A DNA stretch of 51,487 nucleotides from the NCBI GenBank assembly GCA_944389135.1, contig CALXLG010000003.1, positions 1-51,487 on the forward strand. The letters are read 5' to 3'. The notes below the pieces were generated by a model, which was not told where the DNA came from, did not search any database, and saw nothing but the letters and a program-made list of their open reading frames with translations. This DNA comes from an uncultured Alphaproteobacteria bacterium (GTDB lineage Bacteria > Pseudomonadota > Alphaproteobacteria > Rs-D84). Positions 1 to 51,487 of the stretch are shown here, in pieces; position 1 is the stretch's first letter; each line of letters starts with the position of its first letter. The position numbers and the translations under genes were made by a program.

Positions 1-67
1 TCATCCAGCAACCCAGTCAGATTTATTACATCTTCATATGTTTCTGTTCGAAGTCTGTCTATAATTG

Positions 68-94
68 CGAGCCACAGATTTCCGCAGATTTCTG
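68..94. repeat. 27-bp direct repeat of the tRNA-Asn fragment end (candidate att site)
   Basis: These 27 bases are identical to 28003-28029, where they form the last bases of a tRNA-Asn 3' fragment including GCCA plus the start of the following terminator. Upstream of position 68 the match to the tRNA fragment becomes gapped (a shared TATGT and TTCGA remain), so this end looks like an old or decayed attachment site. The rest of 1-283 holds no gene I can support. Confidence 0.55.
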
Positions 95-283
95 GGCTTT
101 TTTCTTTGTCTTCAGATTTCTAACTTGTTATCATTTTCCTCTTTAAATGATTCTTGTTGACCGTATAGTCATTCAAAAAACATACATTTTCACACCACAA
201 ACCGATTTGAAATATTTACTTTTTAGTCTTTATCTTAGTTCTAATTTCAGGCACCATTGCGTCTTACTTGATTTCATTAAACA

Positions 284-316
284 TTAAAAACCGCCCAAAT
301 GGGCGATTTTTTAGTT
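284..316 (-). terminator. Intrinsic terminator of the polysaccharide/ABC operon
   Basis: A CGCCCA/TGGGCG stem with an A run on one side and a T run on the other lies directly after the stop codon of the ABC ATPase. It reads as a Rho-independent terminator on the minus strand and could act in both directions. Confidence 0.8.
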
Positions 317-1085
317 TTTGTCCTTTACCTTAAACTGCATATCGTATAGTAGTTTATATGCGCCACACTCTATATTGATTAACTCATCGTGTGTGCCAAC
401 CTCTACGATTTCTCCTTGATTTATAACAACTATTTTTGATGCGTGTCGTATTGTAGATAATCGATGAGCTACAACGAATACGGTTTTGTCATGCATTAGA
501 TTTTCAATCGCTTTTTGTACAACAGCCTCGGATTTGTTGTCTAATGCGGAAGTGGCTTCATCTAATATGAGAATTGGTGCATCTTTTAAGAATGCTCTTG
601 CTATTGCTATACGTTGTTTTTGGCCGCCTGATAATAAAATTCCCCTTTCGCCAATTTGGGTATCTAAACCATCTTTTTGTCCTTTAATGAAATCACTCAA
701 ATATGCCATTTTAACAGCATTATCGACTTGTTCTGGGGTTGCGTTAGCGTTTCCTAACATTATGTTTTCGCGAATTGTGCCAGCAAATAGGAAATTGTCT
801 TGAAACACAACACTTATATTATTCCTCAGTGATTTTAATGTATAATCACGGATGTCTATTCCATCAATAAATATATTTCCACTGGATACATCATAGAACC
901 TTGGCAACAAACTGATAAAGGTACTTTTTCCTCCACCAGAGTTTCCAACTATTGCGATTGTTTCTCCACGATTTATAGTCAGATTTATAGATCTTAACAC
1001 TGGTACATTCGGTTTGTACTCAAAAGAAACATTGTTAAATTCTATTTTTTGTGGTGTCTTTGTTAAAGGCTTTGCATCTTTTTTT
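311..1085 (-). CDS. ABC exporter, ATPase half (downstream of a -1 frameshift)
   Basis: This is the nucleotide-binding domain of an MsbA-type lipid or polysaccharide exporter. Visible motifs in order are Walker A GNSGGGKST, signature LLSGGQKQR, Walker B ILILDEATSALD and the H-loop VAHRLST. The frame stays open upstream of the first candidate start (a GTG at 1000) as far as the A7 run at 1079-1085. There it would continue the membrane half in 1063-2091 if the ribosome or polymerase slipped by -1. The residues encoded between 1000 and 1079 (PLTKTPQKIEFNNVSFEY) are the normal linker and A-loop of this family, so the two parts are one gene. Whether it is functional is uncertain. Confidence 0.85.
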
Positions 1086-2091
1086 CTTGAATCTGTGGAA
1101 CTGAATCCATTATATTAAAAACCCGTTCAATTGCTAGAAACGACATTAAAATAGCATTATAGTTGGAACCTATGCTTTTCATTGGCGTATAAAGCATAAT
1201 AAGTGCTGTTAAAAAAGACACAAAACTGCCACTTGTAATGGTTCCATTTAATATTAAAACAGAACCTAGCCATATTGCTAAACCTATGCCAAAAGATAAT
1301 ATTATATGCATTACGGGAGTCAACCAGCGCGTTCTTTTTAACATCTTAATTTTTAGATTAAAAACACCATCTAAAACCTTTTGAAATTTACTTCTTTGAT
1401 AATCTGATAAGTTATAAGATATGATTGTTTTATTTCCTGCATAAGTTTCGTTGTATGCTGTTAATAAAGAAGAATCTGCGGCTATGGATTTATCCATTAC
1501 AGATTTCACTTTCTTTTTTACAGTAGTCATAGGCATTAAGGCCAATAGTAAAATAATTATACAGACAATTGCTAATTGCCAAGAATTATAAAACAGTACA
1601 AAGCTTAAAGAAAGAGCTGTGAAAAACTTTTGAACAAAGTTTTTAAGGTTTGTTAATAGTCCAGCGCACGCCAAATCAGCATTATTGTTAAACATAAAGA
1701 TAATGTCGCCGGAATTTTTCTTGTTAAAAAATTCCGTTTCAAACCCGAGCATTTTCTTATACAAATCCATTTTTAATCGATTTGTTATATTAGCTCCAAC
1801 CCATGTATTAAGGTAATTTGATAAGTATGTTAAGCCACCTTGGATTGAAGTGAAAATCACTATAATTACAGGAATATACCATGATGCTTGTAAAGATTTC
1901 TCAACCATTACCATATCCATATATGGCTTTAAGGAAAGTGCAATCAGTGCATCCATAGAACCTATTGGTATGGCCAATAATAGTGAAATCAGCCCCCTAA
2001 ACCAGAATGGTTTTATGTATGGCCACATTCTTTTATAGTTTTTTACAAATGCATTATTATAAATGATCTGTTTGTATTTATGGTTCAACAT
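1063..2091 (-). CDS. ABC exporter, transmembrane half (ends at a frameshift)
   Basis: It encodes the six-helix exporter domain of an MsbA-like half-transporter of the inner membrane, with hydrophobic spans across residues 30-330 and the usual cytoplasmic helix regions. The reading frame stops shortly after IQEKK. In the -1 frame the same DNA continues into the ATPase domain. The slip point reads A AAA AAG in this gene's phase, which is a classic -1 slippery heptamer. The start overlaps the end of the preceding gene by 14 bp, showing translational coupling. It is the last gene of the polysaccharide operon and probably flips a lipid-linked glycan or lipid A-like substrate. Either a pseudogene, a recoded gene or a one-base assembly error would explain the split. 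Confidence 0.85.
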   Translation of the reverse strand: MLNHKYKQIIYNNAFVKNYKRMWPYIKPFWFRGLISLLLAIPIGSMDALIALSLKPYMDMVMVEKSLQASWYIPVIIVIFTSIQGGLTYLSNYLNTWVGANITNRLKMDLYKKMLGFETEFFNKKNSGDIIFMFNNNADLACAGLLTNLKNFVQKFFTALSLSFVLFYNSWQLAIVCIIILLLALMPMTTVKKKVKSVMDKSIAADSSLLTAYNETYAGNKTIISYNLSDYQRSKFQKVLDGVFNLKIKMLKRTRWLTPVMHIILSFGIGLAIWLGSVLILNGTITSGSFVSFLTALIMLYTPMKSIGSNYNAILMSFLAIERVFNIMDSVPQIQEKKMQSL

Positions 2092-2713
2092 AATATTCTT
2101 CTAGTTTGTCTTGAGTGAAAAGATTATTTTTTATCCAACGAGCAATTTTTCTTTTGGTTTTTAGGCCATAATCATTGCTTATTTTGATTGAATGAACAGC
2201 CATTCCAAGTTTTCTATTACCTCCAGGATGTTTATATGGATTAGAAGTATAAAATCTTAGGTCAAGTTTGTCATTTGACATAACCTCTGATGGGATTTTT
2301 GCTGTATATATACCTTTTTCAACAAGTGTTATTGTCTTTATCTTTTTTTCATTTGCATACACATCTATTATCCGTTCACCCTCTACTTCTGGGTATATTC
2401 CGAATGCCTCAAATTTCAGCTCCATATCTTTGTTAGCACCATTCTTGATATACAATTTTGTGGTTGTGTTTTTCCCAACGGTACATCTGAATTTTTTTTC
2501 TTGTCCGCCCCATCCGTTATCAGTTGAAACAAATTCAGCACTATTTCCTGATTTGGAAAAGTCAATTTCTGTTCCTAAGATGTATGGTCTATATTCGCCA
2601 AAATTCATGTTTTCTGGCCAAGTTATACTTTTTGTGTAAAAGTAAAGCCATCCAATCAATCCTAGTAGTGTAACCAAGACAAGTATCATAAGAATTTTTA
2701 AGAATTTTATCAT
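2078..2713 (-). CDS. Single-pass membrane protein with an extracytoplasmic beta-rich domain
   Basis: I chose the internal ATG giving MIKFLKILMILVLVTLLG over the upstream in-frame ATG at 2734, because the protein then starts with a signal-anchor helix. The remaining roughly 180 residues are beta-rich. They carry an NGWGG motif, a TAKIPSEVMSNDKLDLRF segment and a late NRKLGMAVHSI segment, a pattern I associate with jelly-roll modules attached to membrane enzymes of glycan synthesis (DUF7024-like; from memory). It sits between the large glycosyltransferase and the ABC exporter with overlapping ends. A role in assembly or modification of the polysaccharide is inferred from context only. Confidence 0.6.
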   Translation of the reverse strand: MIKFLKILMILVLVTLLGLIGWLYFYTKSITWPENMNFGEYRPYILGTEIDFSKSGNSAEFVSTDNGWGGQEKKFRCTVGKNTTTKLYIKNGANKDMELKFEAFGIYPEVEGERIIDVYANEKKIKTITLVEKGIYTAKIPSEVMSNDKLDLRFYTSNPYKHPGGNRKLGMAVHSIKISNDYGLKTKRKIARWIKNNLFTQDKLEEYYVEP

Positions 2714-2721
2714 AGTTATCC

Positions 2722-5700
2722 CTATTTGCTGCATTTTATTAGTTTAATTTTTTCTTTATATTTTTTCTTTTTATTCAAATATTTAATGTGCAGTCTTCCC
2801 TTAAAGCAATGCGACAATAAGCGATACATGTGATATTTGATTTTTACTAATATTTTATGTTTTATTTTCTTTGGTGTGGGTTTATTTATTGGAGTTGTTC
2901 TCTCTGTATTGTTTGCCGTAATTTTACGAAGCAAAATTTCATAGAACGGCGATTTTCTTGCGTATTTCCACCAATCAGATGCATAGGAATGATGTAAAGA
3001 ATTCCAAGGTTTTACACTTGATGTATAATGTACTAGAGATGGCTTTTGCTTGATGTCATCATAAAGCTCTATTAACTCCTCCGGTAAGGAAAGACGATAT
3101 TTTGGCCATGTAAATTTTACATGATATTGAAAATTCCATGTTGCAGGCAATATGAAACAGTCATTATGAAATGCGGAATTTAACACATTTTGGTCATGAA
3201 AGTATTTATGGTTTTGCTTTGCCAGCAATAATAATTTATTTTCTATTTTGTTCTTTTTCCATTTATCAACGTTTATGATTATTACGCCAGAATTGAAATA
3301 TCTGCTTACATCATCTACGTCCAAATATTCTTTCAAGTATTTTTGCAGACCTTTTTCTAATAATACTGTATCTAAATTATATGCGATTGTTGTATCTAAT
3401 ACTGCAGCAACGCTTTTGTCCTGGATGTCGGTATTGTATAATAATGCAATATCGGTATTCACAATAATATCACAATCCAAATACAGAATCTTATTATATG
3501 ATGTAAATAATTTCGCTACTAACAATCTAAAATATGCAGCAGTAGTAATATGGTTGATGTTCATTAAAGAACTCAATTTGTACTCTTGCATAAATGATGT
3601 CATGTGAACAAATCTTATAGATATATTTGTGTATCCGTTTATGATATCCAACATCATGCGTTGTTGATATTCATACAAATCTTGATGTAATATAACAATG
3701 TCATAATTATTTTTTCTGTTAGCATTATCAACAATAGATTGTATTGCAACAGATAAGTATTCAACATAATTTTTATCTACAGCAAAAACAACCGGAATAT
3801 TGTTGTCTTTATATGCAGGGGATAATTCGTGTATATTTAACTGTGTTGCAATTTTGAATCTGTGATAATTGCAATTTAATATATCTTCATATAATTTTTT
3901 ATCTTTATTTTCTAATTCTTTTGCGATAGGGGCAAGTTTTTTCATAAAACTAGATAATTCATCCAACATTTTTCGCTTGGAAATAATATCGCTTTCATAA
4001 AATGCACTAAGTAGCCAGTCTGTTTTATGTAAAGTGTATAACAAAAATTCATATAATAATTCTTGAGAAACATTATGTTTCATTAACCAGTTATAAATCA
4101 ATTCATTAACTGGTATCTGGTCAAACATGTGATTGGACTTTTTCTCAAAAATATTTGCTACAAATGAATTTGGTCTTCTTACATAGCACATTAGTTCTTG
4201 CTTTAGAAAATATATATTTTCTGCTTTTGATGTCCAGAACCAGAAGAAGCCAACATCCTCAAAATGTAATTTTTCAGGAAATTTGATTTTATGTTTATCT
4301 AGGAAAGACTTTCTAAAAATTTTATTCCAACAATTAACATCAATCTTTCTAATCATATCAGGTTGCATAGACTGTAATTTATCATATTTTAACTTAAAGT
4401 ATGAATTGTCTTCTGCTTCTCTGAAACTATAAGCCTCATATTTAACATACGGTTGAAAACATGTAACATCTACATTTGTTTCTTCCATTGTTTTATACAA
4501 TATTTCGCAGCAATTTAATTCATAAAAGTCATCGCTATCTAAAAATTGAATGTATTTGCCACGCGCTATTTCCAACCCTTTATTTCTAGCCGTTCCTTGA
4601 CCGCTATTTGGTTGTTTAATAATAATAATTCTTTTGTCTTTGGCTGCATATTGTTCCAAAATTTCTAAACTGCCATCTGTTGAGCCATCATCAATGCAAA
4701 TTATTTCGATGTCTTTTAATGTTTGTTTTATTAAGGAATCCAAGCAAGTTTTTAGATATTTTGCCACATTATATACAGGCACAATAATACTTGTTTTTAT
4801 TTCTTTTGGAACATCCAAATATTCTTTTATCGCCGCGCTTTTGTTTTTTTCTAATATTATATCAAAAAACGGACTTTTTTCGGCATGTTTCCACCATAAT
4901 TTACCTAGGTCGGTATGCCATCTATGCCATGCTTTTACATGTGATGTAAAGTGAATAATAAAGGGTTTTTCTGCCGATTTTAAGTATTCCTGTAAGAAGC
5001 TGTTTTCTACATATTTTTGTGGATGAGAGTCAGCAAATTCGGGCAACAACCAATGCCATTGAAAATTCCACCTTTGATCAAGGTACAAAACATCATCTTC
5101 TAATACTGAATTTAGAATACACTGGTCCCAACAGACAGGGTTGAAGTCTTTTAATCTTTCCATACACCGATCTGTCAAATTTAATTGAATCATTTTATCG
5201 ATATCACACACTAAAACACCTGAATTAAAGTAGTTGCATGGATGTTTTATTTTTACTTGTTCTATACAATATTTATACCAAAAATTTGATTGAAAATATG
5301 TACAAGCATCTTTAACTACGCCTAGGGTTTTGCCTTTCAAATCTGTGTTATATAGTTTTGCGATATCTGTATTTATCAAAATATCACAATCTAAGTATAA
5401 AACCTTTGGGTAGTTGTGAAATATTTTAGGAATAAATAATCTATAATAATTGGCTATGGTAGCATGATTGCTTACAAAAAAATCATTTTCATTTAAGAGT
5501 TTTGTGGTATTCATATCCAAAAATCTAATAGATATATTAGATTTGCTGTATGTGTCTTTTATAGTTTGTTGAACCTCTGCACTTAAATTACGACATAAAA
5601 TCCATATGTCATAATTACTTTTAGATGACGTGTTTTTTACCAATGAATCAATACAAACCGATAAATACGGCATGTAGTTATTATCAACAGAAAATATTAC

Positions 5701-5739
5701 TGGTATATTATTTTTCTTTGCGAAAGGTTCTACAATCAT
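2722..5739 (-). CDS. Three-domain glycosyltransferase, GT8-GT2-GT8
   Basis: This 1005-residue protein has three complete-looking transferase modules. Residues about 12-295 are a GT8 domain with the metal-binding DCD at 117-119. Residues about 316-560 are a GT2 domain (PVYN, DDGSTD near 350-355, DSDD at 401-404). Residues about 647-930 are a second GT8 domain with DCD at 755-757. A basic tail follows. GT8 enzymes use UDP-hexoses or UDP-pentoses with retention; GT2 enzymes invert. The protein is probably cytoplasmic or membrane-peripheral. Neighbouring genes make UDP-glucuronate and UDP-xylose, which are plausible donors, but donor specificity is not readable. The stop of the upstream acyltransferase gene overlaps this start by 4 bp. 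Confidence 0.9.
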   Translation of the reverse strand: MIVEPFAKKNNIPVIFSVDNNYMPYLSVCIDSLVKNTSSKSNYDIWILCRNLSAEVQQTIKDTYSKSNISIRFLDMNTTKLLNENDFFVSNHATIANYYRLFIPKIFHNYPKVLYLDCDILINTDIAKLYNTDLKGKTLGVVKDACTYFQSNFWYKYCIEQVKIKHPCNYFNSGVLVCDIDKMIQLNLTDRCMERLKDFNPVCWDQCILNSVLEDDVLYLDQRWNFQWHWLLPEFADSHPQKYVENSFLQEYLKSAEKPFIIHFTSHVKAWHRWHTDLGKLWWKHAEKSPFFDIILEKNKSAAIKEYLDVPKEIKTSIIVPVYNVAKYLKTCLDSLIKQTLKDIEIICIDDGSTDGSLEILEQYAAKDKRIIIIKQPNSGQGTARNKGLEIARGKYIQFLDSDDFYELNCCEILYKTMEETNVDVTCFQPYVKYEAYSFREAEDNSYFKLKYDKLQSMQPDMIRKIDVNCWNKIFRKSFLDKHKIKFPEKLHFEDVGFFWFWTSKAENIYFLKQELMCYVRRPNSFVANIFEKKSNHMFDQIPVNELIYNWLMKHNVSQELLYEFLLYTLHKTDWLLSAFYESDIISKRKMLDELSSFMKKLAPIAKELENKDKKLYEDILNCNYHRFKIATQLNIHELSPAYKDNNIPVVFAVDKNYVEYLSVAIQSIVDNANRKNNYDIVILHQDLYEYQQRMMLDIINGYTNISIRFVHMTSFMQEYKLSSLMNINHITTAAYFRLLVAKLFTSYNKILYLDCDIIVNTDIALLYNTDIQDKSVAAVLDTTIAYNLDTVLLEKGLQKYLKEYLDVDDVSRYFNSGVIIINVDKWKKNKIENKLLLLAKQNHKYFHDQNVLNSAFHNDCFILPATWNFQYHVKFTWPKYRLSLPEELIELYDDIKQKPSLVHYTSSVKPWNSLHHSYASDWWKYARKSPFYEILLRKITANNTERTTPINKPTPKKIKHKILVKIKYHMYRLLSHCFKGRLHIKYLNKKKKYKEKIKLIKCSK

Positions 5740-6380
5740 AATAAGCTCTCTTTATTTTTTGTTTGTTCTTCGTATTCCTCTGGACTTTGTATTGACCAAT
5801 TTATCTTTTTCTTAATTATTTTTGCTGGGTTGCCGGCAATTAAAACATTGCTTTTTTGATATGCTTTGTTTATAAGGCTTTTTGCTCCAATAACACTATT
5901 GTCGCTAATTGTTGAGTTTTTTAGAACACATACCCCAAAACCCACCCAAACATGATTTCCTATTACAATGGTGCCATTACGGGAATTTAATATTTTTCCT
6001 TTAATATCATCTATTATGGTGTGTCCATCAGATGTAAAGAATGCGATTTTTGATGAAAAGAAGCAATCGTCCCCAATGATAATAGATTGTTTTTTATGCT
6101 TGTTTGCAAGTATAAATTCTCCGCTTGATATGATGAACTTATTTCCAATCTTTACTTGTGATTCAGATGCTAGCATTCTAAGATAAAGTCCATTAACGAA
6201 CCCTTTTTCCCCAATAGAAATATTGTTATTACTACCAATTTCAAATATGCAATTTCTAAAATTGGTAGTTTTATGAATCCTAACTACACTATTAGTCCCA
6301 AACCATTTGATGGTTAAGCCATCTATTTTATTGACTTCTATTTCTGTGTTATCTGAATCTACAAGTATGAGTTTATTCAT
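5736..6380 (-). CDS. Left-handed beta-helix (hexapeptide-repeat) acyltransferase
   Basis: The 214-residue product shows imperfect hexapeptide repeats: IEIGSNNNISIGEKG, VKIGNKFIIS, SIIIGDDCFF, IVIGNHVWVGFGVCVLKNSTISDNSVIGAKSLI and a terminal NVLIAGNPAKII. These are the hallmarks of WcaF/CysE-like acetyltransferases that trimerise. The HTIID segment provides the candidate catalytic histidine. It overlaps both neighbours by 4 bp in the polysaccharide operon, so O-acetylation of the glycan or of a precursor is likely. The substrate is not determinable. Confidence 0.85.
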   Translation of the reverse strand: MNKLILVDSDNTEIEVNKIDGLTIKWFGTNSVVRIHKTTNFRNCIFEIGSNNNISIGEKGFVNGLYLRMLASESQVKIGNKFIISSGEFILANKHKKQSIIIGDDCFFSSKIAFFTSDGHTIIDDIKGKILNSRNGTIVIGNHVWVGFGVCVLKNSTISDNSVIGAKSLINKAYQKSNVLIAGNPAKIIKKKINWSIQSPEEYEEQTKNKESLL

Positions 6381-7675
6381 CTGCCAATTCCTCTATACAA
6401 AATATTTTTTGCGATAACTTGTGGTCCATTTAATAGATTTCTACAATCTACTATTGACTTAGTGCGCATAAGTTTTGCCACTTTATCCAAATCTAGAGTT
6501 TTGAACTCTGGCCATTCTGTTAGAATTGCTAGCACATCCGCACCATTAAGAGCTGAGTACATATCTGGTGCATATTCAATTTTATTTCCTAAAATGTTTT
6601 TTGCCACATCCATGGCTTTGGGGTCAAAGGCTTTAATTTTTGCATTATGTCTTAATAATTCTGCTACAATATCCATCGCTGGACTTTCTCTGCAATCATC
6701 AGTTCCCTCTTTGAAAGCCAATCCAAGAACAGCAATTTTAGGGTCTTTTATGTCTTTTACTGTTTCTAAAATACGGTTAGCCATCTGCTTTTTTCTGGCG
6801 ATATTTCCATTTATTGCGGAGTTGATAAGTGTCATATCTACACCATTTTGACGAGCCATATAAGACATAGCCATTGTGTCTTTTGGGAAACAAGAACCGC
6901 CGTATCCTGGGCCTGGGTTCAAAAAGCGATTGCCAATTCTAGAATCTAATCCCATACCTTTTGCAACTTCTGTGATGTCTGCGCCACTCTTTTCGCAGAA
7001 ATTGGCCATTTCGTTAATGTAATGAATTTTAATTGCCAAGAACGCATTTGAGGCATATTTGATTGTTTCGGCAGATCTGCGTTTTACAAAAAGCATTTCT
7101 GTTTTACCTTTGAAAGGCTTGTATAGGTCTGCAATTAAATTTGCTGCTCGTTCTGTATTAGCACCAACAACAATTCTATCTGGATTGAAAAAGTCATGAA
7201 CAGCATAACCCTCTCTCAAAAACTCTGGCAATGAAACAACATCAAATTGTGCATTTGGATTTTTCTTTTTTATCAGCTGTTCTACAACATCGCCTGTTCC
7301 AACGGGGACAGTAGATTTTGTTGCGATTACGGTATAATCTGTTAAATGTTCTGCTAACTCTGTGGCAGCTGCATGAATGTATTTCATATCTGCTTCATGG
7401 GTCACGGGGTGCGGTGGAGTGCCAACTGCAATAATAACTAAATCTGCATTTGAAACACCTTCTTTCATAGATGTGGTAAATTTTATGCGACCAGCCTTAA
7501 CATTTTTATTAAATAATTCTTCTAAACCATCTTCATATAATGTTACTTTGCCTGCTTTTAATGCATCTATTTTTGATTGCTCTCTATCTATACAAACAAC
7601 ATCGTTGCCTAGTTCTGCCATCCCAACACCCGTTGGCAAACCAACATATCCGGTGCCAATAATTCCAATTTTCAT
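6377..7675 (-). CDS. ugd: UDP-glucose 6-dehydrogenase
   Basis: It oxidises UDP-glucose to UDP-glucuronate with NAD+. The N-terminus has the Rossmann motif IGTGYVGLPTG. STVPVGT lies near 121-127. The catalytic cysteine is in GPGYGGSCFPKD (Cys262). The C-terminal domain has VLGLAFKEGTDDCRESPA. The length of 432 residues is normal for the family. It is followed, with overlapping ends, by the acyltransferase and preceded by the UDP-glucuronate decarboxylase, so the product is likely fed straight into UDP-xylose. Confidence 0.95.
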   Translation of the reverse strand: MKIGIIGTGYVGLPTGVGMAELGNDVVCIDREQSKIDALKAGKVTLYEDGLEELFNKNVKAGRIKFTTSMKEGVSNADLVIIAVGTPPHPVTHEADMKYIHAAATELAEHLTDYTVIATKSTVPVGTGDVVEQLIKKKNPNAQFDVVSLPEFLREGYAVHDFFNPDRIVVGANTERAANLIADLYKPFKGKTEMLFVKRRSAETIKYASNAFLAIKIHYINEMANFCEKSGADITEVAKGMGLDSRIGNRFLNPGPGYGGSCFPKDTMAMSYMARQNGVDMTLINSAINGNIARKKQMANRILETVKDIKDPKIAVLGLAFKEGTDDCRESPAMDIVAELLRHNAKIKAFDPKAMDVAKNILGNKIEYAPDMYSALNGADVLAILTEWPEFKTLDLDKVAKLMRTKSIVDCRNLLNGPQVIAKNILYRGIGR

Positions 7676-7679
7676 GTTT

Positions 7680-8633
7680 TTAATCCTTTTTGAATAAATA
7701 TATTTGTGTTTTGAAATATTCTATTGTTTTGTCTAATCCATCAGACAAAACGACTTTTGGCTCCCATCCTAATTTGGTTTTTGCTAGTGTTATATCTGGT
7801 TTCCGTTGTGTTGGGTCATCAGATGGCAGTTCTTTATAAACCACACGACCGCCAATTTTTGCAACAACCATCTCTGCTAATTCTTTTATTGTAAACTCCC
7901 CTGGATTTCCAAGGTTTACAGGACCAGTAAATCCTGTTTCGGAGTTCATCATACGAACAATCCCCTCAATTAAGTCATCAACATAACAAAATGACCGAGT
8001 TTGATGGCCATCACCATATATTGTTATGTCTTGTCCTGATAATGCTTGGCATATAAAATTACTTACAACTCTGCCATCATTAGGGTCCATATTTGGTCCG
8101 TATGTATTAAAAATACGAATAACCTTAATATCTACGCCGCAATGTCTGTGATAGTCAAAGAAAAGACTTTCAGCACATCTTTTCCCCTCGTCATAGCAAG
8201 CTCTGATTCCTATTGGGTTCACATTTCCTCTGTATGTTTCAACTTGTGGATGGACAAGTGGTTCGCCATACACTTCTGATGTTGAAAATTGTAAAACTCT
8301 GGCATTATGTTTCTTTGCTAATTCTAGGACGTTGATTGCTCCGAATACGCAAGTTTTTGTTGTATCAATACTGTGTTTGCCTTGATAAGCAGGTGGAGAT
8401 GCAGGACATGCAAGATTATAGATATAGTCTAATTTTTCTGTTATATCTATTGGGTCACATATATCGTGTTTTATAAATGTAAAATTTGGGTTGTCTAATA
8501 ATTTTTCTACATTAGACAATCTTCCTGTATAATTATTGTCCAAACAAATAACACGATTGCCATCTGCTATTAAACGTGCGCATAAATTTGAACCCAAGAA
8601 ACCGGTTCCGCCAGTGACAAGTATAGTACTCAT
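7680..8633 (-). CDS. uxs: UDP-glucuronate decarboxylase (UDP-xylose synthase)
   Basis: This is an extended short-chain dehydrogenase of 317 residues with NAD-binding [10 protein letters not shown] at 8-17, [11 protein letters not shown] near 74-84, TSE at 118-120 and the catalytic YxxxK pair Tyr147/Lys151. NIDP-type epimerases share the fold, but the ACPASP motif and the adjacent ugd gene favour decarboxylation of UDP-glucuronate to UDP-xylose. It lies 4 bp from ugd and overlaps the upstream GT2 gene by 4 bp. The pair suggests a xylose- or glucuronate-containing glycan. Confidence 0.9.
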
Positions 8634-9640
8634 TTTGATTCCTTTTTATTAAAATTCAGCAGTCCACGCGTAATAAAGCAAAATAATTGCCACCAGATGG
8701 ATTGGTTGAAATATTTTCTTAATGGGGAATAAAGCAATCTAAACTGCGTTGAAAAAGAATGTGTTTTATAACAGATAACACGATAACAATTCTTGTATGT
8801 ATCGTATAATTTATCTGAATATTGTGGAAATTGCTTTAACTGGGATAGTATAAGTTTTATCGCTTCTAATAACTTATGCGTATCTTTTGGTATGTTAAAA
8901 GAAGAAAAGTCAGCCAATAAATCTTTGTTAAATAATGAGATGTTCAAGTATTTTTCTATCGCTTGATACTGAGCTAACGCGGCTTTGTATTTCTGTAATT
9001 TTGGCAGACGATTTGATATGTTTGTGTCATAGTATTTATAATCGCACAAAACTTCATGCAACATTGCAAAATCTGTTAAACCTATCAAATCACAATATAA
9101 AGCATAATCTTCAGCCGGTATAAAATCTGTTTTATATCTGATATTATGTTTGCTCAAAACGGACTTTCTAAGCATTACGCTTGAATTACATAAAATGCAT
9201 CCAGCAAAAACTAAATGCTCTTCTAAAGTTTGAGAATTGAACTTTTTGTCATTAAATAGTTTTTTATTGTTAATAGTTGCCCATGTTCCTAAACAGCCAA
9301 CATTTGGATTGTTGTCTAAAAAACTAACTTGTTTTAGCAGTCTGTCTTTGTGCATAGTATCATCCGAATCCAGCAATGCTAAATATTCGCCTTTTGCCAT
9401 ATCAATAAGACGATTTCTAGATTCTGCTGCACCAAGGTTTTTATCGTTTCTAACATAGACCATTCTAGGGTCTTTGTATGATTCAATTATTTGTTTTATG
9501 TATGGCTTAGAACAATCATCACAAAACAACCATTCAAAGGAATCAAATTTTTGGGTCAAAACAGAGTTAATACACTCTTTAAGATATTCTGGTTTGGTAT
9601 TATAAACAGGGGTTATAATGGAAACCTTGATTTTACTCAT
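8630..9640 (-). CDS. GT2 family glycosyltransferase
   Basis: The 336-residue protein begins with the GT-A nucleotide-binding core: [25 protein letters not shown] and [13 protein letters not shown]. An acceptor-binding region follows ([11 protein letters not shown]). No membrane segment is obvious, so it is probably cytosolic or peripheral. Its start codon overlaps the stop of the 61-aa gene upstream (ATGAGTAA), showing coupling. The sugar it transfers is unknown. Confidence 0.9.
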
Positions 9641-9818
9641 TATTGCCCCTCTCGCTTATACCTTGTGAAAGTAGGCAGAGGAATAAACCAAAACAACCAG
9701 CTTTTTGTAATAACAGCCGTTTTAGTTTCATAAACACGAAAGCGAGCAAAAGGAATAATATCAAATAGCCAAATGCTCCCGTTTCTATTATTTCTTTATC
9801 ATGCATTCTCTTATTCAT
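9633..9818 (-). CDS. Small membrane protein, first gene of the polysaccharide operon
   Basis: This 61-residue peptide has a strong ribosome-binding site (AAGGAA, 6-7 nt before ATG) and one clear hydrophobic helix (YLILFLLLAFVFM), then a basic stretch and a second, weaker hydrophobic patch. Its stop overlaps the GT2 start by 8 bp. I recognise no family. Position and coupling argue that it is real; it could anchor or assist a glycosyltransferase. Confidence 0.6.
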   Translation of the reverse strand: MNKRMHDKEIIETGAFGYLILFLLLAFVFMKLKRLLLQKAGCFGLFLCLLSQGISERGNNE

Positions 9819-9877
9819 AATTTGTTCCTTAAAATTTTATGTGCGTTGCCTTTGCTGTACCCCTATGTTTTTCGGCA

Positions 9878-9905
9878 AAAATAAGAGGTGCGATAGTGTT
9901 TACAA
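9878..9905 (-). promoter_or_regulatory. Candidate promoter for the polysaccharide operon
   Basis: On the minus strand TTGTAA (9900-9905) and TATTTT (9878-9883) are separated by 16 bp, about 60 bp upstream of the first operon gene. This lies immediately beside the start region of the SLATT gene on the other strand, so the two operons are divergent and probably share control DNA. Confidence 0.4.
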
Positions 9906-9928
9906 AGGTAGTTCTCTTATAAAAATAA

Positions 9929-10393
9929 AAGGAAGCAGAAAAGTTACAAATCAATGCACTTTATTCATCAAAGGGGCATTTTGCTGCCTCTGGGTTATGG
10001 AAATTTGGACATTATTTACTTGGAATTCCTTTGACGTTACTCAGCGGTGCCACAACATACTTTGCAGGTGGCGAGATAAAAATAATAAGCATCGCAATCC
10101 TTATTTTATCTTCATTGATTACTTTTTTAAACCCATCCGACAAGCAATCTACACATTTCAGCTCAGGTCAAGAATATGATGTTTTATATTGTAAAGCTAG
10201 ACAGTTTTCTAAATTGGCCTGTAACGAAGACTCTAAAATACCATTATCAGAACTAAAAGCACAGTTAGAAGATTTATACAAGAAAAAGTACGAGCTAGAT
10301 GCCCAGTCATTAAAAATCCCATATATAGGATATAAAATTGCTCAACACGGAATCCAAAAAGGCGAAGCATCATATGATGAAAATCCAGAATAA
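9929..10393 (+). CDS. SLATT-type two-TM effector, probable CBASS effector, start codon unclear
   Basis: The reading frame opens after a TAA at 9926. It encodes a helix rich in charged residues, then GHFAASGLWKFGHYLLGIPL (first membrane helix), IISIAILILSSLITFL (second membrane helix near the DNA at 10090-10130) and a cytosolic helical tail. This is the layout of SLATT (SMODS- and SLOG-associating 2TM) effectors, which are thought to open membrane pores when signalled. The only canonical start in frame, TTG at 10031, would cut the first helix in two. A Shine-Dalgarno-like AAGGAAG sits at 9929-9935 with only TTA or ATC codons at normal distance. Either a rare start is used or the 5' end has decayed. 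The CD-NTase gene follows after 9 bp. Confidence 0.7.
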   Translation, partial: KEAEKLQINALYSSKGHFAASGLWKFGHYLLGIPLTLLSGATTYFAGGEIKIISIAILILSSLITFLNPSDKQSTHFSSGQEYDVLYCKARQFSKLACNEDSKIPLSELKAQLEDLYKKKYELDAQSLKIPYIGYKIAQHGIQKGEASYDENPE

Positions 10394-10402
10394 AGGCACG
10401 CA

Positions 10403-11899
10403 ATGGCACAAATTTCCGAAAAACGACTAGAATACTTATTAAGAAGTTATGCTGAAAAAATCGGCATAACAGAAAAACAACGCGAAATTGCAGAAACTAA
10501 ATATAAGGAAATAGGCAATTGGCTACACTCTGGTCCATTCTTTAAGGATTATGAGCCCATTGTATACGCACATGGTTCTTTTGCACTAGGGACTATTGTT
10601 CGTCCAACATCGGGCGAGGAATTTGATTTAGATTTGATTGTTCAATTAACTAAAGGAGATATTTTACACTCCTCTAAAGAAATTAAAACTGCTGTCAACG
10701 AACGACTCAAAGAAGAACATGTCAATAATCCATGTTTAGCGGCAGATAAGACTTCATATCCTATGTGCTATACATTAAGTTTCAAAAAACACTTCAATAT
10801 GGATGTAGTGCCTGCTACCTATGAGAATCTAGACAGAATAAATCACTTAAAAGTAACTAACCCCCAAGCAGCCCCATTCCTTGACTCAGCAATAAAAGTT
10901 GTGGATAGAAAAGACCAGTGGATACCGTCCAACCCTAAAGGTTTCATAAAGTGGTTTGACCAACTGTCCAAGCAATCCTATCATACTAGTGATACAAGTC
11001 TTGTTGAGACAATAAAAACATTACCAGCCAATCTAACACACACACCTTTGCAATGCATGGTTCAAATATTAAAAAAACATGCCAATGTTATGTTTGCATC
11101 AGATAAACTTAAGCAGTACAAACCGCCTTCCATAGCAATAACAACTCTTGCAGCATTATCATATAAGAAAGAATATTCTCTATACGGCGCTTTATTCAAT
11201 TTCAGAACAAACGCTCTCAATATACTTGGTGAGCATTTAGAATTAGAAAACCCGGCAAATCCTGGAGAATGGTTTTCCCAAAATTGGGAACACGATGAAG
11301 TAAAAAAGAAATTTTTACTAAAATGGTTAGATTCTGTTGATTTATTTATTCGTAACATGCTAAATATGAGCGAAGACACAACCATTGAAAATCTAGAAGA
11401 ATTCTTCACCAAAGAAACAATTATAGAAGAAGAGCCTGTACAAACCAGCCCAACTATAACAGAATATCAAAAATGCTTGCAAACATACGCATTGCCCCAA
11501 AGCGTTCCTTACGCCGAAATTCCAAAATCTCCTAAGAATATAAAATATAGCGTTGTTATAAAACCCAAAATAAAAGTTAATGAACTTTGGCGTGATTTTG
11601 ATAGTTTTGATATTTTTCCGCTTCCAAAAAAGAAACAACTTCGATTTGAGGCCCATACAGACTGCCCTCCTCCATATACACTAAGATGGCAAGTGGTTAA
11701 TACAGGTGACGAGGCCAGACAAGCCGATTGCCTTAGAGGAAACATATTCGATTGCGAAGTCGACAAATGTGGAAAACGGTTAACCACAAGGCAGGAAAAA
11801 ACCTTATACACTGGCATCCATTGGGTACAATGTTACATTTTTGACAAAGATGGAGTGATTGTTGCCGAAAGTAAAAAATGCTATGTACCAATTAAGTAA
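10403..11899 (+). CDS. CD-NTase (SMODS) cyclic-oligonucleotide synthase with AGS-C domain
   Basis: The 498-residue protein has the nucleotidyltransferase signature GSFALGTIVRP (Gly58-Ser59) followed by FDLDLIV (Asp75, Asp77) and the third acidic residue in NMDVVPA (Asp134), so the catalytic triad is intact. An alpha-helical OAS-like region follows. The last roughly 100 residues (from about 395) contain PPPYTLRWQVVNTGDEA and GIHWVQCYIFD, resembling the adenylyl/guanylyl-and-SMODS C-terminal sensor (AGS-C). Such enzymes make a cyclic nucleotide on phage infection that activates the paired effector, here the SLATT protein. No Cap2 or Cap3 gene is next to it, so this looks like a minimal two-gene CBASS. 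The nucleotide product cannot be inferred. Confidence 0.85.
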   Translation: MAQISEKRLEYLLRSYAEKIGITEKQREIAETKYKEIGNWLHSGPFFKDYEPIVYAHGSFALGTIVRPTSGEEFDLDLIVQLTKGDILHSSKEIKTAVNERLKEEHVNNPCLAADKTSYPMCYTLSFKKHFNMDVVPATYENLDRINHLKVTNPQAAPFLDSAIKVVDRKDQWIPSNPKGFIKWFDQLSKQSYHTSDTSLVETIKTLPANLTHTPLQCMVQILKKHANVMFASDKLKQYKPPSIAITTLAALSYKKEYSLYGALFNFRTNALNILGEHLELENPANPGEWFSQNWEHDEVKKKFLLKWLDSVDLFIRNMLNMSEDTTIENLEEFFTKETIIEEEPVQTSPTITEYQKCLQTYALPQSVPYAEIPKSPKNIKYSVVIKPKIKVNELWRDFDSFDIFPLPKKKQLRFEAHTDCPPPYTLRWQVVNTGDEARQADCLRGNIFDCEVDKCGKRLTTRQEKTLYTGIHWVQCYIFDKDGVIVAESKKCYVPIK

Positions 11900-11971
11900 C
11901 TATTCGTTGGTACAATAATTAATATTCCTAAGTAACTTACGATTTTAATAATAAAAACAAGGAGAACAATT

Positions 11972-12193
11972 ATGGCAGACGTTAAAAAGAATCTAAAAAA
12001 TTGTAAAAAATCTCCAAGAGAGAACTGTGTGCAAGAACGTACCGATGCTTATATTAACGATTTGTTGAGTTGTAATGATACTGATGAATATCATTCTGAT
12101 GCCTACTGGATAAGAGCCGAAAAGGCAGCAAAAGAATTAGAAAAAAGTTTAAAAAAAGAATTTGCAAAGAGTGATAAAAAAATAAATATCTAA
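11972..12193 (+). CDS. 73-aa acidic/basic helical protein downstream of the CD-NTase
   Basis: A strong ribosome-binding site (AAGGAG, 8 nt before ATG) precedes this 73-residue peptide. It is very rich in lysine and glutamate, and its second half is a predicted helix (AEKAAKELEKSLKKEFAKS). It is 72 bp after the CD-NTase and before a terminator, so it may be cotranscribed. I recognise no family and assign no function. Confidence 0.6.
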   Translation: MADVKKNLKNCKKSPRENCVQERTDAYINDLLSCNDTDEYHSDAYWIRAEKAAKELEKSLKKEFAKSDKKINI

Positions 12194-12222
12194 TAAAAAC
12201 CAGCGCAGTGCGCTGGCTTTAT
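12194..12222. terminator. Bidirectional terminator between converging operons
   Basis: The stem CCAGCG/CGCTGG (12200-12216) is flanked by an A run on the left. On the minus strand it gives a stem followed by GTTTTTATT, a good terminator for the restriction operon; on the plus strand it is followed by CTTTATAT. Confidence 0.7.
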
Positions 12223-12341
12223 ATCTCGACACTATCAGCGAATACAACGTACAAAAAAGCAATTGGTGGACATACAAAGCACCAAAATATAAACCATCCC
12301 TTACGAATAAATACCGCCCGACGAGGTTCTATTTTTCTCAT
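12219..12341 (-). CDS. 40-aa membrane peptide at the end of the restriction operon
   Basis: An ATG 7 bp after the Res stop codon, with AGGGTG 4 nt upstream, opens a 40-codon frame. It has a basic N-terminus (MRKIEPRRAVFIRKG) followed by one aromatic, hydrophobic helix (WFIFWCFVCPPIAFLYVVF) and a short acidic end. The stop runs straight into the terminator. The N-in basic and hydrophobic pattern is that of a single-pass inner-membrane peptide. No family is recognised. Confidence 0.55.
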   Translation of the reverse strand: MRKIEPRRAVFIRKGWFIFWCFVCPPIAFLYVVFADSVEI

Positions 12342-12348
12342 TTTCACC

Positions 12349-15300
12349 CTATTTCTTTACAATATCTATCAATTCCTGATATGTTTTTACTCGGTCGTAT
12401 TTCACATCTTCGTTTGGAGATATACACAAGAAATGCTTGTGCGCACACATAATCTTTTCCTCCTCGATTTTACGCAACGATGCATCTAACAGACCGCTAC
12501 CCTTAGTTTCTGCAACGAAATACACGTGTTTCACCGCTCCCTGTTTGAATGCAATTGCCCAGTCTGGATTATACTTGCCCAGAGGGGTTGAAATATAAAA
12601 GCCACTAGGCAACTTGGCATAAACACATACGTCTTCTTGTCTTTCCAATTCTGTCGCCATTTCACGTTCAACATTTGAATCCGCAATCAGGCAATCATAA
12701 ATATGGTGTTTTGGGGTATCTATTGACTTGGCCTGCGGACCGAATAGGTCTGCTTTTGTAATGATTTCATCTTCAAATCTGTCTTCTATGGTGTGGTACC
12801 GAATTTGTTCCACAACAGATGTTACTTTTTCATCGTTAATGATACGAGCCACCTTGCTCATAAAATCAACAGGATTCGTCTTAAATTGTGCAAATTTATC
12901 ATCACTGATGCCGGTTAATATATCGGCAACACATTTACGGGTCAAAGCAGTATCCGCAGCAATTTTGCCTATTAAATCATATTTTTGATTGATTTCAGAT
13001 TCTTTTATATCTTCGCGTATTGTGGATACATCTACCATATCAAGATTCTCTTTGTGGACCTTGGATATTCCGCCACTTGTAATTTGAACGACAGGCACAG
13101 AAACATTTAGTTTATGATTAATTGCCTTTATAGAATTTTTGACCAATTCAACTGCATCAAAATCAACCACATATGCCGACTTTTGATTTATCAGATGCCA
13201 CAGTTCCTGAAATTCTTTCTTGTCAAATTTAGCTCTATCCAAGTTCAGTTTTCTCTTCAATCTGCCTGCATTACCGACATCAATTGGCTTGTAGATACCA
13301 TCAATGATTGTTTTCAGGTCGTCTGCATCATATCCCGCAGGCATCTCAAGAGCATCATTATTCAACGCATTATGATATGTTTCAGTCAAATTGCCCTTTG
13401 CATCAATATAGTTGTGCTGAATCAAGAAGTAATTAATTTCCAGCGCTTCATCATGAGTTATTTTTTGTATATTTCCACCATCGCGTTTTACAAACATACC
13501 ATCAAACAGTTGCTCTGTGATAATACGAGGTCTATCTTTTAACACATCTGCGTACTCTTTTTGCAATCCAGCAACAAACTTTTCGTATGTTTCAGATGCG
13601 ATAACAGTCAAGATATTTATGTCATGTACCATGTTGACGCCCAATTTTTCGGCATCCATACGTTCAAAATCCTGGTTCAAGCACAAGCGCATGCCGCGAC
13701 CAATTTCCTGACGACGTGTAACATCGTTTGAACTTTGTTTTAATGTGCAAATTTGAAATACATTTTGGTTGTCCCAGCCCTCTCGCAGTGCAGAATGCGA
13801 AAAGATAAATCTAACTGGTTCATCAAGTGATAACAGTTTTTTATTATCCTTGATAATTAAGTCATAGGCCTGAACCGCCGCTTCATCGCCCGCAGATGAT
13901 TCACCGCGTTTCATTTTACTGTCCACCAGGTTGCCCTTTTTATCCTTTGCAAAATAGCCACTATGCGCTTTTTTCGCATCTGTAGCACGCAAGAATTCCG
14001 CATACTGAGGATTCAGATTTAACTCGCCCAGTCGTTTGTCACGCAATTTAGTATATTCTTCTTCGAACATTTTTGCGTATACACCATCTGTACCAGTATC
14101 GGTACGGTATTTGACTACTTCGTCAATAAAGAACAACGACAATACCTTTATCCCCTGGTCAAACAGCTTTTCTTCCCGTTGCAAATGGCTTTTTATCGTT
14201 TCTCTGATTTGGCTGCGACGTATTTGCATTTCATTAACATCACCTGTTGCCTTTTGATTATGCAATTCATTGCCGTTTTCAAATCTGATATAGTCTGACG
14301 GCATAATTGATTTATCTGTTTCTTCAATTGCGTTTATTTCTGCAATTGTCCATCCATCGGCATATTCATCCAGCCCACCTGACAAGTCATATAAGTTTGT
14401 CCCCTCAGACACATTAAATTCCCGTCTGGAAACGCCGTTTACAGTTTTATAATCAATCTCTATTTTTGCAGTTGGGTTTTTGTCCTTGAACAAATTAAAA
14501 CCTATTAAACGAACATAACTGGTTGATGCGGTATTGCCGATAATTGAAACGCCTTTGACCTCTATCTTTTTTACCAATTTTTTATTATAAGCATCCATTG
14601 CATCCAGGCGATATACCATATTGTATTTATCGCGATGTGTCGCAGAATAGCGCAATATGAACAAGGGATTAAATTTCTTTAATTCGCTGGTTACAACTGC
14701 ACCACCCATTGATTGTGGTTCGTCCATAATAATGATTGGACGCGTGGCGGCGATAACATCACGTGGAACACGACCACCAAAACTTTCGGCTGGGCGACTG
14801 ATACGCAATGCATCGGCTGTTCGTGCGAATGCCTGAGTGTTGATAATCATGCACTGCATATCTGAATCGCGGGCATATGAATCCAGTTCAGACAAATTGG
14901 ATGAATTGTAAATAAAGGAATTAATAACCTTGCCGTAATCTTTTACAAAGTGTTCTTGGGTATTGCGGAATGTACCGGCAATTCCTTCGCGAATTGCAAC
15001 TGATGGAACAACGACAATAAATTTAGTCCAACCATAACGCTTGTTCAGTTCGTACATTGTTTTGATATATGTGTACGTTTTTCCGGTACCTGTTTCCATT
15101 TCAACCGACAAATTTATACATCCAAAGTCATCTTTTATGATATCAGTGTCTGGTTTCAGATGGTTCGATATCTGCACGTGCTGGATATTAGCATTTATTT
15201 GTTGTTCATCAATTACGAAACTGGCATTTGCAAACGCATCGGACGTTTCAAACAAATGACGGTCGCGCCCCGTATCCATAATATATGAAAACGATTCCAG

Positions 15301-15429
15301 TTTTGGTTGACCCGAAAACACATCGCAGACTGCAGCACAAGCATCTGTTTGAAATTGCTGTTGTTTAAATTGAATACTTTTTCCCACTTTCTGTTCCTTT
15401 GTCTGGCCCGTGATAAATTTAGAACACAT
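12349..15429 (-). CDS. res: Type III restriction enzyme, Res subunit
   Basis: This 1026-residue protein is a superfamily 2 helicase-nuclease. Walker A (METGTGKTY) is at about 111-119 and the DEAD-box position reads MDEPQ, typical of type III Res subunits. Motif III is YSATH. Motif VI-like residues are RRQEIGRGMRLC. The C-terminus carries a PD-(D/E)xK-like nuclease core (NPDWAIAF, then FVAETKG). It cleaves DNA after ATP-driven translocation together with Mod. It overlaps the Mod gene by 11 bp. Nothing looks truncated. Confidence 0.92.
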   Translation of the reverse strand: MCSKFITGQTKEQKVGKSIQFKQQQFQTDACAAVCDVFSGQPKLESFSYIMDTGRDRHLFETSDAFANASFVIDEQQINANIQHVQISNHLKPDTDIIKDDFGCINLSVEMETGTGKTYTYIKTMYELNKRYGWTKFIVVVPSVAIREGIAGTFRNTQEHFVKDYGKVINSFIYNSSNLSELDSYARDSDMQCMIINTQAFARTADALRISRPAESFGGRVPRDVIAATRPIIIMDEPQSMGGAVVTSELKKFNPLFILRYSATHRDKYNMVYRLDAMDAYNKKLVKKIEVKGVSIIGNTASTSYVRLIGFNLFKDKNPTAKIEIDYKTVNGVSRREFNVSEGTNLYDLSGGLDEYADGWTIAEINAIEETDKSIMPSDYIRFENGNELHNQKATGDVNEMQIRRSQIRETIKSHLQREEKLFDQGIKVLSLFFIDEVVKYRTDTGTDGVYAKMFEEEYTKLRDKRLGELNLNPQYAEFLRATDAKKAHSGYFAKDKKGNLVDSKMKRGESSAGDEAAVQAYDLIIKDNKKLLSLDEPVRFIFSHSALREGWDNQNVFQICTLKQSSNDVTRRQEIGRGMRLCLNQDFERMDAEKLGVNMVHDINILTVIASETYEKFVAGLQKEYADVLKDRPRIITEQLFDGMFVKRDGGNIQKITHDEALEINYFLIQHNYIDAKGNLTETYHNALNNDALEMPAGYDADDLKTIIDGIYKPIDVGNAGRLKRKLNLDRAKFDKKEFQELWHLINQKSAYVVDFDAVELVKNSIKAINHKLNVSVPVVQITSGGISKVHKENLDMVDVSTIREDIKESEINQKYDLIGKIAADTALTRKCVADILTGISDDKFAQFKTNPVDFMSKVARIINDEKVTSVVEQIRYHTIEDRFEDEIITKADLFGPQAKSIDTPKHHIYDCLIADSNVEREMATELERQEDVCVYAKLPSGFYISTPLGKYNPDWAIAFKQGAVKHVYFVAETKGSGLLDASLRKIEEEKIMCAHKHFLCISPNEDVKYDRVKTYQELIDIVKK

Positions 15430-17326
15430 ATACTTCGGTTTTTGGCGAAATAGTTTTAAATATTTCGGTCAGATTGATTTTATCCTTTGGTTCTGCAAAT
15501 GAACTGTCGCGGAACACAACGGTATCTGGTTTTTGGTTAGCAATTTCATGTATAAAGTTTTCCGGCAAGTTGTCTGCAAAACATGCAACTAAATCGCCAT
15601 TATTGACCCGATAATACGTAATATTATTTAATACAGCGGTTTCAATTGGCATATCCAGTTTTAATCCACGGTCAACCATAACCCCAAACAACAGGTCCAT
15701 TTCTGTGCGTCCCTGTTTAATATTATCAACACTGTCCAGTAACGATGCCTTGGTTGTTTCAGCCGGCGTGTAATAAACATCTTTCATATTAGTTGAATCA
15801 ATACGCAATACACGGAATCCGGTATCAATTTGTTTGTCTGGATTTTCGGTGGCAATTTTATCGCCCGCACGACGAATGCGTTCCATACCAATTTCGCTGA
15901 TATCATGATATCCGGCCTTGAACGCTTCGGATTTTTCATCGGTAGCCTCGGGCAACTGCACCATAATAAATTTACGTTGACCGCCATCCTCGGCATTTAA
16001 CTGCATAACCGCATGCGCCGTTGTTGCTGAACCAGAGAAAAAGTCTAGAACTATAGACTTCTTATCATCATAAGTAAGTGCATCTACAAAAAAACGTATC
16101 AACCCCGAAGGTTTTGGATAATCCATAATATTTATACCACCAAACAGACTTTTAATCTCTGAACTAGCATCTGTATTCGTCGGTATTTTTTCATTTAATT
16201 TTTTTGATAATAAAGATATTGGCGGTTTAATTCCAGGGTCTTGTTTGTTTAAATTTATTGTAGGTCTTAAAGTTTTTGTACTCCTAATAAAAATCTTTGC
16301 ACCATTTTTTATATCTTTCAAAAGAGTCTCTTGACTACGAACAAAACGCCCAACCAACCGCAAATCTGAGTCAGGCACTCCTTTTGATACAGCCACATCA
16401 TTCAACAACTCTATTTCTAAAACGCCATTTCCATATTTGCCCTTGGGCAATAAACCGTTATATTTTCCACGTTCTATTTCAACTGCATCGGCCGGCAAAA
16501 CACGTTCTTGAATAGGATTGCCAATATTTATAAGTTCATTATCTCTTAAATTATCAACATACCCACCCTTCAAGCATAAACCTATTGATGTCTTTTTATA
16601 AGCCAAAATATACTCTGTAACATTTGCTATTTCTTTTGATAAAAAAGATGGCTGAGTTTTTTTCTGCCATGTAAACATACAGATAAAATTACTTTCACCA
16701 AACACTTCATCACAGATTTTGCGCAAATTTGTAACTTCATTATCATCGATACTGATAAAAATCGCGCCATCGTCTGTTAATAAATCACGAGCGATTTTCA
16801 GGCGTGGGTACATCATGCTGCACCAATTTGAATGAAAATGACCGCCATCACGTTTGTTGGCGACCAATCTATTACCGTCGATATCACAAACCTGGGTCTT
16901 TTCCATATATTCTTTGCATGTTTCCGCAAAATCATCGCAATATACAAAATCATTACCAGTATTATATGGTGGGTCAATGTATATCATTTTAACCTTTTTA
17001 TGATATGAATTGCGCAATAATTTCAACGCATCCAAATTGTCACCAACAATGTACAAATTTTTGGTATTTTCCCAATCTTTTGATGCGCCTGTATCCAAAC
17101 GCAATGTTTTTCGAATCAAACGATTAGATTCAGCAATCGCGTCATTCTTACCAACCCAAGTAAAGGAATATTGTTCGCGTTCCGGTTCGATAATATCGGC
17201 CGTCCATTCGGTTTTCAAACGTTCAAAATCAATTCGCCCGTTTACGACCGCCGCTGGGCACAGTTCCGCTACTCGTTCAACAATTGGTGACAGTGGATTT
17301 TGTTCCAACTTCAATTTATCAACCAT
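15419..17326 (-). CDS. mod: Type III DNA-methyltransferase, Mod subunit
   Basis: The protein of 635 residues has the N6-adenine motif IV DPPYNTGNDF (118-127) before motif I DFFSGSATTAHA (about 430), the beta-class order used by type III Mod subunits. The central region of about 200 residues between them is the target recognition domain. It sets the site specificity of the pair. The gene starts 1 bp after the DUF4391 gene and overlaps res. The methylated sequence cannot be predicted by eye. Confidence 0.93.
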   Translation of the reverse strand: MVDKLKLEQNPLSPIVERVAELCPAAVVNGRIDFERLKTEWTADIIEPEREQYSFTWVGKNDAIAESNRLIRKTLRLDTGASKDWENTKNLYIVGDNLDALKLLRNSYHKKVKMIYIDPPYNTGNDFVYCDDFAETCKEYMEKTQVCDIDGNRLVANKRDGGHFHSNWCSMMYPRLKIARDLLTDDGAIFISIDDNEVTNLRKICDEVFGESNFICMFTWQKKTQPSFLSKEIANVTEYILAYKKTSIGLCLKGGYVDNLRDNELINIGNPIQERVLPADAVEIERGKYNGLLPKGKYGNGVLEIELLNDVAVSKGVPDSDLRLVGRFVRSQETLLKDIKNGAKIFIRSTKTLRPTINLNKQDPGIKPPISLLSKKLNEKIPTNTDASSEIKSLFGGINIMDYPKPSGLIRFFVDALTYDDKKSIVLDFFSGSATTAHAVMQLNAEDGGQRKFIMVQLPEATDEKSEAFKAGYHDISEIGMERIRRAGDKIATENPDKQIDTGFRVLRIDSTNMKDVYYTPAETTKASLLDSVDNIKQGRTEMDLLFGVMVDRGLKLDMPIETAVLNNITYYRVNNGDLVACFADNLPENFIHEIANQKPDTVVFRDSSFAEPKDKINLTEIFKTISPKTEVYVF

Positions 17327-17965
17327 TTATATCTCCTTTAATTTCTGTTCCAATTCACGAACACGGTCGCGAAATTCTAATCTGCGATTCAGTTGCGGCT
17401 CGCGGTCAATCTTGGCCCGTAAATCTGTAATTTGTTTTTCAATTTTTTTACGTTCGACGTCACGTGCAACCGCTTCAGACAAACTTATATCAAAATTTGG
17501 TTGGATTCGTCCACCAGATATTTGTGAAATTAATTTATTGTATATCATATCAACGGACATTCCATCCATGTCTAGCACAACATCCGATGCCCATTCTGTT
17601 GTCCAACGTTGTCCCAATGTTATGTCGCCAGTTGCGCTCTGGGTCTTGTATGCGATGCTAGCACAGCGAGCGTTATTACACTCAAAGATAAATAATACAT
17701 AGCCCGCAGCAATTGCACGGTCCAGTGCATCAAACAAACGGTTGTTGATTTTATCGTGTTTTAGCATTACATGAATTACCAGAATTTCATTAAACTGCAC
17801 CCCGGCGGATATATTCAGAGTTTCTGGAGCTATTTTATTCGTGATAATCATTTTATCCACGTCATTAACTAATGCCTTTTTCAGTGCACCAGACACTGCA
17901 TTATGTGCGTAAAAACGTTCCTTGGATAAAACACGGTTAACAACTGTGCGTTTGTCTAGTATCAT
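17327..17965 (-). CDS. DUF4391-like protein of the restriction operon
   Basis: The 212-residue product has a mixed alpha/beta core with VIHVMLKHDKINNRLFDALDRAI and a FIFECNNARCASIAYKT strand region. It ends in a coiled coil (KKIEKQITDLRAKIDREPQLN). This matches my memory of DUF4391, a family found beside helicase plus type III-like Mod and Res genes. The family's biochemical role is unknown to me. It is wedged without spacing between the helicase and mod genes, so it is probably a structural or regulatory part of the same system. Confidence 0.7.
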   Translation of the reverse strand: MILDKRTVVNRVLSKERFYAHNAVSGALKKALVNDVDKMIITNKIAPETLNISAGVQFNEILVIHVMLKHDKINNRLFDALDRAIAAGYVLFIFECNNARCASIAYKTQSATGDITLGQRWTTEWASDVVLDMDGMSVDMIYNKLISQISGGRIQPNFDISLSEAVARDVERKKIEKQITDLRAKIDREPQLNRRLEFRDRVRELEQKLKEI

Positions 17966-20900
17966 TATTTCACCACTATAAAACTGATTAGTTCGAAATC
18001 ATCCAAACCACGGATAGAATTGGTTAACAAACCACTGCCACCGGTACCAAATATACTGTCTATATCTGATTCATCCTTGGTCTGAATTATGCTCTGTATG
18101 GATTTGCTTAACAAATCCGAATAATGCGCCATATCAAATCCATCACGTGTTTCGTTGTTAAATACCCTGCACAACTCTTTGTACGGTGTATTTTGCCCCT
18201 TGCACAGGCGGCGCATAAAATCCAACATTTTCTTGGGACTTAAATGGTCACAGACAACATCCCCATTTTCGGATAAATACACCATATAAAATGGATGCAA
18301 ACGGTTTTGCTTGTCAATTTTTTCGCCATTATTCACATTTCTAAGAATAAATATGGTACCGGCGGGCATATCATCTGTGGCAGGAACTATTGTGTGTAAG
18401 CCGTGTGCCACATGTTCCAATTCTGGATGTATTTTCAGATATTCTACAACCTCTAGCCTAAATTCATTTAATCCTAAATCCATTATATTAACACCAGTTC
18501 CCACATCTTCGATATCAGGGTTTTCGGTTTGTATTTTCTTTAACTGTTCGCGTCGATATGCCAAATCATCATCAGATGTTTTAAGTGGATTCGCACCAGT
18601 ACCAACTACCGAACCGCCAATCATACGATTCTGAACGCGATTGGTTAGGTTGATATATTCATCCAAGTCGCCTTCAGGCCAAAAATTTACCATCTGGATA
18701 CAGTCGTTTTTACTGCCAATACGGTCAATACGCCCAAAACGCTGAACAATACGAACCGGATTCCAATGGATGTCAAAGTTCACCATAAAATCACAATCTT
18801 GTAGGTTTTGTCCTTCACTTATACAATCGGTACCAATCAAGATATCAATGTCATCCTGAGGGGCACAATTTAATTTATCACGCCCCTTGGACACTGGCGA
18901 AAACAACGTCATAATCATATTAAAATCCAGTTTTATTTTATTATTGACTTTCAGTGTTGTTTTGCTTGTGCCGGCATCGCCTGTTATGACCGCCGTATTT
19001 AGTCCAAATTCATCATGAACATACTCTGATAAATGCTTGTACAGATATTCAGCTGTATCCGCCCATTCTGTAAATATCAGAATCTTTTTATTTCCTGGAT
19101 TAATAGGGTTGTTTATTTTGTCGCTTATCAGGTTCTTTAATTCTTGTAATTTATTATCGTTTTCTGGGGTAATCTTTGCAAACGATTGTAATATAGAATC
19201 CAGGATGTCGCGGTCCGAATACAATTCCGCCAACCATGACTTATAATCCATATCATTCAGGTCAATTTTGTATTTGCCACTGTTTAATCCGAATTCTGCC
19301 AATTGTTCATCATCCATATCATCAATGACCAAACTGCCACTGTGCTTGGTCATAAAATTTTCAACAACTGCTATTGCGGAATTTATTTTGTTCTGGATTG
19401 CCGTTGCCGTCAAATTGAACGCATACCATGAACTTTCCAAACGTTTTAACAAGTTGGTTCCCATCAACTTAACCGTACCCATTTCACGCCCAATCAATGA
19501 AATACCGCGTCCTTCACGTTTACCATACAACTGTTCATATTTTTCACGAACGGATGGATGAATATGTTTTGATGGATTGTACACCGCCATGTTCAATTTC
19601 CACAACTTATCGGCCAGCATTTTATAGTCCAACCCAAATTCAGGGTCCAGCGTAATAGCAGGACTTTTGTTAATTGGCGGTTTTCTAGTTGGGAACTTAC
19701 CAATTTCGTCCATGTTATAACTTTTTTCAATATGCTTTCTGGAACGTGCAATTGTTACAGAATCCAACACGGTAAAAAAATCTTGGTCCAGCGCACTAAG
19801 CAATGCCTCGGTCGTACGCTGTTCAAACGGCTTGTTACTCCACTCATTGAATGCGCGTTGGGCGTTGTTAAAGATAGTGGTCAGATTTTTCTGAGTGTCC
19901 AACTTATCATTAATCGTGTCCTCAACTCCTTCATATGCCAATTCTAACTGGTGTTTTAAATCAACAAAACGATTGTTTACGGGTGTTGCCGACAGCATTA
20001 AAACCTTGGTTCGTACACATGGTTTAATAACTTTTTCCATTAATTGATTATAACGGTTCAGGTGCTCTACACCGTCTTCGTCAACATTTGTTTGACCGCC
20101 ATTGCGGAAATTATGTGATTCATCCAATACCAACAAGTCATAGTTTCCCCAATTGATTCTAGACAAGTCTGTCTCGCCAGTTCTTCCAGATTCACGCGTC
20201 AGGTCCGTATGGTATAAAATATCATAATTAAAACGGTCCTCCGCAACAGGATTATTGCTATAATTGCCCTTGAACGTGCCCCAGTTATCTTGTAATTTCT
20301 TCGGGCATAATACCAACACACGCATATTGCGTTCCTGATAATATTTCATTACCGCCAGCGCAGTAAATGTTTTACCTAAACCAACGCTATCTGCCAGAAT
20401 ACATCCGTTATATTTTTCCAGTTTATGTATAATATCAATGGCTGCATCTTTCTGGAACGAATATAACATATTCCAAATTTTACTGTTTTTAAACCCAGTT
20501 GCATCCTTTGGCATATAATCAGACGATATATCCGCTAAGAATTCTCTGAATATATTATACAAAGTCACCATATAAATGAATTCCGGAGAATTTTCTTTGT
20601 ATACAGTTTCGATACTTTCCAAAACTTTGCTTTTTACATCTTCTAACAATTCTGGATTGTTCCAAATCTCATCGAATTTACGTAAATATTGACGAGCAGC
20701 GTCCGTACCAATACGATTGATAAAAGTCCCTATCGTATTTCCTTTTTCTGTTCCTAGGTCAGTAGTTGTAAAACCATTTATTCCAGTGTATGTATATCTG
20801 TCGTCTATGTTGATATATGATTGCATTGGCCCGCTGGTCTTATTAGATTTAAATTGAACCTTAGCTCGAATCCAATCCGCACATTCCTTGGATATTGCTT

Positions 20901-21216
20901 TTTGAGTCAGCTTATTACGTAAACGCAACTCGAACTCTGTCCCGTATAAGCTTTGTTCACGTTCTTGACGTGGAATATAAAATTCGCGCTGTTCTTTTTG
21001 GTTCTTTTGATTCAAGAATGTGGGTGATGTAAATATGAAACGCAATTCAGCCACGTCATTTAACTGCTTCTTTAGGTTCTCATAGGCATACATAGAAAAG
21101 CAAGCCGCAGCAATTGACAGTTTAGAATGTTTTTTTACCTGCTCTTTTAAATCATCTATCAACCGGCTAGTATAATTATCAAATAATTTTACATCACTGT
21201 TATTGAATAACGCCAT
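17965..21216 (-). CDS. SNF2-like helicase with a PLD-like N-terminal domain
   Basis: This 1083-residue protein is the first gene of the restriction operon. Residues about 1-190 resemble a phospholipase-D-type domain (KLSIAAACFSMYAYENLKKQ; later DDRYTYTGINGFTTTDLG), but I do not see a convincing HxK pair, so it may be catalytically dead. The motor follows: ILADSVGLGKT, LLVLDESHNFRN, LSATPVNNR, then in the second lobe IGTDCISEGQNLQ and IVQRFGRIDRIGS. Such motors remodel or translocate on DNA. The stop TAA shares one base with the start of the DUF4391 gene. A fourth component beyond Mod and Res is unusual for textbook type III systems. Confidence 0.88.
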   Translation of the reverse strand: MALFNNSDVKLFDNYTSRLIDDLKEQVKKHSKLSIAAACFSMYAYENLKKQLNDVAELRFIFTSPTFLNQKNQKEQREFYIPRQEREQSLYGTEFELRLRNKLTQKAISKECADWIRAKVQFKSNKTSGPMQSYINIDDRYTYTGINGFTTTDLGTEKGNTIGTFINRIGTDAARQYLRKFDEIWNNPELLEDVKSKVLESIETVYKENSPEFIYMVTLYNIFREFLADISSDYMPKDATGFKNSKIWNMLYSFQKDAAIDIIHKLEKYNGCILADSVGLGKTFTALAVMKYYQERNMRVLVLCPKKLQDNWGTFKGNYSNNPVAEDRFNYDILYHTDLTRESGRTGETDLSRINWGNYDLLVLDESHNFRNGGQTNVDEDGVEHLNRYNQLMEKVIKPCVRTKVLMLSATPVNNRFVDLKHQLELAYEGVEDTINDKLDTQKNLTTIFNNAQRAFNEWSNKPFEQRTTEALLSALDQDFFTVLDSVTIARSRKHIEKSYNMDEIGKFPTRKPPINKSPAITLDPEFGLDYKMLADKLWKLNMAVYNPSKHIHPSVREKYEQLYGKREGRGISLIGREMGTVKLMGTNLLKRLESSWYAFNLTATAIQNKINSAIAVVENFMTKHSGSLVIDDMDDEQLAEFGLNSGKYKIDLNDMDYKSWLAELYSDRDILDSILQSFAKITPENDNKLQELKNLISDKINNPINPGNKKILIFTEWADTAEYLYKHLSEYVHDEFGLNTAVITGDAGTSKTTLKVNNKIKLDFNMIMTLFSPVSKGRDKLNCAPQDDIDILIGTDCISEGQNLQDCDFMVNFDIHWNPVRIVQRFGRIDRIGSKNDCIQMVNFWPEGDLDEYINLTNRVQNRMIGGSVVGTGANPLKTSDDDLAYRREQLKKIQTENPDIEDVGTGVNIMDLGLNEFRLEVVEYLKIHPELEHVAHGLHTIVPATDDMPAGTIFILRNVNNGEKIDKQNRLHPFYMVYLSENGDVVCDHLSPKKMLDFMRRLCKGQNTPYKELCRVFNNETRDGFDMAHYSDLLSKSIQSIIQTKDESDIDSIFGTGGSGLLTNSIRGLDDFELISFIVVK

Positions 21217-21465
21217 TTTATCTGTCCTTGTTTTTTGTATCTTAGTTAAATAATTCCTAAAAATCTATACTTATTTAAGATTATCTAACGTTATTAAAGG
21301 ACCATAGGATAAATGATATCAAGCCAAGACTTTTAGCCAGTTACCTAATACAATTCCCCTAAAGTTGAAACGGTCACTACTTCAGAAAATAGTCGGAACC
21401 AAACGAAATCCGAAATAAGTGTGTGGTTGGAATGTAAATTGACACTGACGTCCATTTGAGCAAAT
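21217..21465. other. Intergenic gap with a possible insertion-sequence scar
   Basis: No gene is seen here. The stretch 21364-21465 contains GGTCACTACT, CGGAACCAAA and AATTGACACTGACGTCCA, phrases that remind me of the ends of IS21-type elements. There is no transposase and no second end, so at most it is a scar. Confidence 0.2.
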
Positions 21466-21759
21466 TTAATTGAATCGTAATTTTACATCCAATATAATAT
21501 CATCTGCATAGCGTTCTGGAATGCCGACCTTGGTGACAAGTGCTAGCATATCATCAGGGCTGATATTTTGCCCCCTGTTGTTCACAAATGTTGAGTGTTC
21601 CCAAGTGCCAACCGTTTGTGTTAAGTCAAATTCTTGTGCTCCATTCCACAAATTGTTTTCCAACTTTTTTAATCCCATTCTGTTTAACATCGTGTTACAT
21701 AAGTTCATATAAAAAATATACACATTATTAAACCTGCTCATAAATAAACCGCTCTGCAT
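21466..21759 (-). CDS. Uncharacterised 97-aa (or 91-aa) protein
   Basis: The frame overlaps the end of the DUF4238 gene by 14-32 bp depending on start; MSRFNNVYIF at 21741 is an alternative start. The visible parts are a hydrophobic-aromatic N-terminus (FNNVYIFYMNLCNTML) and a polar C-terminus (NISPDDMLALVTKVGIPERYADD). No family is recognised. Overlap with the preceding gene is the only support for translation. Confidence 0.4.
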   Translation of the reverse strand: MQSGLFMSRFNNVYIFYMNLCNTMLNRMGLKKLENNLWNGAQEFDLTQTVGTWEHSTFVNNRGQNISPDDMLALVTKVGIPERYADDIILDVKLRFN

Positions 21760-22618
21760 TACTTTTTTGAATTTTGTTTAGCAAATCTACCAACTCGTCC
21801 GGAGAAGAATAAGCGCACCCTGTTATAGAACTTTTATAAATATCACTTATCTCTACTGGGATACCTCTCATCATTACAAGCAAAAGCTCGTTTTTAATTT
21901 TATCGACCAATTGATTTGCAAAAAGCATCAGCGTTAATTTTGATGAAATAGGTAGCATTATTTGTGCATCTGGCAATTCAAAACCAGCATGTTCTCCTTT
22001 GTATTCAGAAGGATGTTTTTTACTGCCTAATACAGCAGGACTGTCCGAAATAACAAAATGTCTGCTCTCAGGAGCCTTAATTAATAACCACTCCATTGAA
22101 GCAATAGCATTTCGAACGATGTCATTATGCTCCATGTGGTGCAATACATTGTAAGCCATTACTCTTGACACATTATCGTCTATATTTATATCTTTGGTAT
22201 ATATCGTTTTTACCTTTTCGCCTTTCGCATTAAAATGGTCAAAAAGTGGTACATTATCCGATAACAAAACCCTTCTGACAAAATTAACTGATTTCCTTGT
22301 TCTATAAAATTGACACAAAATGAAATCTTCTAAAATTTGAAAATCTTCATCAGAGAACCAAGATATCGATTCTGTTGTGACAATTTTATCAATTATAGGT
22401 GCTACTTTTCCTTCTAAATTAGAAAACATTTCTTCTAATGAAATATCTCCATTAATTGTTTTTAAATCATAAAAATGTTTTTCTTGTGCTACGTTAGTAA
22501 TATTCGTTTGATAAGTTGCGTTCTTTTGCAAATCAGTTACACTAATTGTTTGGCAATCAGCACAGAAATGTTTTAAAAGGCATCTTGGCACATAATGCTG
22601 TCTTTTTGCTATAGACAC
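21728..22618 (-). CDS. DUF4238 family protein
   Basis: The 296-residue product starts with the family hallmark KRQHYVPRCLLKHF and continues with an all-helical, cysteine-poor body containing FCQFYRTRK-like and ESRHFVISDSPAV segments typical of DUF4238. The biochemical role is not known to me. Members are frequent in mobile and defence-rich regions, which fits this setting. It follows the DUF4209 gene by 48 bp on the same strand. Confidence 0.8.
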   Translation of the reverse strand: MSIAKRQHYVPRCLLKHFCADCQTISVTDLQKNATYQTNITNVAQEKHFYDLKTINGDISLEEMFSNLEGKVAPIIDKIVTTESISWFSDEDFQILEDFILCQFYRTRKSVNFVRRVLLSDNVPLFDHFNAKGEKVKTIYTKDINIDDNVSRVMAYNVLHHMEHNDIVRNAIASMEWLLIKAPESRHFVISDSPAVLGSKKHPSEYKGEHAGFELPDAQIMLPISSKLTLMLFANQLVDKIKNELLLVMMRGIPVEISDIYKSSITGCAYSSPDELVDLLNKIQKSNAERFIYEQV

Positions 22619-22666
22619 TTATAAACTCCTATTTCAAGCATAATAACTAACTGTACATTATATGTC

Positions 22667-24442
22667 CTAAACTGTACCTGTTTTTTTAAGGTACTCAATC
22701 GATTGCACATAAAAAATCATCACTATAATTCCTGCACACAAGGTGCGTAACATTTGAGTTTTATATCCGACATCCTCCAATAATCCGTGTGCAATCAAAT
22801 TACGAAAGTTTGTATCTCTATCAGTCAAATATGCTTTAAAGAAATAAGCAAACGTTTCATCTAACACGCCCTCTTTGACACAATCTTCAATCAGGCTTTC
22901 AATGGTCACAATGTTTTCTTCGCTCCCATCCTGGTTGGTTTTTGTGGTTGCTGCCCTAAGAAATAACAAATTGCGCAAACAATCTTCAAACGGTAATATT
23001 AGCAACTGTGCTGCCAACATCATATCGTCTCTGAGGAAAGCTTCCATTCCTCTTGCCATCATAACAATGTGCGTATACGGTACAAACGGACTATCTTTGA
23101 CTAGGTTAATAATATCGACCAAAGAGTAAAAATGTTCAGAATTTATAATATTAATTGCCTCTTCTACAAGTGCCATAGCTATAGCATTCTGAATCAACAT
23201 ATAATCCAGCATTTGTTTTTTTAACGCTTCTTCTTCCGTGTTATAAGTTTTTATCACATTCCCCATTGCATTAAGCGACACCACGGATGCAATACGATAT
23301 AAGAGCGGCACATGTTTGGTCGCATGTTCCTTAAGTCTTTCTGGATTACTAGGAACAATCACATGTTCAATAATAAGCATTGTCAGATTATATATGGCAT
23401 GCGGTAATATCTTTCCTTTTACCACAGTTGCGATATCCATGTATTCCGGTGGAATCTCTTGTTCAAAGGTAGATTTTATCATGACAGCCGCTTTATGCAA
23501 TACTTCCTTCTTGCGAACTAAACTGTTGACTTCTGCCTGACATCCAGGAATTCTCATATAACATTTAATAGCATCCGTTAAAAATGAGGCTTTATTAAAT
23601 CCGTCTGTGCAATCTTCAGCCTGCAATACATATGTTTGTGCAGACTTTTTTTTACATTCATTAATACAGCTTTCTGATTTTTTTTGTTGTCTTAAGATTT
23701 GCACTTCGATTTCATAAAAGCGTCTTGCCCAATGATAATCATGTCTTTCTAACGCTATATTAAGTATTTCATCGTTTTTTTGTTTTGCGTCTTGTAAAAC
23801 CTGCTGATTGCTGCTATCCCATTGAATTGAAACAATTTTGTTCAACAGATGATACCAAAAGGAAAAGCAAGCATCGTCATCTTTATCAAATTTTAACTGC
23901 AGCAATTTTGGCAACTCAACAAACCACCTTTTTTGCTCTTTTGAGCCTTTTAATTTCAAAGACAAATTATTCAATCTTGATATTATGTCTTTGGCTATAT
24001 GCAACTTCCCGTTCTGCAAAGACACACCTAGTGTTTCATAATAACCATTAATAGCAGTCGTTGCACATTTAAACAGCTCGCCCTTAGGCAGTCTTCTGAC
24101 CCATAACACATCTGCTATTCTTGATTTAACAACAGGATTAACGATATTATCAAGATTTGCAAACAGCATATTGGCCAGTTCTTCTGTAATATCTTCAACT
24201 GCAAAGCTTCTGCTATTTTGATATCGATAAAGTGGGCCATACGGTGCAGAATCAACATCGGTTAACATTAGCGTCATGATATCATGGACAAGACGTATGA
24301 CCGCTATTTCCTGGGCATTCAGTCCCTCTGATATTTTGGATAGTTCAAAGTACCACATATCTGTTTGGCAGTTACACACAGAGTCAAATATGTTACTTGA
24401 TAAAATGCTTTTTAAGTCATTTTCTGTAAATTCGATTCCCAT
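22667..24442 (-). CDS. DUF4209-like protein with RNxxxHG motif
   Basis: This is a 591-residue, almost entirely helical protein. Near its C-terminus it carries RNLIAHG (Arg547 onward) within DTNFRNLIAHGLLED, the conserved RNxxxHG motif that defines DUF4209. The spacing (R, four residues, H) also matches the Rx4-6H active site of HEPN ribonucleases. The middle is helix-repeat-like (NLSLKLKGSKEQKRW, ALERHDYHWARRFYEIE). A final hydrophobic stretch (GIIVMIFYVQ) packs against the motif. A role as a HEPN-like toxin or nuclease in defence is inference. It lies 27 bp after the AAA gene. Confidence 0.65.
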   Translation of the reverse strand: MGIEFTENDLKSILSSNIFDSVCNCQTDMWYFELSKISEGLNAQEIAVIRLVHDIMTLMLTDVDSAPYGPLYRYQNSRSFAVEDITEELANMLFANLDNIVNPVVKSRIADVLWVRRLPKGELFKCATTAINGYYETLGVSLQNGKLHIAKDIISRLNNLSLKLKGSKEQKRWFVELPKLLQLKFDKDDDACFSFWYHLLNKIVSIQWDSSNQQVLQDAKQKNDEILNIALERHDYHWARRFYEIEVQILRQQKKSESCINECKKKSAQTYVLQAEDCTDGFNKASFLTDAIKCYMRIPGCQAEVNSLVRKKEVLHKAAVMIKSTFEQEIPPEYMDIATVVKGKILPHAIYNLTMLIIEHVIVPSNPERLKEHATKHVPLLYRIASVVSLNAMGNVIKTYNTEEEALKKQMLDYMLIQNAIAMALVEEAINIINSEHFYSLVDIINLVKDSPFVPYTHIVMMARGMEAFLRDDMMLAAQLLILPFEDCLRNLLFLRAATTKTNQDGSEENIVTIESLIEDCVKEGVLDETFAYFFKAYLTDRDTNFRNLIAHGLLEDVGYKTQMLRTLCAGIIVMIFYVQSIEYLKKTGTV

Positions 24443-24469
24443 TGTCTGTCCAAATATATTTTATTCTTT

Positions 24470-25696
24470 TTATAAATACGCAATCGGGATAACATCAACT
24501 TCGCTTGTTAACGGCAGGTGTGTCGTTGCGGCACATATAACCGCACCATGTCCCCTAGAAAGCTTTAAAACGTTTTCAATAACATCAAAGTTTTTAATAT
24601 CGCCCTTGTCTGGGGTGCTTTTCTTTTTGATTTCAATTGGGTGCAATTTACCATTTTCTTCAATTATAACGTCGATTTCACGTTTGTCTTTGTCGCGATA
24701 ATAATAAATATTTGGCTGTTTACCGTTGTACCAATAACTTTTAATTATTTCGGATACAACATAGGTTTCAAAAATACTGCCAGACATTGCCCCGTTCATC
24801 AATGCTTCAGAACTTGTCCAGCCCACCAAAAATGCCACCAGACCTGTGTCCATAAAGTAAACTTTGGGCGATTTAATCATACGGTTTGTAATGTTGTTGT
24901 AATATGGGTGCAACAACACAACCAAACCAGACTGTTCTAGAATTGATAGCCAGGACTTTATTGTTGGTGCTGAAACCCCCACATCACGAGAAATCTCGTT
25001 ATAGTTTAATTCTTGACCTGTACGTGCCGCCAAAACCCGCATAAATGTTAAAAATGCCATGGCGTCACCTACCGCAGCCAGACTTTTTACATCACGTTCT
25101 ATGTACGTTTGCAAATACGAATCATAGAAGGCAGGCCACATATCATCGCTAGCATCAAACATTTTTGGATATGAACCGCGCCAAATTTCTTTGTAGATTT
25201 CGTTAATTCCTATTGAATGTGTGGTTGTAGCCTTGGTTTCAATATATTCTTTTGTTGGTAAGAATGGTGACGCAATAGGGGTGCCACGCTTTTCATCCTG
25301 AGAAAAGCCATTAAGACGCAATATACCAACACGCCCCGCCAGACTTTCCGTTACATTTTGCATCAACCGAAACTGCTGAGAGCCAGTTAGCCAAAATTGA
25401 CCAGGACGTTTATCTTGGTCTACGGCAGCCTTAATATAAGGGAACAATTGTGGAGCATATTGTACCTCATCAATCAAAACGGGTGCGGGGAAGCGCTCCA
25501 AAAACAGTTGTGGGTCATTTTGTGCCAAATTACGGTTTGATAATACGTCCAAAGAAACGTATGTTCGTGGTGTTTTTTCACAATTTTGTAGCACGGTAGT
25601 TTTACCAACCTGACGCGGTCCCGTCACCATGACAACAGAAAAAAAATCGCTGTTTTTAATTATGCTTTGTTCTAAAGTTCTTTTTATGTACACCAT
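24470..25696 (-). CDS. AAA ATPase with DUF4143 domain
   Basis: The 408-residue protein has Walker A GPRQVGKTT (26-34), Walker B PVLIDEVQYA, a LTGSQQF sensor, and a winged-helix/DUF4143 second half (NEIYKEIWRGSYP, YLQTYIERDV, SGSIFETYVVSEI). It ends in a nuclease-like segment (YRDKDKREIDVIIEENGKLHPIEIK) similar to restriction-endonuclease-like folds. These proteins are widespread and poorly understood. It is preceded by the double-dyad control region and followed closely by the DUF4209 gene, so the three may form one transcript. Confidence 0.85.
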   Translation of the reverse strand: MVYIKRTLEQSIIKNSDFFSVVMVTGPRQVGKTTVLQNCEKTPRTYVSLDVLSNRNLAQNDPQLFLERFPAPVLIDEVQYAPQLFPYIKAAVDQDKRPGQFWLTGSQQFRLMQNVTESLAGRVGILRLNGFSQDEKRGTPIASPFLPTKEYIETKATTTHSIGINEIYKEIWRGSYPKMFDASDDMWPAFYDSYLQTYIERDVKSLAAVGDAMAFLTFMRVLAARTGQELNYNEISRDVGVSAPTIKSWLSILEQSGLVVLLHPYYNNITNRMIKSPKVYFMDTGLVAFLVGWTSSEALMNGAMSGSIFETYVVSEIIKSYWYNGKQPNIYYYRDKDKREIDVIIEENGKLHPIEIKKKSTPDKGDIKNFDVIENVLKLSRGHGAVICAATTHLPLTSEVDVIPIAYL

Positions 25697-25707
25697 ATTA
25701 CCCTCCC

Positions 25708-25798
25708 GACCAAATTAAAGTTCAATTTTATTTTAGTCGAAGTTATAAAAAAGTCAAGCGTTATTTTGACTAAATAAAAATCACGTTTTGTTTTGGTC
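25708..25798 (-). promoter_or_regulatory. Promoter of the AAA gene framed by two 31-bp inverted repeats
   Basis: Dyads at 25708-25738 and 25768-25798 share half-sites of the form GACYAAAWNAAA...TTTNATTTNGTC, and their centres are exactly 60 bp apart. On the minus strand TTGACT (25752-25757) and TAAAAT (25730-25735) with a 16-bp spacer make a promoter whose -10 lies inside the proximal dyad and whose -35 lies between the dyads. The layout suggests a dimeric repressor binding both sites, possibly looping the DNA. A strong GGGAGGG ribosome site then precedes the ATG. Confidence 0.65.
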
Positions 25799-25843
25799 AG
25801 AATTTCTCTTTTTTATGCGAAAAGCGACGATTTTTAATCAAAA

Positions 25844-27037
25844 TTATTTTGTTGCATCCACAAACTCTAACATCTTATCTGCGGCACGTTGGATAGAATC
25901 ACGCACTGGGTCCATTGTTAAACGAGCATACACTCGGGTTGCTGCACTAGTTTTATCGCCCAGTGCCTTGCCTACGATATGTAAACTGGCACCTGTTATC
26001 GCTTGATAACTGGCAAAAGTTCTGCGCAAATCGTGTATTCGGAAATTTTCTATGCCCGCCCGTTTTAAAAGTGCATACCACGGACGATGAAAATCTTCTA
26101 CATGACCGCTTTTACTGCCAGCACGGCTTGAAAACACCCAGTCATCAGTTGCGTATTGCCGCATGTCACTTAATATTGCTTGTACCTGTTCTATTAACGG
26201 TATACGTTGTGGGTCGCCATTCTTTGAGTCTGGGAATAATACAAAACCTAACTTCAAATCAACGTTAGACCAGCGCATAGACAACATATTCTGACGTCTT
26301 TGACCTATGAATAAGGACAACAGTATATAATTCTTGAACTGCTCATTCTGTTCTTCATTTAGCGCTGTCCAAAAACGTTTCAATTCATCTGGTTGTAAAA
26401 ACCTTTCACGAGATTGTTCTTTGAACATCTTTATGCCCTGTGCTGGATTTTCATAGCGTTTAGGATATCCCCAATCAAACGCCTTGTTATACATGTGCTT
26501 TACCAGTCCCAAAGAACGATTGGCAGTATATAAACTGACTTGCTTTCTTATGTTTTCGTGAAGTTGTTCTAGGTCCTTGCGAGTTATGCTTATCATTTTG
26601 CGATTATGCAATGGCGCCAGATAATTGCGAAACATAGACTCGTCTTTAACCTGTGACTTAGGTCGCTTATATACCTGTGAATATTGTGGGAAATATACAT
26701 CGTCAAAGAACTGCTTTAAAGAAATATCTTTCAGAGCGTCACGACGTTCTTCGGATGGGTCGACACCTTTATCTGCCGTTGCCTTTAATTCACGCGCTTT
26801 TACACGAGCTTCTACAAGCTTCGTAACACCTACCCTGCCAATTTTTATACGCTTTGGCGTACCTTGGAACTTCATATAGGCATAATAAGTTTTGGCGCCA
26901 CCATAGGTCACAATAACACAAAGTCCCGCCTGCCCGTCATCATAGTATGTAACAGGTTTCTTATCAGTTGGCACAGGCAACGACGCCAACACTTTTTCGG
27001 TGAAATTAAAGCGATTATTTGTCTTTATCAGCATCAT
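25844..27037 (-). CDS. int: P4-type tyrosine integrase
   Basis: The 397-residue protein has an N-terminal arm-binding domain (GLCVIVTYGGAKTYYAYMKF, IKIGRVG, EARVKARELKA), a SAM-like core-binding domain and the catalytic domain. Catalytic residues are Arg in IGQRRQNML, HDLRRTF, and Tyr in ATRVYARL. The usual second histidine of LGH reads LGD here. Such enzymes insert islands into tRNA genes; a tRNA-Asn 3' fragment lies 0.9 kb upstream of its start. It overlaps the upstream gene by 23 bp. Confidence 0.92.
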   Translation of the reverse strand: MMLIKTNNRFNFTEKVLASLPVPTDKKPVTYYDDGQAGLCVIVTYGGAKTYYAYMKFQGTPKRIKIGRVGVTKLVEARVKARELKATADKGVDPSEERRDALKDISLKQFFDDVYFPQYSQVYKRPKSQVKDESMFRNYLAPLHNRKMISITRKDLEQLHENIRKQVSLYTANRSLGLVKHMYNKAFDWGYPKRYENPAQGIKMFKEQSRERFLQPDELKRFWTALNEEQNEQFKNYILLSLFIGQRRQNMLSMRWSNVDLKLGFVLFPDSKNGDPQRIPLIEQVQAILSDMRQYATDDWVFSSRAGSKSGHVEDFHRPWYALLKRAGIENFRIHDLRRTFASYQAITGASLHIVGKALGDKTSAATRVYARLTMDPVRDSIQRAADKMLEFVDATK

Positions 27038-27659
27038 AAGATTCCTTACTTATATCCTCCCACAAATTTCCATACTTTTGCAAAAACGACAAAAACTTAG
27101 ACGAAAATTCATACACAACATCTATATCTACCTTATATGGCGTGTTTTTGTTCTCCTCGGGAACAAATGAGCCCCCAAAAGCCCCTGCCCACCCTGCATT
27201 ATTAAAATACGGTGCAGCATATTGGTTGTACGATGGGAAAAGATGATTATAGACATCTCCAAGATATGGTCCTCCTTGCTGGCTAGAAATATTTTTATTA
27301 TTCAAAACAGTTGTATTAAAGCGTTGAACAAAGAACCCCTTTTGATATAAAACCTGCTTTATTTCAGCAGAACCAGATATAACCTCTCCTTCTTTTATGC
27401 ACCTTGATAAAAATACAATTTCTGCCCAACTAAGGGTTTCTAACATATCAGCATATCGATTGAACGTTTCAGCCTTACCTTGTTCTTTATCAGCATGGCC
27501 AATACCAGTAATAAGCCTTGCCAACAAAATAAGATTGCTCTTTGCAGCACCTTCATGAACAGACCTAGAAAAACGCGCCATCATACTAAAAAACTGGTCT
27601 TGATGAAGTTGTTCTATGTCGCCTTGCCGAACATTTTTTAACACAACCTCTCTTGCCAT
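27015..27659 (-). CDS. Uncharacterised 214-aa protein coupled to the integrase
   Basis: The product is largely helical in its first half (LHQDQFFSMMARFSRSVHEG, RYADMLETLSWAEIVFLSRC). A glycine- and aromatic-rich middle follows (QYAAPYFNNAGWAGAFGGSF), then a polar tail. No family is recognised. The end overlaps the integrase start by 23 bp, and a 32-aa frame lies 18 bp upstream, so three genes seem to be translated together. A role in mobility or accessory function is inference. Confidence 0.6.
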   Translation of the reverse strand: MAREVVLKNVRQGDIEQLHQDQFFSMMARFSRSVHEGAAKSNLILLARLITGIGHADKEQGKAETFNRYADMLETLSWAEIVFLSRCIKEGEVISGSAEIKQVLYQKGFFVQRFNTTVLNNKNISSQQGGPYLGDVYNHLFPSYNQYAAPYFNNAGWAGAFGGSFVPEENKNTPYKVDIDVVYEFSSKFLSFLQKYGNLWEDISKESYDADKDK

Positions 27660-27677
27660 ATTAATGTTTTTTTGGCG

Positions 27678-27776
27678 CTATGCATCGTATGCATTTTGTA
27701 TACCACTACCAATTACTGGCACTGCTCCTAGAACACTATCAATTATTCGCGGTAAAGCCGCGTTATCTTTTTCCAT
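27678..27776 (-). CDS. 32-aa leader peptide of the integrase operon
   Basis: A 33-codon frame begins at an ATG with GAGGTG 5 nt upstream, among the better ribosome sites of this region. The peptide has a polar start (MEKDNAALPRIID) and a glycine-rich hydrophobic middle (SVLGAVPVIGSGIQ). It ends 18 bp before the next gene. It could be a true small protein or a coupling leader. Confidence 0.45.
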   Translation of the reverse strand: MEKDNAALPRIIDSVLGAVPVIGSGIQNAYDA

Positions 27777-27822
27777 TTTTCACCTCAAATCCGTATGTCA
27801 AAGACCGTAGTCCGTGTGTCTG

Positions 27823-27863
27823 TTTTTGCTACCTATTTGCTACCAACGGCGTTTTTTGCTACC
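27823..27863. repeat. Three TTTGCTACC repeats beside the att site
   Basis: TTTTTGCTACC (27823-27833), TTTGCTACC (27836-27844) and TTTTTTGCTACC (27852-27863) are direct repeats 100-140 bp from the tRNA fragment. Their position next to the integrase and att site suggests integrase or excisionase arm-binding sites. A 13-bp piece of the tRNA fragment (AATCCGTATGTCA) also recurs at 27789-27801. Confidence 0.5.
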
Positions 27864-27959
27864 AATTTCCATTAATCTTCATCAAGTGTAACATAGCCTA
27901 TAACCCGCAGAAAATCAAAGAATATTTAATTAAATTAAAATCCGTTAAACAAAATAAAA

Positions 27960-28009
27960 ACGGACTGTTAATCCGTATGTCACTGGTTCGAGTCCAACTG
28001 CCCGAGCCA
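27960..28009 (+). pseudogene. tRNA-Asn(GUU) 3' fragment, candidate attachment site
   Basis: From the anticodon stem (ACGGA, loop CTGTTAA, TCCGT) through the T-loop TTCGAGT to GCCA the sequence follows tRNA-Asn. No D-arm or 5' acceptor strand lies upstream, and the T-stem has two mismatches. Together with the nearby P4-type integrase this marks an island junction in which the intact tRNA should lie at another junction. Confidence 0.75.
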
Positions 28010-28016
28010 CAGATTT

Positions 28017-28089
28017 CCGCAGATTTCTGCGGATTTTTTATTGTCTGTCTTCTACCCCGTTTTTATGCAAAATTGGATGAAAATGGCTC
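28017..28089 (+). repeat. Left copy of an imperfect 73-bp direct repeat, including a terminator
   Basis: CCGCAG/CTGCGG plus a T run (28017-28041) is an intrinsic terminator. It and the following bases, especially TTTTTATGCAAAATTGGATG, recur at 37118-37190 with about 80-85% identity by eye. From 28090 to 28233 I see no gene. Confidence 0.6.
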
Positions 28090-28233
28090 TAAATTGCCCT
28101 AGTTGTAGAACAAAAACACATATTTGACACACAGTAATATATACCATTACTGCTGAAATTAAATATGAGATCTGTGTGATTTCATATTTGGAACCAGTAG
28201 CTTAAATTCTTTATTTTTATGTAAAAACTTTTT

Positions 28234-30102
28234 CTAGTAACTTAACCCAAATCGCCAGTATATAGAATGTTCTTCTTTTTCCATCCCGTCACGCGTTTGT
28301 AAATATTCTGGGGATTCTATACCATATGCGTACATCAGCGACCAATTAAAATATTCGCCATTATAATATAAACCGCCCCCCAAGCCTGCCATGGAACCTT
28401 TATTAGAATTATACGGATCTGGGGTTATTTTATGTGCATTTTCAACATACCCATAATCACCAAATATTCCTATTTGGGTTTTAGACAGGGCACGTTCCAA
28501 AGACCAATCGCCACCAAATTTCATAAAACGCGAGTCTTTTATAGCATTCGGTATCAAACTGTCTAATGATGTACGCAATTCATTACGAACATAAAACCCA
28601 TTGTCACCACTTATCACATTTTCACGGAATCCTCGAACCGTCCATTCGCCGCCAATACTGAACTGATCATTACCATATAAATTCTGAAAACTGTATTGAC
28701 CATCTGCCGTTAAAACCCAGTTAAACGGAATCCCTAAGTTAAATTGTAAATTTGAATATATGTATAATTTCAACATATCATACTGCAAATGCGGTTCTGT
28801 ATCATAAATATCAGCAATATCTTTTTTCGCCCAAAACCAATCCAAACCACGTTGATATGACGGTTTTATTATAATCAATCCCATTGGGTGATAAATTGTA
28901 TTATTCCAGTATATATTAACGCTGCTGGAACGTCTGGAACCAGTTATACTGCGCATGTCGCGAATCCAGTTTTCTGTGCTGCGTGTCTGTAATGCCACCC
29001 CCAGATTAGTTCTATATGACGCGCTGCGATACAAAACGCGTTCTAAAGATAAACTTTGCGTCATTGTATCGCCATGTGTCTGGAATGTTGTATAAATACC
29101 ATCAACCGTGGTGCGGTAATCAGAATATGCCAAACTGGCATTTAATGTCCAATAGCCATAAGGAATTGATAAAGCCCCATAAAATGATTGATTGTGGTGA
29201 TGTTCCCCAGCAAAGTCTGTGTCATGGGTATATTTCAGATAAATATTGTCATCCAGCGCAAGCAGGTTATCTTGATTCAAGCTGACATTAAAATTATTTT
29301 CGCCGACATTCGCATTACCGCTATTATCAATTCCCGCACCAATAAATGTTGTGCGATGACTTTTATGGTTGTTCAAAATAATCACATCGGTATATCCAGC
29401 GGCATCTAGTCTGCTTGTTGGTCTTATATCTATGGTGGCATTATTTGACTGCAAACGATTTAACTGGTCTATTGCCTGTTCAAAATCTTTGATATTAAAA
29501 ATACGCCCAACTGTTCCGGGCGCGGCAAACAATGTCTTGGATTTTTGACGAAAACGCGCCCATCCGGATTGCGGCTCATACGGCAGGCCATCATAAAGGT
29601 CTATCATTTTTACACTGTCCACAATGCCTTCTTCTATAATAAATATGATATCACAGTCGGTTTTAGTCAGTTTTGAATTCTTTTGATCAAAATATACGCG
29701 CGCCAACGTGTATTTGCGATCAATATACAACGCTGTCAATTCTTTCTGAATATTTTCCATATTGACGCGATTGACACAACGTCCAAGATATGAATCTGTA
29801 ATTTCAGCAATACGACTATCAGAAAAGCGTTCGTTACCATAAACCAGAATATTCGTAAATTTTGGACAATCTTCCTCCGCATTTGAGGCAGTCGTAGCAG
29901 ATTTTTGTGCTTTTTCGGAAGCCTCATGCGCAGTGCGAATGCGTTGAGCTTCCTCTACTTGTAAACGATTTTGTTCATTTTGCAGGGCTTGCTGTTGCTG
30001 TTGTTGTATCACTAATTGCTGTTGTGCAATTTGATCAGGAGTCAACGCCAGCACAGGGGTCATAAACACACAAATTGATAAACAAAGCACTAATTTTTTC
30101 AT
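28234..30102 (-). CDS. Two-partner-secretion outer-membrane pore (TpsB/ShlB type)
   Basis: I place the start at MKKLVLCLSICVFMTPVLA, a signal peptide; the longer upstream frame adds no family sequence. A glutamine-rich coiled linker follows, then a POTRA domain (FTNILVYGNERFSDSRI ... LTALYIDRKYTLARVYF), a second POTRA-like region and a C-terminal 16-strand barrel ending in a phenylalanine-type beta-signal (WRFGLSY). It exports a large TpsA protein through the outer membrane. No intact TpsA is in the window; only fragments lie upstream. Length (622 residues) is normal. Confidence 0.88.
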   Translation of the reverse strand: MKKLVLCLSICVFMTPVLALTPDQIAQQQLVIQQQQQQALQNEQNRLQVEEAQRIRTAHEASEKAQKSATTASNAEEDCPKFTNILVYGNERFSDSRIAEITDSYLGRCVNRVNMENIQKELTALYIDRKYTLARVYFDQKNSKLTKTDCDIIFIIEEGIVDSVKMIDLYDGLPYEPQSGWARFRQKSKTLFAAPGTVGRIFNIKDFEQAIDQLNRLQSNNATIDIRPTSRLDAAGYTDVIILNNHKSHRTTFIGAGIDNSGNANVGENNFNVSLNQDNLLALDDNIYLKYTHDTDFAGEHHHNQSFYGALSIPYGYWTLNASLAYSDYRTTVDGIYTTFQTHGDTMTQSLSLERVLYRSASYRTNLGVALQTRSTENWIRDMRSITGSRRSSSVNIYWNNTIYHPMGLIIIKPSYQRGLDWFWAKKDIADIYDTEPHLQYDMLKLYIYSNLQFNLGIPFNWVLTADGQYSFQNLYGNDQFSIGGEWTVRGFRENVISGDNGFYVRNELRTSLDSLIPNAIKDSRFMKFGGDWSLERALSKTQIGIFGDYGYVENAHKITPDPYNSNKGSMAGLGGGLYYNGEYFNWSLMYAYGIESPEYLQTRDGMEKEEHSIYWRFGLSY

Positions 30103-30106
30103 ATCA

Positions 30107-30223
30107 TTACCCGTTTTTGGTTCGTTCTCTGTTAAAGTTCCACTGTTTCCCAGTCGCATATGGCGATGCGGCGGCAATGTTTTCAATTTCCTGAGCGCGG
30201 ATTTGCGCCTCCATCAACTGCTG
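30107..30223 (-). pseudogene. Possible 3' remnant of a TpsA exoprotein
   Basis: Thirty-eight codons (MEAQIRAQEIENIAAASPYA region) end 4 bp before the TpsB start. They have no start of their own; a TAG precedes them. Position immediately before TpsB and the A-I-O-B gene order of some contact-dependent inhibition loci suggest the lost end of the exoprotein gene. The assignment rests mainly on position. Confidence 0.3.
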
Positions 30224-30375
30224 CTACCTGGTGCTGTCACAGCCACCACACCCGTGCTTACCCCAAAGACGCGTTCACTGCAAATTAAATAATAAAGTAT
30301 AATCCCATTTGTCTTTTTATATACCAATGTTGGTAAGCCGATTTTTCTTAAATCTTCAAGTAGTTCTTTTTTCAT
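30214..30375 (-). pseudogene. Chimeric short frame, possible immunity-gene remnant
   Basis: MKKELLEDLRKIGLPTLVY starts like a small cytosolic immunity protein, but the end runs into a different-looking sequence (VFGVSTGVVAVTAPGSSS). This looks like a recombination join between an immunity gene and exoprotein DNA. The frame overlaps the TpsA remnant in another phase. Confidence 0.3.
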
Positions 30376-30414
30376 AGCTATTATTTTCTTATCTATATAC
30401 ATTTATAGTGTTTA

Positions 30415-30972
30415 TTAGGCATGCTTTTTTATTGTATATTTGACTACATCATATCCATTTTCTCTATAAAAACTTACAGCATATTTTGCTTTTTGCTCTT
30501 CAGATAAATATATCCCTGGTTTGTAAATACTCGCTGTTTCTAGCTCGTTTTCATATGGGTGATATAATATCAAATTCAATTCATCTATTATTGATTCATC
30601 ATCGTTCGTTTCTCGTATCTTTAGACCATCTTTTTTAAGAAACGCTAATGTATCTTTATAATTTTTATTTGTTATATTTATATCATTTAGTATTAACCGA
30701 GTGTCTGTCGGGAATTGGAAGAGTATAGCCTTGTTATTTCGAAAAACGACATTTATACTCATATTATTGTACCATATAGAAACATCTATATATTCATCAT
30801 GCGTATCATCAAATATAAATTTAGTCGTTCTATCGCTATCAGCATCTATTGTTAATAGCCTATCAACATCTTGCATTGACATTTCCAATTGCAAAATATC
30901 ATTTTGAGGCAATATCTTTATTTCTGTAGCATTTATAATTTTGTATTTTAAAGTGCGCATATCATTTAACAT
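30415..30972 (-). CDS. Probable immunity protein of the orphan toxin
   Basis: The 185-residue, acidic, cytosolic protein (no signal peptide) lies 9 bp after the toxin fragment on the same strand, the normal place of an immunity gene. It shows mixed beta strands (FIFDDTHDEYIDVSIWYN) and no recognised family signature. Function is inferred from position only. Confidence 0.45.
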   Translation of the reverse strand: MLNDMRTLKYKIINATEIKILPQNDILQLEMSMQDVDRLLTIDADSDRTTKFIFDDTHDEYIDVSIWYNNMSINVVFRNNKAILFQFPTDTRLILNDINITNKNYKDTLAFLKKDGLKIRETNDDESIIDELNLILYHPYENELETASIYKPGIYLSEEQKAKYAVSFYRENGYDVVKYTIKKHA

Positions 30973-30981
30973 AGAATATCC

Positions 30982-31293
30982 TTATTTCTTAAATTCTGGT
31001 AATGTTTTCATATAATCTATAGATTGTTGCAATCCTTCATTATACTTCGTTCCCGTATTTTTCTTAACATCCCATATATCCATTGCTGCAGCATCTCTAT
31101 ACTTACCCTGATCTATCAAAGTTTTTTGTTGCTCTCTATATGCCTTAGATGCAGGAGAGCTTCCATGACTTCCTGTATTTCGATGATCTGCTTTTTCTAA
31201 ATAAACTGCTGGACCTTTTGATTCAGGTATTCCACTAACAGATTTTGCTGGCATATGATGCGCTTCTCCACCAAATCCAACTACAGCATAGGG
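30982..31293 (-). pseudogene. Orphan polymorphic-toxin C-terminal domain
   Basis: The frame reads GGEAHHMPAKSVSG, then GPAVYLEKADHRNTGSHGS, YREQQKTLIDQGKYRDAAAMDI and KYNEGLQQSIDYM. This pattern (AHHMP, ADHR.TGSHG, MDI.D) is one I know from nuclease-like tips of Rhs and filamentous-haemagglutinin toxins. The frame is closed by a TAG just upstream of PYAVVGFGG. The only start is the ATG within HHMP, so the delivery part is missing. It is either a silent reservoir tip or a relic. Confidence 0.6.
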
Positions 31294-31341
31294 CTACAAT
31301 CCGCTGCTTATACATAAAATTATGTTAAATTATATTGTTGC

Positions 31342-31674
31342 TTAAAACGTAGCTAATTGTACTTGTCCTGGGTAATTTTCAGAAGGTGGTTTACGAAAGA
31401 AATACCAAGAAGCCGCAATAACAGCTAAACCTATACCAACCGAAACCAACATCATTGTATTATTATTTTTGTCACTCGATACAGATTTTGCACCACCAGA
31501 TTTATAACACCAAACCGTATCACCTTGAAATGTTCCACAATCAGACCAAGAACTTGGCGCACTATTACATGGGCTAATTCCTCCACCTGAGACATTACGA
31601 CACCAATCAGCAGAGGCGTTAAAAGTGAACAATATACAAAAACAAGTTATAAAAACTGACAACAATTTCGTCAT
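31342..31674 (-). CDS. Small exported cysteine-containing membrane protein
   Basis: A signal peptide (MTKLLSVFITCFCILFTFNASA) is followed by a roughly 55-residue periplasmic part with five cysteines (WCRNVSGGGISPC, WSDCGTFQ, WCYKSGG). Then come a membrane helix (MLVSVGIGLAVIAASWYFF) and a short tail. AAGGAAAGG precedes the ATG. It follows the Slam gene by 85 bp. I recognise no family. Confidence 0.65.
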   Translation of the reverse strand: MTKLLSVFITCFCILFTFNASADWCRNVSGGGISPCNSAPSSWSDCGTFQGDTVWCYKSGGAKSVSSDKNNNTMMLVSVGIGLAVIAASWYFFRKPPSENYPGQVQLATF

Positions 31675-31759
31675 TTTCCTTTCCTTATGTTTTTGTTAAT
31701 TATATACATAGCAACTATTTACTTCTGTTGCAAGTGTTTTAACTGTTAATGTAAGAAAT

Positions 31760-33109
31760 CTAAAACCTTTGCATCATAGAAAATTCTATACCCCATTTAT
31801 CAAATTCACGTTGCCATATATTTGAATCACGGCGCATATAACTAAATGTGAAAGTTGGAACAAAATTCCATACCTCCAATTTACTATTTGAAATTGATAC
31901 TGCATACCTCTGTGTTAAACTGCTTTCTGCAATTTGTTCAAACTTTCCGTCTTTTACAACCCAGCGCATATCATCATAATCCTGCAAATACGCAGATACA
32001 TCAAAATATACATTGAACTGTGCCGGCAAATCTATCCCAAAACCTATTCCTAAACTTGGTCGCCAATTTGAATACACTCTATCCTTTGTGACCTCTCTTG
32101 CAACCCCAAGGCGCAACATTACATATTTTGAGGAATCAAACGAATGTATAAAGCGACTTGTAGCGTCATACGTTTGACCATCTAAAATCAATCCAAAATC
32201 ATCGTATGTATTATCACTAACAAGAAGCGACAGTTGCCCAGATGTCTTACGTGTAAAATCATAGTTTATATTTAAACGCCCACCCGCAGACCAATTATAA
32301 GGGTTCCAACCATACCACCGCCTGCTTGCCGTTGCAGCAAACCATATATCACCGTTTTCCCATACATACCTTGGTCCTGAACTTACAAATAATAACAAGT
32401 CATCAAAATCGTGCTTATTATAGATGTTTGCATAAATATTCGCATCCGATTTCCAACGCCACTGTTCTGACAATCGAAACTCGTAATCACCACCTAAAAC
32501 GAAGTTAAAACCAACTGCTTTTTCTGGCTCAGGTAATTGTCTACATAATGGTCCAAAAATCGTATCGACACATTCTTCCCCACCAACAGAAGTGTTAATA
32601 TTATTATCTGGTGCCATGCCTAAGTTTAAATACACATTCCAGTTTTTGTTCTGACGAATTACGTATCTCATATAATTCATCACATTTTTTATATCGTCTG
32701 GTAAGTCTTTACCTGCCATGGCACGACGTAACTGATAATCCGCCTGACGCCATTGTTTTGTATTCATATAGCAAATTGCTAATTCAAATCGAACTCTTGC
32801 TAAATCTGGATATTTATCAAGAATCTTGCGATATATCTTTATTGCCGTTTCATAATCTTTGTTCGCAGCAGCAACACGCCCACGTAAGAAATTTTGCTCA
32901 ATATTTAATGCAACATTATTCGCTTCAGGCAACTGCTTTAATATCTCATCTGCATCTTTAATATTTCCAGTATCTATCAAAGCACCCGTTATTTTTAGGG
33001 CATCAACCATAGAAACAGTAACTTCATGTTGTTTTTCGGAACCAACATTCTCTGCCCAGCATACTTCTGGCAATAAATAGACAATAATTGCAAGTATAGC
33101 TTTTCTCAC
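31760..33109 (-). CDS. Slam: surface lipoprotein assembly modulator
   Basis: The 449-residue protein has a signal peptide (ending CWA), an N-terminal TPR-like domain (residues about 30-150; FLRGRVAAANKDYETAIKIYRKIL, RFELAICYMNTKQW) and a C-terminal 14-strand barrel. The barrel opens with the family phrase LNLGMAPDNNINTSV and closes with a terminal phenylalanine (SMMQRF). Slam proteins move TbpB-like lipoproteins to the outside of the outer membrane. Two such lipoprotein genes lie next to it, one just upstream on the same strand, which supports the call. Confidence 0.88.
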   Translation of the reverse strand: MRKAILAIIVYLLPEVCWAENVGSEKQHEVTVSMVDALKITGALIDTGNIKDADEILKQLPEANNVALNIEQNFLRGRVAAANKDYETAIKIYRKILDKYPDLARVRFELAICYMNTKQWRQADYQLRRAMAGKDLPDDIKNVMNYMRYVIRQNKNWNVYLNLGMAPDNNINTSVGGEECVDTIFGPLCRQLPEPEKAVGFNFVLGGDYEFRLSEQWRWKSDANIYANIYNKHDFDDLLLFVSSGPRYVWENGDIWFAATASRRWYGWNPYNWSAGGRLNINYDFTRKTSGQLSLLVSDNTYDDFGLILDGQTYDATSRFIHSFDSSKYVMLRLGVAREVTKDRVYSNWRPSLGIGFGIDLPAQFNVYFDVSAYLQDYDDMRWVVKDGKFEQIAESSLTQRYAVSISNSKLEVWNFVPTFTFSYMRRDSNIWQREFDKWGIEFSMMQRF

Positions 33110-33285
33110 TATATTACACCAATTTTTATTAAAGATATTCTAAGTATATGTTAATTTTTATTACATAAATATCAATTGTATTTTTACCAATAACATACAA
33201 TCTTTTACAGAATGTATAGACTAGTTCTAGGCCAATTGCACATCACAATATCGTAGTAAAAAATGATTGTTGAGTCTTTTTTCAA

Positions 33286-34248
33286 TTACTTTGCCCCAAA
33301 AGCAATGTCCAGTTTTATATCAGTTTCATGCTCTTGAAACTGAAGCAAACCATTTGCCTCTGTTGGTATACCATTTTCTGGGTTCGGAGCGTAATAATTC
33401 ACATTCATATTTGCACCAGACATAATAATATTCCCGTTTGCATCTGGTTGAATTCCAAACTTTACTAAATCTTCCTTATTTTTATAGTTACTAAACACAA
33501 TTGTACCAGTAGCATTATCTTGCACATTTATATCGTACCAATTCCCAAACGTGGCTCCAAGACTACTAATACCGCTTGCACTATCAAAACGAAGAGTTGC
33601 CTTGCCATCTAAACCAACTGTAGCAGAATTCGAACTGGCTTGTCCAACCGCTCTTCCTGTAAAATTTACATTAGTAGCAATTTTTGAAGTATCAACTCTA
33701 TTTGCAGCACCAACATCTATAAAAGGAATATTTTCACTTATAATATTTTGTTCGCCTGTGATGTTTATTTTATCTATTTTATACGTTCCAAAATTAGAAT
33801 ACGACAATCCCAATTCTTTTCCTAGAGAATCATATTCTTTTATATCTTCAATGTTTATTTCGTCTACATATCTTAAACCAGAAACCCTACGAGACGGTCT
33901 TCCTCCAGTATCTTCTTTAGGCACATAGTCTGTTTTATCGCCACGATTGTCATTTGGTGAACGTTCCGAACTATCACCTCTTCCATCACTAGGCACATAA
34001 TTTGTACTATTTCCTCGACCATCTGTCGGATTGCGCCCCCCAGTGTCACCCCGATCATCTTCTGGTGTATGAGGCACTTCACCACGATCATCGCTTGGTG
34101 TACGATTTGCTGAATCGCCTCGATCATCAGTTGGAATATGTGGACTACAACCTCGCCCAGTATCTACACAAGTTGGAGAATATCCTCTGTCTCCGCCACC
34201 ACAGGCACTCAACAACATAACGATTATCAAGCAAGTTATTTTTTTCAC
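33286..34248 (-). CDS. Slam-dependent surface lipoprotein with RGD-rich repeat stalk
   Basis: I start at GTG 34248 (site GGGAGAGAG upstream), giving a short signal peptide with lipobox LLSAC; the cysteine is followed by GGG. Residues about 20-116 are a stalk of 11-12-residue repeats of the type DDRGDxxxxxPx, several containing RGD. The C-terminal half is a TbpB-like small beta-barrel (NFTGRAVGQAS, GKATLRFD, GNWYDINVQ, GTIVFSNYKN, ending DIAFGAK). It lies 176 bp upstream of slam. A surface adhesin or ligand-binding role is likely; the ligand is unknown. Confidence 0.8.
   Translation of the reverse strand: MKKITCLIIVMLLSACGGGDRGYSPTCVDTGRGCSPHIPTDDRGDSANRTPSDDRGEVPHTPEDDRGDTGGRNPTDGRGNSTNYVPSDGRGDSSERSPNDNRGDKTDYVPKEDTGGRPSRRVSGLRYVDEINIEDIKEYDSLGKELGLSYSNFGTYKIDKINITGEQNIISENIPFIDVGAANRVDTSKIATNVNFTGRAVGQASSNSATVGLDGKATLRFDSASGISSLGATFGNWYDINVQDNATGTIVFSNYKNKEDLVKFGIQPDANGNIIMSGANMNVNYYAPNPENGIPTEANGLLQFQEHETDIKLDIAFGAK
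33901..34191. repeat. In-frame 33-36 bp tandem repeats encoding the DDRGD stalk
   Basis: About seven degenerate units of 11-12 codons lie in tandem in the lipoprotein gene, each with a D-x-RG core. Tandem coding repeats of this kind change copy number by slippage and can vary stalk length. Confidence 0.75.
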
Positions 34249-34337
34249 TTCTCTCTCCCAACTTATTTGTGAGTTCCTATCTCTTTGCTTTAAGTATACC
34301 ACAAAAACACAGTATAAACAAGCCCATTAAACAAGAA

Positions 34338-34390
34338 ACGGCTAATCTGAAAACAATCTACAAATAACTTAGACTGTTATGATTAGCCGT
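34338..34390 (+). terminator. Long-loop inverted repeat between divergent lipoprotein genes
   Basis: ACGGCTAATC (34338-34347) and GATTAGCCGT (34381-34390) are perfect complements with a 33-bp loop, followed by CTTTTCT on the plus strand. It may be a weak terminator or a protein-binding site. The rest of 34249-34741 has only the fragment listed next. Confidence 0.4.
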
Positions 34391-34412
34391 CTTTTCTAAC
34401 TATATTACGATA

Positions 34413-34553
34413 TTAGCGAACTTTTTCTTGCGCCTTTCTCAGCTGTTCTATTTTTAACAACCAAACCGCTCCTGTTCCACCAACACCGCCGGCACCACCT
34501 TGACCATTGATGCCTCTACCAGGTGAAGTCGGGTTAACCCCATTTTGCCCCCC
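34413..34553 (-). pseudogene. Glycine-rich coding remnant without start
   Basis: In one minus frame the DNA reads NPTSPGRGINGQGGAGGVGG then GAVWLLKIEQLRKAQEKVR and a stop. The glycine-rich run followed by an amphipathic helix looks coding, but a TAA lies just upstream and no start exists. It may be the end of a lost surface or phage-tail protein. Confidence 0.3.
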
Positions 34554-34741
34554 TTATTTTTGCTTTTTGTGACTATGAAAACCGTATCAAAAAGATTACA
34601 TTCATAAATAAATCCCACAAGTTTTTTATTTTTAACAGTCAAACTTTATTCACTTGAAAAAATGCTTTTTACAGTTATAATTATTACTTGTCAAAACCGC
34701 AAAAAATAAGACTTTTTTCCTGTTTTCAAAGGAGAAATAGA

Positions 34742-35974
34742 ATGAAAAAAATTATCTTACTAATTACTTGTAATCTCTTAGCTGCATGTAGTTTGTGGAA
34801 TGAAGATATAAGTAAATATTCTTCAAACTCCGGTTCCAATCGTGACCCATATGATCCAAGCGTAGAAGTCCCATATAAAAACATTGCTCACGAGAGCAAT
34901 AAAAAGGTTACAAATATGGTATCTACAACATATGACCAATTAAACAGATTTATCGCTCATAGAATGGGGGGATATTCAGCTTTTCCTATAAATGATTATC
35001 AAGAAATTGCTAATTTGGCTATTTGGTTAACCTCTGAGGAAAGAACAGCAGCCGAAATTAAAGACAAATTTTATGAAAATGCGGTTTTATTACATAATGC
35101 GATGTATGTTGTTAACAAAAGCTTAGCACGCTGTGTAAAATTTACCTCCTCAACTTCTGGTGCTGAAGCAGGCAATTGCTTTGTTAATTGGAAAGAAGAA
35201 AATGCCGATAAATTTCAAAAAGCAGCTCAAGAAATTCGTGAAAATGCGGATTTAATCAATCTTCAAGAAGCGAGTTTTTCAACAAATAATTCTGTAATTT
35301 TACAATTTTTGTTAAATGATACTTCCCCAAACGGGGCAGACGGTGAAATAACAACCATAAAAGTAAATGATACTCTATACGAACGTATTGGTGATAGCAA
35401 TACATTTCAAAACGAAGATTCAATTTTAACTTATAACTCTGTTGGCAAAGAATTAGGACTCTCTTATTCCGACTTTGGAACATACTATATTTCAGATAAA
35501 GATACTAACAAAATTTTAATTGCTAGTACCCCATTTGCTGGTGGTTATAATTCCCGGGAAGTATCAAACATTGTCCAAAACATGAACTTTTCTGGGCAAG
35601 CAGTTGGTGTAGTAACAAACAACAATAATAACACAGAAAGCATCGATATATCTGGCAATGCCACGTTAACTTTTGACCAGGAAACTGGCATAAGTACGTT
35701 AGATGCAAATTTTACTAATTGGTATGATATAGTTGTTCAAAACGATTCCACAGGCACAATTAAGTTTAGTAATTATAAAAACAATGCGAATAACTACGAC
35801 ATGCAGGTTTCCGGTAGCCCAGTTGAAGGGACAATAACTGCAAATGGGGCAGATTTAAGTGTTAAATATTACAGTCAAATACCAACAACTGGAATACCAA
35901 CAGAAGCCTCTGGTCTGGTTCAATACAATGACCCTAACAGCATAAAATTGGATATGGCTTTCGGGGCAAACTAA
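34742..35974 (+). CDS. Second Slam-type surface lipoprotein
   Basis: The start at 34742 follows AAGGAG by 9 nt and gives a lipoprotein signal (ITCNLLAAC). The first 220 residues are helical and not recognised. The last 175 are a TbpB-like barrel paralogous to the neighbour's: GKELGLSYSDFGTYY, NMNFSGQAVGV, GNATLTFDQETGISTL, NWYDIVVQNDSTGTIKFSNY, ending LDMAFGAN. It is transcribed away from slam. The shared barrel with different N-terminal parts suggests two cargoes for one Slam. Confidence 0.78.
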   Translation: MKKIILLITCNLLAACSLWNEDISKYSSNSGSNRDPYDPSVEVPYKNIAHESNKKVTNMVSTTYDQLNRFIAHRMGGYSAFPINDYQEIANLAIWLTSEERTAAEIKDKFYENAVLLHNAMYVVNKSLARCVKFTSSTSGAEAGNCFVNWKEENADKFQKAAQEIRENADLINLQEASFSTNNSVILQFLLNDTSPNGADGEITTIKVNDTLYERIGDSNTFQNEDSILTYNSVGKELGLSYSDFGTYYISDKDTNKILIASTPFAGGYNSREVSNIVQNMNFSGQAVGVVTNNNNNTESIDISGNATLTFDQETGISTLDANFTNWYDIVVQNDSTGTIKFSNYKNNANNYDMQVSGSPVEGTITANGADLSVKYYSQIPTTGIPTEASGLVQYNDPNSIKLDMAFGAN

Positions 35975-35996
35975 TCAATACCTTGCCCCGTAATTG

Positions 35997-36236
35997 CTAT
36001 TTGTCATCGCAAACTGTATCGTAAACAATATTATTTGAATCTATTTGTTTTATCGTTTCTGGTGTATCATTGTCATAATCTGCATAGACAGGTCTATATA
36101 ACAAGCAATAATCACTTACGCTTATATTTCTTGTGCAACCTGTCACGCACAGCAGGATCAGTATCAAGGCTATTCCTAGCACGATTACCGCTTTCCATGT
36201 TCGCCAAAATCTTATTAGTTTGATGTGTTTTTTCAT
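35997..36236 (-). CDS. Rz1-like outer-membrane spanin lipoprotein
   Basis: A signal anchor (AVIVLGIALILILLCVTGC) ends in a lipobox cysteine. The mature part has SDYCLLYRPVYA, DNDTPETIKQID and a terminal cysteine (VCDDK), the common pattern of phage o-spanins in which two cysteines bracket the soluble part. The start lies directly after the TAG of the short Rz frame, and the gene overlaps the Rz C-terminal frame, the usual Rz/Rz1 embedding. Confidence 0.75.
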   Translation of the reverse strand: MKKHIKLIRFWRTWKAVIVLGIALILILLCVTGCTRNISVSDYCLLYRPVYADYDNDTPETIKQIDSNNIVYDTVCDDK

Positions 36237-36329
36237 CTATCTCTTTCCTTTTTTTATTCCAAAAAAATAAGCCAATGCAATTGCACCAGCTATAATGTAG
36301 CCCCAAAATTGTTTTATGTATTTTAGCAT
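36112..36329 (-). CDS. Rz-like inner-membrane spanin, split by a -1 frameshift at A7
   Basis: The ATG at 36329 overlaps the endolysin stop and encodes a membrane anchor (FWGYIIAGAIALAYFFGIKK), then stops at 36237. In the -1 frame the DNA continues as KEIDEKTHQTNKILANMESG and DPAVRDRLHKKYKRK, a typical Rz coiled coil and tail. The junction is ATA AAA AAA GGA (A7 at 36249-36255), giving the in-phase slippery heptamer A AAA AAA. Recoding, decay or a base-call error are all possible. Confidence 0.65.
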
Positions 36330-36727
36330 CTTAACCCCTCGATTATTTCTTTATCTGTGTACGGCTGTTTTCCATTTTCATGTTTTATGATGGATTTTAC
36401 TAATGCAAGCAACACTTTTTCATCTACTAGATTCAATTTTGATGTTGCATTAAAACCTGTCTGCTGACATATGCTGCGAATGTATGCATTCGTATCATTT
36501 TCACATGGGGGAGCCCATCGTTTAACTATTCCTGCAACTGTATTTATCCCATATTTTGCATTATATACTTTTATTATTCTTGCCAATGCACGTATCCCAT
36601 ACTTTGGTTCTGTAAAAACACAAAATTCCCCGTCACTTGGAGGCACAGCTAATCCAACCCAACTTGTCGCATTATAATGTATATTGCCTGGGTTGTTGCT
36701 TCTTATTCCTCTTGATTCATGTTTCAT
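36323..36727 (-). CDS. Phage endolysin-like protein
   Basis: The 134-residue protein has RSNNPGNIHYN, FTEPKYGIRALARIIKVYN, KRWAPPCENDTNAYIRSICQ and KHENGKQPY, the set found in P5-like structural or muramidase proteins of phage lysis cassettes. It is short and has no signal peptide, so it would need a holin; a holin-like piece overlaps its start. Confidence 0.75.
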   Translation of the reverse strand: MKHESRGIRSNNPGNIHYNATSWVGLAVPPSDGEFCVFTEPKYGIRALARIIKVYNAKYGINTVAGIVKRWAPPCENDTNAYIRSICQQTGFNATSKLNLVDEKVLLALVKSIIKHENGKQPYTDKEIIEGLRC

Positions 36728-36881
36728 TTTTTCCTCGTTTTCTACTAAATATGTTGATTATGTTTTCGCCAAATACTGCTGCAACAAATATCCCCACTAA
36801 TTCAATATCGTAGTTTAAAAAGGCTAAAACTACTGCAGTAATACCAAACAAAGCACAAGCATATCTTCTTGCATAGGCAAA
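36717..36881 (-). pseudogene. Holin-like fragment
   Basis: The frame encodes YARRYACALFGITAVVLAF, then a second hydrophobic stretch (VGIFVAAVFGENIINIF) and a basic end, overlapping the endolysin start by 11 bp. A TGA lies immediately upstream and no start is found, so the N-terminus is lost. It marks the broken edge of a prophage remnant. Confidence 0.5.
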
Positions 36882-36885
36882 TCAG

Positions 36886-37085
36886 AATTACCAAGCGCAC
36901 TGATAAAAACTGTCAAAAACGGAATTGTGTCTTATAAAGATGTTGCTATTTTTCAAAAACCGAGCAATCTAATCAAAATGCTTAAACTAGACAGACCAAT
37001 TTATTCAGATTTATGCCGTGTCGGAATATCAGGCATTTTATTTGCGGATAACACCGCAAAGCAAAAACCGAGCTATATAGCTTAA
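36886..37085 (+). pseudogene. Unidentified coding remnant at the prophage edge
   Basis: A plus-strand frame ending at 37085 reads PSALIKTVKNGIVSYKDVAI, then LIKMLKLDRPIYSDLCRVGI and a stop, with the texture of a real protein C-terminus. It has no start of its own and merges into the antisense of the holin piece. No family is recognised. Confidence 0.25.
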
Positions 37086-37117
37086 TATTAGACAAACTCT
37101 AAACAACAAACGAAAAA

Positions 37118-37190
37118 CCGCAGATTTCTGCGGATTTTTTATCGTCTGGCGGCTGCCTTATTTTTATGCAAAATTGGATGAAAGTCGCTC
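37118..37190 (+). repeat. Right copy of the imperfect 73-bp direct repeat
   Basis: The CCGCAG/CTGCGG terminator and the TTTTTATGCAAAATTGGATG phrase of 28017-28089 return here in the same orientation. Together the copies bound a 9.1-kb surface-protein and prophage-scrap segment. Confidence 0.6.
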
Positions 37191-37203
37191 TCGACACCCA
37201 GCA

Positions 37204-37243
37204 CAAAATACAAAAAACTTCCTGCCATATTGACAGGAAGTTG
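37204..37243 (-). terminator. Terminator of the YadA-like gene
   Basis: On the minus strand a nine-base stem (ACTTCCTGT and its complement around an AATATGG-type loop) is followed by a run of T. It lies about 35 bp after the stop codon. Confidence 0.8.
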
Positions 37244-37275
37244 ACAGCTTTTGATTTTCAATCGCAGGTTTAGCT

Positions 37276-38820
37276 TTAGAACAATTTGAATTTATAATTT
37301 GTTCCAGCTCTGAAACTTACATTAGAATCAGACAAACCTGCCGCAGCGTTAACAGACCATCTGTCCGTCAAGCCCAACGCAGCCCCAAAGGCAACCGCCG
37401 ATTGAGAGTTATAATAACCATACCCCCCACCAACAGATAATTCGCCCTTGTCAACGTCAGAGACCGCAACCGCCGACATAGCAGCCGTACTGGCAATACC
37501 AGCTGATAGTTCTTTTTCCAACGTATTTACGCGGTTATCCGTATAAGCATTTGCTGCCCTTAACGTCAATTCACTTTGGGCATCTGTATACGCTTTCGCC
37601 GCCCCCAAGGTCAGTTCGTCACCAGCAATACGGCCTGCTGTTTCTTGGGCAATTGCCGCCGTATTTGTTGCGATTTTACCGTCCAACACTGCTTCTGCTG
37701 CTGTCGCGCGCTCTGCTTCTGCGGTTATCGCATCAGTATTTGCGGTAATTCTGTCACCCAAGGCTTCTTCCGCAGCTGTCGCCCGGTCTGTTTCAGTTGC
37801 AATCGCATCAGATATCGCCCCTCCTTCTGCCAAAGAGTCATTTATTGCAGAATTAGCACCGTTTTCAATTGTTTCTAAAATTGGCGCATCATATGTGCCC
37901 TTGGCAGCATTATACAAGGCTTCTTCCGCTGCTTGTTGATTTGCCGCATTCTGCTGATTTGCCTGCGCCTGTGCCAACAAGTCCTCTGCTTCACCGACGG
38001 TTGCAAAATTATCGTTCAGACCTTGAATTATATCGCTGTCAGCATTAAATATATCTTGCGCAGCATCAAAGTTTGTCTGTTCCGTTACCCAGTTTGCAGC
38101 GGTCGTTGATACGTTTGATTCAAAAATCGCTTTGTCAGAATCATATTCGGCTTTCAAGTTTGTGAATAAAGTTTCCAATTCGGACCCGGCATCTGGCGTT
38201 TGAACTGCCCCGTCCATATTTAACAACTGTGAACCATCAGGTGACAATTTATATTGTGTACCCGTACTTAAAGCGGCCGTATACATACCACCGTCCAAAC
38301 TGGTAACATCTTCGCCATTAATTTGTGCGCTGCCGTTCGTTGTTGTAACAACTATACCGCCGGCAGATGCAGACAAAGTCTGTTCTGTTACCATATTTTG
38401 TGCTGTTTCACCTAATGTAACAGTGTCGCCGTTACCATTCTTGTAAGAATAGTTGTTTCTGTCAATTGTTGCCCCAGCAACGATTTCTTGGGTTGTGGTT
38501 ACATCGCCTGTTGCCGTGGACGTACCGGTAAAATCACTTTGTTCTGGTATACCAGTAGAAAAATCTGCCGTACCGCCGTCTTTATCGGTATAGGTAAATT
38601 TTGTCATATCAGGATTCGTTCCATATGCAACGTCAGAAACGGTGGAACCGTCAGACGCCTCATACGAATATGTTGTATCAGCCAAAGGATCAGATACGTT
38701 AGCAATGGTTTCACCATCTTCTTTTGTATAATTACCTGCAAAAGTAACATCCGTTGCAGCGTTTGCCGCGCAAGAAATACTTATTGCAAATAACGATGTT
38801 AAAAAAACATGTTTTTTCAT
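37276..38820 (-). CDS. YadA-like trimeric autotransporter adhesin
   Basis: The 514-residue protein starts with a Sec signal (ends AANA). A threonine- and glycine-rich passenger (to about 230) follows, then an alanine-rich coiled-coil stalk with heptad-like units (ATAAEEALGDRITANTDAI, AKAYTDAQSELTLRAANAYT). It closes with a YadA-type anchor: SVGGGYGYYNSQSAVAFG, WSVNAAAGLSD and a terminal KFKLF. Three copies would form one outer-membrane barrel. AAAAGGAA precedes the start. Confidence 0.85.
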   Translation of the reverse strand: MKKHVFLTSLFAISISCAANAATDVTFAGNYTKEDGETIANVSDPLADTTYSYEASDGSTVSDVAYGTNPDMTKFTYTDKDGGTADFSTGIPEQSDFTGTSTATGDVTTTQEIVAGATIDRNNYSYKNGNGDTVTLGETAQNMVTEQTLSASAGGIVVTTTNGSAQINGEDVTSLDGGMYTAALSTGTQYKLSPDGSQLLNMDGAVQTPDAGSELETLFTNLKAEYDSDKAIFESNVSTTAANWVTEQTNFDAAQDIFNADSDIIQGLNDNFATVGEAEDLLAQAQANQQNAANQQAAEEALYNAAKGTYDAPILETIENGANSAINDSLAEGGAISDAIATETDRATAAEEALGDRITANTDAITAEAERATAAEAVLDGKIATNTAAIAQETAGRIAGDELTLGAAKAYTDAQSELTLRAANAYTDNRVNTLEKELSAGIASTAAMSAVAVSDVDKGELSVGGGYGYYNSQSAVAFGAALGLTDRWSVNAAAGLSDSNVSFRAGTNYKFKLF

Positions 38821-38849
38821 AAGTTTTCCTTTTTGTTAGTACTTCACAT

Positions 38850-38868
38850 ACGTTTAAACACTAAACGT
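38850..38868. promoter_or_regulatory. ACGTTTA-N5-TAAACGT dyad upstream of the adhesin gene
   Basis: This perfect 7-bp inverted repeat lies 30 bp before the adhesin start. It overlaps a possible minus-strand -10 (TTTAGT, 17 bp after TTGTGA), so a regulator binding here could block transcription. Confidence 0.4.
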
Positions 38869-39084
38869 TCACAGGAAATATGTCACAAACCAACGATTGT
38901 GTCCCTACTAGCAAAATCAGAAAAAACAAACATGCAACAAGACCCCTACAAACTTCTGTATCAATTGAAAAACAGGCGTTTTTTTATTCTTGGGTGCAAA
39001 TAAATAAATTTAGAAAAAAAGTAGTTGATTTAATCGTTCTATTAAATTGACCAATTGTACAACAACTTAACGAGGGAGTTTTTT

Positions 39085-39684
39085 ATGGCTATCATAGGTT
39101 ATATCCGCGTCAGTTCTTGCAAGCAGACGCACGAACATCAAAAATATGAAATAGAGCAATTCGCTAAACTTCATAACATAAAAATAGATACTTGGGTGCA
39201 AGAAACCATTTCTTCCAGAAAGCCTCTTAACAAAAGACAACTGGGGAATCTGTTGGACGAATTATACCCCGGCGATATCTTGATTGCTTGCGAAATATCC
39301 CGGCTGGGTCGTTCTCTGCTGGAAGTAATGAAAATTCTGGAACAGTGCCTTAATAAAAATTGCCAAGTGTGGACGATAAAAGAAAACTATCGGTTGGGAA
39401 ACGATATCCAATCCAAAGTCATGGCGTTCGCTTTCGGCCTGTCTGCCGAAATAGAACGCAACCTTATCAGTCAACGAACCAAGGCTTCGTTGGACAGCAT
39501 CAAAGCTTCTGGTAAAAAACTGGGGCGACCGTTTGCGGCACAATCAAAAAAATTAAAGTTGTCCAAAAACACAAAAAAAATCAAACTCTTGTTGAATAAC
39601 GGTGTATCTAAAAACCAGATTGCAAAACTTATGGGGGTACAAAATATAACTTTACGCAGATTCTTGCAACGTTTGGATTTATAA
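39085..39684 (+). CDS. Serine site-specific recombinase (invertase/resolvase)
   Basis: I use the ATG at 39085 (GAGGGAG 7-8 nt upstream). The protein of 199 residues has the nucleophile in GYIRVSSCKQT, the RLGRSLLEV and IKENYRL motifs, the E helix (FGLSAEIERNLISQRTKASL) and a C-terminal helix-turn-helix (GVSKNQIAKLMGVQNITLRRF). It belongs to the small invertase/resolvase group. It stands alone between the adhesin and DUF378, reading away from the adhesin; no partner inverted sites were found by eye. Confidence 0.9.
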   Translation: MAIIGYIRVSSCKQTHEHQKYEIEQFAKLHNIKIDTWVQETISSRKPLNKRQLGNLLDELYPGDILIACEISRLGRSLLEVMKILEQCLNKNCQVWTIKENYRLGNDIQSKVMAFAFGLSAEIERNLISQRTKASLDSIKASGKKLGRPFAAQSKKLKLSKNTKKIKLLLNNGVSKNQIAKLMGVQNITLRRFLQRLDL

Positions 39685-39704
39685 AAAAACGCCCCAGTGG
39701 GGCG
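39682..39704 (-). terminator. Terminator after the DUF378 gene
   Basis: CGCCCC/GGGGCG with an ACT loop is followed on the minus strand by seven T. Confidence 0.75.
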
Positions 39705-39731
39705 GATGACATGAATTATTGTTTTTCTGTT

Positions 39732-39938
39732 TTATTTATTAGACATTTTTTCAACCAGCATGATTATCAACCATACTAATGCCGCAATACCAACCAAACT
39801 GTATACTATACTGCTGGCAAGCGTCGCAGGCCCAAATATAAACGCAACTAGGTCAAAACCAAATATACCTATCAGTCCCCAGTTCAAAGCACCGATAAAG
39901 GTCAACGGTTTTAAAACATAGTCTGTCAGCCCTCTCAT
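39732..39938 (-). CDS. DUF378 family small membrane protein
   Basis: The ATG at 39938 follows AAGGAG by 6 nt and is preferred to the upstream start. The 68-residue protein has two helices (LTFIGALNWGLIGIFGFDLV and IVYSLVGIAALVWLIIML) with the family phrase GALNWGL. The function of the family is unknown; it is an inner-membrane protein. Confidence 0.85.
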   Translation of the reverse strand: MRGLTDYVLKPLTFIGALNWGLIGIFGFDLVAFIFGPATLASSIVYSLVGIAALVWLIIMLVEKMSNK

Positions 39939-40073
39939 CTTTTTCTCCTTTTCAAGGGTTGTTAAAAGTGTCACTAAGACAATATAATTATAAACTTTTT
40001 TTCAACGACCGTTCAATCACAATACTGGACTTAGGAAAAGGTACCTATCCCGCAGCTTCCTGCGGTTTTATCT

Positions 40074-40149
40074 TGGTGGGGACACAGGGACTCGAACCCT
40101 GGACCCAATGATTAAAAGTCATTTGCTCTACCAACTGAGCTATGTCCCC
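40074..40149 (-). tRNA. tRNA-Lys(UUU)
   Basis: The minus strand gives a complete 76-nt cloverleaf: acceptor GGGGACA/TGTCCCC, D-arm GCTCAGTTGGTAGAGC, anticodon loop CTTTTAA, T-loop TTCGAGT, discriminator A and encoded CCA. Two short frames crossing it are artefacts. Confidence 0.97.
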
Positions 40150-40155
40150 AAAACG

Positions 40156-40196
40156 GAACCAGAAAGAAGAACTTTTCAGTTCTTTTTCTGTGGTTC
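40156..40196 (-). other. Long imperfect hairpin directly upstream of tRNA-Lys
   Basis: GAACCACAGAAAAAGAACT folds back on AGTTCTTCTTTCTGGTTC with a GAAA loop, ending 6 bp before the tRNA. It may be a processing or antitermination signal. Upstream on the minus strand TTGCAA and a TCAAAAT-type -10 could be the tRNA promoter. Confidence 0.5.
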
Positions 40197-40261
40197 GGGG
40201 GCAATTTTGACATAAAAAAATATAAATTGCAAGAAAAAATACTATTTTTTTGTTTTTTATT

Positions 40262-40927
40262 TTATATTTTCCCCGCCTCCTCTGATGAATCAACATTTTC
40301 TGCACCCAAAGATATATCAGAACTGGTATCTTGCCACTCTATAACTCGTGATATTATATTCTTTACATGCTTCGCAACAATATGTTTATCACGATGAAGG
40401 TTATGCTCGGTAATTAAATGTAAAATTTCGCGACTTAATGACGACAATATCTGAGATTGTTCACTGGTTAAAACATTACCACGGCTTGCACGGTATAATA
40501 TTTCATCTATTTCATATCTATATGCACGAAGATTATTCATTTCTGCTCGTGTTATCTTTAATCGCTGTGCTATTTTCTTCAAGGACCAATCTTGCAATTT
40601 ATTAAAACTTTCTAAGTGTACGTTTACTTTCAAACCCAGCGAATGACGCAAGAAAACCACTATGTTCAAAATCAAAGAATTTACTTTATCTGTAATATTA
40701 GTCGCCAAAGTTCTGTTAACTTGTTTTGAAATTCTGTAATTCGTATAATCATATAGTAAAAAAACAAGCGGTATAGAAAGCAAAGAAGCCGCTATATTAT
40801 CTATCAAACCACTGACATTGGGGTCTTTTACCTTGTCCAAAGATATCAAGAATAAAGTAATTCCACCAATTACAGATAATAAGTAAGGAATAGTCCTTAA
40901 TAAAAGATTCTTTAACATGGTATTCAT
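40262..40927 (-). CDS. Uncharacterised two-helix membrane protein
   Basis: The 221-residue protein has two N-terminal membrane helices (LLRTIPYLLSVIGGITLFLI and IAASLLSIPLVFLLYDY). A long cytosolic helical part follows (NRTLATNITDKVNSLILNI; EMNNLRAYRYEIDEILYRAS) with an acidic end. No family is recognised. No clear ribosome site is seen; MLKNLL three codons later is an alternative start. It lies upstream of tRNA-Lys on the same strand. Confidence 0.65.
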   Translation of the reverse strand: MNTMLKNLLLRTIPYLLSVIGGITLFLISLDKVKDPNVSGLIDNIAASLLSIPLVFLLYDYTNYRISKQVNRTLATNITDKVNSLILNIVVFLRHSLGLKVNVHLESFNKLQDWSLKKIAQRLKITRAEMNNLRAYRYEIDEILYRASRGNVLTSEQSQILSSLSREILHLITEHNLHRDKHIVAKHVKNIISRVIEWQDTSSDISLGAENVDSSEEAGKI

Positions 40928-40998
40928 AATTCAGATTTTATAAAAAAATACCCCGCAAAGGACACAAGAACCCTTTCCTGCACTTACAGATGAAAAAC

Positions 40999-41027
40999 TT
41001 GAAAAAACATACAAAAAACACTATAAT
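40999..41027 (+). promoter_or_regulatory. Strong sigma-70-type promoter
   Basis: TTGAAA (40999-41004), a 17-bp spacer and a perfect TATAAT (41022-41027) lie 34 bp before the GTG of the 564-aa gene. Confidence 0.8.
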
Positions 41028-41060
41028 TTATAAGATAAGGATAAACCAAAGGGTACTTTT

Positions 41061-42755
41061 GTGGCAGATTTTGAAAAATTTATACATGATTTAGCATTTC
41101 AATTAAATCTATCACTGATGGACGATGCACAACGTGCCAGATTAGCTGATTATAAAAAAAAGAACAATGCCACAAAAGATCAAAACTCTTGGAATCCGGA
41201 AGCTGCGCTTCCAGATCCAACAAATCCTGAGTATGACATAAGCACGCCTGACGATTGGCAAAAGCTATATGAAAGCTTTCAAAACGTTTTATATTCTCTT
41301 AACTCCGAAAGAAAAGGGGCAACAAGATATCATGAAGATGTTGAAAAATTCCTAGATAAATTTTACGGGGTCGGAAAATGTATAGCCCCCTTCGAAGTGT
41401 CTTCAGATATAACAAGTATATTAACTCCTGCCCACGCAACAGCTTTTGCAGCATATTTGAACACGATACGAGCACACCTAGAAGCAAACGATATTCCTTC
41501 TGCATCTACAGATAAATTAATAAAAAAATTAAATGATGGTTCATTTAAAACGGACAAAAAAGCACTGGATATATTAAGAGCAGTTTGTGCACGAATAATA
41601 TATGATAGTACCGCACTTCCTCCACCACCGATTACGCTTGCAGACATTACCACATTATATGAAAAAAGCGGTCAAGGAAGACCAGCGACAACTGTTGAAA
41701 TATCTAACTTTCAAGCAAACTATACCGAACTTGTAAAGGGTATTATAACAAAATCAGAAGTTTTTAATGCTTTTTCTACTAAAGATGACGCAAGATTGAT
41801 AAGCTATTCTATTGATCAGGCTTTACGTCAATCTAATTATACAAGTCCAGATAGTAAGAATTTCCTGCCTCCATTGTATAAAGATAGAAAACGTTTTTTT
41901 GATAGAGCTAAAAAGAAAATAAACGATTGGGAAAAAGACTATTTTGGCAGATGGCGTTCAAGACATGAAAGACATATTTATTCTACGAATGCATCATATA
42001 TTGTATCTGGAATAATAGATAACAAAATACGCCCAACAGATGGTTTAGGGAAAATATTAGAAAATACAGACAAAATTAAATCCAAACTGGCGCCCAAAGC
42101 TAAAACCGAATTTGATTATTTTGTAAAAGTATTAAACAAATTATCTAAAACAAAAGCATTTGCAGAAGCCACTAAAGACGGCGATCAGATGAGATATCTT
42201 GTTCAAGAAATCATAAAAGATGCCGTTCATAACGATAAAATAAATGAGGCAAAAACTGTACTTGAAACATTGGCAATGGTTAGATATGGCGCCACCACAT
42301 CTTCTGTAAGAGATAAATTAAAAGAAGCAACCAAGGACTTTGCTATATTCGGCGATAAAAGTTTATCTTTTAACCAAAAAAGCGAAGGAATACAAGTTGT
42401 TACAAGTGCATTTGATAAACTTATAAAATCCGCAGGCATTTTGGCTTTTGAAACTGCTAATTTTATAAAGAACAAATTAGTAAGACAAAAAGGCGTAAAA
42501 TTTAAGAACGGCACAAAAAGAATTAAAGAATCTATGGGTTCTATTGAATACGCAGACCCAGCAAAACGAACACAGATGGAAGAACTTTTTGCTTTCTGGG
42601 ATTTTGTAAATAGTTCTATATCCAAAGACTATAAAATATTCAGACGGCATTCCAAAGTCCAAAAATCTATGACAGAAATACCTACGGGGGGAACAGCAAG
42701 ACCAATAGATGATATGTTTACACAATTTTATACTACAAACTCTATTGGAAGGTGA
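41061..42755 (+). CDS. Uncharacterised 564-aa protein
   Basis: The GTG start follows AAAGGG by 6-7 nt and a near-consensus promoter. The protein is lysine-rich, soluble and mostly helical. It has no signal peptide or membrane segment. A proline patch (STALPPPPITL) and a basic W/R-rich segment (KKINDWEKDYFGRWRSRHER) stand out. It precedes a phage-tail-type gene, so it could be a phage structural or cell-envelope partner, but I recognise no family and claim no function. Confidence 0.7.
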   Translation: MADFEKFIHDLAFQLNLSLMDDAQRARLADYKKKNNATKDQNSWNPEAALPDPTNPEYDISTPDDWQKLYESFQNVLYSLNSERKGATRYHEDVEKFLDKFYGVGKCIAPFEVSSDITSILTPAHATAFAAYLNTIRAHLEANDIPSASTDKLIKKLNDGSFKTDKKALDILRAVCARIIYDSTALPPPPITLADITTLYEKSGQGRPATTVEISNFQANYTELVKGIITKSEVFNAFSTKDDARLISYSIDQALRQSNYTSPDSKNFLPPLYKDRKRFFDRAKKKINDWEKDYFGRWRSRHERHIYSTNASYIVSGIIDNKIRPTDGLGKILENTDKIKSKLAPKAKTEFDYFVKVLNKLSKTKAFAEATKDGDQMRYLVQEIIKDAVHNDKINEAKTVLETLAMVRYGATTSSVRDKLKEATKDFAIFGDKSLSFNQKSEGIQVVTSAFDKLIKSAGILAFETANFIKNKLVRQKGVKFKNGTKRIKESMGSIEYADPAKRTQMEELFAFWDFVNSSISKDYKIFRRHSKVQKSMTEIPTGGTARPIDDMFTQFYTTNSIGR

Positions 42756-42770
42756 TCAATTTACGAACGC

Positions 42771-42799
42771 TTGATTTTTTTGACGATTTATGCTATAAT
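42771..42799 (+). promoter_or_regulatory. Promoter of the MTD-like gene
   Basis: TTGATT (42771-42776), 17 bp, perfect TATAAT (42794-42799). The first transcribed bases would run straight into the hairpin at 42815-42840. Confidence 0.7.
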
Positions 42800-42814
42800 T
42801 ATTAACACAATCTA

Positions 42815-42840
42815 ATCACCCTGTCGGGTGATTTTTTTTA
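42815..42840 (+). terminator. Intrinsic terminator inside the leader of the MTD-like gene
   Basis: ATCACCC/GGGTGAT with a TGTC loop is followed by eight or more T. It ends the 564-aa transcript and also sits 10-35 nt after the predicted start of the next transcript, so it could act as an early attenuator. Confidence 0.7.
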
Positions 42841-42872
42841 TTTCCACTTTTAATATAACAAAAGGATTTTTT

Positions 42873-43445
42873 ATGGCACGAATACTTCAAATTCGTCGCG
42901 GTTCAACCGCACAAAACAATAATTTTACAGGACTGGCAGGCGAAATCACATTTGATACAGAAGAAAAAACTTTGCGTGTACATGACGGCGAAACGCTGGG
43001 TGGTTTTACACTTGCGCGTGCTGACAAAGAATCTTCTGGAACTAGCGAAAACTTTGACATTAATTCCGTACCTGACGAATTCTGGCAAAGTCTGTTTGAT
43101 AAGTTTGCCCCAACACCACTGAATCTATTAGAAAGCAGATTAGCAAACGTTTCTACTAATTCTTCTTTGGAGTATATTTTTAATACAGATAAAACCGCCA
43201 AAATAGTTCAAGTTTTCTTAGTATGCCAAACACCAGAAGCTGGATATAGTATCGGCGATGAAGTCGCAGCCTTTGGAATTGCAAACAGAACAAACCCACA
43301 GCCAATTACTTTCTATGATGAAAATGGCCTGCACGTTAGATTAATGATAAACCAAGAAAACTTTTGGGTCAGTCATAAAACAACTGGTGCCAGCACAAAT
43401 ATAACAAATGAAAATTGGAAAATTTTATTCAGAGTTTACTGTTGA
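42873..43445 (+). CDS. Protein with phage-tail MTD N-terminal domain
   Basis: The ATG at 42873 (AAAGGA 6 nt before) gives 190 residues. The N-terminus (ILQIRRGSTAQNNNFTGLAG, then EKTLRVHDGETLGGFTLAR) is the major-tropism-determinant/tail-fibre N-terminal domain of phages. The C-terminal half (VFLVCQTPEAGYSIGDEVAAF to FRVYC) resembles a small receptor-binding or structural domain. No other tail gene is nearby. It may be a stray fibre gene or domesticated surface protein. The stop overlaps the ackA -35. Confidence 0.75.
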   Translation: MARILQIRRGSTAQNNNFTGLAGEITFDTEEKTLRVHDGETLGGFTLARADKESSGTSENFDINSVPDEFWQSLFDKFAPTPLNLLESRLANVSTNSSLEYIFNTDKTAKIVQVFLVCQTPEAGYSIGDEVAAFGIANRTNPQPITFYDENGLHVRLMINQENFWVSHKTTGASTNITNENWKILFRVYC

Positions 43446-43470
43446 AACACACAAAATCATTTGCTATGCT
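43442..43470 (+). promoter_or_regulatory. ackA promoter
   Basis: TTGAAA (43442-43447), 17 bp, TATGCT (43465-43470). The ribosome site AAGGGG precedes the ATG at 43495. Confidence 0.8.
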
Positions 43471-43494
43471 GACCGCATATAAAAAGGGGTTAAA

Positions 43495-44736
43495 ATGTAC
43501 ATACTTGCTTTGAACTGTGGGTCTTCATCTTTGAAATACCAAGTATTTGATGCAGACTCTAAAAAAGCCATAGTCGGTGGAAATGTTGAAAAAATCGGTC
43601 TGCCAGATTCTTTCGTTACTCAGAAGTATCCAGACGGCACAAAACAACGCAAAGAAACAGAAATGAAAAATCACAACGAAGCGCTGAACGTTGTGCTGTT
43701 TATGTTACGTGAAGCATCCATTGACATGAACGAAATTGGTGGTGTTGGTCATCGCGTTGTTATGGGCGGTGATAAATTCGCATCTTCTGTTGAAATCACA
43801 GACGAAGTAATTAAAACAATTGATGAGCTTTCTTCTATTGCACCTTTGCATAATCCTGCTGCATTATTGGGTATTGTTACCGCAAAGCAATTATTACCAA
43901 ACGCAAAGCAAGTTGCTGTTTTTGATACAGCTTTTCATCAAACCATGCCAGATTATGCTTATCGTTATGCAGTACCAAGCGCATGGTACACAGAACTGGG
44001 CGTTCGTAAATACGGCTTCCACGGGACATCTCACTTATATGTATCAAAGCGTGCAGCAAAAATGTTGGGCAAACCAGCATCAGAATGCAATTTAATTACA
44101 CTGCATATAGGTTCTGGTGCATCTGCAACTGCAATCAGAAATGGTGTTTCTGTAGATACTTCTTTGGGTATGACACCGCTTGCAGGTTTAACAATGGGTA
44201 CAAGACCAGGTGATTTGGACCCAGGTGTTGTTCTGTATGTAATGCAACGTTTGAACTTAACACCAGACCAGATGCAAAAGCATTTGAATAAAGATTCTGG
44301 TTTACTTGGTTTAACAGAGTGCTTTGTTGACCGCCGTGATGTAGAAGAAAACAAAGATACTAACGACAAGTGCCGCTTGGCCATTGATATGGAAGCACAC
44401 AATGTAAAGAAATATATTGGTGCATTTATGGCAGAACTGGGACATGTTGACGCATTAGTCTTTACAGCAGGCGTCGGTGAAAACGATGATTATCTGCGTG
44501 AAAAATTCTGCAGTGGTTTGGAAGAACTGGGCATAAAGCTGGATAAAGAAAAAAATGCCGCAGCTCTTGCCCGTAAAGGTGTTGACGAAGCAGAAATCAG
44601 CACACCAGACAGTCGCGTAAAAATCTTTATGATTGCAACAAATGAAGAGTTAGTAATCGTAGAAGATACACTTGCAATTATGAACGGAACATATAATCCA
44701 AATCACTTGGAAATGGATTATTCGTTTGCAAAATAA
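43495..44736 (+). CDS. ackA: Acetate kinase
   Basis: It converts acetyl phosphate and ADP to acetate and ATP in the cytosol. The ASKHA-fold signatures are clear: LALNCGSSSLKY near the N-terminus, GHRVVMGG, FDTAFHQTMP, RKYGFHGTSHLYV, HIGSGASATAIRNG, DTSLGMTPLAGLTMGTRPGD and VFTAGVGEND. The length (413 residues) is normal. No pta gene is adjacent in the window. A strong terminator follows. Confidence 0.97.
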   Translation: MYILALNCGSSSLKYQVFDADSKKAIVGGNVEKIGLPDSFVTQKYPDGTKQRKETEMKNHNEALNVVLFMLREASIDMNEIGGVGHRVVMGGDKFASSVEITDEVIKTIDELSSIAPLHNPAALLGIVTAKQLLPNAKQVAVFDTAFHQTMPDYAYRYAVPSAWYTELGVRKYGFHGTSHLYVSKRAAKMLGKPASECNLITLHIGSGASATAIRNGVSVDTSLGMTPLAGLTMGTRPGDLDPGVVLYVMQRLNLTPDQMQKHLNKDSGLLGLTECFVDRRDVEENKDTNDKCRLAIDMEAHNVKKYIGAFMAELGHVDALVFTAGVGENDDYLREKFCSGLEELGIKLDKEKNAAALARKGVDEAEISTPDSRVKIFMIATNEELVIVEDTLAIMNGTYNPNHLEMDYSFAK

Positions 44737-44763
44737 AAAACGCCCGTTTGGGCGTTTTTTTTA
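44735..44763. terminator. Bidirectional terminator between ackA and the M48 gene
   Basis: AAAAAACGCCC-gttt-GGGCGTTTTTT is symmetric, serving ackA on plus and the peptidase gene on minus. Confidence 0.9.
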
Positions 44764-46077
44764 TTTCAACAAATCACCCGATTTTATATATTCAGGGCTG
44801 TCTTTTGGTAATTTTTTGCGAGCAAGTTTTGCATACTTGCGCGCGTTTTCTTCGTCCCCACGCAAGTGATAATATTCTGCACGCGCCCAATCTGACAGAC
44901 CGCCGTCTTCATATGCGCGCGCTAATACCCAATATGTAAGCGGGGCCGGTTGTACTAACAAAGAACGCTTGCAAAGCTCAATCGCGCGCGCGTTATCCCC
45001 TGGCTTGTTTCTTTCTGTCAAAACCAACGCCAGCGCAGTTTCTATCTGGGGCGCAGATTCTTGTAAAGATAAACTTTTTTCATACGCTTCAACACTATCG
45101 TCATAATGCCCCAACTGATAATCAATATCGCCCAACAGCTCGTAAAAATAAGGATTATCAGGATTTCTGGAAATCAAAGTCTGCGTACCAACGCGCGCAC
45201 CAGATAAATTCCCCGCCTGCATTCTGGCAATCGCCCGCGCATATAGCGCAGCATCTGAAGTATCTGAATTCGGATATAAAGTATAAACTCTGTCTGCGTT
45301 ATCTAGGTACCCAATTAATTTTGCTTGGACCAGCGCAAAATCTTTTTCCTGCTTTGCCGTTGGCGCATTCTTGGCTACATAATCAGAATCTATCTTCTGA
45401 ATTTGTGATTTTACATTATTCAGTCGTTCTGATGTTAACGGGTGATTTATTCTGTTTGGGTTAACTTTTGATTCTAATACTGATGTCATATCTCCCATCT
45501 GAGTTAACACATCAATAAACCCTTCTGGTTCAAGCCCTGCTTTGACCAGTAAATTTAACCCCATATCATCTGCAATTCTTTCTTCATCACGTGTAAACGC
45601 CAACATAGATTGTTGTGCGACCCCACCAGAGCCAGCCAAAACCCCTGCCCCCAGCGATGGATTTCCACCAGCAACCATTAAACCGACCCCCAAGGCTTGT
45701 ATCAGCATTGCCCGCTTTAACTCTGCATCCATTCGTGCAGACATTTGCGCCATATGCCCACCAACTGTATGCCCTAATTCATGCGCAATTACCGCCTGCA
45801 ATGCCGACGGAGACTTTATCTGCGTCAGCAGCCCCGTATAAACATAGACATCTTCGCCCCCCATTACAAAAGCGTTAAAATCATCGCTGTTTATAATATG
45901 AACTTTTAATCTGCCGTCTGGGATATCTGCTGCACGCCCCAGCGGTTCAACCAACTCCGTCAACATTTTTTCCGTTTCGGTATCATTAATCAGCGACGCA
46001 GCCTGCGCAGAAAAAGCACACACAAAGCTAAACAAAATCGCCACTATCTTACGCACCAATTTCAACCCCACGGTCAA
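44761..46077 (-). CDS. M48 family periplasmic metalloprotease with TPR repeats (BepA-like)
   Basis: After a signal peptide (VRKIVAILFSFVCAFSAQA) comes the zinc-binding HELGH (99-103 of the longest frame) with the third ligand in RDEERIADDMG. The C-terminal half is TPR-like (YELLGDIDYQLGHYDDSVEA). BepA-like enzymes assist or degrade outer-membrane proteins. The end of recG overlaps this start by 29 bp if ATG 46077 is used; GTG 46056 is the better start for the signal peptide. Confidence 0.9.
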   Translation of the reverse strand: MTVGLKLVRKIVAILFSFVCAFSAQAASLINDTETEKMLTELVEPLGRAADIPDGRLKVHIINSDDFNAFVMGGEDVYVYTGLLTQIKSPSALQAVIAHELGHTVGGHMAQMSARMDAELKRAMLIQALGVGLMVAGGNPSLGAGVLAGSGGVAQQSMLAFTRDEERIADDMGLNLLVKAGLEPEGFIDVLTQMGDMTSVLESKVNPNRINHPLTSERLNNVKSQIQKIDSDYVAKNAPTAKQEKDFALVQAKLIGYLDNADRVYTLYPNSDTSDAALYARAIARMQAGNLSGARVGTQTLISRNPDNPYFYELLGDIDYQLGHYDDSVEAYEKSLSLQESAPQIETALALVLTERNKPGDNARAIELCKRSLLVQPAPLTYWVLARAYEDGGLSDWARAEYYHLRGDEENARKYAKLARKKLPKDSPEYIKSGDLLK

Positions 46078-48103
46078 AAATATAAATTAAATCACGCGTC
46101 CAATCATCAGGAACTTTTATATCCCGCGCACTGCGCGCCGCTAACTTAAATAAGTCATGATGCATTCTGTAATCTACAAAATGATAATTTATCCAACCAC
46201 TTTGACGCGTTCCCAGTAATTCACCAGTACCACGCATCATCAAATCTTGTTCCGCAATCTTAAAACCATCATCTGTTTCTGTCAGAACGTCCAAGCGTTT
46301 CAACCCATCTTCACTGATATTTCTGCCATATACCAATATGCAATAAGACTGCAAATTTCCACGTCCAACACGTCCACGCAACTGGTGCAGTGCCGCCAAG
46401 CCAAACCTTTCTGCATTTTCTATAACGATAATAGACGCAGACGGGACATCAATTCCAACCTCTATCACCGTTGTTGCAATTAATATACGCATATCTGAAT
46501 TATCGTCTGCAAAGCGCGCCATAACCGCATCACGTTGCTTTTTATCCATTTGCCCATGAACCAGACCAGCTGTTGGAAAATACTTTTTTAATTCTTCATA
46601 TCTTGATTCAACAGCGGTCATATCAGACTGTTCAGATTCTTCAACCAAAGGGCATACCCAGAAAACTTTTGCACCAGATTCTATCTGCAGGCGCAGTCTT
46701 GCCACTAACTCATCTATTCTAGCAATAGATAATTTTGTGGTCTTTATTGGCAACCTGCCAGCGGGCTTTTCATTTATAATTGATACGTCCATATCACCGT
46801 ATATAGTCATAGATAACGTGCGTGGTATAGGCGTAGCGGACAGTGCTAATAAATCTGGATTATTGCCTTTACCACGCAAAGCCTCGCGCTGAGAAACACC
46901 AAAGCGATGCTGTTCGTCCACAATAACCAGCCCTAAATCTTTATATTCCACATCTTCTGAAAATAGCGCGTGCGTTCCGACAACTACCTTGGTTCGCCCA
47001 GAACGAAGTGATATTAGTTTTTCTTTACGCCCTGCCCCCTTGTCGCGCCCAGTCAAGACATCACAGACTATGCCAATTTTATCGCACATAGGTTTTATCT
47101 TTGCATAGTGCTGTTGCGCCAATGTATCTGTTGGTGCCAAAAGCGCCGTCTGGGCACCTGTTTCCGCCATTTTAACCGCCGCGGCCAAGGCAACTATTGT
47201 TTTTCCACTGCCGACATCACCTTGGACAAGACGCATCATAGGTATACTTTGCGACATATCTGAAAAAATCTCGTCCAGCGTTCGCATCTGCGCCCCAGTC
47301 ATAGAAAACGGCAATGTCGCATAGAACTTATCCAACAGGTCATATTTTTTTGCACGCACGACACGGCGATTTCTTTCGTCTTTCCTGTTTCGGCGACTGA
47401 TAACAATCGCAGATTGATGTGCCAATAATTCCCAATATGCTAACTTAGCAACATATACAGAATTCGGATTCAGGTCGTCCGCACTTTCTGGAAAATGAAC
47501 GTGTTGCAATGCATCAAAGAACTCTAGTACCTGTGGTTCCGTTTCACTTGAGATTTTATCCGGCAAGACAGCAAAAATCTGGTCGCGCACATTTGCAAAA
47601 GTCTTTTGCGTCAGCCCTTCACCAGACGGATATATTGCCTGAACAGCGGGTATCTTTTCCGCATTCTGCATTTCTTCAATGAAGTCTGGGTGATTTATTA
47701 TTGCACGACTGGTTCGTTCTAACTTGCCACTGACCATACGCCACTGACCGACCGGCAATTTTTTCAACCAATAGTCTAAAAAATTTACATTAAAGAACTG
47801 TATTAAAACATTATTCCCCATTTTATCCGCACACACAATCTGTGTTGGGGTACGTCTGCCACGAAAGAAACCGCCTTTTTTATGTGATTTCACCAACAGC
47901 GGTATTGTAATTATATCACCTGGCAATGCCGATTGAACATTTTCAGTTATGCCACGGGCACGCACATATGCGGGAATATGCAACATAAAGTCCAATACCC
48001 TGCGTCCCCCCAGAACATCTTGGAATCGCGTTGCCAGAACGGGACCAACGCCCTTGATAAATTGCAGGTCTGTATTTAGAAAATCAAACAGTTCTTTCTT
48101 CAT
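46049..48103 (-). CDS. recG: ATP-dependent DNA helicase RecG
   Basis: The start at 48103 gives MKKELFDFLNTDLQFIKGVG, the usual RecG N-terminus; the ATG at 48139 adds 12 residues with no family support. Visible are the wedge domain (LLVKSHKKGGFFRGRRT), Walker A GDVGSGKT, VIVDEQHRFG, LSATPIPRTL, VIEVGIDVPSA and LRGRVGRG, plus the C-terminal GERL-type tail. It reverses stalled forks. Length is about 684 residues. Confidence 0.95.
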   Translation of the reverse strand: MKKELFDFLNTDLQFIKGVGPVLATRFQDVLGGRRVLDFMLHIPAYVRARGITENVQSALPGDIITIPLLVKSHKKGGFFRGRRTPTQIVCADKMGNNVLIQFFNVNFLDYWLKKLPVGQWRMVSGKLERTSRAIINHPDFIEEMQNAEKIPAVQAIYPSGEGLTQKTFANVRDQIFAVLPDKISSETEPQVLEFFDALQHVHFPESADDLNPNSVYVAKLAYWELLAHQSAIVISRRNRKDERNRRVVRAKKYDLLDKFYATLPFSMTGAQMRTLDEIFSDMSQSIPMMRLVQGDVGSGKTIVALAAAVKMAETGAQTALLAPTDTLAQQHYAKIKPMCDKIGIVCDVLTGRDKGAGRKEKLISLRSGRTKVVVGTHALFSEDVEYKDLGLVIVDEQHRFGVSQREALRGKGNNPDLLALSATPIPRTLSMTIYGDMDVSIINEKPAGRLPIKTTKLSIARIDELVARLRLQIESGAKVFWVCPLVEESEQSDMTAVESRYEELKKYFPTAGLVHGQMDKKQRDAVMARFADDNSDMRILIATTVIEVGIDVPSASIIVIENAERFGLAALHQLRGRVGRGNLQSYCILVYGRNISEDGLKRLDVLTETDDGFKIAEQDLMMRGTGELLGTRQSGWINYHFVDYRMHHDLFKLAARSARDIKVPDDWTRDLIYIFDRGVEIGA

Positions 48104-48153
48104 ATATATAAAAGTAGTCAAAATAAGCAAATTTCGCAATAAAATAAAAACAA

Positions 48154-48182
48154 TGGAAATCTGGATAAATATATTATATAAT
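48154..48182 (+). promoter_or_regulatory. Weak candidate promoter upstream of the first RNA element
   Basis: TGGAAA (48154-48159), 17 bp, perfect TATAAT (48177-48182). Small hairpins (CAATAA/TTGTTATTG; CTCCAAC/GTTGGAG) follow before the first element. Confidence 0.35.
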
Positions 48183-48266
48183 TAGTACTGCAATAATGTG
48201 TTGTTATTGCGGGGAATCAAAACCCCAACAGAGTATCTTATTACAGATAAAAAATCTCCAACTACA

Positions 48267-48363
48267 GGTTGGAGGGCGGTGAATATATTGAATAAACCCG
48301 CTATACTGTGTTATAGTTTTGATCCTCCAACCACCTGATTTTCCGGTGGTTTTTATTTAATAA
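48267..48363 (+). ncRNA. Structured RNA element, copy 1, ending in an intrinsic terminator
   Basis: The element matches copy 2 at all but two of 97 positions. Stems: P1 GGTTGGAGG/CCTCCAACC closes the unit; P2 GCGG/CCGC and P3 CTATA/TATAG lie inside; AACCACC/GGTGGTT plus a T run makes a terminator whose first strand overlaps P1. The one inner difference lies in the P3 loop, so pairing is kept. Only decayed traces of a ribosome site and coding start follow this copy. An upstream CTCCAAC at about 48256-48262 could pair with the P1 5' strand instead. Confidence 0.6.
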
Positions 48364-48398
48364 AAGCAAAGGGGATAAAACTGCCTGAAAAGTTCGGT

Positions 48399-48426
48399 TT
48401 GAATTTATATTCATATATCTTATAAT
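48399..48426 (+). promoter_or_regulatory. Promoter of RNA element copy 2 and the 63-aa gene
   Basis: TTGAAT (48399-48404), 16 bp, perfect TATAAT (48421-48426). Transcription would start near 48433, about a dozen bases before the element. Confidence 0.75.
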
Positions 48427-48445
48427 ACATTTGATATATGACTTT

Positions 48446-48542
48446 GGTTGGAGGGCGGTGAATATATTGAATAAACCCGCTATACTCTGTTATAGTTTTG
48501 ATCCTCCAACCACCTGATTTTCCGGTGGTTTTTGTTTAATAA
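48446..48542 (+). ncRNA. Structured RNA element, copy 2, in the leader of the 63-aa gene
   Basis: It has the same stems as copy 1: P1 48446-48454/48503-48511, P2 48455-48458/48477-48480, P3 48480-48484/48491-48495, terminator 48508-48514/48524-48530 followed by five T. P1 and terminator share four bases, the topology of a riboswitch or attenuator in which a bound ligand could hold P1 and stop termination. It could equally be a self-terminating small RNA. A good ribosome site and the 63-aa gene follow within 20 bp. It matches no riboswitch family I know. Confidence 0.6.
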
Positions 48543-48560
48543 AAACTGTGGGGGAAAAAG

Positions 48561-48752
48561 ATGAGCCTGTTCAAAATAGAAAAATATGAACAAGACACTG
48601 TAAAAGTAAGACAACGTAAAAAAATTCTGCAAGAACTTATCGCATCTTATGAATTTGAACCTGATATTACATTAACAGATATCCAACAACACCTGCAAAT
48701 TGTTCAGAAAGAAATTAAAAACCTGATACGAAAAGAAAAATCTAAGCGATAA
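48561..48752 (+). CDS. 63-aa charged helical protein under the RNA element
   Basis: GGGGG sits 9 nt before the ATG. The peptide is a highly charged pair of helices (YEQDTVKVRQRKKILQELIA and ITLTDIQQHLQIVQKEIKNL) with a basic end, suggesting a small nucleic-acid- or protein-binding factor. No family is recognised. It is the only gene between the RNA elements and the next terminator. Confidence 0.65.
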   Translation: MSLFKIEKYEQDTVKVRQRKKILQELIASYEFEPDITLTDIQQHLQIVQKEIKNLIRKEKSKR

Positions 48753-48756
48753 CCAT

Positions 48757-48792
48757 AAAAAGCGTCCCCTGTTATCAGGCGACGCTTTTTAT
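48757..48792. terminator. Bidirectional terminator
   Basis: AAAAAGCGTC and GACGCTTTTT pair around an inner CCTG/CAGG stem, ending the 63-aa gene on plus and the ycgN-like gene on minus. Confidence 0.85.
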
Positions 48793-48817
48793 TCCTTTCA
48801 CGGTAACTGATTAAAGC

Positions 48818-49264
48818 TTAACGAACATGCCAATTTGATGAACCTGGCAATATGTGCGTAACTGCTTCTAAAATATTCATACGTCTTGCTTTGTCGTTTG
48901 ATACTGGCTTTATCTTTGAAAAATCAACGTTTATAGGTTTTGGTGATGGACCAAAAATATATTCTACATACCCACAGGTACGTGGCAAAAGTTCGTCTTC
49001 TAATATTAAATCTAATGTGACTTTTTCACATAAACCCTGTTGGTCTGCAATTCTGTTTTTATATACCCGACATTTTTTTGTTTCACAATCAAACTTCTCG
49101 CAGCATAAATCAAAAAACGCCGGCTTGCCAATCTCAAAGTCCATTTTTATTAAGCAACACAATCCGCATTGCTTGCATACTGAATCCCACTGTTGCGGGT
49201 TCATATTTTTTAATTCGTCCGCACGTTGTTGTTGCTGCGGTGTCAAAACTATTTTATGTGCCAT
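48818..49264 (-). CDS. YcgN/YkgJ-like cysteine-cluster protein
   Basis: The 148-residue protein has CKQCGLCCLIKM, DLCCEKFDCETKKC and LPRTCGYVEY, the cysteine set of the UPF0260 (YcgN) family, probably binding zinc or an iron-sulphur centre. Its function is unknown. It starts 6 bp after rph ends and is likely cotranscribed with it. Confidence 0.9.
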   Translation of the reverse strand: MAHKIVLTPQQQQRADELKNMNPQQWDSVCKQCGLCCLIKMDFEIGKPAFFDLCCEKFDCETKKCRVYKNRIADQQGLCEKVTLDLILEDELLPRTCGYVEYIFGPSPKPINVDFSKIKPVSNDKARRMNILEAVTHILPGSSNWHVR

Positions 49265-49270
49265 TTTACT

Positions 49271-49987
49271 TTATTCCAAAACTTTCTTTTGTAATTCAAT
49301 TAACTTCGCACAACCTGTGGATGCCATATTCATTAATTGCAATAATTGCTCTTGTGAAAATGGATGCTGTTCACCTGTTGCTTGTACTTCTATGAATTTG
49401 CCTGATTCCGATACGACAAAATTAGAATCCAATTCTGCAGCACAATCTTCTTCATAATCTAAATCAAGTATCAATTCCCCGTCCCAAAGCCCTGCTGAAA
49501 TCGCGGCAACATGTTCTTGTATCGGGTTTTCACGAATGCGTCCCTTCTCCAGCAACCAGCGCACTGCCAGTGCCATTGCAACAAAACCACCCGTTATTGA
49601 TGCGCATCTGGTACCACCGTCTGCCTGGATAACGTCACAATCAATTGTTATCGTATGACGCCCCAGCTTTTCCATATCAACAACACTGCGCATCGCACGC
49701 CCTATTAAGCGTGAGATTTCCGCACTGCGATGATCTTTCATCAATGTTTCGCGCGTTTTTCGCGTACCAACAGCACGTGGCAACATTGAATATTCTGCGG
49801 TTACCCAACCACCCGTCTTGTTCTGCAGTCTTTTCCATAACGGCTGATTCAAATCAACAGACGCAGTACAAAGAACCTGCGTTCCCCCCATTTTTATCAG
49901 GCAAGAGCCTTCGGCCCATTTATTAACACCCGTTTCCATTGATACAGGACGAACTTGGTCAAACTTTCTTAAAGACGGTCGCATCAT
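49271..49987 (-). CDS. rph: Ribonuclease PH
   Basis: This phosphorolytic 3' exoribonuclease trims tRNA ends. Signatures are MRPSLRKFDQVRPV, GTQVLCTASVD, TAEYSMLPRA, RSAEISRLIGRAMRSVVD, TIDCDVIQADGGTRCASITG and EVQATGE. The length of 238 residues is normal. The start may be the second ATG (49984). Confidence 0.97.
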   Translation of the reverse strand: MMRPSLRKFDQVRPVSMETGVNKWAEGSCLIKMGGTQVLCTASVDLNQPLWKRLQNKTGGWVTAEYSMLPRAVGTRKTRETLMKDHRSAEISRLIGRAMRSVVDMEKLGRHTITIDCDVIQADGGTRCASITGGFVAMALAVRWLLEKGRIRENPIQEHVAAISAGLWDGELILDLDYEEDCAAELDSNFVVSESGKFIEVQATGEQHPFSQEQLLQLMNMASTGCAKLIELQKKVLE

Positions 49988-50022
49988 ATATAAAACCCTT
50001 AATTTTATAAAAACGTTTTGTC

Positions 50023-50050
50023 AGTATATCTTATGAATAATAAATTGCAA
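50023..50050 (-). promoter_or_regulatory. rph promoter
   Basis: On minus, TTGCAA (50045-50050), 16 bp, TATACT (50023-50028). Confidence 0.65.
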
Positions 50051-50062
50051 TTTTTTTTACGT

Positions 50063-50091
50063 TTGATTTTTTATATATATGTTGCTATCCT
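50063..50091 (+). promoter_or_regulatory. Promoter of the YbhN-like gene
   Basis: TTGATT (50063-50068), 17 bp, TATCCT (50086-50091), divergent from the rph promoter 13 bp away. Confidence 0.7.
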
Positions 50092-50113
50092 GCCAAGCTG
50101 AAAAAGGATTTTT

Positions 50114-51154
50114 ATGTCAGCAAAGACAAAACGCCTGTTCAAAAAACTGGTTAGTTATTCTGGGATATTTTTCTTCGTTCTGGCCGCAGGAATGCTGTGG
50201 TGGCAGTTACGTGAATACAGCTTTTATGATATTATCCACGCAATTCTAAGTATACCTTGGGTTAATCTGATTGCAGCATGTTGCGCGTGCTTTGTGGGGT
50301 ATCTGGCTCTTTCTTTATATGATTACCTTGCATTACGTTATGTTGGTGGACGCGTTTCTTGGTGGAAATGGATGCTGGCAGGAATGCTGGGGTTTGCAAT
50401 CAGTAATAACGCCGGTCATGCCGTAGTCAGCGGGGGTGCAATCAGATACAGACTTTATACCAGATGGCGCATAAGCGGTGGCGATATCGTAAAAATGCTA
50501 ACTTTTTCTGGTTTTACCTTCTTTCTGGGATGCTCTGCTATTTTAATTCTGGGATATTTTTTGGTGCCCAGTGCCCTATTGGATAAGTCTGTCGGGGCCA
50601 GCGTTGGTATAAATACTTTATTTATAGCCTGCACCGCAGCGGTGTTGGCTTATTTTGCAGCAACCTTGTTCTTTAACAAGAAAAGCATAAAAATCGGCAA
50701 TCTGAAGTTTCAAATACCAACAACTAAAATGGCGCTATTCCAAATGTTGTTAGGGGCCGCTGATAGTGTGCTGGCGGGACTGGTTTTATATTTCTGCTTA
50801 TTACCGTTTGTGCAAATTCCGTTTGGCACATATATAGGCCTGTTTGTAGTTGCCCAGACAACCGGTGTTTTCAGTCAAGTACCGGGTGGTATCGGTGTTT
50901 TTGAAAGCATTTTCTTGCTGGCATTACCGGAAAGCGTTGATAAGGCAGATATATTTGGGGCCCTGTTGGCATACAGAATTATATATTACGTACTGCCGCT
51001 GATTGGTGCTGGTGGTTTATTCTTTATATATGAAAACTGGTTGCGCGCCAGAATGAAAAGGTGGCTGGCCGAAGCAAAAGAAAAAATTCCGCAAATACCA
51101 GAAAAAATAAAGAATATCAAAAACATAAAAAACATCAAAAAACGAAAAAAATAA
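50114..51154 (+). CDS. YbhN/LPG-synthase-like polytopic membrane protein
   Basis: The 346-residue protein has about eight membrane helices, starting with YSGIFFFVLAAGMLWW. It has the family phrases ALRYVGGRVSWWKW, GFAISNNAGHAVVSGGAIRY and SQVPGGIGVFESIFLL seen in UPF0104 and the flippase half of MprF. There is no C-terminal synthase domain; it ends in a lysine-rich tail. Lipid or isoprenoid-lipid handling is plausible. AAAAAGGA precedes the ATG. Confidence 0.88.
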   Translation: MSAKTKRLFKKLVSYSGIFFFVLAAGMLWWQLREYSFYDIIHAILSIPWVNLIAACCACFVGYLALSLYDYLALRYVGGRVSWWKWMLAGMLGFAISNNAGHAVVSGGAIRYRLYTRWRISGGDIVKMLTFSGFTFFLGCSAILILGYFLVPSALLDKSVGASVGINTLFIACTAAVLAYFAATLFFNKKSIKIGNLKFQIPTTKMALFQMLLGAADSVLAGLVLYFCLLPFVQIPFGTYIGLFVVAQTTGVFSQVPGGIGVFESIFLLALPESVDKADIFGALLAYRIIYYVLPLIGAGGLFFIYENWLRARMKRWLAEAKEKIPQIPEKIKNIKNIKNIKKRKK

Positions 51155-51159
51155 ATACC

Positions 51160-51189
51160 TTGCGTTAAGATAGTTTCCCGTGCTATGCT
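51160..51189 (+). promoter_or_regulatory. rne promoter
   Basis: TTGCGT (51160-51165), 18 bp, TATGCT (51184-51189), giving a leader of about 165 nt before rne. The leader contains a short hydrophobic frame of doubtful reality. Confidence 0.6.
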
Positions 51190-51360
51190 GTAGGCTATCG
51201 TATGACATGGGGTTAATATAAGTGTTTATGTTATCACTATTTTCAATAATTCGCTTTGCGCTGTTTATCATCGTTGCGCATTCCCTTGGCATGGGCTTGG
51301 ACGCCCCACGGGGACGGGTTATTTCCTTTGCATACGCGCAGAAAACAAAAGGATTACTAA

Positions 51361-51487
51361 ATGTCAAAGAAGATTTATGTGGACGCAGTCCACCCGGAAG
51401 AAACAAGGGTGGTGGTGGTAGATACCGCTACGAACCGCGTTTCTGATTTTGACGTTGAAACAACGACAAAACCCCAGATAAAAGGGA
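51361..51487 (+). CDS. rne: Ribonuclease E/G, N-terminal fragment cut by the window end
   Basis: The 42 visible residues (IYVDAVHPEETRVVVVDT, then VSDFDVETTTKPQIKG) match the start of RNase E. AAAGGA lies 7-8 nt before the ATG. The S1 domain and catalytic part are beyond the window. Confidence 0.9.
   Translation, partial: MSKKIYVDAVHPEETRVVVVDTATNRVSDFDVETTTKPQIKG

Follow-up and report, generated by a model that had tools for sequence, protein, structure and literature searches.

The repeat and the complete element at the locus

The window, i.e. the whole stretch of 51,487 nucleotides that was analysed, contains two copies of a 97-nt repeat (48267-48363 and 48446-48542), followed by a plus-strand gene (48561-48752) encoding a protein of 63 amino acids (MSLFKIEKYEQ...) without a match in Pfam or NCBIfam. 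As stated in the preliminary description, the copies start 179 nt apart and differ at two positions, namely 48308 (G) versus 48487 (C) in the loop of P3 and one base in the T-rich tail; across 114 nt the identity is 93%. Folding confirmed that P1 (GGTTGGAG/CTCCAACC), the two inner stems P2 and P3, and a terminator (AACCACC/GGTGGTT) can form in both copies, and that the 3' strand of P1 shares four bases (AACC) with the terminator. The terminators were located on the plus strand at 48329-48357 (copy 1, stem followed by a T run) and 48508-48536 (copy 2). The promoter ascribed to copy 2, TTGAAT-N16-TATAAT, is indeed present in a motif search (48399-48426, plus strand), where sigma-70-like sites occur barely above chance (4 found versus 2.5 +/- 1.6 expected). 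The folding energy of the repeat alone is ordinary (z-scores of -1.0 to -1.4) and the case for it rests on its relatives.

Alignment of the flanks of these relatives revealed that the repeat is real but forms only the 3' half of an element of about 150 bases. One complete copy is found in the window (48190-48351), copy 1 thus starting about 77 nt further upstream than was described. Its 5' half (48190-48263) consists of a hairpin (H1), GGGG-a-CCC, a segment b, a second hairpin (H2) and a segment c. The three segments have their complements, in nested order, in the 3' half: a' directly precedes the 3' strand of P1, b' is the loop of P3, and c' is the 5' strand of P1. H1 (GCAATAA..TTATTGC, 48190-48210) appears in the minimum free energy (MFE) fold and has an equivalent in relatives. 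GGGG-a-CCC extends from 48211 to 48226, with a (ATCAAAAC, 48216-48223) pairing to a' (48316-48323) according to comparison, energetics, covariation and fold, and the GGGG can pair with the CCUC of c'' (the 3' strand of P1); the CCUCC in the 3' part has its main role in P1 and in these GGGG pairings. Segment b (AACAGAGTAT, 48227-48236) was identified from an inverted repeat and the fold, while H2 (48238-48250, from the fold) is a short, weak hairpin without a T run that occupies the place of a terminator in phage-type loci. Segment c (CTCCAACT, 48256-48263) pairs with c' (48267-48274), a pairing that excludes P1 and has support from energetics, covariation and fold. All these parts lie on the plus strand, as does the core that follows (48267-48332), which shows covariation, resembles C4 and sRNA-Xcc1 and comprises P1 (48267-48274/48325-48332), P2 with a conserved AATATATTGAATAA loop, P3 and a'. 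The element is preceded by a likely sigma-70 promoter (TGGAAA-N17-TATAAT, 48154-48182, plus strand), which has 10 of the 12 consensus bases, a level also common in shuffled sequences, and the predicted start point of which is approximately the first base of the element.

Copy 2 has a similar core (48446-48511, plus strand) and no 5' half. As the 5' half was not noticed in the preliminary description, both the competing fold and the non-equivalence of the two copies were overlooked. The two base differences were also thought to leave pairing intact; this holds for the stems of the repeat itself, but not for the pairing with the 5' half, as G48308 opposes G48231. Segment b consequently has one G.G mismatch with b' of copy 1 (48303-48312) and matches b' of copy 2 (48482-48491), with its pairing C, perfectly.

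Two mutually exclusive folds

The complete element can adopt either a long fold, in which a/a', b/b' and c/c' pair and the terminator is free, or a C4 fold, in which P1, P2 and P3 form and P1 takes bases from the terminator. Both folds are conserved as judged by covariation, and c/c' excludes P1. In an alignment of 48 sequences, 94.1% of the cells of the long fold were paired, 22 pairs had changed on both sides, and 227 cells carried double changes versus 62 in shuffled alignments; the covariation score (0.357, versus 0.126 in shuffled and at most 0.062 in slid alignments) was reached in none of 500 shuffles. At the a/a' positions up to all four Watson-Crick pair types were encountered. For the C4 fold 94.0% of the cells were paired, with a covariation score of 0.312, and for 33 copies from a single genome, in an alignment fitted to the model, these values were 95.3% and 0.315. 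A refutation by lack of covariation among relatives, as envisaged earlier, therefore failed. The pairing is also specific to each copy: among 184 distinct elements the mean longest Watson-Crick run was longer with the own 5' half than with that of other copies, both for a (6.83 versus 4.55) and for b (6.84 versus 5.48).

Within the genus, 8 of the 9 pairs of P1 are nearly invariant, in part because the pattern used to collect copies contained GGTTGGAG; the pattern also required the P2 loop, the conservation of which is thereby overstated. In diverged copies, c, c' and c'' were found to change together, as in L190 from another alphaproteobacterial lineage (GCCTCTCGC/GGCGAGAGG/CCTCTCGCC), in L138 (CTCCTGA/GTCAGGAGG/CCTCCTGAC), in L140 and L135 (CCAATC/GATTGGAGG/CCTCCAATC), in L048, and in a copy from the window's own genome (TCCCGA/GTCGGGAAG/CTTCCCGAC). 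One strand is thus forced to match two partners, which is the signature of a switch. A diverged element of the own genome with P1 GTCGGGAAG/CTTCCCGAC and an sRNA-Xcc1-like P2 loop (L230:1306-1490, minus strand, contig C5) is followed by a gene for a secreted protein that by eye resembles a PAP2-type phosphatase.

For the leader the long fold is predicted: it was more stable than a structure with forced P1 in 142 of 148 elements (median difference 12.5 kcal/mol) and kept on average 7.0 terminator pairs, versus 1.8 in the forced-P1 structures. Removal of the 5' half raised the ensemble probability of P1 from 0.002 to 0.80 and lowered that of the lowest four terminator pairs from 0.77 to 0.28. 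The probability of the inner terminator pairs without the 5' half is still 0.69, and in the MFE structure of copy 2 P1 and the inner terminator occur together; read-through in the C4 fold may thus be only partial, since the two can coexist. A c/c' pair has a probability above 0.999 in copy 1, and a P1 pair one of 0.70 in copy 2. The model calculations put the stability of the long fold at a level where some active trigger would be required to leave it. Comparative and energetic evidence thus agree on two exclusive helices, one of which frees and the other of which blocks an intrinsic terminator, as in an attenuator. The cis-regulatory, attenuator-like nature of the RNA proposed before is strongly supported by covariation, by conservation throughout the genus and by the position upstream of genes with a Shine-Dalgarno sequence (SD).

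Relation to C4, sRNA-Xcc1 and other RNAs

The repeat had been called unrecognised, and at the gathering score Rfam indeed identified only a tRNA in the window. In a relaxed scan the known-family comparison gave a match below threshold: both copies matched sRNA-Xcc1 (RF02221) over its full length (1-87 of 87) with 39.2 and 38.9 bits (E-values 1.7e-5 and 1.9e-5; cut-off 53) for copies 1 and 2, respectively, and other copies of the element scored 28-38 bits. The layout, moreover, is that of the C4 module of phage P1, having P1-P2-P3 with b' in the P3 loop, a' beside the P1 helix and an a1b1-like part upstream on the same strand. The C4 model (RF01695) itself gave no match in genomes G000, G027, G003 and G012 and 15.7 bits only in G018, compared with 68.8 for phage P1, and neither the c4-a1b1 model (RF03163; up to E 5 in 48150-48600) nor the isrK model (RF01394) matched the element in the window.

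In the phage P1 region matched by RF01695 the order is a1, b1, hairpin, c, C4 and then a2, b2, icd and ant. The immI modules of phages P1 and P7 share with our element the order promoter, hairpin, a1, b1, hairpin, c, C4, the position of b' in the P3 loop and of a' before the 3' strand of the P1 helix, and the RCC after this helix. The phage modules differ in having a2b2, a terminator before C4 and the genes icd and ant, whereas the element described here lacks a2b2, has its terminator after the C4-like part and occurs in many chromosomal copies. sRNA-Xcc1 shares the full-length core including the P2 loop motif (the AATATATTGAATAA loop is related to its AATACAA...GAATAA internal loop), and most of the well-scoring loci inspected have an a1b1-like 5' half; these loci differ by having a2b2 close to the SD of genes that resemble antirepressors and by the absence of a T run after the RNA. 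In 20 sRNA-Xcc1 loci of other Proteobacteria (L158-L177), a1/b1 was found upstream and, in many, a2/b2 downstream, with b2 covering the SD in several (L158, L161 and L163), and some of the genes that follow resemble, by eye, phage antirepressors of the BRO, KilA-N and Rha types. sRNA-Xcc1 has no Rfam clan and is discussed as a virulence sRNA. Because its loci share the a1/b1 and a2/b2 layout with phage P1, sRNA-Xcc1 is itself, on this comparison of sequences, to be regarded as a C4-type antisense RNA, which the clan assignment in Rfam does not show, and it is now placed among these RNAs. It was found upstream of symE in Xanthomonas integrons (PMC12444791) and was listed beside C4 and isrK in Xylella, where in the section concerned the link between them is not drawn (PMC12189769).

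IsrK of Salmonella prophage Gifsy-1 (RF01394), the model of which scores 35 bits on the a1b1 region of phage P1, is likewise an upstream RNA ending at an intrinsic terminator, and read-through and trans pairing to the downstream STnc1160 were described to control genes there (PMC4825925). It differs in that the terminator follows the a1b1-like RNA and that the outcome is translation of orf45/anrP, whereas in the element the terminator follows the C4-like part. In Acinetobacter baumannii the group 1 sRNAs also comprise many C4-like RNAs in one genome with a variable a', but these are described as processed free sRNAs that match the C4 family, for which the passages on this group report no attenuator wiring or gene-by-gene placement (PMC5320573).

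Two further candidates were dropped. Attenuation by a leader peptide is contradicted by inspection of the reading frame concerned (GTG AAT ATA.., 19 codons), the start of which is GTG or GCG depending on the copy and in which the P2-P3 length varies. An integron attC site, suggested by the integron-borne sRNA-Xcc1, was set aside because it would not be expected to have a terminator, a promoter and compensatory a/a' changes.

A relocated terminator and the proposed mode of action

The main difference with the phage-type loci was found in the terminator. A T run follows the C4-like part in 165 of 181 elements of Candidatus Enterousia and in none of 20 phage-type loci, whereas a T run before it, at the hairpin between b1 and C4, is present in 11 of 122 Enterousia elements and in 18 of the 20 phage-type loci. 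Complementarity to a2/b2 downstream is clear in phage-type loci. For the 184 Enterousia elements there was no excess complementarity to the downstream leader, neither of a' (4.63 versus 4.49) nor of b' (5.39 versus 5.40). Judging from these sequences, the terminator has effectively been shifted to a place behind C4, where it stands in for the a2b2 targets.

We consider it probable, from sequence comparison and structure prediction, that the full element is a phage C4-type module that resides on the chromosome and has been rewired as a transcription attenuator before single genes. It would read promoter, 5' half (H1, a, b, H2, c), C4/sRNA-Xcc1-like RNA, terminator, SD and gene. By default the 5' half would pair with the nascent C4-like part, c/c' first and then b/b' and a/a', by which P1 would be blocked, the full terminator would form and the gene would be off. 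If the 5' half is unavailable, whether occupied, removed or missing, the C4 fold would form, P1 would pull AACC from the lower stem of the terminator and the gene would be read. If so, a phage immunity RNA has been turned into an apparently genome-wide system of gene control.

A classical role, in which the repeat is an antisense RNA that acts in trans and represses translation via a2/b2 at ribosome-binding sites, with the 5' half as a decoy, seems unlikely. It would explain the combination of a C4-like core with an a1b1-like 5' half as in phage P1, there are sRNA-Xcc1 loci with b2 over the SD, and orphan C4-like copies with their own promoter exist in the window and in L071 and L121. The lack of excess a'/b' complementarity to the downstream leader, a complementarity that phage-type loci do show, and the terminator between C4 and the gene both argue against it, as does the outcome of pattern searches without mismatches, which yielded neither a second target for copy 2 in the rest of the window's genome nor any for the L071 orphans; a candidate trans target at C8:31280 was rejected as unrelated sequence without an element.

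The attenuator reading may have a further step. C4 is cut by RNase P at GGW (PMC5320573, citing Hartmann et al.), and the element has both the GG start and the RCC after P1, the latter being needed by the terminator as well. P1 with RCC behind it is similar to what RNase P cuts in phage C4, and by analogy the C4 fold might be cut there as well, at the 5' end of P1, freeing a small RNA; this release of the C4-like part, and any positive feedback exerted by it, are speculative.

Genes behind the elements and their pairing codes

An ORF was found behind the element in 167 of 184 cases, at a median distance of 51 nt from P1, and 137 of these have an SD. The gene families are diverse and have no common metabolic theme. 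Among ORFs of at least 100 amino acids, a start resembling a signal peptide (according to a home-made rule) is present in 43 of 57 behind elements versus 105 of the 468 other ORFs of these loci, and many of the shorter ORFs behind elements encode small helix-turn-helix proteins.

In one genome (G389) each of the 22 ORFs that could be read behind an element appears to encode a secreted protein, and 15 of these share the Pfam domain Flg_new. About 20 mostly paralogous secreted proteins with Flg_new (Listeria-Bacteroides repeat), each with its own element, were seen in the loci of this genome (L235-L267), and several of its contigs end at elements, so that the true number may be higher. Segment b is distinct in all 33 copies, and non-cognate combinations rarely match at both a and b (8 of 1056). 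In this genome the element stands before the genes of a whole set of related secreted proteins, every copy having a pairing code of its own. Codes of this private kind would be expected of an RNA that acts in cis or on itself only; alternatively, they could reflect plain drift under cis pairing. The code permits very sharp tests.

The data allow, though we think it rather unlikely, a self-sustaining switch with a private address, in which the C4-like RNA freed from one read-through transcript of a gene pairs with a/b of the following one, so that P1 forms there and the gene stays on while its siblings ignore the signal. It is allowed because the presumed RNase P site, P1, is confined to the on fold, because b is distinct and non-cognate matches are this rare, and because most of the larger genes behind the switch look secreted. 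If true, a bacterium with a reduced genome would hold dozens of genes for secreted proteins in independent, heritable on and off states by means of RNA alone.

The ligand riboswitch considered in the preliminary description found no support. A leader of this type that senses a ligand or protein through the conserved P2 loop is in our estimation improbable: the strong conservation of this loop, with its kinship to the sRNA-Xcc1 internal loop, the attenuator layout and the dozens of copies per genome, as for second-messenger switches, would fit such a sensor, but the loop motif also occurs in phage-type C4-like RNAs and is thus older than the attenuator, its conservation is inflated by the collecting pattern, the genes lack a metabolic theme, and private a/b codes would be needless for a common ligand.

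Occurrence and copy number

A DNA search identified further copies, some of them weak, in the window's genome and in each of the 34 other genomes sampled from the genus. A covariance model (R1) built from the long fold and used for a search throughout the genus matched 76 of 78 genomes, including all 56 of good quality; the two without a match are both of lower quality. With full scoring, the Candidatus Enterousia genomes (about 1 Mb) contain 1-62 copies, the highest numbers in single genomes being 62, 57, 57, 46, 45 and 36, and the window's genome contains 8. A structured leader RNA at such a density, with as many as 62 copies in about 1 Mb, is striking. Outside the genus, 12 genomes in a sample of the class have 1-6 copies each, mostly with the same terminator layout (L201 is of the phage type). 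Where matches are named they belong to Candidatus Enterousia, and the others derive from gut, rumen and other animal-associated Alphaproteobacteria. The Enterousia lineage has reduced genomes and is thought to consist of symbionts or parasites (PMC12306168). Three IMG/VR entries filed as viral (L155-L157) contain the element, but their sequence looks like that of an Enterousia chromosome, not of a phage, and they are probably misfiled.

That the element is a self-spreading repeat or a remnant of prophage immunity without current function is very improbable in spite of its phage ancestry, its many copies and tandem arrays, the copies without a 5' half and the several contigs that end close to copies, as strongly diverged copies keep every helix by compensatory change, the position upstream of a gene with an SD is regular, and the element persists in nearly the whole genus despite genome reduction, with no accompanying phage genes noticed.

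The window locus, its sister species and tandem series

The 63-aa gene is kept at the same place in two sister species (64 and 65 amino acids). In one of these (L121) two copies are present too, b matches copy 1 perfectly and a' of copy 2 differs; the b of the window differs from that of L121 by a single base, the one that makes copy 2 match. In a third species two orphan copies without a 5' half were found (L071:2784-3045, minus strand; a' GTTCTTATCC), for which that genome has no matching 5' half; these are possible free trans-acting RNAs, to judge from sequence. The locus in the window is evidently in flux by the same comparison: copy 1 has the sequence of a complete switch, and copy 2 has lost or never had its 5' half. 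Our model predicts copy 2 to be leaky or to act in trans on the 5' half of copy 1, to which it is the better match of the two copies.

Tandem series of 2-5 complete elements, spaced by about 240 nt and placed before one small gene, occur elsewhere, for instance in the window's own genome (L003/L231, C4:75811-76449) and in L131, L106, L123 and G360:C8. The small gene that follows often belongs to an MTLGxEIExIR family resembling helix-turn-helix proteins. Arrays of diverged C4-like cores, some without intervening terminators, were observed in L143:350-1340 and L135:2940-3650, both on the minus strand.
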